From: Bolinopsis microptera
Taxonomy: Eukaryota; Ctenophora; Tentaculata; Lobata; Bolinopsidae
NCBI RefSeq assembly: GCF_026151205.1
Contig: NC_087081.1
Span: forward strand, 9,543,246-9,607,245
Direction of reading: 5' to 3'
DNA: 64,000 bases
The position numbers and the translations under genes are program-made. Each line of letters starts with the position of its first letter. Position 1 is the stretch's first letter. Positions 1-64,000 of this stretch are shown piece after piece. Under the pieces are notes generated by a model. That model ran no database searches. It had not been told where the DNA came from and saw only the letters and a list, made by a program, of their open reading frames with translations.

Positions 1-326
1 CAGGATAAAAGATGGCGGGATATGTTACAAATGATTGGGATGGTTAAGGTTAACCGTTAAGATTAGATTTATTCGGAACAAGGTCATTCTGGAGGTCGGC
101 GGGGAGATATCATATCTGTTCATCACATATCATATATTACACAGAAATCAAATTCACTGTTATTCTCTTAAAAATCATACAAAATCTCAGTCTCATATCG
201 TATCATCATCATCATCAATATTCTCAATATCCAGTATCCACCCTCACGGGAAATCAGCAATCAGTCGGCCGAAAAAGAGACAGTCATTTCGCGGCTCCTT
301 TTCCTCACAGGGAATCACAGTTCCCG

Positions 327-389
327 TAGTTACATAAACAAGTAACCATAGTTACATAAACAAGTAACCATAGTTACATAAACAAGTAA
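327..389. repeat. 22-bp minisatellite, about 3 copies
   Basis: The unit starts TAGTTACATAAACAAGTAAC at 327, 349 and 371, a period of 22 bp. The copies are nearly identical. It shares the AAGTAACC core with arrays near 8.2, 18.9 and 24.7 kb. Confidence 0.9.
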
Positions 390-876
390 GATGTTTTCTT
401 TATACAGTATTATCATTGTACATATTACCTTGAATTTCAAGCAAATTGAACGTTTGTACGATCACAACCGAACCTGCCACCATCAGCCGCTACTTTTCAA
501 ATTGTTTTTTCCATCACTACACTCAGGTGTAGTAACGCCTGTTAAACGAGGAGGTGTGCGAACAACACTTACCAAGTTGCTGTGTAACGTACATATTGAG
601 GAGCAGTATGACGGTTATCTCGTATTATTGTTTGGAAGGGGCTGGCTGTGGCGGCAGGACCGATCCATGGCGGCTAAACGGCATGGTAGCCGCCGCCATA
701 TACAATACCTTGTACGGTGTACATTCCATAATCCATATACATAGTACCCTTGAAAAAAACAGTCCTCTGCTTCTGGGCAGAGCTATATTAAGCTTCACAA
801 CTTGATTCGGACTTAGAGGGCACTTTTCTACCTGCTCTCTTGAGAAATGTGACCTTAAAGAAGGCACAGTGACGCA

Positions 877-1045
877 GCACACGCACGTGCTAGTGTAACC
901 ATGACAACGCACACGCACGTGCTAGTGTAACCATGACAACGCACACGCACGTGCTAGTGTAACCATGACAACGCACACGCACGTGCTAGTGTAACCATGA
1001 CAACGCACACGCACGTGCTAGTGTAACCATGACAACGCACACGCA
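877..1045. repeat. 32-bp minisatellite with a GCACGTGC palindrome in each unit
   Basis: Five units at a 32-bp period carry CACGTG at 884, 916, 948, 980 and 1012. The palindrome GCACGTGC is an E-box core. The array ends near 1045. It lies about 1.6 kb beyond the AFF stop codon. Confidence 0.93.
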
Positions 1046-1577
1046 GGGAGGTGAAATAGTTCCCTCTTTGTCCTTCACAAGCGTGCTCGTGTGATTGTAT
1101 GTGTGTTGGTTTAGCGTATCTGTATTGTTTATAATATCTTATAAATACAGGAGACCTAGAAATCGGATTATTACATACTCTGGAAAACCTCAACCCGTCA
1201 AAGAAGAATCAACAACATCAATTAGATCAAGATATAATCATATCAACATAATCAAATCGACACCAGCTGATTAGAAAATCTCCATCGGGGTAAAATTCTC
1301 ATAAACACCGACTATCTACATCTCCTGTCGACATTTTTTTGGTATATTGCACCCCTTTTGTCATTTTTTTGTAATACAGATAGTAAACACGTGTTGTGAG
1401 ATGCCATGGCAACTTGGCCTGATAATATAACTAGTACTGCATTGTGTCCTAATTTTAATGGAATTAAATTATCAATATTCGAATCTACTAAACATTTGAA
1501 GGTTTATTTCATACGAATGTTAAATGGGATCAAAGTGTGTCAAAGCTGGAGTAAATTAAGGTCGTATTCATTCAATC

Positions 1578-1583
1578 TTTATT
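1578..1583 (-). promoter_or_regulatory. Candidate polyadenylation signal for the AFF gene
   Basis: TTTATT on the plus strand reads AATAAA on the minus strand. A second candidate is at 1503-1508. Either would give a 3' UTR of about 1.1 kb after the stop at 2664. AT-rich sequence produces this hexamer often, so this is only a candidate. Confidence 0.2.
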
Positions 1584-2663
1584 GATTTACTGGAATTTTT
1601 TAAAATAAAAAGGCCATATTTGCAGTTCTAAGCTATCTTCTCAAACCGAGCAGTCAGCCATCTCACCATCTGAATATAAACATTCCCAAATGTTAAAATC
1701 GCTAACCCTTTACACTGATATTATCTTTCAAATTACTTGGCAGAAAACCCCACAAAGAATACGTGAAAAGAGGAAGGGGAATAATCAATAGCTTTCCCGA
1801 AATTGTATTAAATGAAAACAACTATAACCGTTATTAAAAGCAAAAAGACGGTTCTTAATAATAAAAAAGGAGACAAAACCAAATCACAACATTTTCGTTT
1901 TCCTATTCATCATCGCATTGGTCGGACTGAACTCAAAAAAAATTACAAAATTTGTTATGAAGAATCTTAGTGGAATCCACGACAGCAGATCTCATGATAA
2001 TTAACCTAAAAATAGCACCTAGACAAACTAGCGAATCTACCACGTGACATGTCACGTTACATGCCACAAAGCTTGCAGTTGTGGTAAAGTAAGCTGTGTT
2101 CCTAGTTATTAACTATCGCTATTATTATTATTAAAGCAAATTCAAAGGCAGAGCGTCCAAAATAAAAATGAGCCAAAAATTGCCAATCAAAATCCATAAA
2201 ACTTCTAAAAACATCAATAAAAGGGACCATGAGTTGGAGACTATAAAAAAGTGGATAGATCGAGCACGTGACTTAAAACTAGCCTGATGGAAACCAGAGA
2301 CCACTCTAGTACAGCACTCACCAGGCCGGATAAATAACTTTGCAAAGGAGCAAGGCAGATTAAATAACGTTATGAAGGAGCAAGGATAACCCCAGATATA
2401 TTTTCTTTCCCCACGCGAATTAAATCATTTCAAAAATTTCAACAATTATATTTCGAAGATTTATCTTAAAATTCAAATCATATTATCTCAAAAGTCCACA
2501 TTACATGAAGAACATATTTCTCAACATAAAATGTTTATCTTTAAAGGCATCAAAGACAGCGCCTGCACGTACTACCGCGTAAACCGTTACCAAAGGAACA
2601 ACAATCAATCAAGTAACGTGACCAATCAATTAAGTCATGTGATTAATTACCGATACCACGTGG

Positions 2664-2785
2664 CTAGGAAGCTTCTTTGTAGTTGTCGAGGTTCTCAAGG
2701 CCTTGGCCCACATACCGTGCCACAGTGTAGAGGTGAGTGGTCGAGCTGATAGGACACACTTGTTCGTCCAGATAGTTGAAAAATC
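2664..2785 (-). CDS. AFF exon 16 (residues 972-1011), terminal exon with stop
   Basis: The exon follows TTTTCAG and encodes GFFNYLDEQVCPISSTTHLY, then ARYVGQGLENL, ending in TAG at 2664-2666. Vertebrate AFF proteins end in the same way (FFNDLDLLMGPV, then a QYSQQGLHWL segment, from memory), so the C-terminus is complete. Confidence 0.92.
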
Positions 2786-5700
2786 CTGAAAACATGTTCG
2801 GGTTAGAATTTAGTATGGGTTTAAAAATCAATGAATTAAAATCGCAATTCAAAACATCTTCTATTAAAGTTGCCTCAAAGTTTTCAAATCAAACGCAAGG
2901 AAATATTTCGTGGAGCTAATACAAAATCTCTCATCTTGATCAATCAGGTAATCAACTCACCTAAAGAATGCTGAGCTAACGTGCCGGCCTCCTCCCAGTA
3001 ATCAACCCAACAGTTGAGAGCTTGAGCTAGCTTGAAATACTTGGAGATATCCTTGATGAACCTAGTTGGAACAGTATCAGTATTGTGATGCATGTTGGTA
3101 TCCAACACTTCAGTTCCAGTGTAACTGGCCATGCTCATCAAGCTGCCAGCAGGTGAGGGAGTTGGTGAGTCTCCTGATTTCATGGAGGTGTTGTTGTTTC
3201 CCCCGCTGCTCTGGGACCGGTTCTGTACCTGGACCTCTTTCTGTTTCTGTCTGATGATGTGGCTACATGACCTCTGTAGGTTGAGATACTCTGCCCTTCT
3301 GTTGGTCCAGATTGTACGTTGTATGTGGGACACCAGTAGGAGACACAGGACTGCTAATCGCTTATCCTGAGGAAGTCATAATTGTTAAATAATATTGTTA
3401 ATATTTACAGTTTTTAAATAATGTAAGAGTTTTGTTTATATATATACGTATTAACTTTTAAGGGTTGACAGTCAATGTGATGCTTAATTGAATACTATGC
3501 AGTTAGCACGTGAGATTAACTACATTTTTGTAAGTGCATTCGAGCAAAATACAGGATGTTCTTACCTGTATCCTGACATCTAGACCGTTATTTGACCGCA
3601 GTCTCAAACAAAAGTCGATGATATTAGCTGTATCGTGCAACCACACGTAGCAGCTTTTGAAATCCTGCTTCTGTTGAGCACTGAGGGCAGCGTATACGTA
3701 CCTGAAGAAATTAACTAATCAGTTGGCTAATTGGTTAATCGGTTTTTGATAGAGTTGACCACTCATGAAAGTCAGCGGTGAGTTTGTCAAAACATTTACA
3801 ATTTATCGGGAGATATTTTCCTTGAAAGGATTTTCCCGGAATTTCTTTCACGAAACAGCAGTTTCGACGAAATCATCACACTATTATTGTTTTCGTGACT
3901 TTACCTATATAATACTAAGTTTAAAACACAACACAGTTCAAAAGTTTGCAAACCTAGTCTCCGCACGGAAATGAGCACACTTGAACTTTTCATGAGTTAA
4001 AAGAGACTAAATTAAGGTTCCATACGAATAACTCTGTGTTTAAAATCTAACACTGCAAAACTGAACATGTTACTCACTGGATGGAAGCCTCCATGTACTT
4101 CTTTATCTTCAATGCCTGGTTGTGGGTTATATTATCTGCCTCTTTCTTCAACGCATGACCCTTCTTGTAGTAAACCTCAAACTTAAGGAGTCCTTTTAGG
4201 GCCTTGTCCAGATCACCCTTCTCACTGTCCTGCTGAGATACACTAGCAAAGGTACATTGAGTCCTGGTAGGGGGCAGGAGGTTTCTGGGTTGTTGGACTA
4301 GGTATGCTAAACTGGGGATAGCTGCAATCGTGTGGATGCCTGGAACTGAAAGTATGAAGTGTTAAAGGGAGGAGAAAGTGTAAACAAACCGTTTAAGTTT
4401 CAATATTTAATGTTAATTATTTGATGGTTCACTGGTTTATAAAAAATTGATTTTTTGCTTCCACATTAACACAACATTATTTGAATAACAACCAAACGTT
4501 ATTTTACAAACCTTGGTGTAAACCTTGCAGGTATGCAGAGTGTTGGAATGTGTCGTATTCTGGGGGCTCTCTTGTGATTCTACGTCTTTTTGGTGGGTAA
4601 CCGTACTCTCGCTTATCTCTGTGAAGATACTTGGGTTAGTTTGAGTTTTACAATGTAACAATGGACCCACAACCAAGTTAATTGTCGTTAACTTGGTTAC
4701 TTTATAATATCAGAAGTTGAATGAGCGAGATTTTGTTTGTTAGCCATTTCATGAAGTATGATGCATGTGCATAATCATAATATTAATATCTTCTAGTTGC
4801 TTAAGGACAAGACAAGATGTTTCAATGAGAAAAATGAATGTATGTATTTTACATTATTCTTCTCATAAGTGTTAAGCAGATATTGCAATAAACTTTCATC
4901 ACATAATATCGCAGCAACGACACAGCATAACTGTTCACATTATTACAAAGAAAAAATATGTAGCCTTTGCTTTAATAAGTCGTTTTATTGAGGAGATGTC
5001 CCCTCTTTATAACATGGCTAATAAAGCCATTGGCTATCTGCCAAAGATAACTTATAAGACCCGTACCTGTGATAGACTTGGTCAGGAGACTGATCCCGGT
5101 CCGGTGACACAGATTCGCGTTTCTCATGCTGCCCACGTGCAACATGTTCTGCGCGCGGCATGGCCGGCACTTTGGTCACATTGGTCACATGGTCTGCACG
5201 TGGAATACACGGAACTTTGCACGACGGCTTCTCGTGTGGTTTACCCTCCTCCTCGTTAGAAGATTCAGATTCTCCTCTTTTTGAACGATAGGATTTGACG
5301 GAAGAAATCAGTTCGGGGTGGTTCAGGGACCTGGGGAGAAATTTTAATTTAATCTTAATGAATGATTCAGTTTTTTAGAGACAAATTTTGTGAATAATTC
5401 CATATTTTAAGGGAAGAGGAAGTACAATTGCTATTAATTTTTGGACACATCCCAAAAGAGTTTGATAAACACTATAACATTCCTAATTCAATTCATTCCA
5501 ACTTTTGTAGATGAAACAACGAAAAACTAACCTGGTGGAAATCTTCTCAAAACCAAAAGAGAGCAGCAGATTAAACTGGGCACCTGAAGCCAACAATCGT
5601 CTGATATCAACAAGATTATCATCAGTAACCGGAGTTTCCCTGATGTTGCGCAACATCTCACCCATTGCCCCAGACCCTGAAACACAATGGGGTTAATCAA

Positions 5701-8700
5701 TTAGTAGTTCAATCAGCAGGTAATTAACGAACCGAGCTTTTTTATTGAACTCATCGTAAGGGGATAAAAGAAATATACCGGTTACATGATCTTATAAACG
5801 AGTAAGCACCTTCATCGTCACAAAGGGAGGCGTTTTTCATCCGCGGGTTGACAGCAACAAAAGGTTTCTGCTCCCTCTTTTCGACCTGGATTTTAAAATA
5901 CTCAATACTATCATTCACTATTACAGACCTATCGAAACAGTACAGTAATACATTAAAATAATAATGTATAATATAACATGGTTGCTTGTTATCATAACGC
6001 AAACTTCTAGCATTAGAAAAACCATTTCACATACCTCTATTGAAGTTTCAGGGGCTGGTAAGGAGAAGGCTGCAGCTGCTGCACAAGCCTTTACAGCTTC
6101 TTTATCTATCCTTTCCGGTTTAACTTTAACGCTGTCCTCAACTGGTCTTTCTTCCAGCTTCACCCTGGGTTTCATTTTCGGTTTCTCCTCATGCTTTATT
6201 GTAGGTTTCTCCTCAACTTTCACTTTCGGTTTCGGATCCTCTAATTTCACACTTGGATTGCTGTCGAATTTGAACCGTGGCTCGGGGTCAGATAAAGGTT
6301 CCTTTTTTACGTCAATTTCCATCACGCTCTTACTGAGAGGGAACTCGTCACAGTCCTGGTCACTATCAATATCAGAACCACTGAGATCTCCAGCAGATAC
6401 CAACGGCTCAATCACTTTCGGTTTCAGTTTCACTGTTGAGGACGGCTCGTCCATCAGTTTCCCTTTCAGCTTGACGGCGGGTGAGGACGGCAGGATAGAA
6501 TCGTCCATCAATTTTGCCTTCAGTTTCTCCAAGTCGAGTTCCTCCTCGTCCGAATCTTCAGATTCCACTTCTGCTCTTACGCATCTGAAATATTAATATT
6601 TTAAATATGCTTCTTATTCTACAAATTCTTCCAGTTAATCGGATTTTTGTTTCTAGGTAAACAATTTTTACACTCCAACAAAATAAAGTTAGCGACACAG
6701 CACCCTGAATTATTTGACAAGTGCAATGAAACGGTTGAGAATTCTTATGTTTAACTTGGAGTAACCGGAAAGTTGCCTACGAAGAAAGTTCCGAGCCACA
6801 ATGGTTAAATTCCACGAAATTCAAATTATAATATAATTTTAGTCACGAGATCATTTTCGAACGCGAAACCTTATTAAAGATAATGTCTGAAGACAAGCGG
6901 CTTTATCACTGGGAGACCAGTGGAATGTTTAGGTTCAAACAGCTGGGTACGCAAACTTGCAGATAAACTACGGAAGGGGTAAGTGAGCTCTCAAATTCTC
7001 AAAACTGCCTGGTTTTTGAGAAACTCATCGGTGACCCAAGAGATATAAAAAGTTTTGACGGACGGCTTACATTAGACGTAAGTGTTAAAAAAGGGTGAAT
7101 TTTTACCTGGGAGCTGAATATCGTGATTGAGAGGAGGATAAGGTCTTCTTGTGGGAGTGAGGTAGAGGTGACATGTCTCCAGCACCGTTACACCTCATCA
7201 CCTTAAAATAAAGGTGTTACAACTCAACACCACGAAAATAGAGGCACCTTATCACAATGACAAATTATATCAGCAAGTAAAACTTAAATAGCACAACGGA
7301 AAAAACGAATATGTTCACAACAAAACTGAGCGAAAGAGTTCATTTAATATCATAGCTTTCCCAATATCTAAACTTAAAGAATTCAAAGTCACGAGATATA
7401 ATGGTGTTATTAGTAACTAAATCTTCATAATCTTTCATGAGGAAGCAAATAATATTATACATAGTTGCAATTCAGAGTAATCTCATATTAACGTGAGAAA
7501 TGTGGTTAATATACATATTTGCCGGAGTCATCTAAATTTTAAAGATGACGTTGTCGAGATAGAAACTATAACCACAATGTTGATGCCAACTATAACGGTA
7601 CACGACTTACTATTATCTCAAATAGGTACCCTGAGCGGACCGGAAATGCTCTTTACATGTCATTATTTCAGAGGTTTAAGGCTTATAAACGGGACCAACT
7701 GTTTACTAATGGTTAAGGCGCAGGTTCCTTAAATATTACCTAAAATATCACCTTAAATATTACCTTAATTATTACCTTAATTAAGTATGCGTTATAGTTG
7801 TAAAAAGAAAAGGTAAGCAAGGAATCAGTTACAATTCTAGGGCTTGTCAGGAGTTCAAACTGTGCAGCTGAACTGACTAAACAGCAGTAAGGCAGTGCAT
7901 CTATGATCAAAGGCAGCAGCCAGTAAGTCTGTGAATAAAAGCAATACAGGGGTACATCTATGAATAAGGGAATACTCACATTGAATATGCTAGTGAGTCT
8001 GAAGATGTCACTGGTAGACAGGGTAGTATCACTCTCGATATCACTATCTATCCCAGATCCAGCTGTGTGAGGGCGCTTTCTGTCCCGGTGTCTGTGGTCA
8101 GATTTCCGTCTCTGGTCCCTCTTTCTCTCGCCTGGGACCAAGTTATTGTTACTTAGCGTTACTTGGTTACTTAGCGTTACTTGGTTACTTAGCGTTACTT
8201 GGTTACTTAGCGTTACTTGTTTACTTAACGTTACTTGGTTACTGAGACTAACCAATGGTTACTTATCCACTAATTGTCACTGCTCCAACATGATCGTTAT
8301 CCTTAGACCTATAAGCTAGGATACAAGGCTTATTCATGAGTGTATGGGCTATTGTTTAGCTCATACACTCACAATGTCATAGCTCCAGGAGAAGGGTCAG
8401 GAACATGAACCCGTAACATCGTACCATAACCACCTGATGCCCCCCTCCCTCAATAACCGGTTATAAATTACCAGGGTGGTTAAACTACCATAATCCATAT
8501 TATAATATCCAGCTGGCATTATCACAGAAATTACCCTGATATCTCATAACTTCATAATACCGGTATATCATGACAAATTATCCAGAGAGTTGGACTCTAC
8601 CCAAATATCTTAGAACCCAAACAATCAGCTCATTTGTCAGGTCAAACCAGCGGAAAGTTCTAGAACGCCCCATGTCCTTGAATAGGAAAACTATTTTCTT

Positions 8701-11059
8701 ATTACCTGAGAGGTGTCTGGTTTCGGAGGAGTCCTTACGGTCGCTGGAAGATCTCCGTCTCTCTGTGGAGCTGGAGTTGTGGTATTTCCTCTTGTCCTGG
8801 TTGGGAACATTGTTATTTAAACTGTTCAGATTGGTGGAAAGCCAAGAAATTATTTGATGGGAAACGGCCTACTTAATAATAGATGCATTGTAAAACATAT
8901 TCTCATGATTCCCATAATCCCCGTAATTTCCCGCGGGATAAAAGAAGAATTAACCTGTTTAGTTCTCCTCTCATCACCCGACTCCTCAATTTTGACCTTG
9001 CTCCCAGGTAACTTGGTGAACTCTAACAGGCCCTCCTTCTCCACCCTCTCTTTCAGAGCCCGATGTGTCACCTGAACACCACGTGGTACTTCACATGGTT
9101 TTGTCCGTGATTTGTTGATCTTATCTCTCAGATCAGTTGATTTGGTGGTCACGTGGCTGGTAGTGGAAGAGTCCGTTGCTATGGGGTCGCGGTCACGTGT
9201 TGAGCCAGGCATCTTGCGTTTGTCTTTGTTGGCGGTGCAGGTGGGGGAGGGAGTGCAGGTGGGGGATTGCAGAGAGGAAATTCCTTGCATTCTTTGGAAA
9301 TTCCGCAACTGCTTGAAGTCTGCGTAGGAGCCCAAGGCAGCCTGGTGGGAAGATCTGTTAGCCAGCTAACAATTAATCTGTCAATCAGAAAACTGATTTT
9401 ACTATTGATTCGTTGAGCATTGATAGTGAAATTTGGGACAAAGAGGGTGACATAAAAGTTCTTAAAAGTAGGATCGGTCACGAGCATATTTCAAATACTC
9501 GTGCTTTTTTGTAGCACTTAACAGGATTGATAATTATACTGCAAACATTGTTCACGTCTGAAAAACTAAAACTTCAAACTCACATTTAGTATGAATGGCT
9601 CTACGCAAGTGCCGTTAAAATGTGAACTAACATAGGTCTCTATTAAAATATGAAATAACATACCTCGATCCTGTTCTTATTGAAGCCATCTTCTCCTCTT
9701 TCTTTGTGTTTACCGTTAGCCTGAACAGATTCTTGTTAAATACCGCAAAAAATTAGACAATGATAATTTCAAAATAAAACGTCTTGACAAAAACCTTAAA
9801 AATATTGTTAGCAAATTATAGTCCCATAACGAGACGTAAAGATTAAATACATTTCAAGTAATAAAAATTAAATTAATACCTTCTCTGGAGACGAATTTAT
9901 CGGCGACACCTGTAAGGATAAGATGATGTTAGAATTTGGAGAATAGTATTTGGAGTCATGAAGACACCCGAGAAATACTGAGAAATACCGAGAAAGTTTA
10001 CAGTCTCCCCGTTAACAGAAAATACCGGTTAAACTTGATATTGAGATTAGATAATAGGTATAAATATGCGTTCTGTTTCAAAGTGAAACATTGTGGTCCG
10101 TGGGTAATGAGGCATACTTGCACTGTCCAAATCACACGCTCGCTAATCACACACACGCTCACTAATCACACACTCGTTAATCACACACACTCGCTAATCA
10201 CAAACTCGCTTCAAAACCTACAAAGTTACCTCACAAACACTGGACCGATACTTCAGTTTTATCACACTTTCTTAACTTTTAACACTCTGTCGCTGTCTAA
10301 AACTAGACTGTTCAGGAGACACTCAATTAGAAGGAGATGCAGGGGGCTGGCAGGGTTTTGAAAAAAGTCATGCTTCAAATATATTCTAAGTTGTAACGGC
10401 TAGACGGCTCAAATCACCTAACAAGGAAGAATAAGCATCCAAAATACGAACTGTTCTCGTGTCATGGAACTAAGGCACTGAGTTTTACATGACTTCAACA
10501 TTATTGGCTGATCCCCAAACAGTGTTCTTGGTATCATTTGTCATCCGGTCATCGCCAAAAATTTGAAAAAAACTGTAGACCGATGAAGGAAACCCTAGTC
10601 CAGGACTTTAAGACTAAGTTGTGAGATGAGGCGGATATAAGAGGAGAAAGAGACAGATGAGATTTAGACAAGTCACAAGAAAACAGATAAGTTGACAATT
10701 ACAATTAGCTTCAGTGAACTGCGTGGATGCTGCACGACTGTATGTGTTTTACAGTTAACAATATGAGATATAAGTTCTGGGAACTATAACAAGATAACAG
10801 TGCTATTAGCTTCTTAGTACCTACTTTTCAGTACTGGGACTCAGTGTTCCCCGGAGTAAAACTACTCAAAAACTAAAACTAAATTAAAACTACTTACATC
10901 AGGACGGTTGTTGATGGACAGATCGAGCGTCATTCGGTCAAAGTCCGGTCTGAACAGTTTGTCCGCAATGTCTCCATTCATCGTCATCTCCCGTCTCCGA
11001 AGCTTCTCCGATATTCGCTTCTCTGTCCGTGGGCTGCGTGGGCATGATGCTGTGCTCAT
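2664..11059 (-). CDS. AF4/FMR2 (AFF / lilliputian) family protein, super elongation complex scaffold; 16 coding exons
   Basis: AFF proteins are nuclear scaffolds that tether P-TEFb, ELL and YEATS partners and so promote release of paused RNA polymerase II. Coding exons in transcript order: 10898-11059, 9880-9909, 9664-9720, 8955-9341, 8706-8796, 7980-8131, 7107-7201, 6035-6584, 5810-5885, 5532-5676, 5067-5330, 4524-4618, 4078-4345, 3566-3701, 2961-3366, 2664-2785. All junctions are GT-AG, phases agree throughout, and the total is 3036 nt (1011 residues plus TAG). Family evidence: RIEAALGSYADFK near residue 82 resembles the human AFF4 segment RIQSMLGNYDEMK; DKRLAVLCLLLV, VDYWEEAGTLA and GFFNYLDEQ near the C-terminus follow the AFF C-terminal homology domain. 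Human sequences are from memory. The length is a little below the usual 1100-1300. The start has an in-frame stop 48 nt upstream. An alternative or non-coding first exon further upstream is possible. I give no symbol because the ortholog number cannot be decided. Confidence 0.93.
2961..3366 (-). CDS. AFF exon 15 (residues 837-971), C-terminal homology domain
   Basis: The 406-nt exon starts DKRLAVLCLLLVSHIQRTIW, matching the [20 protein letters not shown] block of vertebrate AFF. A Ser/Pro/Gly-rich loop follows (SPTPSPAGSLMSMAS). It ends with VDYWEEAGTLAQHSLG, matching the YDYWEMADNLA helix. The donor is GTGAGT. This is the strongest family evidence in the window. Confidence 0.93.
3566..3701 (-). 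CDS. AFF exon 14 (residues 791-836), C-terminal homology domain
   Basis: The 136-nt exon (CTTCAG acceptor, CAG|GTAAGA donor) encodes YVYAALSAQQKQDF, then ANIIDFCLRLRSNN. It corresponds to the helix with the AFF pattern Y..TVELI.Y.MRLK. It ends in phase 0. Confidence 0.9.
4078..4345 (-). CDS. AFF exon 13 (residues 702-790), start of C-terminal homology domain
   Basis: The 268-nt exon has a TTTCAG acceptor and a GTGAGT donor. Its second half, KFEVYYKKGHALKKEADNI, matches the opening helix of the AFF C-terminal homology domain (YFMKEGRKLKHRAD type in vertebrates, from memory). This domain mediates AFF dimerisation and nucleic-acid contact. Confidence 0.9.
4524..4618 (-). CDS. AFF exon 12 (residues 670-701), KRRR nuclear signal
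   Basis: The 95-nt exon runs from TTCACAG to CAAG|GTTTAC, phase 2 to phase 1. It encodes DKREYGYPPKRRRITREPP, with a basic KRRR cluster typical of a nuclear localisation signal, just before the C-terminal homology domain. A longer open frame on the same strand here is a different phase and is not used. Confidence 0.75.
5067..5330 (-). CDS. AFF exon 11 (residues 582-669)
   Basis: The 264-nt exon is open throughout between CCCCAG and CAG|GTACGG. It opens with LNHPELISSVKSYRSKR, then an acidic SESSNEEEG patch, then a run rich in Lys, Pro, His and Val. It ends SPDQVYHR. Read-through of the donor would hit a stop within three codons. Confidence 0.78.
5532..5676 (-). CDS. AFF exon 10 (residues 534-581)
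   Basis: The 145-nt exon has a TTTCAG acceptor and a CAG|GTTAGT donor, phase 1 to phase 2. It encodes a probably folded or helical stretch (MGEMLRNIRETPVTDD, then LVDIRRLLASGAQFNLLLSF). The hydrophobic leucine pattern is unlike the polar sequence around it. I do not recognise a named domain. Confidence 0.78.
5810..5885 (-). CDS. AFF exon 9 (residues 509-533)
   Basis: The 76-nt exon follows ATCCAG, is phase 0 at the start and leaves one base at the GTGCTT donor. It encodes VEKREQKPFVAVNPRMKN and then an acidic end. The donor is weaker than the others. Confidence 0.72.
6035..6584 (-). CDS. AFF exon 8 (residues 325-508), acidic/Lys-Pro-rich region
   Basis: The largest exon (550 nt). It begins with an acidic cluster, ESEDSDEEELDLEKLKAKL, followed by imperfect repeats of the form (K)xKVxExKP, an Ala run and PAPETSIE before a GTATGT donor. 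Alternating acidic and Lys/Glu/Pro-rich sequence fits the disordered middle of AFF proteins that recruits elongation partners. The complementary strand is also open over this exon; that is a shadow. Confidence 0.9.
7107..7201 (-). CDS. AFF exon 7 (residues 294-324)
   Basis: The 95-nt exon has a TTTTAAG acceptor and ends CCCAG|GTAAAA in phase 2. It encodes a Ser/His/Lys-rich stretch with no named motif. It was too short to stand alone and was placed because its phases link exon 6 to exon 8 without a stop. Confidence 0.72.
7980..8131 (-). CDS. AFF exon 6 (residues 243-293), basic then acidic
   Basis: The 152-nt exon completes the split Gly codon (phase 1 to phase 0). It reads ERKRDQRRKSDHRHRDRKR, then SGIDSDIESD, and ends at a GTGAGT donor. 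The basic block is a possible nuclear localisation signal. An 18-bp minisatellite lies just 15 bp upstream of the acceptor and is open in the same frame. Confidence 0.82.
8146..8243. repeat. 18-bp minisatellite in AFF intron 5
   Basis: About 5.4 copies of ACTTAGCGTTACTTGGTT, with small changes in the last copies. It sits 15 bp upstream of the exon 6 acceptor and takes the place where a pyrimidine tract and branch point would normally lie. Confidence 0.92.
8706..8796 (-). CDS. AFF exon 5 (residues 213-242), Arg/Ser-rich
   Basis: The 91-nt exon starts after CCAACCAG and ends at CAG|GTAATA with one base of a split codon. It encodes DKRKYHNSSSTERRRSSSD and further Ser-rich residues. An upstream AG (near 8821) would put an in-frame stop in this exon, so the 8796 acceptor was chosen. 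Confidence 0.78.
8955..9341 (-). CDS. AFF exon 4 (residues 84-212), conserved LG-Y-K segment
   Basis: The 387-nt exon is phase 0 on both sides and opens with AALGSYADFKQLRNF, matching the AFF N-terminal homology block. The rest is Ser/Thr/Pro-rich with charged patches, as expected for the disordered part of AFF scaffolds. The donor is GTTAAT and the acceptor CCACCAG. Confidence 0.88.
9664..9720 (-). CDS. AFF exon 3 (residues 65-83)
   Basis: The 57-nt exon has a TTCAG acceptor and a GTATGT donor, phase 0 on both sides. It encodes a charged stretch ending FNKNRIE. Its last residues begin the conserved RI...LG.Y...K block that continues in the next exon. Confidence 0.78.
9880..9909 (-). CDS. 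AFF exon 2, 30-nt microexon (residues 55-64)
   Basis: A CAG acceptor and a GTATTA donor bound exactly 30 nt encoding VSPINSSPEK. Both sides are phase 0, so skipping it would keep the frame. It is inferred because it joins exons 1 and 3 cleanly. Transcript data would be needed to prove that it is used. Confidence 0.65.
10131..10210. repeat. Degenerate 16-18-bp tandem repeat in AFF intron 1
   Basis: Four to five imperfect copies of AATCACACACTCGCT. It lies in the intron between AFF exons 1 and 2. Confidence 0.75.
10898..11059 (-). CDS. AFF exon 1 (residues 1-54), start codon
   Basis: This exon begins ATGAGCACAGC and ends at a GTAAGT donor after codon 54 (phase 0). It encodes a basic helix-like stretch (RISEKLRRREM) and then LFRPDFDR. 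These resemble the start of vertebrate AFF proteins, where a basic region precedes an LFAEPYKVT-type segment that docks on cyclin T of P-TEFb. The in-frame TAA at 11105-11107 supports this ATG. Confidence 0.85.
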
Positions 11060-12008
11060 TAGGCTGAGGGGGTTAATTGGGTCAATTAGCTGCCAATTAG
11101 TTGGTTAATTAACTTAATATTGGTTAATCAACTTAATATCGGATTATTGATAAGTTTTATAATTGCTATGTTAGTCGTAAGGCTGTCAGCATCAGAGGTG
11201 AATCACTATTCACTATTTACGGTAAGTTTGAGGGGGATTGTATTTCCACATTATCCGATTTCACGTGTCAAACCAAACATAACCTCATCTCAACAAATAT
11301 AGGGAATTGAACATAATCGGCGTAATTGGAATTCCGTAAACTAATCAGTCTTACATGATACAATGACACATGTGAGCAAGGTCCGACAATACAATGAAGC
11401 CAAGGCAAGTGAGACTAAACTCAACTGTGACAAAAGGCCAAGGCCAAGGTACTATGTGTTTAACTAGAAAAAGATATTTTTTCCAGGAAATGGATTAGAA
11501 ATACACTAGAACAGGTTGAAGATGTTCATGAATAACATTGGAAATTATACATGGTGGACTTGTACATTATTATATCGCGGTGCACTCACATAAAGTAATA
11601 ATATCATGATATAATGTATACACTTTTAACGGTTATAATTATACCATGACATACAGTGTGCACGTGCGTTGTGCATGTGCACTTGCACTGGTGTGTCGAT
11701 ACATATCCACACGTGCAACAGACAGCAGAGATCACGACTGCTGATTGCACTTGATTAGCTATAATCACCCTAATTAGTTATTATAATTATCTCTACCTAT
11801 ATTTAATCATAATCACCTAAAATTACGATCAGTAATAATAAGTATAACCTCTGTGACGTGCCCGTTATTGCCGGATTACTCGCTCTGCTACTAACTATGT
11901 GCACGTGATAATGTCAGTATACAGACTATAGTGTCCCGTACAACTCAGCTCAGAATCATGTCTATTATTATACACATATAACACGGTTCACAATAACGTG
12001 CAGAAGAA
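11060..12008 (-). promoter_or_regulatory. 5' flank / probable 5' UTR of AFF
   Basis: On the minus strand an in-frame TAA at 11105-11107 precedes the ATG, with no stop-free path further upstream. No clear TATA box or transcription start is visible. CACGTG palindromes occur near 11266, 11662, 11711 and 11901, before a dense array at 12.0 kb. Whether the promoter is here or beyond a 5' intron cannot be told. Confidence 0.35.
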
Positions 12009-12257
12009 CACGTCACGTGATGTAGGAACCTAGTGGTAAGTACACGTCACGTGATGTAGGAACCTAGTGGTAAGTACACTTCAAGTGATGTAGGAACCTA
12101 GTGGTAAGTACACGTCACGTGATGTAGGAACCTAGTGGTAAGTACACGTCACGTGATGTAGGAACCTAGTGGTAAGTACACGTCACGTGATGTAGGAACC
12201 TAGTGGTAAGTACACGTCACGTGATGTAGGAACCTAGTGGTAAGTACACGTCACGTG
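12009..12257. repeat. 34-bp minisatellite with TCACGTGA E-boxes, upstream of AFF
   Basis: Eight units at a 34-bp period. CACGTG lies at 12014, 12048, 12116, 12150, 12184, 12218 and 12252; the copy at 12082 is changed to CAAGTG. The array is about 1 kb upstream of the AFF start codon, so it might act as an E-box cluster for bHLH factors (inference). Confidence 0.93.
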
Positions 12258-12449
12258 TGGTAATCATTACACTTCATGCCATGTGACACGTGTAAACTAA
12301 GGATTGCTAATAGTAAGCATACTAATATGTTATAATAATATGATAATACAGTACTACACAGGTAAACACAAAATACGATGGTGCAACGTTGCAGGCGTGG
12401 AAAACGTGTCCATCTATTCAGGCTGAGAACGAAAACAAGTGATGATAAT

Positions 12450-12545
12450 GACATTAAATATTAGATTAAATAAATATAAGATTAAATAACTATAAGATTA
12501 AATAACTATAAGATTAAATAAATATTAGATTAAATAAATATTAAT
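12450..12545. repeat. AT-rich 16-17-bp tandem repeat
   Basis: About five copies of AAGATTAAATAACTAT with single-base variation. Confidence 0.85.
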
Positions 12546-12647
12546 GAAAAGGTAACATTCAGTGTGGGGATACACAATTTGAAACTTATTTATTCTATGT
12601 AATAAAAGGAACTAGAAGATTAAAAAACCACACGCAGAAGGTGCAGA

Positions 12648-14016
12648 TTAAGGGGGGGGGGGTCAATGGGTATTTTTTTGTGAAACTTGATTTCGAGATA
12701 GTAGTTGACCAACAAACTAGGACCAGTGACCGAACTTTTGAGGGGGTCCCGGACCCCAACCGCCAAACGGTGCGCGCAGGGCAGCCACGCCCATATTTGG
12801 TCCAAATTAGGCCCAATTTAGCCAAATACCCTGAACATGCCCAAAACCCAGGTTTATGGTGCTCTAAGTTTGTAGCTAGTGGTCTCCTGAACTCGTATAT
12901 GAAATTTCATCAAGATTGGACAAAAAATGACTGAGTTATGAGCCAAAAACCATATGCCCATATTTGGGCATACGCACCAAATTTGGTAGATTTCGTCCCA
13001 TAAATTGGTCAAATATCAATATTTTTGGATGAGACTTACTTTATATGAAAGGTAAGCCTAAACTACATATTCTCTGTAAGTTATAGCTTTATATCTGTTT
13101 AAATGTGGATACTAAGGCGAAAAAACCACAAAAAATGAACTAAATTGCCCATATCTCGGTTCGCGATATTCGCGGAATTGATCTCACCAAAATTGTAACA
13201 ACTCAATCAGTTTTCAAAATTTTTGCATGAAATTTTTGAAATCGACTCGAAATCGCATTTCGACCTTATTTTAAGAACGGATTTTTGATTTAGGCCTCAA
13301 AAAAAATTTGGCGGCCAAATTCTGAATTTCTGTAATATAATTTTGGAATTTGGCCGCCAAATTTTTTTTGAGGCCTAAATCAAAAATCCGTTCTTAAAAT
13401 AAGGTCGAAATGCGATTTCGAGTCGATTCCAAAAATTTCATGCAAACATTTTGAAAACTGATTGAGTTGTTACAATTTTGGTGAGATCAATTCCGCGAAT
13501 ATCGCGAACCGAGATATGGGCAATTTAGTTCATTTTTTGTGGTTTTTTCGCCTTAGTATCCACATTTAAACAGATATAAAGCTATAAATTACAGAGAATA
13601 TGTAGTTTAGGCTTACCTTTCATATAAAGTAAGTTTCATTCAAAAATATTGATATTTGACCAATTTATGGGACGAAATCTACCAAATTTGGTGCGTATGC
13701 CCAAATATGGGCATATGGTTTTTGGCTCATAACTCAGTCATTTTTTGTCCAATCTTGATGAAATTTCATATACGAGTTCAGGAGACCACTAGCTACAAGT
13801 AGAGCACCATAAACCTGGCTTTGGGGCATGTACAGGGTATTTGGCTAAATTGGGCCTAATTTGGACCAAATATGGGCGTGGCTGCCCTGCGCGCACCGTT
13901 TGGCGGTTGGGGTCCGGGACCCCCTCAAAAGTTCGGTCACTGGTCCTAGTTTGTTGGTCAACTGCTATCTCGAAATCAAGTTTCACAAAAAAATACCCAT
14001 TGGCCCCCCCCCTTAA
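12648..14016. mobile_element. 1.36-kb palindromic fold-back DNA transposon with TTAA at both ends (piggyBac-like MITE)
   Basis: The element at 12652-14012 is two inverted arms of about 670 bp, joined by a spacer of roughly 23 nt near 13332. Matching landmarks are GGTGCGCGCAGGGCAGCCAC on the left and its reverse complement near 13881. The arms differ at only a few bases. TTAA borders both ends (12648-12651 and 14013-14016), followed inward by G and C runs. TTAA duplication is the piggyBac hallmark, but TTAA is its own reverse complement, so it may be part of the terminal repeat. No transposase is present; short mirrored ORFs in both arms are by-products of the symmetry. Confidence 0.85.
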
Positions 14017-14032
14017 AGATCTAAATAAAACA

Positions 14033-14177
14033 GAAAGATCTGGAAACACCATTCAGGATGTTTCTTTATACCTTGGTTCAGGTTTCGTTAAATGACAAAT
14101 ACAAGCTTCTAGAAGGAACTAAACGCACCAGAAACATTTAAGAACCATAAATTCTTGAAAGATCTGGAAACACCATT
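14033..14177. repeat. 21-bp direct repeat pair beside the fold-back element
   Basis: An identical 21-bp segment containing AAAGATCTGGAAACACCATT lies at 14033-14053 and 14157-14177. The DNA between the copies is unremarkable. Confidence 0.85.
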
Positions 14178-14417
14178 AAGAATTCGACTTCTAAACTCTA
14201 AAGAAACGCAGTCTCATTCGAGTCAAAATGGGGGCAAAAATCAACGACCATTGTGACTATAAAGACTACCATGGTCATGAGGGGAAGGGTCACTAGAAAC
14301 TAAGGACTGTGCTGAGAGGTAGCCTAATATGATGGTGCAACTTAAAGAGAGTGTGTGACATTGTAGTGTGTCTAGACATTGCAGTTTACCACGTCGCTTC
14401 CCATTAGCTGGGGTAAT

Positions 14418-16726
<2,309 letters not shown>

Positions 16727-17076
16727 GTTACTAGGTGACTGTTACTAGGTGACTGTTACTAGGTGACTGTTACTAGGTGACTGTTACTAGGTGACTGTTA
16801 CTAGGTGACTGTTACTAGGTGACTGTTACTAGGTGACTGTTACTAGGTGACTGTTACTAGGTGACTGTTACTAGGTGACTGTTACTAGGTGACTGTTACT
16901 AGGTGACTGTTACTAGGTGACTGTTACTAGGTGACTGTTACTAGGTGACTGTTACTAGGTGACTGTTACTAGGTGACTGTTACTAGGTGACTGTTACTAG
17001 GTGACTGTTACTAGGTGACTGTTACTAGGTGACTATTACTAGGTGACTGTTACTAGGTGACTGTTACTAGGTGACT
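16727..17076. repeat. 14-bp minisatellite, 25 copies
   Basis: GTTACTAGGTGACT is repeated exactly 25 times over 350 bp with one substitution, near 17034. The 12-mer GCGCTAATGGTT flanks it on both sides (16712-16723 and 17082-17093). Confidence 0.97.
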
Positions 17077-17554
17077 AGTGGGCGCTAATGGTTACTGGTT
17101 AGGAGGGGGGATCTCCTCTATCTTATAAAATTACCCAGATTATTCTTGTACAGGTGCCAGTAGACTATCAAAGAGAAAAGATGCTGATAATTTAAAAGCG
17201 CACATGATGTGTTTTTACTTTTTATAGGAATCACGAATAACAACTTCAAGGAGACACATAAAAAGAAGCGACGTTATAAGAAACAAGAAGATTGCAGACA
17301 ATAAGGAACGCGGTCGGAAAATGTGACGAAACAAGTTTTTAAAATCTCCGGGCCTAACATTCATATCTCAACAAAACGAAATAAGAAGCAAGTATTGCTG
17401 GCTTCCAGACATGTTGCGAAATGTTGTGACGTAAATGAGAATATCCCCGCCGCGCCTATCTCTCAGTCGTCTCGATAAGGGAGAAACAATCTGCACAAGC
17501 AAACACAACACACCACAGCGATACAAGCGGAATAAAACAATACCACTGAATATA

Positions 17555-17588
17555 CATTATACATTGATATTTATATCAATGTATAATG
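17555..17588. repeat. 34-bp perfect palindrome (AT-rich)
   Basis: CATTATACATTGATAT is followed, after TT, by its exact reverse complement. It could extrude as a cruciform; no function can be assigned. Confidence 0.85.
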
Positions 17589-18657
17589 TTATAGTTATAA
17601 CTATAAGTATGATAATACACAGAAAGTGATGTAATCTCTCTTCACATGTACACTAATGACAGTCAACTGTAGACAAACAGCTGCTATTACGTAATGGTGT
17701 GTCACACTTACTAAGTACACAATTATACTTATCACTTAATCAATCTACCACTTTTACCACCAATAATGAATCCTTCAGAACTAAAACAGAGTATTTCCTA
17801 ATAAAATAGAGTATATTATCTAATAGAATGAGAATGGGGCCGGATCAGACAAACAAATCCAACACTAAAACTACATGTTATGTACACAATGTGTAGATAA
17901 CACAGGCTACATGGTTAAATAGTGACCGTTACTATTAATAGCAACTAATTACCATGATCCAGGAATGTAAAAGATTAGACCTCTCACTGCTTCCTAGTTT
18001 AGTATCACAACAGTTCCTGGATAATAAGGTTTCAAATGTCCCTTATCAGATACAATGGCTTATCTGTTTACAAATACTGATTAGTTACACTCACAATGAG
18101 ATGCCTCAATTATATTGAGATTACATTACATCTTTGACCCATTAACAAATTTGATGATGCTATTTATTATTTATGTATAATTGTCAATTAGTTACGGATA
18201 AATGCCTAATACCACCCTAAAGGCGGAAAGCAATAAATACTGCCAAAAGCTATGATTGGATTCAAAAGGGTGCTTAATTACAAAGATTGATACCTAGGTG
18301 ACAGCCTTTATTCTTAATTTGGTCTTATTCTCTACGCGGTTGTGATATGTGAATGAACATCAACCACGTGTATCAATTACACGTTATCACAGTTGCAATG
18401 AATATTCATTATTCATGCACCTTTAGGATTCAGGAATACAAATTCAGGATTCGGGAATATACAAGCTACAATTCAAGGTCACTCCTCAAAGATACTAATA
18501 CACAATATTATGTATGTTAAACCCTATTTGGGGAAGGAAATCAACATGGCCGCAGTAAATCGAGGTTTGCGGTAAATGGGGTATAAAATCGGTGGTCCGG
18601 AAGCGGACTTATGGTTTAATGAAAATTATTGATTTAACACTCAGCACTGTTAGTATT

Positions 18658-18704
18658 CTAATTAGCACCCCACTAATTAGCACCCCACTAATTAGCACCC
18701 CACT
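18658..18704. repeat. 15-bp tandem repeat, 3 copies
   Basis: Three copies of TAATTAGCACCCCAC, one after another. Confidence 0.9.
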
Positions 18705-18904
18705 GCACAGCAACAACAAATGCATTTTTGACAGCACGAACTAACAGCTGAATTACGGAATAATATTCAACATATTTATCTATTAACTATGTAAACTATG
18801 TACTTGTACACATACTAAATACCGGGTTATATTGTAATGTAGAAAGAAGTGTGTAACAAGTAATATTATGCAAGAATACCGAGGGATGTTGTGGAGGAGA
18901 CGTC

Positions 18905-19020
18905 AACGTCACAAGTTACCAATAAGTTACCAAACACGTCACAAGTTACCAATAAGTTACCAAACACGTCACAAGTTACCAATAAGTTACCAAACACGTC
19001 ACTAGTTACCAAACACGTCA
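18905..19020. repeat. 30-bp minisatellite with AAGTTACC cores
   Basis: About three copies of a unit containing CGTCACAAGTTACCAATAAG, each with two AGTTACCAA subunits. The end of the array is degenerate. Confidence 0.9.
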
Positions 19021-19882
19021 CTACCTCACTAGAATACCTGGGCTCACAGTTCTGTCGCACGTTTTATACTATTATTTGACACTTTTTAGTGCTTACTAAA
19101 TGTGTGGAATTTCTCGACCATGCAGATATCGCCAAGTTTGGAACTAAAAATGTAACTGTTTAAAACAACTGATGACAACCTCTCTGATACAGATACAGTG
19201 ATACAAGGACCGGGTAACATTACAATACCATAACTACAATCAAACCGGTACTTAGTATGTAAAAATGAAAGCAAAACAGGACGTGTAAATCTAATAATAA
19301 CTCGCCAGTCATGGTGAAAAGAAATGATACAGGGGGAAATGAATTAAAGTCGAATTTCGAGGAATATGACGTCATAATCTTAATTCAATAATACGCAAGA
19401 AGGCACGCGAGAAAAGCAAAACAAACAACAAAAAGATAGCTAGTTATCAGATCTCCCGCAGAGAACTGAGGAGACTAAAAACACAAGAATCTCACCGGTA
19501 ACCGATACAGACAAATGACAAGTTAAATTTGAAGCTTCCTTCAATTACAATTATTCAGTCACACGCAGGGGTAAACTGTAAAGTCACGCCGGGGTAAATG
19601 CAATAAGAGCTGTTGTTATGTTGTACGTGGCCGGGGCCTTAAAGGCTGTACGGGAGTGAACATAGCGCAGTTGAAAAAACAAAGGCCGCAGTTGAAAAAA
19701 CAAAGGCCGCAACAAAGGTTAATTAAGTTTTAAGTTTTATGTTCACATAATATCCACACACAAAGTGATGCGGTTTGTAAGGGAGTAAGGAGTAAGGAGC
19801 AGCAAGCCCATACAACATACACATCCTACAATAAATTAGTGGGCCATGTCAGTAACATGCCAATATAGTCTCACACGCTGCA

Positions 19883-20095
19883 ACCTCCTTAGATACTAGC
19901 CTCCTTAGATACTAGTCTCCTTAGATACTATCCTCCATAGATACTATCCTCCTTAGATACTATCCTCCTTAGATACTATCCTCCTTAGATACTATCCTCC
20001 TTAGATACTATCCTCCTTAGATACTATCCTCCTTAGATACTATCCTCCTTAGATACTATCCTCCTTAGATACTAGTCTCCTAAGATGCTATCCTC
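19883..20095. repeat. 16-bp minisatellite, about 13 copies
   Basis: The unit is CTCCTTAGATACTATC. The outer copies are diverged (TAGC, TAGT variants) and the inner ones identical, typical of expansion from the middle. Confidence 0.95.
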
Positions 20096-20327
20096 CTTTA
20101 CTTTACATCCTCAGATCTAAGACTAGCCTCCTTTATTTTATATCCTCAGATTTGAGACTAGAAGGAGACTAGCCTCCCTCTCTTTACCAGATCTGACAGC
20201 CCCACATCAGACAACCTGGCCGGAGGTGAGACTACAGTGTGACCTGCCTGGAGGCTACTCTCCTGCTTATTCTGTGTAACCCGCACGGCCGGTCTGACTA
20301 CTTCTGTAGAACCCACTACAGTAAGGG

Positions 20328-20656
20328 GGAGGCGGCTCACGGCTACATGGTGTATGTGGTCTGGGAGGCGGCTCACGGCTACATGGTGTATGTGGTCTGG
20401 GAGGCGGCTCACGGCTACATGGTGTATGTGGTCTGGGAGGCGGCTCACGGCTACATGGTGTATGTGGTCTGGGAGGCGGCTCACGGCTACATGGTGTATG
20501 TGGTCTGGGAGGCGGCTCACGGCTACATGGTGTATGTGGTCTGGGAGGCGGCTCACGGCTACATGGTGTATGTGATCTGGGAGGCGGCTCACGCGCACGG
20601 CTACATGGTGTATGTGGTCTGGGAGGCGGCTCACGGCTACATGGTGTATGAGGTCT
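20328..20656. repeat. 36-bp minisatellite, 9 copies, open on both strands
   Basis: The unit includes GGCTCACGGCTACATGGTGT. One copy (near 20592) has a 6-bp insertion that keeps the period divisible by three. It gives 12-residue repeats WEAAHGYMVYVV on plus and HIHHVAVSRLPD on minus. No start context, splice sites or domain support coding. Confidence 0.93.
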
Positions 20657-22104
20657 AGTGGGCTCAAATCAGAGTAACCGGATGCAACATTATATATTCC
20701 ATCTGGCATGAAAAACTATCAAACAGCATGAACTAACTAAAAACTACAACACTGCTGAATATTAATGACAAACGCATCCCTAACAAATCACACAGTAAAC
20801 TACAACTAGACTCCCAAATGCCGGGCTATCAGAACACTGGCTATCAGTTACAATTATTACGGAGATATCAGTTACAAGAACACTGGCTACCGGTTCTATA
20901 AAAACTTATTAAGTCGCTATCTGAGTATCCCCTCTCGCTCCGCACTATATCCCATTAGGACGTATCATTGGTCTGGATATATTGGGTCAGTGCCAGGAGA
21001 GGAGTTGACAGATCAAACGAACAGGAACTTTCTCTAAACGGACGGAAATAAATCCAGGTCTCTCGGAGTTATGAGGAGAAGTATCATCAATGTGAGAGGA
21101 CCTTTAAAAGCTACTTTACACTAATGATATCGAGAGAGAGAACATGTCGATTTATTATCGGAGGGAGAGAAATGAAAGTAACTTATATATCAGGCACAAT
21201 AAACTACAAGTTGTGGAGATGATTACATTAAAACCAGCAGCAGAAACCGATAAAACCTGACACGTGGGCCTCTCAATATTGCTATTTATAGACTTGTACC
21301 CCTGAAAAAAGTGAAATCTAAATGAAATTTAAACCTTGACATGGCTCCGGAGCTGTGCAAGATAATATCGAGATAATATCGAGATAGAGAGAGAGAGTAA
21401 CATCTCACCCACAGGACAGAACCTATCCAGTCGAGTGATATACCATCAGCTGTTAAACCATCCCACCCACGTGTGGTATCACGTGGGGTGACACGTGGGC
21501 TATATCTTAATTACAATGTAACTCCGGGAAACACTTCAGTCAGGAGTTTCCTGTATCGAGTTCCTCCTAAATATTATAAAACCCCTTCAAATGATAAAAT
21601 ATAACCTATTTGTAGGACAGGGAGGCAGTGTGAAGTGTGGACTTCTAACCGATAGGGCGCCACCAGACGAGGAGAAAAGAGGAGTATAAACTGAGGTTCT
21701 GCTAGGATCTAGGTATATCATGTATAATGATTAGATCACCCGGCGTGCCGACCCGAATAATCTAATAATCATATCAGTTAAATAGAGTCAATTCAAACAT
21801 GTAGACAGCAGTGAGGCTAAACCATCTCTGATTTCAGGCAGCCGAACTCGTGCTTTGTTCAAACAAATCCATAAAGCAAAACATCAAATGGAATTTCTCA
21901 CATATTATGTAAGAAAGATGGAATTATTGGGACTGACGTGGAAAACGATTCTTGACACAATCGACAAGTTGGTATATAATAATTTGACATGGTATTTAAC
22001 AAACTGATTAATCGATGGTATCGAGTTTGACAGTTGTGACGCAATGTAACGTATATGACGCAAGGTGCCAATTACTGCGGTTACTAGGACAGTAAGAGGT
22101 ATAG
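20657..22104. other. Intergenic stretch
   Basis: No gene is supported. CACGTG palindromes occur at about 21262, 21470, 21480 and 21492. A short GATAATATC duplication lies near 21361-21385. Confidence 0.4.
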
Positions 22105-22369
22105 CTGTGACACTGGTGTGACACTGGTGTGACACTGGTGTGACACTGCTGTGACACTGCTGTGACACTGCTGTAACACTGCTGTGACACTGGTGTGACA
22201 CTGCTGTGACACTGCTGCAACACTGCTGTGACACTGCTGTGACACTGCTGTGACACTGCTGTGACACTGCTGCAACACTGCTGTGACACTGCTGCAACAC
22301 TGCTGCAACACTGCTGTGACACTGCTGTAACACTGCTGTGACACTGGTGTGACACTGCTGTGACACTGC
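22105..22369. repeat. 11-bp minisatellite, about 24 copies
   Basis: Variants of TGTGACACTGC, with interspersed GGTG and GCAAC versions. The Cys/Ser/Gln-rich ORFs across it on the minus strand are artefacts of an 11-bp period that is open in several frames. Confidence 0.95.
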
Positions 22370-24701
22370 AGTCCTATCGGGATTACAACTAGTGCTCCGT
22401 GCTTTGTGCGGTATACATTACGACAGTGGAAACGTTAACGTAAGTAGTACGTAGTTAACGTAAGACAAGTTTAATACTTGCACCCCTGACAACTGCCATG
22501 TTCTGAATGGGGCTAAATAAAGCAGGTTACTTAATACATTCTATAAATAGAAAGAGGATTCTGGCGAATACTGCTACTTGAGTACATGCTGAACAGAAGC
22601 CGTAAAATCATTTCCTTGGTGGCGGTTTATAACTTTATAAGGGAATTTAAATATGGTGAATTGCTATTAAATTTAGTCTGTAAAATGTTTTGGTTGATCA
22701 CAAGATCATTTAAAATGTAAGCGAGTTATTTAGCAGGAATCATAAAACTTACCATAGCAAGTTATTTTTAAGCATCGTGAAAGTTTAAGGCGAAAAATCT
22801 TTTAAACTCTATTTCAGTGGTTTTTATAAGCAATGCCATTATAATAGGTTATAAATGGCATATTATGTTTTAAATTTCCTGGCACTTTCTTGAAAAGCTG
22901 AGAAACAGATGAGAAACAGCTGAGAGAGAACCACGGATGAGGCTAGGATGATGCAACAAAAAATGTAATTCAAAAAATCTGGAATTGGCTCTACTTCCTT
23001 TTTTACACTCCTCCCTGCATGCTGCACTGGTCATGGTGTTTTACTGGTATCAGTTTACCAATGATTACCGGTTGGGTGCGCTTACCAACTCCAATTACAA
23101 TGCAGACAACCAAAATCAATGATCTTGCCAACTAAAGCTTTCCGGCAGAAATTTTAAAATTCCGACAAAATTTTAAAAATTCCTTGAGCCCGATTCTACA
23201 CATATTTGGTGATTCATAGTAATTTTTAAAACAATTTCCATAATCGTAGCATACGTTCATGAATCAAATGACAGAATTCTTGTTGAGAGCAAAATATGAA
23301 AATTATAATATTGATGCTGAACTGATTAGGACCGCAATGAATAACAAATAGCTAAAAATAGTTATTAAGGTCAACGAGAAAGTAAACGCAAAATATAATA
23401 AAAACTGAAACGGAGTAATCAAACTTCAAAGCTATTAGCTAGTGGATGAAATTTTCCCCGAATTCTAACTCGACGACAACTGAATCAGTTTTTTTAGAAA
23501 GTCAAGTATTGTGTTTTGAAACATAACAATCAACATGACATAGGACTGCATTTTCTCATCACTCACAACAACTTAACACACTATTTTAAAACAACTCTCA
23601 AACTTCATCAAATATACAGGAGAGAATATCATTAGAACAAAAGACAGAAAATATGAGATAACAAAAAATAAGATTAAAGAAATGCCTTGCAATTCTGCAA
23701 GTGAGATTGAAATAAAGCTGAAGAACGCGAATCCATAAATGTGAACTCTATAATGTAGTTTAGAACTGTTAGCTGTAAGTTTGTAATACTGTAACACTGT
23801 AACATTGTAACATTGTAACACTGTAACAGTTACAATCCGACTTTTCCCAGGGCTAGAGATAAGTTGCGTCAATACCATAATTAAAAGTATTAACAGAAGG
23901 AACTGAAACGTCTTGATCATTCTTTCAATACATTAGCATAATCTGGAAACTCAAATAAATCCTTGTAATTCTGCAAATGAACTTAATAAAGCCCCGGAAG
24001 TGGAACGCACAAGAAAAACCACGTACAATTAGGAGTTTGAAACAATATATTATCACGAAGGTAACGTATGTAGTTAACATGATGTGTTAGTACGTGTTAT
24101 TTAGGTCCTGAATAACTCAGTAGACATTGCATAAATGGATACCCAACAAAAATCGAATCAATGCTGTGTGGATAATGAAGGTAAATAATCATCCAATCGT
24201 TCGATTGCAACCTAAATATTATAAAGTGTTGATATGTTATAGTGTTTCAGAGCATGAGCTGGTAAACATCAGCGTATATGACTTTATGGAAAGGAAGATT
24301 GTGTAAAACTGTTCCGCTCACATCATTAGATTACGGTAGACATAATTACAGGCCAAAATTTATAATTAAGGGTGATTATGTGTAATTATAGGTAATTATG
24401 TGTTGCTGTTACGTTCAAAAATGGAAATAAGGTAAACCCTGCCACTATTTACACACATGGCGACACGTCTGGTTAAAGAGAGACGAGCCTGTTTAAACCT
24501 TGAGATAAGTCATGAAATTCATAGATTCAAAGTTCCAAATGTCAAAGAGAAAGGCTCATGACAAAGTGGGGACAAAGTTGGGACTCATGACAAAGTTGTG
24601 ACTTACAAATACACGTCTAACGCAATCAAAGGAAAATCAGTTTAGTTGACATGTCTCAGTCTGAATAAAACAAACGCAATGATTCCCCACAGGGCCGAGA
24701 A
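22370..24701. other. Intergenic AT-rich stretch
   Basis: No gene is supported. A small array of GTAACATT/GTAACACT lies near 23787-23830. The minus-strand 115-codon frame at 23573-23920 is hydrophobic only because the DNA is AT-rich. Confidence 0.4.
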
Positions 24702-24800
24702 CAAACAAGTTACCAAACAAGTTACCAAACAAGTTACCAAACAAGTTACCAAACAAGTTACCAAACAAGTTACCAAACTAGTTACCAAACAAGTTACACC
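24702..24800. repeat. 12-bp minisatellite, about 8 copies
   Basis: The unit is AAGTTACCAAAC, nearly invariant. It reads as QVTK repeats on plus; nothing else suggests coding. Confidence 0.95.
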
Positions 24801-25090
24801 GCAACAACAAGCACCGATCATTCGTGCAGTCCTTATTTAAATCCCCTAACCAGTACTACTCAGACAGGGCAAACAAAAGAAAAAGAGAAAACAAAGAAGG
24901 ATAAAACAAAGAGAAAGTACCAACTAAACGGGAGCCCACACAACAACAAGCAGTAGTAAACATATTATACCTGGTGAGACTAAGGGTGCACACATACTAT
25001 TATCAGGGGGTAACTAGGGCAGGTTAGAACGGGGGACTACTGACCGTCAGAGTGACGGGGAGGGTGTGACGTAATGTTCCACCAGACACC

Positions 25091-25254
25091 CCACAGCAGG
25101 GACAAAAGGATTTCGCGATTATTTTGGCCAAAAATCGCGATACCGCGAAATTTAACAGGCTATACATTAAACTAGTACACATAAAATGTGTCGCAAATAA
25201 TGGGAAAAATCGCGATTCCGTACATGGCTCGATCTCCTTTTGTCCCTGCCACAG
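25091..25254. mobile_element. 152-bp hAT-like MITE with CCACAG flanking repeats
   Basis: The element at 25097-25248 begins CAGGGACAAAAGGA and ends in the reverse complement TCCTTTTGTCCCTG. CCACAG is repeated directly at both edges (25091-25096 and 25249-25254). The CAGGG start resembles hAT termini, but the duplication is 6 bp rather than the usual 8. The inside holds several TCGCGAT/ATCGCGA palindromes and no coding. Confidence 0.75.
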
Positions 25255-25382
25255 TGGGGTAGTACTAACACAGGGCCCCTATGTAGGGTAATACAGGACA
25301 CACTCTCTACAACACTGGGTAGTGTAATCTAATTTGGGAGGGAGAGTAAGTGTGAGTGCTGTTATAATGCGGGTAGGGAGTC

Positions 25383-25755
25383 TGGAGTTTGTGTGTGAGT
25401 ATCACGCACTACACACTACACATAACACAGGGTACACAAGGTGTGTACTATGTAGTGTGTGAGTATCACACACTACACACTACACATAACACAGGGTACA
25501 CTAGATGTGTACTATGTAGTGTGTGAGTATCACACACTACACACTACACATAACACAGGGTACACAAGGTGTGTACTATGTAGTGTGTGAGTATCACACA
25601 CTACACACTACACATAACACAGGGTACACAAGGTATGTACTATGTAGTGTGTGAGTATCACACACTACACACTACACATAACACAGGGTACACTAGGTGT
25701 GTACTATGTAGTGTGTGAGTATCACGCACTACACACTACAAATAACACAGAGTCT
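25383..25755. repeat. 64-bp minisatellite, 5 copies
   Basis: Each unit contains GTGTGTACTATGTAGTGTGT, then TATCACACACTACACACTAC, then CATAACACAGGG. The unit is internally self-complementary (GTAGTGTGTGA...TCACACACTAC), so each copy could form a hairpin. Confidence 0.93.
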
Positions 25756-27245
25756 GGAATGTGAGAATGTGTGATTCTTTGTGAATACAAGGTATGAAGT
25801 AAACATGAAGTGTATATTGTTGGTGTTGTTACACAGGATAATACAATAGTAGTTTATACACACATGGGGGTGAAGTTTGCGTGAGGTGTAAGTTATAGTT
25901 GTTTATCATATTCTGCTAATACCGTGTGGTACTCCAAAAAGATAACTCCAAACTGAGCAAACATAATGACAACAAGTCCTGGCAGAGTTCTAGGGTTAGC
26001 ACATCTCAAGACACACAGAACGTACAACGTGTTGGTGATAAAGTGTTGGGAACCAGGTAGAAGGTACCTTGTACCCTGACAGTGACAGGGTTACTAAAGT
26101 TGAAACGTGCACGTGCGATCAGAATAGTGTGCGAGTCCACGTGCAGTATGAACAGTTCCCACGTGCGAACTGCGAATGGGAAAGAATTTTAAGAACGAGT
26201 CAGGACATACTGATCAGGTACATGTCACGCGAACAAGTTACATATATTACAGGGAACTAGCTTAATTCTGAACAAACCTTGAACAGTCAGAACGTCGCCT
26301 GGATCAAGCTTGGAAGATGAACTTTTGATACCAGGTTTTAGTTTCCGTAGAACGATCAGCAGGACGAAAAGAAATCGGATCAAAAAGACAAACTGATAAC
26401 TTGGGACTCCATAAAATCCAATTTCCAGTCTGAACTGACGACCAGAGCGCTATGAAACTCAAACTGTACGTGGAAAGGATTGAGAGAACTCGACAAACTA
26501 AAAATACAAGTTTGGCACGCCGGACACTACAGGGTAGATTGAAGGGGCAGGAAGCTACACTTTCATTAGAACTAGGTTCTGGGGTAAATGTTAGATAAGG
26601 AGGTCGGAGGAGGAGGGTGTTATCTAAGTATTGTATAAGTCAGCAATAAAATAACACGGGACGCTAAAAATAGAACGGCACACTTACCACTTAGAACCAT
26701 TCGGAAGCTGCACTTTTTAAGCATATTTTAAGTGTAACTCGTTCAAGTTACTTCTGAGATGACCAGTTTTCTGGGTTTAAAATTTGAGCAGCAAAAACTT
26801 AAAAACAGGGCAAATTACCGTTCAGATAGAGCAAAGGACTATGGGCATGTTGAGCAATAATAGGGTTGGGCATTATATTAGGGTACCAGGGTATATAGCC
26901 GTACCGGCCATTGACCAGCCCGCGATAACTACTTTTACACTGCCTTCTTCAAACAGGTGGTGACAAGATCACCCAATCACTTTGTACACCGATCACATGT
27001 CACGTGAGCAGCACGTGGGCGCAGATCTTGAGTTTCCATTGGATGAGCTGTCAAATAGAGCCTGCCCATTGGCTGATCCCCTATAATATATTATACTATA
27101 TACTTAACTTAGCCACTGCATGCCCTGGGTTAATGGTATTGTGTTATAAACGACAAGGTGCATAATACCGGGGCCTGGGTTAACCGAGGCTCGAAAACAT
27201 GATCCCGTAGCAGTCTATTATATATTAGCAGTCAATAGTAGTCTA
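25756..27245. other. Intergenic stretch
   Basis: No gene is supported. CACGTG palindromes occur near 26108, 26138, 26159, 27001 and 27012. Confidence 0.4.
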
Positions 27246-27322
27246 ATCACGTGATATCGAGGTCACGTGATATCGAGGTCACGTGATATCGAGGTCACGT
27301 GATATATAGGGGTAATCACGTG
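27246..27322. repeat. 16-bp array of TCACGTGA plus GATATC palindromes
   Basis: CACGTG lies at 27248, 27264, 27280 and 27296, and again at 27317 after a diverged spacer. Each unit reads TCACGTGATATCGAGG, two overlapping palindromes. Confidence 0.93.
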
Positions 27323-29094
27323 ACCTTTTGTAATAGAGACTTGCAGGTCTAATTACAAGTTGGGAGCTAGTTTTCGCAGCCCGATGTGAAACACTTAGGG
27401 TGTAGATTAGTGCACTGTTGGAGTATGGGTGGTATATACTGCCAATTATATACTGTCCATTATATACTGTCCATTTGCTGTTCTGTCCCAAATTTCAGTG
27501 AAGAAAAAACGACTAACGAACTATTACCAAAGGGGAAAAGACATTGCAAAGACATTGCAAAGAGACATTAGACCTATTAAAAAGACATTAGAAAAGACAT
27601 CAGACCTATAAAACAGACATTGGAAAAAGACACTAGAAAAGTCATTATGACTATCAAAAAAAGACACTGGAAAAGGCATTCGAACTATTAAAAATACATT
27701 AGAACAATTACCAAAGGAGAAAAGACATGAGACAAGTTATCGGACGATTAACAAACGAACAAACGTGACAAGACGTCGCACAGCAGCGTGTCAGTAAGAA
27801 CTAACAAGTGTGACAGAAAGACGTGTGTAGTGTACAGATACTAACTTACTAATGATACAGATAACACTGGATTAAACGTATTGTAGAGATATAACAACAG
27901 TAGTGGTCCACTGGTTCAGATAACACTAAAAACTATCAGCACACCCGGTGAAGGGTACTGCAGTGTGACAGAAAGGAGACACCCTCAGTACTACTAGTTA
28001 TAGTGGTCCTCATAAGTGACTTATCAGTGGGTAACAGCGATAAGAGCTGCTGAAAGGAGTATTAACCTACACCACTACAAGGGTGAAACCTCTATAGGTA
28101 CAAAGTGAAACCTCTCTACAAGGGTGCAACAATATACCGAGAGAAGAAGAAGAAGAAGAGGAAGACCTGTTACAATGATATATATAGTTTCACGAAGCAT
28201 CAGCTGTACAAGTTGAAATAAATGTGTTTACAACTTATTGAAACTATAGTGAAACTTATACTCAGTAGGCTGAAAGAACTATTGAAGAACCAGAAATTGA
28301 GATGTAAAATATAAATAATAAAATGTAAGACCGTGAAAACGAAACTACCAGTTTTATCTAAACAAACAAGCCGCGAGTTTTAAAGTTTAAACCCGTTTTT
28401 TAGATGTGGACTATCAAGTCAAACGTGATGTGAGACACTGGGAAGGTATGAACGTACGGGTTGCGGGTGATTGTTTTTGTTACACAAAACTAAGTGGTCA
28501 TAAGTGGTCATTCTAATGAAGCTCAAAATTGAGATAAAAAAAACGACGCCCATCCCTAAACATTAGGTGGTAGAAAAAAGAAAACCCAAGTGAACAAAAC
28601 TGGGGTGACATTTTAACCCCACAAGAAACACGCGACTGATTACAACGAAAGAAACACACCACAAGTTCACGACACTGGGATTGACAAAATCATGAGAGAG
28701 GACCTCAAAACAGCTCAGACTGAGTAGAAAATGGGGCACAATAATGATGTAACACAACACGAGCCTTTAGGCTGATAGCCTGGGGGCATCGTAATATTCA
28801 ACATAATTAATTACCATGTAATTAGCGTGTTTATTATATACTGTATGTGATCATGGTTAGGATTACTGAATGTTGTAACATCCGTACAAACCACGATCAT
28901 GGGATCTTCACAGAGTAAAGAAGTTTACAGTTTAAATCTTTATTTCGGATTGTGTCTACCTTTGACACGACCCAAACTAAAGATAAAGGGTATCAATACA
29001 AGAGTTAAACACTAATGAAACCCTGTTATCTGTATTCAAACCAGTATAAACAGCTCATAATCACAACATTTAGAGCAGACAAATAATGGAAGGT
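27323..29094. other. Intergenic stretch
   Basis: No gene is supported. Degenerate repeats containing AAAAGACATT occur at about 27535-27730 (roughly 30-bp spacing, imperfect). Confidence 0.4.
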
Positions 29095-30107
29095 TTAACG
29101 TTGGCACCTACAATTGATTCTTCCTTTAAATTTTAATTTAACACGTTTTTTTAAGTGTGGTGAGTTGCTGATTTCACTTTTTTCAAAGTAGAGTTCACAA
29201 AATGAGGAAAAAGTCGCAATGCTTTTTAAAGTGCAACCATAAATTTGTACATAAGATGAAGTGAAAATATTCAGCAGTTGTGATTTGAAAAAACGAAGTG
29301 CCAGGCTCAAGCAGAATATGACTTATGAGCAATTAAACTGAGTGCCAAAAATCAGCAAACCATTTTAACCTCCAATTGACTAATTCCATTGATTTCGCCA
29401 TATTTTGCTCAAATATTGTTCACATTACACTAGTAGATTGGAGTGAGTAACTGTTTTCAGCATTTTAGTCATGATTAGCAATTCCAGTAAGTGACAGAAT
29501 TCAGTAAGAAGTCATTTTTATATCTGAATACGACTGCTCTATTGATGGTTCTTGTCAAAATAGTAAAAAGATCAAGGCATAACTGTGTTTTTTTCTGGAT
29601 AAGATAATGATTGGTTGTGTCTTTAAACTAATTCCTACATGTCTATGTGCCAGCCATCAGCAAAAAGTCACACATGTATCAGCTTGAAATTTAATTTTTT
29701 CTAATTGATGAAATAATTATCGAAATTTCAGTTCTCTTGTTCAGTCACCATATTGACTTTTAGATTGAAGGTGCCATTAATCAGTTAAAATAAGGCTTGA
29801 ACTCTGTACTGCTTACACTCAATTATGTCCCGAGTGCCCAAATTCAGTATATCAGTCATATAGATAAATGATGTAAAAAGACAAAAATTGTCTATTTCTT
29901 GATCCATGGGTGTACTAGTGTTAGTTTAAGCATCTATTTCGAAAAGTAATGTGTTCATAAAGGGGTCAAAACAGATAATAATATTAGAGTGCCACTAATC
30001 AGCTGTAGTGACTGCTGCAGCCAACGTGGGAATTACCAACTATTGTAAGTCAATGTTTCAGATATGAATCTTAGTTAAGTTATATCCTGATAATTTGAAT
30101 AGCATAT

Positions 30108-30173
30108 GTGTCCTGAAAATCAGTAAAAATGACTTATTTGACAGAAATAGTCATTCTTACTGCTAAATGGCAC
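30108..30173. repeat. Hairpin of two inverted motif copies (1)
   Basis: A plus copy (AATCAGTAAAAATGACT) and an inverted copy (AGTCATTCTTACTGCTAAAT) face each other across a loop of about 13 nt, ending in GTG...CAC. The stem is imperfect, about 25 bp, similar in size to a microRNA precursor. Confidence 0.65.
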
Positions 30174-30448
30174 TCATTTAGTTCAAAATATTGTTTGAGG
30201 GAGCGGTGTGCCTTTTTTTGTTTAATGTGGCACAATTTTGTTGCACTGTGTGCCATTATTCAGCTTAAAATGACTTCTTTTTCTAGGCATATACCAATGG
30301 TAAATCACATAAAATGTTTGCTTTGTAAGCAGTGTTGTGATAACCTGCTATAACTAACTTAAAACTGGCACAATGAACTTCAAAAATCAATAGTATGTAC
30401 CTAATTTCCATGATGAACATAATATTGTTGTCAGAAATCTACTTTATC

Positions 30449-30538
30449 GTGCCAATAATCAGCAAAAAGTCATTTCTATGAAGATTTTAAGCTAAAAATA
30501 TTATTTATAAAATGACTTTTTGCTGAATTAGAACACAC
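30449..30538. repeat. Hairpin of two inverted motif copies (2)
   Basis: TCAGCAAAAAGTCATTT pairs exactly with AAATGACTTTTTGCTGA downstream, a 17-bp perfect core stem with a loop of about 35 nt. Confidence 0.75.
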
Positions 30539-30606
30539 AATATCGTTAGATTTTGTAAAGAATCATCTTGATGAACCTGCCTATGCTGTCAGACATCAAT
30601 TGTATA

Positions 30607-30697
30607 GTGCCAATATTCAGCAAAGAGTCATTTCTTTTGAATTTTTAATCGTGATGAATTTGACCTAAAAATGACTTTTTACTGAAAACTGACACAC
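30607..30697. repeat. Hairpin of two inverted motif copies (3)
   Basis: CAGCAAAGAGTCATTT pairs with AAATGACTTTTTACTG with two mismatches. The loop is about 35 nt, close to that of hairpin 2. Confidence 0.7.
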
Positions 30698-31314
30698 TCT
30701 TAATTTTATTTTCGAACAGAATGCTGTTGAGCAGACTTATTCTCGACAGTATGATTGAAAAACGTTCTAATTTGTTGCTGTCTAGCTACTGCAATGTAAA
30801 AAAATCAATTGTAATTTTGTGAGTGAATTTTTACTGAATACAGGCACACAATAGGTTTTTCCTAGGTTACATTATTACAGACCAACGTTTCTTGAAAGTT
30901 GTTACAGTTCATTCACAAGCTGATCAAAAGTATGGGCCTTGTACAACCCCTTCAACCAAACTAAAAATTTTACCAAACAAATGACTGTTTGCTTATTTTG
31001 AGCACAGTTCAAGTATTCCTACCAAAATCCAAATATTCTTTGAATAATTCTGAGACATAATCTGAATTTTGAACAGAAAAGTCGCAAAATTCAGTTTTTT
31101 ATGGGCGTTTTCAACATTATAGTCCAAAATGCTGAAAACTGGCACTGCCTTGGTACTATATTATGACGTATTAACTAAGTAATGGATTTTCCTTACAGGG
31201 GCAGTTAAGATTGAAGGCATATCTGTGCAACACTTTCTAGTTACTAGTCATTTCACTTTCATTGTCAAAAGTGTCATGGCACTCAAAGTCATTTTCACCA
31301 CACTTAAAAAAAAA

Positions 31315-31340
31315 CGAAAACTGGTAAATACCAGTTTTCG
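31315..31340. repeat. 26-bp perfect palindrome
   Basis: CGAAAACTGGTA and its reverse complement are separated by AA. It is preceded by an A-run and lies at the end of the motif field. Confidence 0.85.
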
Positions 31341-32417
31341 TCAAAAACCACAACCCTCTTAGCTTAGCTGTGTCCGAGCGCCTTAATTATACCCCTAATT
31401 CGGTCTTAACCAATGTAGCCTTCAATTGGGCTGAAGCAGCTTTAAATTATAGCAACAAGTCCTTAAACAAAACAACCTACCTTTAGATCCCTCTTAGTCT
31501 TCACATCATTAACTCATTAACTAACATGTAAGTCATGATAACTAGTCTTTCTAGGAAATCTCCTCACTCCTGGCTCCATTATAACAATATAACATCCTCT
31601 CAGCTCTCCCTCCCTCTCTCTCCATCACATCTTTTTATAGAACATTTATCATACAATAAGGTAACGCTAGTGTATGTGGTGGTAATGGAGCTCCATGGTT
31701 GGAGCATGATTGACAGTGCTTTCTGATTTGAAGATTGCTGCAAATAGGATGGCGCTAAAATTTGTATGTTGAGGTATGAACAGTGATGAAACACTGGAAG
31801 CAATTCTTGTACATGAGTTAGATCGCCATTATCCTAGAAACAGAGAAACGTTGCGAAATAGCAATTGAACGGTATGGGGCGGGGCAAAAGTTGATTAATC
31901 TAGGTGGACTAAGTTAGAAGATTGGGCGATTGTTCATTTAGCCCCATGGAATAAACTTAATCTACACCTTTCTCACTCATTGAACCGTGTCGTTTGTTCA
32001 ATTCAAGCAGACAAAATAGAATTTAAACACTTAGGATAATATTATAATGTATATGATAATACAACTGAAAAGGACTGTAGGGACAACCGTGTAATCAATA
32101 ATACAAACTTCTTGGACACACAAACCATAACAAAACAATTACCGGGGGGCGAGTCAATAGTTGGTGTAAGCGCCAATGAAAAGCCTGGCCAAGGTGAAAA
32201 TCTGGGACATCTAAATAGGAGCCTTCAAACCAGCCTCCCTGACAGGTGGTGGTGAGTAGGGTAATTATCATCAGGCTGCACTGGGAGGGGCAAGGAAGGT
32301 CGGAGCAGGGGATAATCATCATCATCGCCCTTAGCACTTAATATTGCAGCTGGTGTCACGTGATGTAGTGAGAGCACTACAGGAAGTGCTTAAAGTGGGG
32401 AGACAGCTGACTAAGAC
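31341..32417. other. Intergenic stretch with one exon-like segment
   Basis: On the minus strand 32143-32238 is open in one frame between a TGTCAG acceptor and a GTAATT donor and would encode GGWFEGSYLDVPDFHLGQAF and 12 more residues. GC content is higher than the surroundings. No partner exons are seen, so it is only a hint. A segment with GCGATTGTTCATTTAGCC at about 31925 resembles one near 42533. Confidence 0.25.
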
Positions 32418-32848
32418 TAAACGAGGGGTAAGTAGATGTAGGGACGGGGATGCTGGTGGGGTGAGGGAGTAGAGCCAGGTACGAGGGGTAAGTAGATGTA
32501 GACGGGGATGCTGGTGGGGTGGGGGGAGTAGAGTCAGGCACGAGGGGTAAGTAGATGTAGGGACGGGGATGCTGGTGGGGTGAGGGAGTAGAGTCAGGTA
32601 CGAGGGGTAAGTAGATGTAGACGGGGATGCTGGTGGGGTGGAGGGAGTAGAGTCAGGTACGAGGGGTAAGTAGATATAGACGGGGATGCTGGTGGGGTGG
32701 AGGGAGTAGAGTCAGGTACGAGGGGTAAGTAGATGTAGACAGGGATGCTGGTGGGGTGGAGGGAGTAGAGTCAGGTACGAGGGGTAAGTAGATGTAGGGA
32801 CGGGGATGCTGGTGGGGTGAGGGAGTAAAGTCATTAGTCAGGTACGAG
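32418..32848. repeat. 57-59-bp G-rich minisatellite, 7 copies
   Basis: The unit contains CGAGGGGTAAGTAGATGTAG, CGGGGATGCTGGTGGGGTG and GGGAGTAGAGTCAGG. Copies alternate in the presence of an extra GG before the ACGGGG block. G runs make quadruplex folding possible on plus. Confidence 0.93.
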
Positions 32849-33587
32849 AGAGGGGGTGTGAGGAGGGTGGTCTAGTGCTTACTGCCTTATTTGGTGTGAT
32901 CTGTAAACATAGACAGGGGGTTATCTGTCCATGTCGGTGTGAAAAGACGTGAAACCTGCAAAAGTCTCTTCCTCGAATGGCACTGCTCTTAAATTAGGAT
33001 ATTTAACTTTAAGTATCTGTGTACACAAACATTAATTAGGTAAACCTGAAGTAATTATAGCTCTAATTAAGTAGAGCCTAAGTTTCTAATGATTTAATAA
33101 GACCAATAGCAGTCTAACAAGAAGACAACAACTAAAGAGCTTCGTCTGAGCTGACAACAAGCAATTGAAGCTGACAAGACCACGTGACACGCTACACAAG
33201 ACCACGTGACTTATTGCACTGATCACGTGACTTATTGCACTGATCACGTGATGTACAGACCGGCGATCCCACGGGAGCCTACTGAGGATTCTGTAAATTT
33301 CAGCTGCAGTTCAGAGTTGCAGCTACTGGTTCGCTACTCACTGAAGTAATGTCCTACAGAGTAGAATATGGAGCCATGAAAAACAGGGGATATATTTTAT
33401 AATATATTTGTGTGACCGTATTTGGTATAATCTACAGATCAGCATTTTAGGTTTGCAGATTAGAAGAGCTAACATTTGCTGTGTTAATTCTAAAGGATTG
33501 GGAGTTACAATTACTGGTTCGAATGTGGGGGTGAAATTTGAAACAAATAATGTGTTCTTCCCAGAAATAATATAATTAACTCCAATA
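32849..33587. other. Intergenic stretch with a CACGTG cluster
   Basis: CACGTG occurs at about 33182, 33203, 33226 and 33247, the last three spaced 21-23 bp within a short TGATCACGTGACTTATTGCA duplication. No gene is supported. Confidence 0.5.
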
Positions 33588-34049
33588 TAATTAACTCCAA
33601 CTTATCTGCAAGACATGTTCAAGTATTCTCACTATGGTCACTCACTGAAACTTATTGTTCCTTATTGTAATTCAAAGTTTGGTGAGCATGGCTTCTCTGT
33701 GGTGGCTCCAAAGATCTACAATCGTCTGCCTGTTACCATCTCTTCAGCTCAATCCCTGGAATCTTTTAAAGCTCTTCTAAAAACGTATCTTTTTAAACTG
33801 TCCCTAGATGAACTTGAAAAACTTTATCGATAACTATTTTTGTCTTATCTGGTGTTTGATCTTTGTATAATATGTTTAAGTACAATTTTCTGGCTTAAGT
33901 ATTGACGATATATTTTCAAGCATAAGTTACTTTTCTTAACTTAGAATTCATGTTATTTTCTGGGATGACTAGTTTAAACACTGTTGAGTATAAGTTTTAT
34001 CTTAAAAGCGGTGTTATTAAATTTTAATTTATTATTATTATTATTATCT
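33588..34049 (+). mobile_element. 5'-truncated LINE (non-LTR retrotransposon) 3' end
   Basis: Frame 33588-33833 encodes the typical last residues of a LINE reverse-transcriptase ORF: PTYLQDMFKYSH, then FGEHGFSVVAPKIYNRLP and SLESFKALLKTYLF before a TAA. In CR1/L2/Jockey-type LINEs this is the FG..AFSVAAP..WN.LP...FK..LKT.LF tail. A 3' UTR of about 190 bp follows, ending in an (ATT)n run at 34029-34047, as in LINEs with microsatellite tails. The endonuclease and polymerase core are absent. No target duplication was identified. Confidence 0.85.
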
Positions 34050-36066
34050 TCAGTTAAAAACGCATAATAAGACATCCAATATACTGTAGGAAGCAGGGAT
34101 AGATAGCAGGAGCTTGTGACGTCACAACACACAGTATGACGTCACATGACACAAACCACGTGACATCCTGTTTAACAACTGTTACAGAGCCGTACTCGAA
34201 ACAGTAGGCGTATTATTCTGGGAAACTAGGTTTCGATTTCTGGCATTTTTAACGGCTATAAATTTGAGGTAAACGTGATGTGGGAGACAAAAGTCTGTTG
34301 TTAAACGGACTTATTTCATCAAGTGCTTCTAACTAGACAGCAAACCTTTGTGAAACACAATTCTATAAAATCAGGTACGAACATTTAGCATGTTTATCAA
34401 AGGATGAGGAGTGCGGATGATTCCAACAGCAGAAAACCAAAAAGAGCAACAAAAGAAAAACGTGAAAAAAGTCTAAAAAGAAACAAACGACCGTCTCTAA
34501 CCATACAATAAAATATGTTAAATATGAAATATGCTGAATATGAAATATGTTAAATATGAAGATGGTTTGATAACATTAGGTGGTATGTTACTAACATACC
34601 AGCTCACACATCACCACTATCTTGAACAGCAGATCATCAGGAGAGAGGAGCAGAGAGAGAGGAGGGAAGGGAGGAGAGTTAATGAAACTTGAAGGCGACT
34701 AAAGACCTAAAATAATCGATAATAATGATAATGATGGCTATCAGCCGGGCAATTAACAATATTCCAACAACTTCCCGCAAGCAATATTCGATCTTTAATG
34801 TGAGCAACAAACCTTGATCAGTAATCATTCTAACGGTGATCAAGCTATTAGTTCAAAGTGTAATCAGAGTTTACTCACAATATAATACACATGTGTGGAG
34901 AGCTACTGAAGTTGGTGGATCTAAATTACAATGCTTTACAATGGAAATGATCGGTCTTGATTGCAATACTTGTTATAAAGCGACTCAGTGAGACGGCAGG
35001 ATGGTGGAGTACTTGCTAACAAACATCAGAATTAGTTAAACAAGAGGAGAAAGAGAGGAGAAATCAGAGAAAGAGAGAGAGAGAGAGGGGAGCTAAATTT
35101 AGCGCATACGTGAGAGGTAAGTCTCAATAATAATATTGTAGCTTGTACATTGTACAAGTGACGTAGCACAACATATAGCTCGTACATGAAACTTGAAACT
35201 ACGTAACTAGTGCTGTTGATCCGCGCGGCTGACAGTTCTAACAGTTTAAAACTGTGTTAGACCCGAGTTGTAGTTCGGAGTGCCACCAATAGGAGAGTCA
35301 CCTAATTAACATTATCATAAACCGCAAGGTTACGAAATGTTATCAGATGTATGATTATTGTGCACGTGACGTGATCAGAGGTACACTTATTGTACACGTG
35401 ACAAATGTTGCCCTTGTGTTTGGGGTTAATCAAGAGCTCTTAAGAAATCGTACTATCCGTAATAAGTTGCGACATCAAGGTAAACATGAGCAATCATGAT
35501 AAAACTAGGCGTATAAAATCATTGCATAGAAACATATGGATGCCGGTACACCAATTGAAGTTACAAACAAAAGGTGAGATGGACAGATAGTTCGTCAGGG
35601 GTGATAGGAGCCTGGTACTGGTCTATCCTTGCTGGTACTTACTTGGTGGTACTTGCTTAGCAACACACACAAGCACGCTGCTACTTATGAACAAATCATG
35701 TCAAATATCTCATGCTCAAAAGTAGGGTTTCAACAATTAATCATTTGTACAGTTTTATCGCATATTGGTGTAAGTCACTAAATAAGTGACATCATTGAGA
35801 CACAGTTCTTGAAGACTAATCGTAATGAACTCATGTATCTAGTGAGATACGATCAAGATACTATCAAGCTGACTGATTAAAAAACAAAAGCTTGCACGAG
35901 AAATGCTTCATGTCTATTATTGGTGTCTACCAGAAAATGTGCACGAGCGAATACTTCACAATAGCGGCTTATATTGTAAGTTTTACGGGTTTTGTTATAA
36001 TGACGTACAACACAAGACTGGAGACTGATACACACGTCACTGCAGCTCATTCCTCCAGCCAACTTT
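34050..36066. other. Intergenic stretch
   Basis: No gene is supported. Small repeats of AAATATG...TTAAATATGAA lie at about 34512-34560 and GAGA tracts near 34640 and 35063-35090. Confidence 0.4.
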
Positions 36067-36452
36067 CCAACCCTCACTATAGTCACTATAGTCACTGTAG
36101 TCACTATAGTCACTATTATAGTCACTATAGTCGTGCTATAGTCACTTAATCACTATAGTCACTATAGTCACTGTAGTCACTATAGTCACTATAGTCACTA
36201 TAGTCACTTAGTCACTATAGTCACTATAGTGATTAAGTGACTATAGCACGACTATAGTGACTATATTCACTATAGTCACTATAGTCACTATAGTCACTAT
36301 AGTCACTATAGTCACTATAGTCGTGCTATAGTCACTTAATCACTATAGTCACTATAGTCACTGTAGTCACTATAGTCACTATAGTCACTGTAGTCACTAT
36401 AGTCACTATAGTCACTATAGTCACTATAGTCACTATAGTCACTATAGTCACT
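36067..36452. repeat. 9-bp minisatellite (TAGTCACTA) with an inverted block
   Basis: About 40 units of CACTATAGT. A longer variant, TCGTGCTATAGTCACTTAAT, occurs near 36130 and 36322 in one orientation and as its reverse complement near 36231-36250, so part of the array was inverted. Confidence 0.93.
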
Positions 36453-39400
36453 ACGCTTGTTGTCTGATCGGTATCTCTATCTACAAAATTAGAAATTAAG
36501 CTTGTTCGAATATAAAAACGAAACCACTAAATGCATGTGTATGATTGATAGATACGTTCATCCGCACGTGCAAATATGTCATTACATCGGCTCATGTTGT
36601 AAAATTCAAAACAAATTCATTTAATGGGTTTTTGTGACGTCACACATCACTGTTCATTAACACGCACGTCACTGATCCAGTTACCAAGACAACTTTCAAA
36701 CCTTACCATGCCATTAATCATTATGAAGAAGTGATGAAAGTGTCATATCCGAATTGAAAGAATACCGGAATAATTAGATGCATTCTAATTTTAGAATTAT
36801 TATGTGTATTATAATTCTAGAACGTTCTGAACAGTGCAGTGGGGATTATCTAACTGAAGTATTCTAGATCGTGTTATTGTATACGTCAAGGAACCTCTCA
36901 TACAGCAAAACGGGTATTATATATATGTCATCTTTCCGAGGTCCGCACATCTTAGCTGACATCACAATCTTTAAATCAACAAAATATATAAACCCAGGTG
37001 GAGAAACAAAGCTCGGATAGTTTCACAACACTAGTCACTACATTATCAAACTAACTCCACATTTAATCCAACATGACCAGCTACAAGAGGTATGTTAGGA
37101 AGCTAACTGCAGGTGTGTTTCAGAACAGCACCCAATAGAAGTAGCACTTCATCTAATACAGGTGTGGTGTGTTGATCTTCTAATCCAGGTGTGGTTAATC
37201 TAACTAATCCAGGTGGTTCACATTTCACACGTTTATCTTACAAACTGTATAAACCACCTGGAGAGAATGTATCCCTTACTGTCCTCTCAAACTCTCCTGG
37301 AGGAGCACTGTCTCAAACTCTCCTGCAGACGGGGCCCTATTTTCAAGATATTACAGTCAGAACAATCAACAATGTTGTCGACAGATGGAGCACAAAAACA
37401 CAGTACAAATCTTATTATTTGCTTCTAGTTTCACACTGCTTCACGCTCCTAGGGGCCCCCCCCCCCCGCTCCTATCAAGATACGGTGTTCCACTGTGCTA
37501 GATGTGGTTCCAACACCTGGTTCTAATCTTATCACTAGCTTCGGAGAGAGTAAAACCGGTAAAACAAAAGAGAAAGTGTGAAATTATAGAGTCCGAGATA
37601 TTGATTCAGACTAAGGTGTTATCTAAGGTGTTATTTAAGGGCGGGTGTATTGCAGATATAGAATGGAGCCTTTTTGTATCGTTTTGTTTTGCAGATTATT
37701 ACATTTAAACCGACCTAGGCTAATGAAATAAAGAACTGATAATAAAACTGTGCCAGATAGCCTGCATTTGTCATTTGCCCTACTTACACCTTACACATCG
37801 TTCATCAAATATCCTTGTTAAAGCAGGAAAGTACTACTTACTGCACGTCAAGACGTGTATAACAATAGGCAATCAACACAACACAGTACATCGACAAGTG
37901 AAAAACATTAACATAATAACGAATCAACATTCAACACGGCGGTTTTTCAATGGAAATCATCGTTTGTCATGCTAAATCAGTACAATGCAAGTATTAAATC
38001 ATTGTAAATAAATAAATGTGTTTACTGTTAGATAAAAGCACGGAAAAGCAGTTGATTATATTGCTTAGTGCGAGTGGTAAGAGACGTGTATAACGTTACA
38101 ACGGGAAAATTTAAAGAGAGTAACTGAAGAAATAAAATCCTATTACGCTATAAATTAGGCCAGTAGGATCACTAGGAGACGCCTTGTTTTTGTTTCTGAG
38201 TAGATAAGATTTACTGCTACATAATATAGTATTAGTACTCACCGATAAGATTTACTTATTGACATATATAAGGTCACAAAAGTATCTTTTTTGGTGTTTC
38301 GTAGATAATATTCACACTATTGAATTTCAATAGTACTCAGCACTCAGCAGGGTGGAGACAATATATATGATAAAAAAGAAAACAAAATCCTTTAGATTTT
38401 GCTTTGCAATTCTTAAGATATTAAACTTTAACTACTCACCATTGCGATTGATCGTTTAATTTAAAAGAATTATTGTCGTGTAGAATTTGCATTCGATTAA
38501 GAGAGCACGAGATTACATAGACAATAGAATTGTATCCGGATACATAAGAAGATTTACGTTTTTAAACGATAGAGAAAGTGAAAGAGAAAGTAAAAGAGGC
38601 CAGTTATGTTTAAGCTAAGCGTAAGAAAATATCTAATAACAAATGATAAACTAGGATTAACTCAGACAATGTGAGAAAATGAGAGATGTGGCGTTATGAG
38701 AGCAGTTACAAACTGCAATTTGAAACCATTTACCATTTGTACCCGTTGCTAAGAAATGATGCGAGAACAATTCAGTAAAATGGAGTAAAAGAGCAAATAA
38801 GGGTTACTATAGCAATTAACAGTAACACGGTATGTGGTTTTAGGAGAACCGAGACTATTATAAATCAGTCAGAGGCTGTAATAACTCAGTTATTATTATT
38901 ATGCTCAGCGACTATCGTATAGCCAAAGACTATTATTACTAAAAAATCAGTAGTTCCCGCAATCAGCGAAGCGAATGACAACTCAGTGAGAGACAACACA
39001 ACAGTTATACATCAAGGCGGTACTTTGGAAATAGGTTCACAGATCAACAAGGCCGGACGAGACGAGTATTATTTCTGTAGAAACCTGCTCGAACCTCAGA
39101 AAAAGTTAAAAGATTAAAAATAATTCTTGGCAGACATTTTCCCACGAAGAAATTGGGCGAACAACTACGGAACAGAGATAACTCTTCTCAAGGAGCAAAT
39201 TTGTGATGACACGAGAACCAAAACAAGTATTTCTGCGAGATTACACAACAAATGCACCGTTGCAGCTGAATAATTCGGAAGAAGACTTTGCATTATTCGG
39301 GAGAAGACCCTGCATTATGTGTTAGACGGAGGTTTACCAGAAACAACGGAGAAAAGCAACGGAAATTTCATTAAGCCTTCATTAACCAGTAATGAAGCAG

Positions 39401-40541
39401 AGTGGTATAATACATTGTTGGCATACATAACATAGTGCTTTACCATGAGATATTTCAGTGAATAATGTACTCTCGGTATTACTCATTTTATTGCTATTAC
39501 GAGTAACTTGGTGACAGTCACTACAAGTGTAAAAGCTGTAACAGTTGTAACAAATTAAGCAGGAAGTATCTCCGCTTCTGCCAAACCTGTTATCTTACAC
39601 AAGCAACTCTGCTACAAACAGCTATTGGAAGAGTAAACTAAAAGAGCTTTAAATTCCTCTCTCTCTCTCTCCAACACAAGATATTATGCAGGTTAACAGC
39701 TCAACCTGGTATGAATAACCTCACCTCTAGTGTTCAAATACATTTCCTCAGAAAATTCAGACCACAAAGGCTTTTCCAATGAAAGAGAATTTCTTTGTCT
39801 TCTTACTAACAAACAAGATAAGATACGTACCAGATTCAATGCGTTATTTTAACTAAGTTAATATGAGCTGACTTTGGCTTATAACACCGAAAAAGGACTA
39901 CAACCCTTAAGGAATAACTATAACTACATAACCAAATAAACACGGTTGCTTGCTCTACAGTGAAACCAAGTAGTTAACAGTGGAATGTGACTAAATGACA
40001 GTTGCTGAACGTTCAGACCAGTGGTCGAGCTCTGGTTCGGACACCTTAACATGTCAGAATGTTGTCAAAACGATTAGCACCAGGCTAAGAAGTGTCCACA
40101 CTGTATCATGTTCTTCACCATCTCCGATAATAAAACCAGCACTAACTGACATATCACTTCTGAAACCTAACATATCACCACTGAAAACCTAGCAACACAG
40201 TAAACACCTAAAATAGCCACACTGTTATAATACAGTGGACTATAGTGGACTATAGTAAGGTATTATATCATTGAGAAGCATGTTTCTACAGAGGTATTCT
40301 AGAGGAATTTGTAATGGAATGAACAGATTTTGAGCTCCAAAAGAAAAACTATTGATGGACTTCAGTAAAAATCTAAAAAGTAACGACAGTTAAAACAAGC
40401 CACACTTTATAACGAGCCACGTTGAACTGAAAGTATGTCATAACGAAGTCCAATAGAGCGGGTAATCCAGTCGCCATTACAGTGCAAGTGGAATGTGTAC
40501 TGGAATGTAAACGTGTAATCCAGCAAACTAGCAAACTACTT
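36453..40541. other. Intergenic stretch with one candidate promoter
   Basis: A TATA-like site and a possible first exon at 36985-37089 are listed separately. Tandem-like TCCAGGTGTGGT segments lie at about 37160-37215. No other gene signal was found. Confidence 0.4.
36985..37089 (+). promoter_or_regulatory. Candidate TATA promoter and short first coding exon
   Basis: TATATAAA at 36985-36992 is followed, about 80 bp later, by ATGACCAGCTACAAGAG at 37073-37089 and a GTATGT donor. The layout looks like a TATA gene with a tiny first coding exon (MTSYKR). No downstream exon could be assigned: the frame at 37191-37526 has no known domain. Confidence 0.2.
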
Positions 40542-40717
40542 ATACTCCAGTAGCAGGGAGGGGTTGAGTGTGCACTTCGCTGCATAGAGTTGGGACTAGC
40601 GACACAACATGCCCTCCTCGGTGATTTGAGTTACCAATGACCTATTTAACCCGATTCAGTAGCAAAAAACTCTATGCAGCGAAGTGCACACTCAACCCCT
40701 CCCTGCTACTGGAGTAT
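40542..40717. mobile_element. 176-bp fold-back MITE with perfect 50-bp inverted ends
   Basis: The left arm 40542-40591 and right arm 40668-40717 are exact reverse complements; the inner spacer is 76 bp. If the true ends are CTCCAGTAGCAGGG, a TA flanks each side, as in Tc1/mariner elements. TA is palindromic, so this is ambiguous. No coding. Confidence 0.85.
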
Positions 40718-41766
40718 TAAAACAGAATGTTAGAGTGCAGACGTCCGTTTGAAAAGCCACTACTGCGATGTTATCTTCTTCCAACCCAAGGTAAAAATAT
40801 GTAACTAGACAATCTTTACATCTCTTCCATCCTGTTACCTGTACTACAGAGAGGAAACGTACTACTGGATATACTGGAATGCAGTTGTGCTTCTCAGTGG
40901 CCTTGTCATCATTATTACGGGTGTAAAGTGAATATAAGTTGTCCCTGGCGAGCGTTATTAGTAGTATAGTGTAGTTATATTACTATAGTGTAGTGTAGTT
41001 ACCATAACACCAGTTATTACTACAGTGGTAGTGGTAGTTGGGGTGTCTTTATTGCTACACGTTATTTTAGTTGCTGTGCCGGTAAGCTAAAGTAACGTGT
41101 TTAAACTGAAGTGGTAGGAGCAATATTAAAGTTCAATGATTCAGGGTTTTTTTAGAAAAATTGTCAGTAAGGCTGAATTCGAGAAGCAAATTCCGACTGG
41201 AAGGTAAGATTGAGTAGCAGAGAAACGAGGAGGTACAAAAACCAGGATGGTAAAATACTTTCAACACTACAAATTGTAGTGTTGAAAGTATTTTGTAAGT
41301 ACAATGTAATAAAAAATATCGGTAAAAATAGTTTTAGATAAAAATAGTTTTAGGTTAAAGTTTTGAAATATGCGAAAATTCCTCAGCAGCACTTGCTTGA
41401 GCACCAAGCCAAACTAATTTTATAAAAAATGGAATTTTGGCACGATCTCAATCTAGTTAATAATTAAAATAATAGGGACTAATAGAGATAATTAACTTGA
41501 TTAAGCTATGCAAAGTTCAATATCACTATCACGCGATTGATAGACGCTGAAGAAATCAAGAAGTCACAAAAATAAACCGTTAAAATGTTAACGATTTGTA
41601 GCCTGTCCCTTAATTGGTGGTCCCTTATTACCGAATCATTCTGGTATAATGGACTAATTGGATTAAAAGCACAATTAGGGGATTGACTTTAATTATGTTT
41701 GGCTTATGATTGTCACGATTGTCACGAATATTTGGGGGAAATGTCGATGAAGCTTGGAAATGAGTG
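40718..41766. other. Intergenic stretch
   Basis: No gene is supported; contains the palindrome at 41252-41294. GTAGTGTAGTTA-type short repeats lie at about 40970-41000. Confidence 0.4.
41252..41294. repeat. 43-bp perfect palindrome (21-bp arms, 1-nt spacer)
   Basis: The left arm AAAATACTTTCAACACTACAA is followed by A and then the exact reverse complement. It could form a hairpin in RNA or a cruciform in DNA. Confidence 0.9.
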
Positions 41767-42111
41767 AAGGTAGAGGGGGGGGGGGGGGGCAACGCCCCAA
41801 AAGGCCCCGATTTCTAGGGCCCTTTTTGGATTTTCGATATGTGTAGGGCCTTTTGGGGCCCTAGCATTAACTTCAATTTCATCAAGTTTGATATATGCTG
41901 AGTGCTTTAATGATATTATCTGACTACTTGCACAGTACTTTTATGTTTATTTGAGTGTATTTACATGGAGATTATGGTCCATAAACACTATCAAATAGTG
42001 GTCAGGGTCAAAAGGCCCCAAAAGGCCCCGATTTCTAGGGCCCTTTTCGGATTTTTGATATGTGTGGGGCCTTTTGGGGCGTTGGCCCCCCCCCCCGGCC
42101 CCCCAAGGTAG
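41767..42111. mobile_element. 331-bp MITE with G/C-run ends and a 7-bp AAGGTAG duplication
   Basis: AAGGTAG at 41767-41773 and 42105-42111 flanks the element. Inverted ends are CAACGCCCCAAAAGGCCCC behind a G run on the left, and GGGGCCTTTTGGGGCGTTGG before a C run on the right. Each end contains a further copy of an internal hairpin unit with GATTTCTAGGGCCCTTTT (41811 and 42030), so end and subterminal repeats are duplicated. No coding. Confidence 0.8.
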
Positions 42112-42891
42112 CATTTTTAGGTAGCAGTTTTAAACTAATTACAACACTACAAATCTATTACATTTATTGAGTGCTATGTAACCTGGCAGTAACGTTGAAA
42201 AGGACTTTGAGGGGGTCTGCAGTAGTCCCCCCGCATAGTATGTTTGTGTTTCACTGATTTGTAAACTGAAGACGTAAATACCAGGGATTCCCTCAATTCC
42301 TTAAGTTCATTTGTAACTTGGAATCGATAACTAAATCACATTCCACATCTACTAAATATCGTGAAATGAGGAGTTATTGAAAAAATGTGAGGCCATAATT
42401 TCATAATAACCGGTTAAAAATGGGAGGAAGGCGGATGTAAACTAGAAAAGACATTTGATCTGAAATCTGATGTCAATCTCAATTAATTAAACATACTCCT
42501 CAACGAATGGAGTTGAAATGCTGAACGATCAGGCGATCGTTCATTAGCCACATGGAATACTTATTGTAATGAATGTTTATAATCATATCTCCAAGCAGCA
42601 AAAGATAAATCTATAGATCTTCGTTATTCCATGATGTAGTGTACTATACCTTGCCTGTTAAAGTTAAACAACTAAAAGAAATGTTCATCAAAGAGGCTAA
42701 AACTTGAGATATTATCAGTTCAAAAGAGACCGAATTTTCGGTAACGGACAAAGCCATACCCCACTAGAACGGAAACAAAAAAATGTACTCTAAATTCAGT
42801 GTTCTAAGTTTTTACATCCTGAATCAACTTGGATGTTTAAAACGCAAAATGTTGTATTTCATATCCGCAACAATACCTTAGTTTTTGAGAT

Positions 42892-43037
42892 ACTAGAAAC
42901 TGCTGGTACATATTTGCTAAAAAACATCTGTTAGTAAAACAAAGTCCGAACTAAAGGGTCGAAACTAGAAACTTTTGGTACATATTTGCTAAAAAACATC
43001 TGTGAGTAAAACAAAGCCCGAACTAAAGGGTCGAAAC
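42892..43037. repeat. 72-74-bp tandem duplication
   Basis: Two adjacent copies starting ACTAGAAAC at 42892 and 42964, both with GGTACATATTTGCTAAAAAA and GAACTAAAGGGTCGAAAC. They differ at a few bases. Confidence 0.9.
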
Positions 43038-43167
43038 TTCAAAGAAAAGTTCGAAATAAAGGGTGCTTTTTTATGAGACGATAGTACGAGATGAAACAAT
43101 GTTTGAAGTAGAAACAATGTTTGAAGCGAACATTTTGAGACGTCTTACATCGCACGGTGTCTCTTGC

Positions 43168-43330
43168 TCAATCCTACTGACTACCTACTGTAATAGATCT
43201 TCAATAACTACATCACATGGAATTTATTTGTTAATTGCAATTGAATGAAGACGCCTTTGTAGCTCCCCATTATTGGTTAGGTACTCAACTTTTAGCTCAA
43301 TGCTGGATCAAAGAGCTGATCTATTAGCAC
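43168..43330 (+). repeat. Unclassified interspersed repeat, copy 1
   Basis: Contains TTGTTAATTGCAATTGAATG, CGCCTTTGTAGCTCCCCATT and GCTCAATGCTGGATCAAAGA. A diverged copy follows directly and an inverted copy lies at about 44.3 kb. Confidence 0.7.
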
Positions 43331-43343
43331 TTTTGGTTTATGT

Positions 43344-43500
43344 TCTTACTCGCCCCTACTGCAGATCAACGATAACTAGTATATCACATGACATGTATAC
43401 TTTTTCTTTGTAAAACATTCTCATTTGTTAACTGTAATTGAGAGAAAATGCCCTTGTTATGTAGCTCCCTATTAGTGGCCCAACCCAGGATATGATGTAG
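43344..43500 (+). repeat. Unclassified interspersed repeat, copy 2 (diverged)
   Basis: Matches copy 1 at CCCTACTGCAGATC, the ATCACATG block, TTTGTTAACTGTAATTGAGA and TATGTAGCTCCCTATTAGTG. An insertion of about 30 bp lies in the middle. Confidence 0.6.
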
Positions 43501-44299
43501 CACTTTATTTCACCCGGGATGTTCATGGTTGGTTAACACTTAACAGCACTTCACTTCATGTTGAACAGTGCTTGATTTGTCATTAGTCCGATTAAAAAGT
43601 TCAACCTGAAGCTGAGGTGAGTTCCACACTGGTATTAGTAGTGGTACCAAGATGGTACCAGGGTGGTACCAGGGTCTAATAACCCCACACAGGCTCTAAT
43701 GGTGATACTATTATGTTTACTGTTCCCCTCATTTATACACTCATATTGATAAAGGGGGTCGTTTAGAGACGGGAGTATTGATAAATTAGATATAATACTT
43801 CTACTCAGACATAAATTAGATGATAATATGATGTTCAGAGGGGGTTCCAATATCAGAGATAAGATTAACACTCAGGTACACTCAGTGGGTGTCACGCTCG
43901 ATACACCTAAATCAGAGGCTTGCTAAAATACCGGGAACATTGTGTAAGCGAGTTAAAACTCACATATTACTATATCAACACAGTAGCAACCCCATACGGT
44001 CCTACAAAAGATTGCAAAAAAAAACAGTTCAAAGTCGTGAAAACTTATCAAATTAAGGCTGATCTTTACAGTGGGGGTAGTAATTTGCGGAGCTGAGAGT
44101 ATATTATAATAGTCGGGGTATTATACTGTATATATCACATGTACACTAAAAACTCACTGTAATAGTCAGGGTATAGTGTGTAGAGAGTGTACTTGTGAGA
44201 GTCAGGAGGTATGTGGTACTCATGATGAAGCGGCTAACTAGCAGCTTGACGAGGATTTAATCACATTAAAATTCTGTTTTGCATAGTTTGCTCTCCACG

Positions 44300-44440
44300 A
44301 GGAGTAAACACTATATATAAAAGTGCTATTAATAGATCAGCTCTCTGATCCAGCATTGAGTTGAGAGTTGAGTAAATAAACAATAGGGACTAGGGAGCTC
44401 TACGAGGGCATCTTCGTCCAATTAACAATCAATGAGAAGT
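44300..44440 (-). repeat. Unclassified interspersed repeat, copy 3 (inverted)
   Basis: The reverse complement of 44320-44435 aligns to copy 1: GATGCCCTCGTAGAGCTCCC against GACGCCTTTGTAGCTCCCC, then CTCAATGCTGGATCAGAGAG and GCTGATCTATTA. Divergence suggests an old family. Confidence 0.7.
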
Positions 44441-45673
44441 GTTCACAAAGAAGAAGTAAAATTTCATGTGATAGTCATTGTTGATCTATGAGTGAGAAGA
44501 AGGCACCGTGCAATGTAAAGCTTCTAAAAATTCACTTTCGAACCGGAGAAATTGATAATTTCTGGGACAAATAGTGAATAGTAGCCTGGAACGAACAATT
44601 ATTGTGTGAGCTGTAAAGTGTGTGAGCCATGATTAAGTGTGGTTATTGGAACCAGACAAGGAAACAGTCGGAGAAGGGAGGTACATAGATAAGAGTTCAT
44701 CAATCTCAGGGTTCGTTCATCTCAGAATTCATTAAGGATATAGATAAGGACTCAAAAGTGACTAGTTTTGACTGAACTGTTGGTATAAACTAGGTTTATA
44801 TTTAGCTCTAATTATCTTTTATAATTAATTTCAGAGTCAACTCACACAGGAAAGAAACTGGAACAGCCCACCTGCGCACTTATCGCTAAATATAATTATT
44901 ATCTAGATGCAGAATATCTGAATGAAGATAACTTTTCGTGTAAAAGCAGACTTCCTGTGTGGAGTCAAGATGCTTCTAGAATTTTCTTTGAAAAGAACCG
45001 AACATATTACAGTTTCCTTAAAGGTACAGTACCTCAGCAATTATACACCGCAACCAGGCACTTTATAAGCGTGAGATAGGTCACGTGACTCCGCAGATCG
45101 ATAACACATATTCACTTCCAAGCGTTATACTATGGAACATGAATATTCAAATTGAAATTATCGTGAGCTACATAAATCACAATCTCAAGCAGGTTGGACT
45201 TAATAAACATTTTAACAAGGAGATGTAACTGAGCAGTTTTGTTTATTAATTTATATACTAGTAAAATTAATTACATTCTTATTAACTGTAGTGTAAAACT
45301 CATTAATTAAATTACCAGTTTGTTGTCTGCACACTTCAAGTATTTAAGATTATTAAAATTAAACGATGATGAATTAATGGAACTCGTCCCTTTTGTCCAT
45401 TTTAATTCTTATTAATGGCCTCCCAATTGACACGGCAACTAATATTAAACTCTATACCTGACTCACTGATTCTGAGCACAATACTTTGCTCCTTCACAAA
45501 CTTAAATCATATATCAGCGTCAAATTTCAGCGCTAGGACTGGCACTAAGAACAATTGAACACACAATTCATGCCCAAAGCCACGAATTGAGCCTTCCTGG
45601 CGTTGTTAGTTTTCACGATAGTAAACTTATGAAGCATCTCCAGGTAATTTATAGGTCACGTGACATGGACAGA

Positions 45674-45826
<153 letters not shown>

Positions 45827-47283
45827 GACAGAATTTTCGAACATGGACGTGACTGGAATGTAAATTCAGATGTTAATAATGTTAATATGCGGGGACCAAC
45901 TTAAGAGTTGCTGCAAGTGAATGGCTCATTAATAGGGGCATACACCAAAACAGTGATTTGTGCCCCCCCCCCCCCCAAATGACCTCATAGGCAGTTCAGT
46001 GACCATCTAGCGCACCGTTTCCACAGCACACCAAAATAAATCTTTTGAGAATACCTATTTTTGTAATCGAGCATTGAAGTCACACCATTAATCTTGTAAT
46101 CACATTATACTGGTCACGTCTCACACATCCGATAAATCGAACAAGAAGTAACTGCCAAGCGAACCGGAACAGAGGAGAATTAATAATAACTGTAACTAAA
46201 AGTGCGAACTAGTCTCAATATTACTTCTCTGAGGCAATATTGCGGTTACAGTTATTTTTTTCGTAGAAAATATAAAGCACTCCTACAACATTGCACTACG
46301 GGTTATAATAGTGTAACATTAAATAATAACTAAAATTATATTTAAGCTATATTATACTCATTGTAAGTACACGTTAATAGGACTGTTCAGAATACTTGTA
46401 GAAACAAATCAAGGAAAACGTTTAATAACTGACCGCTACCAAGTCAACTTATTTCCGGATTTAGATTTTTTCAGCAGAATTAAACATGCATTCTGAATAT
46501 CCCCCAAAATCCTCTCACTTTAACAAAAAATCTGAGTATTACTGATATTTCGCGCTCAAGTAACGAATGAGATCAGTCTACTCACCTTTAACTTGAAGAT
46601 AAGTGTAGATTAATGTAGAGTAGTGTACTCAATACTGACAGTTGGTAGGGCTCCCTCTATCTCTCTCTCTCTCTCAACAGACAATGTATAGAACACGTGG
46701 GCACACAGAAACAAGTCACGTGAAAAGGATATCTTTCACAAGTTGGAGCAGCGAGCAAAAAAACAGAAAACCCCAAAACAGCACAGCACAGGCCTCCTCC
46801 TAGCACTGCTGACTATATTGAGCAATGTCCCCGTGAAAACCAATCAGAGCGCAGTGTTGCGACCACGTGGTCTAAATGCACCAATCAGGTGAGGCGTGAC
46901 TCTGCACGTGGGCTAAACAGCCGCTATATATTTTCCATTTCAATCGCTTATACCTTATTAAGAACACAAGAACTTTTGATCAGGGGATTAATGCTTAATA
47001 AGGTCATTGTCATGCCCAAATATAGTGTTAATTTACTGGTCTAGAGAGTTAATCTGACCTAATTTGGTAAAATCTTGCTGTGTTCATCTCACGTCTAATA
47101 ATTGCTGGAAGCAGGTGCCATGACAAAAGGGACTGGAGAAGGAAGGTAGCAGAGAGAGAGGAGCATTAAATGGAATTATAGTGGGACTCTATTATTGTAA
47201 TGAGCAATTCGGAATCACGGCATTATCTTTAGCAGGTCATGGTGGTTATCAGGCTTAAGTAAAATAGGAGCTGATCACTATCA

Positions 47284-48118
47284 GTAAGATGCTACAGTGT
47301 AAGGTTAGAGTGTGAGGTTACAGTACAGTCAGTACGAGGTTACAGTGCAGTCAGTACGAGGTTAGAGTGTGAGGTTAGGGTGTGAGGTTAGAGTGTGAGG
47401 TTACAGTGCAGTCAGTAAGTCAGTACGAGGTTAGAGTGTGAGGTTAGAGTGTGAGGTTAGAGTGTAATGTTAGAGTGTGAGGTTAGAGTGTAAGGTTAGA
47501 GTGTGAGGTTACAGTGCAGTCAGTAAGTCAGTACGAGGTTACAGTGCAGTCAGTACGAGGTTAGAGTGTGAGGTTAGGGTGTGAGGTTAGAGTGTAAGGT
47601 TAGAGTGTGAGGTTACAGTGCAGTCAATACGAGGTTACAGTGCAGTCAGTACGAGGTTAGAGTGTGAGGTTAGGGTGTGAGGTTAGAGTGTAAGGTTAGA
47701 GTGTGAGGTTACAGTGCAGTCAATACGAGGTTACAGTGCAGTCAGTACGAGGTTAGCGTGTGAGGTTAGAGTGTGAAGTTAGAGTGTAAGGTTGGAGTGT
47801 GAGATTACAGTGCAGTCAGTACGAGGTTACAGTGCAGTCAGTACGAGGTTATAGTGTGAGGTTAGAGTGTGAGGTTAGAGCTTTAGAGTGTTAGGTTACA
47901 GTGCAGTCAGTACGAGGTTAGAGTGTGAGGTTAGAGTGTGAGGTTAGAGCTTTAGAGTGTGAGGTTAGAGTGTGAGGTTAGAGTGTGAGGTTAGAGTGTG
48001 AGGTTAGAGTGTGAGGTTAGAGCTTTAAAGTGTGAGGTTAGAGTGTGAGTTTAGAGTGTGATGTTAGAGTGTGAGGTTAGAGTGTGAGGTTAGAGTGTGA
48101 GGTGAGAGTGTGAGGTTA
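47284..48118. repeat. 835-bp compound array (GAGGTTAGAGTGT)
   Basis: A 13-bp unit, GAGGTTAGAGTGT, alternates with a longer variant, GAGGTTACAGTGCAGTCAGT, in a higher-order pattern in the left half (roughly 105-110 bp). It becomes a plain 13-bp repeat in the right half. Occasional TTAGGG arises by substitution; this is not telomeric DNA. Confidence 0.93.
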
Positions 48119-50446
48119 CAATAATACAATAAGAGGTTACAGTAAGAGGTTATTACAGTGTAGCTAGTATGTGATTATACTGGATTTTATGTTTGTTTGT
48201 TTGTGTTACAGTACAGTGTAGCTAGTATGTGATTATACAATATAACAAGCTTTGTGTTTCACTGTCGATTTAACACCACTCTGAAACGCGGGGACTTAGT
48301 GTACACTCTATTGTAATGTTAATGTTCAAGCTTCATTAACAATAGCAGGAATTGTACTCGCTGAGAGCTGAGGAGGGGTGGGGCGGGCAAACATTCCAGA
48401 TCATTCGAGACAAGATCTTAATTAAAGAAGCCTTGAAATATGAATGAATAGATTATAAATATTTCGATACGTTAAAACAAGTAAGGATGGGTTACTCGTT
48501 TACTCTTTGGTTAAGTATTAAGTTAGCATCAAATACTGCTAAGAAACGAGAGCCGCACATAAACCTAGATTAAGCTCACAAAGTATCAATACTTACCCGC
48601 CACTAACGCTGATTGCTCAGTCTGGCAAAATTTAAATACCAACCATAAAACCAGGCTGCTGATTTGGAAAGTTAGTATTACAGATTACATCTGACGTAGG
48701 ACAGACGTGCCTTTCAAACATTTTGGGAAACCAATTTTGAGAGTGGACCAGATCAAATTTGTTGGTAATTTGATTTGTTGGTGAACCGTGATGTAAGTTA
48801 ATTATATTTTATATTAAAGTTTAACATGTTCAGAATGGGAGTGAGTCTTTCTCATCCAGAATTTATGGAATATTTAGACCTAATTTTCTCACCCCAGGTC
48901 AATAAATTGTCTAATCGTTTTCCCACAATACTCGACCAGAGGTTAACTAGGATAATAAATTGGTTCCCCGACCTCCGAATCTTAAAGTGTCAATTATTGA
49001 CCATTCTATGACAATGAGTATTTAGGTGCTGTGACTCGAGTGATATCCAATATCAGGGCTGGTGGGAAAAATGAACAAATTATCGTTTGACGATTTAAAA
49101 TGTATTCCATTTTTACTTTTTTATTCCATAAAAAGAGTCAACAAAAAGAGTCAAACGTACATTTTGTTGTATTGTTAGATCCAGTCGCTATTAAAAGGTT
49201 TTGTTATATTCCTACTATGATATCTTACAAAACACTGCTTTATCCAGAGAACGCACAAACTATAATATCATGTTACACTCGCTACAGTCCCCTAATCAGT
49301 AATTACTATACAAGAAACTATATTATTATATATATATATATATAATAATTTATCCGCAGCCTCCATTTAAATGCTTGTTATCTTGAGGTAATAGCTAGTA
49401 GTATATAAAAAACAATAATAGATAATAGCTACACAACAACAACAACAAGCTTTTAGATAATAGCTACACAACAACAACAACAACAAGCTAGAAGATAATA
49501 GATATTAGCTTGTAGCACCTCATATAATATATCTGTCCTGGTATTGTTAATACCGTGCACACTCCAGATATGTATAATAACATAAACCCGCCACGCAAAG
49601 GGTTTATATAACAGATCATCCCGCGCTAGCGGGATGATCTGATAAACACATACGAGTGCGCGCAGCGCACGAGTTTTGTGTTAATATGTAATCCCGAAGC
49701 GCCAGCTGAGGGATTACATTTATTTAGCCCTGAGCGTGAAGTGTTTATGGATTATAATTATCTCCGGCGATTTCGACAAGGGATTTATACTTTAGAAGAG
49801 AGTGATAAAATAGTTTTTACTGTACTGTCCGGAACACGATTGGAAAGCAGTTCATCAATCTGAATGTCAAACCGATCTGTCATAGTGGAGCAATAGCTTG
49901 AACGTTAGCAGGAACAAGAGCTGGAAGGAGAGCAAGCAAAACAATACTATTTTTAGGGCACGGACAAGGGTAGCTGGCTAGTCGCCAACTTCTCACGCCA
50001 CGCGTTGGAGAAATTCCAAGAATTAGCTGCTTTGGCAACGTTCCCAGGAATTTGCGTGTAAAAGAAGTGGACGGTTACGATGTTTCATATCACGTGGTGC
50101 GCTTTCGTGTCACGTGGTATAGACTCGTGGTACGCGCCCACGTGATCGCGCGTCTTACTGTTCTACTATTATCGAGTTCTAATCAGCAGTATCATTGATT
50201 ATTGTAAGTCGGAGAATTGAATGATAAACATCAGTTACCACTAAAAAGCGGGCCGGGTTTATACAAATTTCCGGGGCGGGATGATATCACCTTGAGATGT
50301 TTATCTAACAGCGGGCCGGGCTGAGTGATAATATGATCCCGCGTCGAAATCCCGGAGATATTTATATCCTGCACATTGCCCATTGCTCAGTGTGAACGTC
50401 TCAAACAATAAAACAAGTTTCAGTAGGATGATCAGAAGATTAGATA
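48119..50446. other. Intergenic stretch with a hairpin cluster
   Basis: Contains the hairpin run at 49540-49719 and a duplicated segment with AGATAATAGCTACACAACAA at about 49394-49500. The 61-codon frame at 49678-49863 starts in the last hairpin and has no known domain. No gene is supported. Confidence 0.4.
49540..49719. repeat. Cluster of five successive hairpins, locally GC-rich
   Basis: Stems: GGTATT/AATACC (49540-49554); ATAAACCC/GGGTTTAT (49582-49607); CAGATCATCCCGC/GCGGGATGATCTG (49612-49641, 4-nt loop); GTGCGC/GCGCAC (49656-49670, 3-nt loop); ATGTAATCCC/GGGATTACAT (49686-49719, 14-nt loop). All stems are perfect. GC content of the stems is far above the surrounding DNA. No known RNA or element family is recognised. 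Confidence 0.8.
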
Positions 50447-50506
50447 GTAACAGACAGGCACGTAGCCAGGACCCCCCCACCCCCTGGCTACGTGCCTGGT
50501 AACAGA
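50447..50506. mobile_element. 44-bp micro-MITE of the hAT type with 8-bp target duplication
   Basis: The element at 50455-50498 consists of CAGGCACGTAGCCAGG, a 12-nt C-rich spacer, and the exact reverse complement CCTGGCTACGTGCCTG. The 8-bp GTAACAGA is duplicated on both sides (50447-50454 and 50499-50506). CAG...CTG ends with an 8-bp duplication are typical of hAT transposons. It is little more than the two terminal repeats. Confidence 0.9.
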
Positions 50507-50916
50507 GTATGATGATTGCTGAAGGGCAGAGGAAACGTTCAATTTGGCAAATTTGGACAACAATTGTGTCCTTGTCCAAGTATATGAGTACAAGACTTAA
50601 AGTTCAACGAAAGAGAATCATAAACTGCGAATAGTGAAAAATATGGGGCAATTATATATTATGGAAATGGGGAGAACTGGAAAATCTGAAACAGATAATT
50701 AAAATAGAAAACAAAAAAACTAAATGCAAAAAAAGGACTGCACATGATTACAATGCTGTCGAAATTATTTTGATCTTCCGACTTCTGGAAGCAACAAGAA
50801 CAGAACAATAGAAGTCCTGTTAAAAATACTAAATACTGAGCTGAATTTGGTAATAATTTGGTAAGTACTCATGACAATAGATGTACAGGAAGATCACTAA
50901 CACATCACAACAACGT

Positions 50917-51138
50917 GCTTAGTGACGTCACAACAACGTGCTTAGTGACATCAAAACAACGTGCTTAGTGACGTCACAACAACGTGCTTAGTGACGTCAC
51001 AACAACGTGCTTAGTGACATCACAACAACGTGCTTAGTGACGTCACAACAACGTGCTTAGTGACGTCAAAACAACGTGCTTAGTGACGTCACAACAACGT
51101 GCTTAGTGACGTCACAACAACGTGCTTAGTGACGTCAT
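50917..51138. repeat. 22-bp minisatellite with TGACGTCA (CRE) palindromes
   Basis: Ten units of CAACAACGTGCTTAGTGACG plus TC. Eight contain the perfect cAMP-response palindrome TGACGTCA; two have TGACATCA. The 22-bp spacing is close to two turns of the helix, so all sites face the same side. Confidence 0.93.
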
Positions 51139-53092
51139 AACATTTATATTGTAACATGCCAAATATCTACTCAACATTAAGATTAGGAACAATAACTTTC
51201 CAGGTTCATGCCTCATGGTCGTGATATCATCGGACAATTTGGTGATTGTGAACTACTCACAATTCAATACTGGAATTATTTCACAATGACCAAAGCAAAA
51301 GTGGCTTTGTTTTTATCAACACGTGCTCGTCAAGCATCTATACTCCGTGAGTTGTATCTTTAATTATTTGTAATTATTTATAATTTTCCAGCTAGATTAA
51401 TTACTCATATAATTACTCACACACTAATCGAGCTTCAGCTCTGTACTAAGAGGTACGGTTGTGAGCGAGCCAACAATTAGCAAACCGAGCAACCTTAGCC
51501 AGAAGTAGCCAGAATAAAGCCAACTTTAGCCAGAATTTACACTAACGTCATCCTAGAAACAATCCGTATTCCAGCCAGAAAAGTTCGCAGCTACTCTAAA
51601 TAGATGTAGAAGAAACCTAAGAACGAATCAGTCCAAAATTCAGGCCCAGTCCAATTAACACATTAGACGAAACTAAATGTCTGTACAGTAGATACTGTAT
51701 CTACATAGGTAATCTAGCTGATAATCTGTAGATGGTGATGTCGTGATTATTATAGTAACCATGGTTACACGTCATAGTAACAATTGTGAACAGATCAGAA
51801 TCCAGATTAGAATTTAAATTAGAATTTAGATTAGAATCCAGATCAGAATCCAGATTAGAATCCTAATCCAGGTTAGAATCTAGTAAACAAATCAATAATC
51901 ACACTCGATATCTTTGAATTGACTTGTTTCTCCAACAAAAATCAAGTAAGACAAGAATTCTTGGATTATCAAATTAAATCCACAAATAAATCTATAAAAC
52001 CATTTAAAAGTAACCCATGAAAAACAAAGAAAGGAGAAAAACGATCAGCCATACAGTCCAGACTGAACAAAGTTCAGACCGGTGAGATAATAAAAGAGGA
52101 GACATAATAAAAGAAACATTTTAAAAGTTTAAGGAAGGGGGGTGCGTATTTCTTGACAAAATGAACAAAAAATCGTCCTCCCCCTGAAATAACCGCTAGC
52201 TGCAGATCATGACGCTGCACACGCTGAGGTTAGCTAAAATAGCTGCTGTGATAGAGACAGCTGTATAAAGGACAACGATTACATCCCCACTTATTAATAG
52301 TAAGTAGCAACAGTAAAACATGGTAATAATACTGTCGTTGTTGCAGTGGTGGAATTTAGGTTAGATTAAAATCCCAATTTTATTATAGATTTACGTCTGT
52401 TATTCTGTAATCTGTGAAAGTATTCAGAAGTAACCCGTGAAAAACAATGGAAGGAAAATTACGCAATTTCTGATTTGAGTGGTTCACGAACATGAGAGTG
52501 CAGAGAAAACCACTAAGAACCGCTAGAAAAATTAGTGAGATGAATGAACTGGTCCACACTCCGCTATGTGAGGGTGGGACAAGGTTACATCGGCGCTTAG
52601 TAGCGAGTATTAGTTAGAAGTCACTGCAGCTGCTTGGGGCCTAGTAATTGGTCATACCAGATCTCAGATTTGAGAATGAGTTTGTCGACTTTCCTGGAAA
52701 CTTTTCTCAAGAATACTAAAAAATAATTTTTGAGAACGAGAATTTGGCCAAAAATACTCATGACCCACAAAATGAAGTTGACGATGCACCACACCTACCA
52801 CGAGCAGTGAGGAACTAATGCGGCGAGAGGTAAAAGCAATTTGATTCAGGGTAACAACAATTATAAGCCTAATTGTGGTATAGGTAGTTCACCATACAAA
52901 TTGTAATGTGCTAGGGGGACCAGGTAATCTAGTGAACTAAACGGATATGAATCATACGTAAGATTACATGGTCCCTCTCTCACTCGGTCAATCTCCTAAT
53001 TATGGTTTAACGTTTTGAGGGTATATCATTAGAACACACTACTGGGGTTGGTAATCATTAGATTGCAGAAATATAGGCGGACACCTTATACC
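51139..53092. other. Intergenic stretch
   Basis: No gene is supported. A degenerate array of CAGATTAGAATC units lies at about 51795-51885. A shared segment (AAGTAACCCATGAAAAACAA) occurs near 52009 and again, slightly changed, near 52430. Confidence 0.4.
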
Positions 53093-53448
53093 TTAGAGTT
53101 AAACGTTATATTCCTTACCCCCCCAGTTCCATGGCCGGATATTATGCCAAATTATTAGACGGATATCGTCTACTGATATTTCTTCGGATATTTCTCCGGT
53201 TTGCAGTTCCATAACCTTATCCGGAGACCATATACGGTAATTTTGTTGATTCTCACAGATGGAGCAAAGTGCAAAGAAACTGCCACAAACTGCTACAATC
53301 TCCGAGAAATTCCCGGAGAGATTCATCTCCGTCTAATACAGTAGACGGAGCCGGAGAATCATCACCGTAGAAATGGACGTCCGTCTAATAATTTGGCATA
53401 ATATCCGCTATGGAACTGGGGGGTTAGAGTTAAACGTTATATTCCTTA
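53093..53448. mobile_element. 306-bp fold-back element flanked by a 25-bp direct repeat
   Basis: The element at 53118-53423 starts with a C run and AGTTCCAT...GGATATTATGCCAAATTATT and ends with the reverse complement (AATAATTTGGCATAATATCC...ATGGAACT plus a G run), an inverted repeat of about 45 bp with two small differences. A 25-bp sequence beginning TTAGAGTTAA and ending ATATTCCTTA lies intact on both sides (53093-53117 and 53424-53448). That is much longer than normal DNA-transposon target duplications. The open frame across it has no known domain. Confidence 0.85.
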
Positions 53449-53588
53449 TGAGATAATATATTATATATTATATATATAATATATATCGTGAAGACTCACT
53501 GAAGCTGTTAAGTTGATAAAACCTGGCGCTGTGTATTACTCGGTATTATTATGAAGGTAATGATTTGTGTGGTAAAGAGATCCTGGTT

Positions 53589-53642
53589 CAGTGTGACACC
53601 AGTGTGACACCAGTGTGACACCAGTGTGACACCAGTGTGATA
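53589..53642. repeat. 11-bp tandem repeat, about 5 copies
   Basis: GTGTGACACCA repeated. Similar in composition to the 11-bp array at 22.1 kb. Confidence 0.9.
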
Positions 53643-54244
53643 CACAAAATGACTTTTCAGACTTAGTAGAATTTAGCAGTTAATCTCTTCAGATTTCAGA
53701 ATATGCCCGGTATTTAGCAGTATTGGGCGGAGATGATGAGAGCGTGTGTGAGTGCTGTAACCTTGATAACTAGATGTTAGAGAAATGATGTCAGTTGTAG
53801 AAGAGAGCGTGAAGGATTGTATTATGGGATATGATGTAATATAACGCATATTATGTTAGATTATGTGCAAGTTATTATGTCATGTAGTTCATACATATTA
53901 TGTATTTTATACGAATACACTGTCATAACATTCATATAATATTCATTATTAGAGCTTTTCATCTAGAAGTGAAAGAAATTCCTCATATTATGGTGCAACG
54001 CGAACGGTGTGGAATATCTACAATTGGTTAAAACCTTACCATCCCATTACATAGCACTCAATAAATTTAATAGATTTGTAATGTTGAAACTAGTTTACAT
54101 ACAATCACATCATTGGTTATGAGCAATATGCATACTAAAAGCCGTAATGCCATGAGATTATGTGTGTTGTAAAGCACAATGAATAATGTTGAGTATTGGA
54201 GTATGTGGTGCTCCTAGCAGTAGGGGGTTCATCCCATGTAAAGT

Positions 54245-54376
54245 AATATATACACTTAAGTCTTAACAATGTTAATATACACTTAACAATGTTATAATAT
54301 ATGCTTAATAATATTAATATATACTTAATAATGTTAATACATACTTAATAATGTTAATATATACTTAATAATGTTA
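54245..54376. repeat. AT-rich 20-21-bp tandem repeat
   Basis: About six imperfect copies of TTAATATATACTTAATAATG. Confidence 0.85.
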
Positions 54377-56025
54377 ATGACAGAACAGAGAGCGGAGGTA
54401 AACAGATGACTGGATTACTGAATAGTATTGTATTATTATAGTGGAGATGGTGGACAGTGAGATGTAATCTGTGTCAGCTATTGGGGGATGTTTCTGGGGA
54501 CAATACGGTGGGATAAGTTGGTGTTGATAAATTATTTTTTGTATCGAAATTATTGATGTTTGCCTACAAAATGATATCATCATTGACCGAAACAAAAAGT
54601 GATTTGTTTTATGTGTTTGTTATCAAACAAAACCCGATCTTCTGTGTGGTGAAATGTTAAAAGCAACGTTAAATTTTTATAAAAATGACCAAAATGAAAG
54701 TTAAAAATCGTTAAAATGTCATTTAGATAAATCTAAACGGTGTTTAAACTTTTAAAATGTTAATTAAGATGACTTGTCTACATGTAAATTCAAAACAACA
54801 AAAGGTTTAAAACTATAGCTATGCTTGTGGTTATTACTCACCCTTAATATCATCTGTGGTTAAAATGTGCATATTTTGTAAATAATTGTAAATTATTTGT
54901 ACAGTTTTAAGTGAAGTGACGCAAAACGTGGTCGGAATTCCAATAAGGCCATTTCTTATATATAAATATAATATAGATATAATAAATTTAATATATATAA
55001 TATACAAATAAACGTAAAACAGCAGATGCTTCTACTACTGGCTGACAACCCATAGACAACCCATGTAGATGGAAATATTTTGTTCACCAAACTGTTGATA
55101 AAACTTTAAATTGAAATATAATCTAAATTTAAAAAGAGTTTACTCACGTATAGAAGTCGTCAGATTTTCATTAGCCTGAAATTAAAAGTAAATTAAGTTA
55201 TTATTATTTCTATTGATAATGTATGGAGGTGACCTAAAAGAGGAGACTTTTGAAAAAATGAGCTAGAAAATTAAGAGAGCTCAATAGAGGGTGAGAAAAG
55301 TTTGCGATTGTCACATTTACATACGACTAATAAAAACAAAATTAACAGACAATATTTGTGCACCGGGTAAAGTGTTCAGCTATTCACAATTATAATAAGT
55401 CTAACCAGCCCCCACTATGCACCAACTATACTCATCACAATTACACTGTAATTATTCCGAGTAAATTCTAATTATTCCTAGAACGTCCCTCGTCCCGATG
55501 ACAAAACTATAGTTAACAATGAAAAGAAGAGACATATGAGCACTAGACCGAGAAACCGACACAAAACGAATTAAAGACCTTAATATTCCATTTTCCAAGA
55601 AAGACCGTCAATAATAATATGATAATTCCCAAATTTACAGTTTTCAATATACAGGACCAGGAGTTGCCGGAGGTGTAGTACTACTAGTACTCATTTATAT
55701 GGTTTGAGTTGTATGTGGCCGGGACCTACTCGTCAGTGGCCATGCACTTACTTATACCAAACATGGGAGTAGGGTAGAGAAATAAGGGATCTATCAATTT
55801 ATTTAGTACTTATTCCTAATAGAGTACAGTTATTTCAGACCCAAAATCGGTATATTTTTGCCACATTGCTCTCGAAATAGAACATTACGTGGCAACAAAA
55901 TATCAATAACGGTATCAATGGGTGCAAGAGAAACGAGAAACAATCCCTCACAGTCACTAGTATAACAACCAACCCAGACTGGTTAAGGATAACCTTGCGG
56001 GGAATAGTGGCTGTTATTTGCAACA

Positions 56026-57298
56026 GAGCCGGGGGCTGGGATAGAGCCGGGGGCCGGAATAGAGCCGGGGGCTGGGATAGAGCCGGGGGCTGGGATAGAG
56101 CCGGGGACCGGGTGAGAGCCGGGGGCTGGGTGAGAGCCGGGGGCTGGGATAGAGCCGGGGGCTGGGATAGAGCCGGGGGCTGGGATAGAGCCGGGGGCTG
56201 GGATAGAGCCGGGGGCTGGGATAGAGCCGGGGGCTGGGATAGAGCCGGGGGCTGGTATAGAGCCGGGGGCTGGTATAGAGCCGGGGGCTGGGACAGAGCC
56301 GGGGGCTGGGATAGAGCCGGGGGCTGGGATAGAGCCGGGGGCTGGAATAAAGCCGGGGACCGGGTGAGAGCCGGGGGCTGGGTGAGAGCCGGGGGCTGGG
56401 ATAGAGCCGGGGGCTGGGACAGAGCCGGGGGCTGGGATAGAGCCGGGGGCTGGGATAGAGCCGGGGGCTGGAATAAAGCCGGGGACCGGGTGAGAGCCGG
56501 GGGCTGGGTGAGAGCCGGGGGCTGGGATAGAGCCGGGGGCTGGGATAGAGCCGGGGGCTGGGATAGAGCCGGGGACCGGGTGAGAGCCGGGGGCTGGGTG
56601 AGAGCCGGGGGCTGGGATAGAGTCGGGAGCTGGGATAGAGCCGGGGGCTGGGATAGAGCCGGGGCTGGGATAGAGCCGGGGGCTGGGATAGAGCCGGGAG
56701 CTGGGATAGAGCCGGGGGCTGGGATAGAGCCGGGGGCTGGGATAGAGCCGGGGGCTAGGATATAGCCAGGGGCTGGGATAGAGCCGGGGGCTGGGATAGA
56801 GCCGGGGGCTGGGATAGAGCCGGGGGCTGGGATAGAGCCGGGGGCTGGGATAGAGCCGGGGGCTGGGATAGAGCCGGGGGCCGGGTGAGAGCCGGGGGCT
56901 GGGATAGAGCCGGGGGCTGGGATAGAGCCGGGGGCTGGGATAGAGCCGGGGGCTGGGATAGAGCCGGGGGCTGGGATAGAGCCGGGGGCTGGGATAGAGC
57001 CGGGGGCCGGGAGAGAGCCGGGGGCTGGAATAAAGCCGGGGACAGGGTGAGAGCCGGGGGCTGGCCGCTGGGATAGAGCCGGGGACCGGCCGCTGGGATA
57101 GAGCCGGGGGCTGGGATAGAGCCGGGGGCTGGGATAGAGCCGGGGGCTGGGATAGAGCCGGGAGCTGGGATAGAGCCGGGGCCGGGTGAGAGCCGGGGGC
57201 TGGGATAGAGCCGGAGACCGGGTGAGAGCCGGGGGCTGGGATAGAGCCGGGGGCTGGGATAGAGCCGGGGGCTGGGATAGAGCCGGGGGCTGGGATAG
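56026..57298. repeat. 1.27-kb G-rich 18-bp minisatellite, about 70 copies
   Basis: The unit is GATAGAGCCGGGGGCTGG with variants GGACCGGGTGA and GGAATAAA that recur in a higher-order order (for example near 56099-56117, 56343-56361, 56466-56490). The plus strand is strongly G-rich with closely spaced GGGGG and GGG runs that satisfy quadruplex spacing. The 491-codon minus frame (SQPPAL repeats) and the plus RAGGWD frame reflect a period divisible by three. Confidence 0.96.
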
Positions 57299-57534
57299 AT
57301 GTTGAATCATTACTGTTCCGCGGTTCCGACTAATTTGAATTAAGATTAGTCAGCTTGGTGACGCTTGTTTGTTTGGAGTTGGTTGTATATGACACGGTGG
57401 ATTATTGTTTGGGATTCTCAGTTTAACATCATTTAAAAGTGGATAGAGAACGTGGGTGTTTGTTTGGGGCTGTGTTTTGTGTTCATACCAGGAGGAAGTT
57501 GTTGTTGTTCCGTTTACATTTTACATACAGGTAA

Positions 57535-57684
57535 ATGCCCCGTACAAAATTCCTAGACCCTTCTATTACTCCTCTTCTGGACAAGTTTAACTGTTCCCTT
57601 CACAGCTTCTCTTATGGGAACCCCTTCAAGGACATCGTCCCTTCACAGCTTGTGGGCTATTTACGTGGGCTATTTAAAAATTAG
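57535..57684 (+). CDS. Possible 49-residue small ORF, unknown
   Basis: ATG at 57535 to TAG at 57684. The product begins MPRTKFLDPSITPLLDKF and ends VGYLRGLFKN. Its composition looks more protein-like than the neighbouring AT-rich frames, and CAG sits just before it at 57528-57530. A duplicated CCCTTCACAGCTT occurs inside (57597 and 57639). No domain is recognised, so it may be chance. Confidence 0.18.
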   Translation: MPRTKFLDPSITPLLDKFNCSLHSFSYGNPFKDIVPSQLVGYLRGLFKN

Positions 57685-60600
57685 CTCGCGATTTTCACGT
57701 CATGGCTAATTAATCATGCATGAACACAGAGCAGGACGGAAACCAAATAAAAACAGAGAAAAATAACTTAATAGTGCAAAGAACTAAAAAAGAGGGAGAC
57801 CTGAAACGAACTAAAGGCTGGTAAATATGTTAAGTTCGCATTAACAAACAGAAGTGTAACAAATGTGGGAAGTAATCGAAACAGAAAATGAAGCTGGCTA
57901 CATATTCTGCACCCCCGGATGCAATAAATATCTTTAAACAATGGGGATATTTACCCCGCTGTAAACTTTCATATCTTTCATAATCCAACATAATTCAACA
58001 TAATATGCGCACCTTTGCTTACACAGATCTATTATGCTCCCACCCTATCAATTATTACGCTGTAAAATGTTTAGCTTGACAAAAGAAGGAGTGGTCAAGT
58101 TTTCTGCTGAAAAATATTCCAATTTTCAGTTCTGAGCAGCTCAGTGTCACCGATTGAGTAACGCAATGTGTCGATCGTCAGAACAGTGAGACGTTGGAAT
58201 AGTCTAGTCACTACTGGTTCACCGTTCAGACAGAGGATTTATTAGTCCTAATTACTAAGATAAGTTAGCCAACTTCTTAGCCCTGACTTCCTTATCTCAT
58301 GTACATTCAACTACCTCTCAGAACTAGAGTGGACAGGGCTAATTTAAATTAAATTAAAAGATAAGCACACAGATCTGTGTAGTGTAAATCAGTAGCCCAA
58401 AGTGGACACGCCCGTTAAGTGGCTGATAAAAGGAATTACCGAGCATTGCCGATGTGTTAGTAAATAGCAAAATGTAAATACTCTTGCTAACACTTACAAA
58501 AAGCTAATTTCTGTTAGCGCAGCAACACGTGCAAAGAGCTTGTGTTAGCGCAGCAACACGTGCAAAGAGCTTGTGTTTTAGGGACTGTGAAGTGCTTGTT
58601 AGGTGAAAACGGGAAAGCAATTATTTCGTCAACAATGAAATGTGATCATAGATCTATCAGATCTAAAAATTAAAAAAGTAAGTAAAAAAGGGCCGGACTG
58701 GGTATGATACTATTGAATAAGAAGTAAAACGAACCGCCCTTTCGTTTATCAAGCGATTTAATGAACTTATAAATTTACGAGGCCCCGTACAGGCTTTGAC
58801 ACAGACCAGCCCGCTTACCCAAGAATTCAACAAAGATTATTACATGTATGATTACATTCGTTTGAAGGATAATCGTGCGACTTGTCACTTTCTCTCTGAC
58901 GTAACGCAATAATGACTGTGAGAATATTCTCAACTGGCATCCAGGGCGAAACACATATTTCAGATTTTCACACCAAGAACTATGAGAAAAGGCACATTCC
59001 TGAAGGTGCATTGCCTACTACATTTAAGGTTCGTGATATACATTGACTTATCCAAAACCGAAAGCACCTCATTCGGGTAGAAAAGAGGTTATGTGTTTAC
59101 CCTCTCCTGCCTCCTGTGATTAAGTTAGACATTGTTTGAATACCGCTTGATAAAGAGAAGGGGAGATGTAGGCGCCGTGACTGACATTTTAGATTACTCT
59201 GCCCACTAATTATCTCTGTACGATTGTTGAAGCGGTGCCGCTAGGCTTCATCAAAATGCAAAACTAGTTTGAGACAAAACATACTCACAGCCCACACATT
59301 TACATGAAATCATAAGGGAGTATAACATTCAATTGACTTTACATATGCATCTGAATTTAACATTGACACATCGAGTTTAATGTAGTATGTACACTGAAAA
59401 CACACTAACTACTAAGCATGAAAACGTGACACTCTTCTTAATAACCGTTGCAATCTGGAAGCTGGTCGAAACCGAAACCGATTCCCAAAGAACGCGCACA
59501 TGCAATTATACTGCGCGCAATTTGCGCAATATAATAACATCATGCACAGCTAGCTTGACGTTCAAATGCCATCAATAAACTAGCAATAGCTCGCGTCTTC
59601 CAGCCAGTCGGTGAAAAGCATCTTAATTTAGAATTGCGCAAGTATGCTGGTTGCTAATCAGACTTAAGGGACATTGGCTGCAGTGTGCGTCACCATCACT
59701 TTGAGCTGACGTTACATGATTTATCTTGCCTTATAAGAATCGTATACGCTGCCCTTATACGCAATTAAATCTGTTTTCGTAGCATTTTCTCAGGACCCAC
59801 CCTTTGCGACGGCGTATATAGCATACAACTTTAAATGGCAGTAATAATAAGTGTTCAGGAATCTAGACTCCTAATTTTGTTTAAATATTATTTCCGGTTA
59901 CTAACAGAATCCCTCCTCTGTAAAAATAATTACATTCATAGAAACCTCCTATGTTGTAACCTCATACGCACTGTGTTATGGTAGTTAAGCCCACAAAATT
60001 GAATTACGATTTTTTGTGGAAGTAAATGATCCTTCTATTAAGCCTCCCTTTTGAAATTGAACTATGAACAGGCTTCGTTTATCTAAAATTCGATTAATTA
60101 AGATATATTTGATAATAAAATGGAAGAAATAAAATCCCAGAAATTTGACAAGGGATACTCTGATACATGATACCCAATACTCAAGATAAAATTATAGGTA
60201 AAGTATAAAGTAGTATATCTGATATATAACTATATAATGGAGGATAAGTACAGCTGCATGTAGTTAGTATACCCATAAGAATGCGACACGTGCACGTTGT
60301 TGACAGCCACGACTGTTTCCCCCAATATGTCATCACATTATATTCAGTAATATGCACGCTTTCTAGCTACGTTAAAATCTAACGCTGTTACAAAAACAGA
60401 AAAGTTAAAACAATTAACAATATCTGCAGTGAATGTTCTGAAGAATCAAAACTCTGACACTAAACAAATACCACGCGTATAAATGACCAAATAAGGAGCG
60501 AGGTTTGCAGTTTTATATTCTCAGCAGCAACGATATCTGCAGTATTGGGGTGTTTAAATTTTAAATGGCTTCTGAACGTAAAGCTAAGACAAGGAGATAA

Positions 60601-60726
60601 TATCTGCTCTTTTCAACAAGCATTTATTTCAGTTGGTGAAACCATATTGCACGATGTTGCCGAAGCCATTTCTTTCCTTGGCAGGGTAATTATGGCATAG
60701 CTAAAAAAGGATCAGGTAAACTTATG
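57685..60726. other. Intergenic stretch
   Basis: No gene is supported. A 34-bp duplication containing TTAGCGCAGCAACACGTGCA lies at about 58514-58577. Confidence 0.4.
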
Positions 60727-60807
60727 TGTAAGGTTTTGTCAAGACAGCATGAATTCACAGTTGGGCGGCCCAACTGTGAATTCATGCTGTCTTGACAAAA
60801 CCTTACA
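60727..60807. repeat. 81-bp perfect palindrome (39-bp arms, 3-nt spacer)
   Basis: The left arm 60727-60765 and right arm 60769-60807 are exact reverse complements around CGG. The arms contain AAGACAGCATGAATTCACAG. It could be a fold-back insertion, a hairpin RNA gene or an assembly artefact; no target duplication is evident. Confidence 0.9.
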
Positions 60808-61210
60808 GTTAGCTTCTGTTAAAAACATCCCATGATCTCGAAACTTCTCGTAGCTGGCTTACTTGAAAGATCGGGAAGTGTGAACTATCACTGATGCTAT
60901 TTCCGTATGGACCTCGTCTTATATGTCCTTCTGTGATATGATTGCAAGATACAATGTAGCATTCTCATGACACACCTCACGTCCTCACGTCAAGTTAATA
61001 CCTACGTCATACCAATCCAGATTCTATAACAACTGAACATTGCACGTGGGACTTGTTATTGCTATATTGTGATACCTAAGTGTTAAGTGTATCCTGCAGG
61101 AATGTTATCGCAACGCCAATAAGCTGATAGCATGTGACACGTCACTAGATCAGGATTGTAAACCTCAAGGCTTCGACAAGGCTAGTAAATAAAGGGTAAT
61201 GCTTTTATGA

Positions 61211-61303
61211 CACCGTAGCCATAGTGCCGCCAAAGTGCCGCCATAGTGCCACAACAGTGCCACGAGAGTGCCACGAGAGTGCCACGAGTGCCGTCGGGAT
61301 CCG
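61211..61303. repeat. 12-bp tandem repeat (AGTGCCACGAG)
   Basis: About seven imperfect units of AGTGCC followed by GCC or ACGAG. Confidence 0.85.
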
Positions 61304-61524
61304 GATGTATGACACATAATTCGACAGAATGATGTGATTTTAATGGATTCTTTTTTTCGAGAATTCGTAAGAATAATATCATCTAATGATTGAACGAGAA
61401 GAATGCTTTTAGTTTTCTAGAAGGCTACCGACTGGCTGCTTTTTATAGTTTCTGTGATTGCTTGCCGTCAATAGCGAGAATAATAAACCGGTTATATTCT
61501 TGACTATTATATCATAGTCTTTCG

Positions 61525-61625
61525 TATTATTTCATTATATTTCATTATATTTCGTATTATTTCGTATTATTTCTTTATATTTCATTATATTTCTTACTGT
61601 ATTATTATATTTCCTATATTACATT
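61525..61625. repeat. AT-rich 10-11-bp tandem repeat
   Basis: Repeats of TTATTTCATTATA and close variants. Confidence 0.85.
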
Positions 61626-61803
61626 ATTACATTTCCTTAATAAATGTTAACCGTCAGATTATATCGAGAGATTCGAATAGCGAATACAATCTCCTCCTCA
61701 TAATATAATAACATTGGAATAGACGTGCCGCAATATACAAATATTATACAAGGACTAAAATACACGAGTGTACATTGCTTGGATATACACAGTGTCAATA
61801 CAC

Positions 61804-61807
61804 ACTC

Positions 61808-61842
<35 letters not shown>
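61804..61842. repeat. (CT)n microsatellite
   Basis: A CT run of about 38 bp with one ATCT interruption. Confidence 0.95.
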
Positions 61843-61845
<3 letters not shown>

Positions 61846-62387
61846 AGTTTATCAAGAGTAAAAAGTGTAAGCCAAACTCAATGTCACATCTTGTTATGAG
61901 TCACGTGCACTTATCAGGGAACTAGATTTTTTAATCTTTATTTTTTATTTGAGAAGCCAGAATAATATTTACACATCTGCATTCTGCAAGTAGTGGCTGG
62001 TAAAAGGAGTGGCTTTGCAAATAACCACCAGAAATATATTATGTAAGTAAATTAAAATAACGGAAATGGTATATAATTATAAATTACATAATACATATAT
62101 ATATATTATATAATCATGATTTGTATGATAAAATCACACAATAGAATTACACATAATAACACAATGTAATGTGTAATACACATAGATTGTGTATGTTTGT
62201 TGTGGTACAGGTTTTGCGTGTTGTATTGCTTTACACCGTTCTAATGTAAAGATTAGTAAAGTACAAAGGAATATATTTATAAAAGTATAAAGGAAGTAAA
62301 TAGAACGAGTCTGACTAGTTAAAAGAGGAGGAGGAAATGTCAAATGAGTAGCACTGCCCGATAATCACTGACTACGGATCGTCTACC

Positions 62388-63055
62388 CCGTACCAATGTT
62401 TTCTAACGAAGGAGGACGAGGGAGATACCCCGTACCAATGTTTTCTAACGAAGGAGGACGAGGGAGATACCCCATACCAATGTTTTATAACGAAGGAGGA
62501 CGAGGGAGATACCCCGTACCAATGTTTTCTAACGAAGGAGGACGAGGGAGATACCCCGTACCAATGTTTTCTAACGAAGGAGGACGAGGGAGATACCCCG
62601 TACCAATGTTTTCTAACGAAGGAGGACGAGGGAGATACCCCGTACCAATGTTTTCTAACGAAGGAGGACGAGGGAGATACCCCGTACCAATGTTTTCTAA
62701 CGAAGGAGGACGAGGGAGATACCCCGTACCAATGTTTTCTAACGAAGGAGGACGAGGGAGATACCCCGTACCAATGTTTTCTAACGAAGGAGGACGAGGG
62801 AGATACCCCGTACCAATGTTTTCTAACGAAGGAGGACGAGGGAGATACCCCGTACCAATGTTTTCTAACGAAGGAGGACGAGGGAGATACCCCGTACCAA
62901 TGTTTTCTAACGAAGGAGGACGAGGGAGATACCCCGTACCAATGTTTTCTAACGTAGGAGGACGAGGGAGATATCCCATACCAATGTTTTCTAACGAAGG
63001 AGGACGAGGGAGATACCCCGTACCAATGTTTTCTAACGTAGGAGGACGAGGGAGA
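62388..63055. repeat. 42-bp minisatellite, about 16 copies, open in several frames
   Basis: The unit contains CCCCGTACCAATGTTTTCTA and ACGAAGGAGGACGAGGGAGA. Copies are almost identical. It encodes MFSNEGGRGRYPVP on plus, and SFVRKHWYGVSPSS and GYLPRPPSLENIGT on minus, so no frame is privileged. It ends 128 bp before a Helitron. Confidence 0.95.
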
Positions 63056-63183
63056 TCTCACATAATACAGGGAGAAACACAGCTCACAAGGCTTTACTCT
63101 CTAGGGCAAAGGAGCTGGTCGTTCAGTATGTCATAATACATACATTAAAGGTACATTATATAATATTAATATACAGTATATCA

Positions 63184-63458
63184 TCTCTACTATAGTTCAG
63201 AGAATTATTTTTGTCTGTCTGTATGTCTGTACGACCGCCCACGTGCAAATAAGATGAAAAATAGGAATTTAGGTAACAACCAAAACGTTCCATAGCAACG
63301 GTGTTTTAATGTACACATGCACGTAATTACGTTGTGTTTAAAGTTTTTTATATTTAAATCGGCCGTATCTTCGGTTGGGATGGATATTTTTTGATGCGAT
63401 TAAAACTTTCTTTCAAGAAATACTACTAGCTTCGTCCCTGTTACCACGGGCTTTCTAG
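63184..63458 (+). mobile_element. 275-bp non-autonomous Helitron
   Basis: The 5' end TCTCTACTATAG matches the Helitron start (TCTMTAYTA type) and the 3' end is CTAG, preceded by CCCTGTTACCACGGG, a short stem-like block 5 bp before the end. The element lies between A (63183) and T (63459), as Helitrons do, with no target duplication or inverted ends. A GTCTGTCTGTATGTCTGT run follows the 5' end. No Rep/helicase coding remains. Confidence 0.8.
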
Positions 63459-63683
63459 TATATAATAATATACATTATATTTAAGTACACTTTAAAATGA
63501 TCGGTTACTCGATCTAGGACTAGAGTAACCTAGACTTAGTCGTGATGCAGATGGTAGATACGCGTGCGTATCATGTTAATAAAATGGATAGCGAGCAAGG
63601 AAAACAAACACACCAGCTCTAGAATAGACTAATAGAATAATAAGAACGTATAGAGGCAACTTGTACGAACACCGATGGGACAT

Positions 63684-64000
63684 TAAGACAACATTAAGAC
63701 AACATTAAGACAACAATAAGACAACATTAAGACAACATTAAGACAACAATAAGACAACGTTAACGCAACAAACACCAATAAGACAACAAACGATAAGACA
63801 ACATTAAGACAACATTAAGGCAACATTAAGGCAACATTAAAGCAAACATTAAGACAACATTAAGACAACATTAAGACAACATTAAGGCAACAATAAGACA
63901 ACAATAAGACAACAATAAGACAAGATTAAGACAACAAACACCGATAAGACAACAAAATAAGATAAAATATTAAGACAACATTAAGACAACATTAAGACAA
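63684..64000. repeat. 11-bp minisatellite running off the right edge
   Basis: Units of ACATTAAGACA / ACAATAAGACA, with variants such as AAGGCA and a CAAACACC...GATAAGAC interruption. The array continues beyond the window. Confidence 0.93.

Follow-up and report, generated by a model that had tools for sequence, protein, structure and literature searches.

We found, in the window (the whole stretch of 64,000 nucleotides of Bolinopsis microptera DNA analysed here), a field of recurrent motifs that is almost certainly the interior of a single damaged copy of a non-autonomous DNA transposon, 2.2 kb long. An earlier note had placed the field at 29295-31285; the field itself is real, but these limits are too narrow, the element extending over 29141-31316 (Table 1). 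An 18-bp perfect inverted repeat brackets the field. It is the inner part of a 26-bp terminal inverted repeat, GGACACGTTTTTTTTAAGTGTGGTGA, seen in full in copies other than that of the window. The window copy corresponds to positions 5-2222 of the 2227 in the family consensus, with 4 bp gone from the tip of its left end and 5 bp from that of its right; given these losses and that of a further 40 bp inside, it is probably immobile. Its broken right end is adjoined by a small inverted repeat at 31314-31341 (13-nt arms, 2-nt spacer), whose 24-nt core was found genome-wide only at this place with up to one mismatch allowed, and which could be a repair scar.

Table 1. Features of the transposon copy, in window coordinates.
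Feature	Position	Strand	Details and basis
Window copy of the non-autonomous transposon	29141..31316	+	genome search with 29130-31330; mapping to 20-copy consensus
Left terminal inverted repeat, inner part	29146..29163	+	18 nt, 100% complementary to 31295-31312
Left motif sites	29193..30018	+	starts 29193, 29298, 29342, 29491, 29647, 29771, 29834, 29989; weight matrix >16 bits, mapped to window
40-bp stretch (consensus 918-957) missing from window copy	approx. 30052..30054	.	mapping to consensus
Facing motif pair, hairpin 1	30110..30173	.	plus 30110-30138, minus 30144-30173; folding, consensus mapping
Motif sites near middle	30203..30279	.	minus 30203-30233, plus 30250-30279; consensus mapping
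Facing motif pair, hairpin 2	30449..30536	.	plus 30449-30478, minus 30507-30536; 17-nt perfect inverted arms; fold z -6.39
Facing motif pair, hairpin 3	30607..30695	.	plus 30607-30636, minus 30666-30695; folding, consensus mapping
Right motif sites	30818..31145	-	30818-30847, 30976-31005, 31116-31145; consensus mapping
Right terminal inverted repeat, inner part	31295..31312	-	pairs with 29146-29163

The 264.65-Mb assembly was searched with 29130-31330 as query, and at least 81 matching pieces were found; 40 of the 108 candidates were scored, and these copy counts are lower bounds. Of these pieces, 24 (counting that of the window itself) cover almost the whole query: they begin at its position 1 or 12, and 23 extend at least to 2183 (common limits 12 and about 2183-2187). 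We fetched 38 loci (labelled L below), namely the window copy and 37 other places with the same ends. The exact end pattern for GGACACGTTTTTTTTAAGTGTGGTGA occurs 65 times genome-wide, and its reversed control does not occur at all. Numerous dispersed copies sharing their ends had been named beforehand as the result that would speak for a transposon, and this is the outcome. A 4-bp target-site duplication is exact in 25 of the 26 copies, among the 37 loci, where a simple rule recognised both ends (the window copy, its ends lost, was omitted); the exception, L011, has the flanks CCGA and CCAA. The duplication is AT-rich, with T at its first two positions in 17 and 21 of the 25 and A at its last two in 19 and 16, and is TTAA in five of the 25. 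L018 failed the rule, having a changed end; by eye the same 4 bp flank it on both sides. L020 interrupts a 13-bp minisatellite, the period of which resumes after removal of the element and one GTAT (the 4 bp duplicated), and is therefore direct evidence for insertion with a 4-bp duplication.

A consensus was made from 20 of the 38 loci, the remainder being truncated, interrupted or failing the end rule. It is 2227 bp long, and its longest stop-free frame has 62 codons. Each of the 20 aligned copies is 1.48-2.56% divergent from this consensus, and the mean pairwise difference between copies is 3.2%. An old fold-back family, one of the origins first suggested, is contradicted by this small difference and by an inverted repeat of just 26 bp. 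The copies share their inverted repeats, duplicate a target of fixed length and have no coding capacity, as non-autonomous terminal-inverted-repeat (TIR) transposons do, and we are left in very little doubt that this is a young family of such elements. Older copies are also present (L057 at 84-87%, L058 at 80-87% and L059 at 89%), as is a derivative of about 430 bp in L053. The old copy at L057:1007-2700 is flanked by frames that by eye resemble ribosomal protein S13, and may therefore sit in an intron. L063 holds two right ends of the family, at 251 and 5471, about 5.2 kb apart. One is old (85%), the other young (98%), and their similar flanks may reflect local duplication or conversion.

The motif was scored in 29295-31285 as GTGCCANNAATCAGCAAAAA, with 18 fixed positions and with 100 dinucleotide shuffles as control. 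At a threshold of 13 of the 18 positions there are 15 matching sites, where the shuffles average 0.51 and never exceed 5; raising the threshold to 14 leaves 14 sites, against an average of 0.06 and at most 1 per shuffle. The earlier count of at least 15 occurrences in about 2 kb was thus reproduced, and the excess holds in the comparison with shuffled sequence that had been suggested along with it. A weight matrix fitted to the family consensus gave the motif GTGCCAnnnnTCAGCAAAAAgTCATTT, of which TCAGCAAAAA is part, and 23 sites, 19 of them above 16 bits. These roughly 19 good sites are spread along the entire element. Nine are plus and one minus in the left half, with three plus and six minus in the right half (Fisher p = 0.02), in agreement with the orientation described in the earlier note, mostly plus on the left and mostly inverted on the right. 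The GTGCC side of the motif points to the nearer element end.

Several motif spacings are near 150-160 bp, and the window is rich in minisatellites (80 Tandem Repeats Finder rows), both of which would suit a degenerate satellite or minisatellite. However, the motif orientation is mixed, the copies are dispersed with fixed ends and their own target duplications, and Tandem Repeats Finder reports no array between 27694 and 32421. The satellite remnant that had been considered is thereby refuted, and we give such an origin practically no weight. The minisatellites of the window (1-64000) include 71 copies of an 18-bp unit (56025-57299) and 156 CA units (14421-14732).

The three hairpins reported earlier, each a plus and a minus motif face to face, were recovered, and five RNA foldings of these pairs gave z-scores of -3.58 to -6.39. 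The hairpins form where two occurrences of the motif, opposite in strand, sit close together. Such strongly predicted hairpins could belong to a hairpin-RNA or small-RNA cluster, in which the facing motif pairs are transcribed, folded and processed. Rfam, however, has no family reaching its gathering score here, with two sub-threshold matches only, at 28929-28988 outside the element, and the hairpins sit within a mobile element that has defined ends. Base changes among the copies bear on the same question. Changes shared by at least two of the 20 copies occur at 23 of 683 sites in motif windows (3.4%) and at 105 of 1492 outside (7.0%; p = 0.0005, or p = 0.001 with randomly placed windows), to be read with the copies being phylogenetically non-independent and the motif sites being defined on the same consensus. 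Motifs in hairpins have the fewest shared changes (3/162 vs 108/1561 elsewhere, p = 0.010), which favours an RNA role, but solitary motifs are depleted likewise (17/452 vs 108/1561, p = 0.015). Depletion in both kinds is more in keeping with sites recognised in DNA than with a function limited to RNA hairpins, and we consider an RNA cluster very improbable. In the motif, single-copy changes too are slightly less frequent (65/683 vs 178/1492, p = 0.11; random windows p = 0.03), and part of the depletion may therefore reflect a lower mutation rate.

Movement of the family would have been by cut and paste. A transposase encoded elsewhere, now or recently, would have recognised the 26-bp inverted repeats, and a staggered cut at insertion would leave the 4-bp AT-rich duplication. 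The motif GTGCCAnnnnTCAGCAAAAAgTCATTT, repeated in an array, is probably bound by that transposase or by a partner protein; we infer both the binding and the nature of the protein from sequence. An array facing both ends could let the two arms be gathered and paired. In sections of PMC11707139, subterminal site arrays are usually credited with aiding end pairing, and can restrict activity too. In the old copy L057, the motif (84.5% identity) and the rest (85.2%) are equally diverged, which is expected only if the copy decayed without constraint since insertion, and which counts against the motifs being binding sites. The array may instead go unbound by the transposase in the same transposon, being a relic of internal duplications or else bound by a host protein that aids persistence, an explanation that we rate as a serious though weaker contender. 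Part of the interior is indeed duplicated (in a consensus-like copy, 1330-1431 is 75% like 1488-1590), the slight rarity of single-copy changes in the motif fits as well, and known transposons usually hold such sites near their ends, not throughout the body. A part in mobilisation accounts better for the mid-element flip in orientation and for the scarcity of changes shared between copies. On the assumption that the sites are bound by transposase, a fuller account can be offered, speculative and on balance unlikely: two short ends joined by about 19 binding sites that flip mid-element might make an unusually good substrate for a 4-bp-duplicating transposase of an as yet unassigned kind, by which the family spread without coding capacity and outlasted its partner, now without a copy in the assembly that bears matching ends.

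A puzzling motif field thus becomes a bounded, young transposon family, and its many young copies make the array testable, by comparing changes passed on by transposition with those arising after insertion. What remains puzzling is that the element was mobile recently and its enzyme is not apparent in the assembly that contains it. For non-autonomous TIR transposons an autonomous partner with matching ends is usual, not required, and the end-pattern searches of the assembly found none. A relaxed end pattern gave 70 places, of which 69 are family ends and one is chance-like (reversed control 7); a minor variant of the pattern brought in one more end, a diverged right one at C10:491911; the end pattern with mismatches gave 25 sites, fewer than the exact pattern. 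A motif search gave 148 sites, with no partner among the roughly 100 listed, and no partner appeared among the 40 scored of 60 candidates from a search with a diverged left end. Ten loci, amounting to nine places with distant or single ends, contain either broken copies or inserts of unrelated sequence (L047, L051 and L055 are those with listed frames). L062 and L063 have diverged right ends and no recognisable left end, and L058 and L066 are one old copy within a duplicated stretch, about 210 kb apart. Just outside that old copy lies a 239-codon frame with cysteine pairs (L058:1403-2122, duplicated in L066) and without a Pfam match. The partner either has different ends, has been lost or is absent from the assembly.

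Several family copies are interrupted by other elements. Nested in L047 (2454-6019) is a 3.57-kb element with inverted repeats of several hundred bp and ATAT on both sides. Its three long frames have no Pfam match above cut-off, and one of them recalls a nuclease domain by eye; it was rejected as the partner, its ends differing from those of the family. Inserts in two further copies, L051:887-5454 and L050:3988-6756, share one kind of end (a G-run, then TGACATGTCTCCAATGTCTCC), and the longer, in L051, is crowded with repetitive serine/proline-rich frames; judged by sequence, they resemble a further mobile family, one whose body is filled with repeats. Another short-ended element is the 1.1-kb insert at L056:2616-3737, whose inverted ends are GGGGAGATACACCAAAACCG and which has TTAAG at either side.

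Among known systems, Sola elements duplicate 4 bp of target and vary greatly in the length of their inverted repeats, according to passages of PMC10741241, and in a Sola2 group the duplications are AWWT and the inverted repeats 12-13 bp long, according to passages of PMC3627910. The 4-bp AT-rich duplication is common to our family, whereas its consensus here is TTAA-like and not AWWT; this is a resemblance only. Repeated internal transposase sites are described for piggyBac elements in part of PMC11707139, and TTAA as preferred target is a further likeness. Assignment to piggyBac was rejected, TTAA accounting for only the minority of duplications given above where it should be strict. The genome has 26 piggyBac-type transposase matches, and in the two of these loci that were read with flanks there are no GGACAC ends within 4.7-4.8 kb. 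Ten of the 26 have E < 1e-40 and stop-free frames of more than 400 codons (e.g., C11:19206792-19207883), which hints at recent piggyBac activity in this genome.

En/Spm (CACTA) and Ac elements carry subterminal transposase-binding repeats, made up of numerous short motifs, some direct and some inverted. By analogy, we propose that those arrays and the internal array described here share one principle, with the difference that the motifs here fill the whole 2.2 kb, not just the subterminal few hundred bp. CACTA elements have the ends CACTA and a 3-bp duplication, and membership was rejected for a family with GGACAC ends and a 4-bp duplication. Foldback elements have long inverted-repeat arms; the opposite orientation of repeats in the two halves recalls them, but here the inverted repeat is short and the internal repeats are separate motifs. 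The family is like MITEs in being non-coding, with inverted ends and target duplications, and in apparently being moved in trans. The MITEs of an insect survey are shorter than 800 bp in the portion of PMC5199201 that gives their size, and the consensus length is well beyond a limit of about 800 bp so drawn, so it was not placed among them. A literature check by sequence words from the element returned no match. As far as this check extends, we regard the family as a new one of a known kind, the non-autonomous DNA transposon, whose unusual side is a motif array occupying the whole body.
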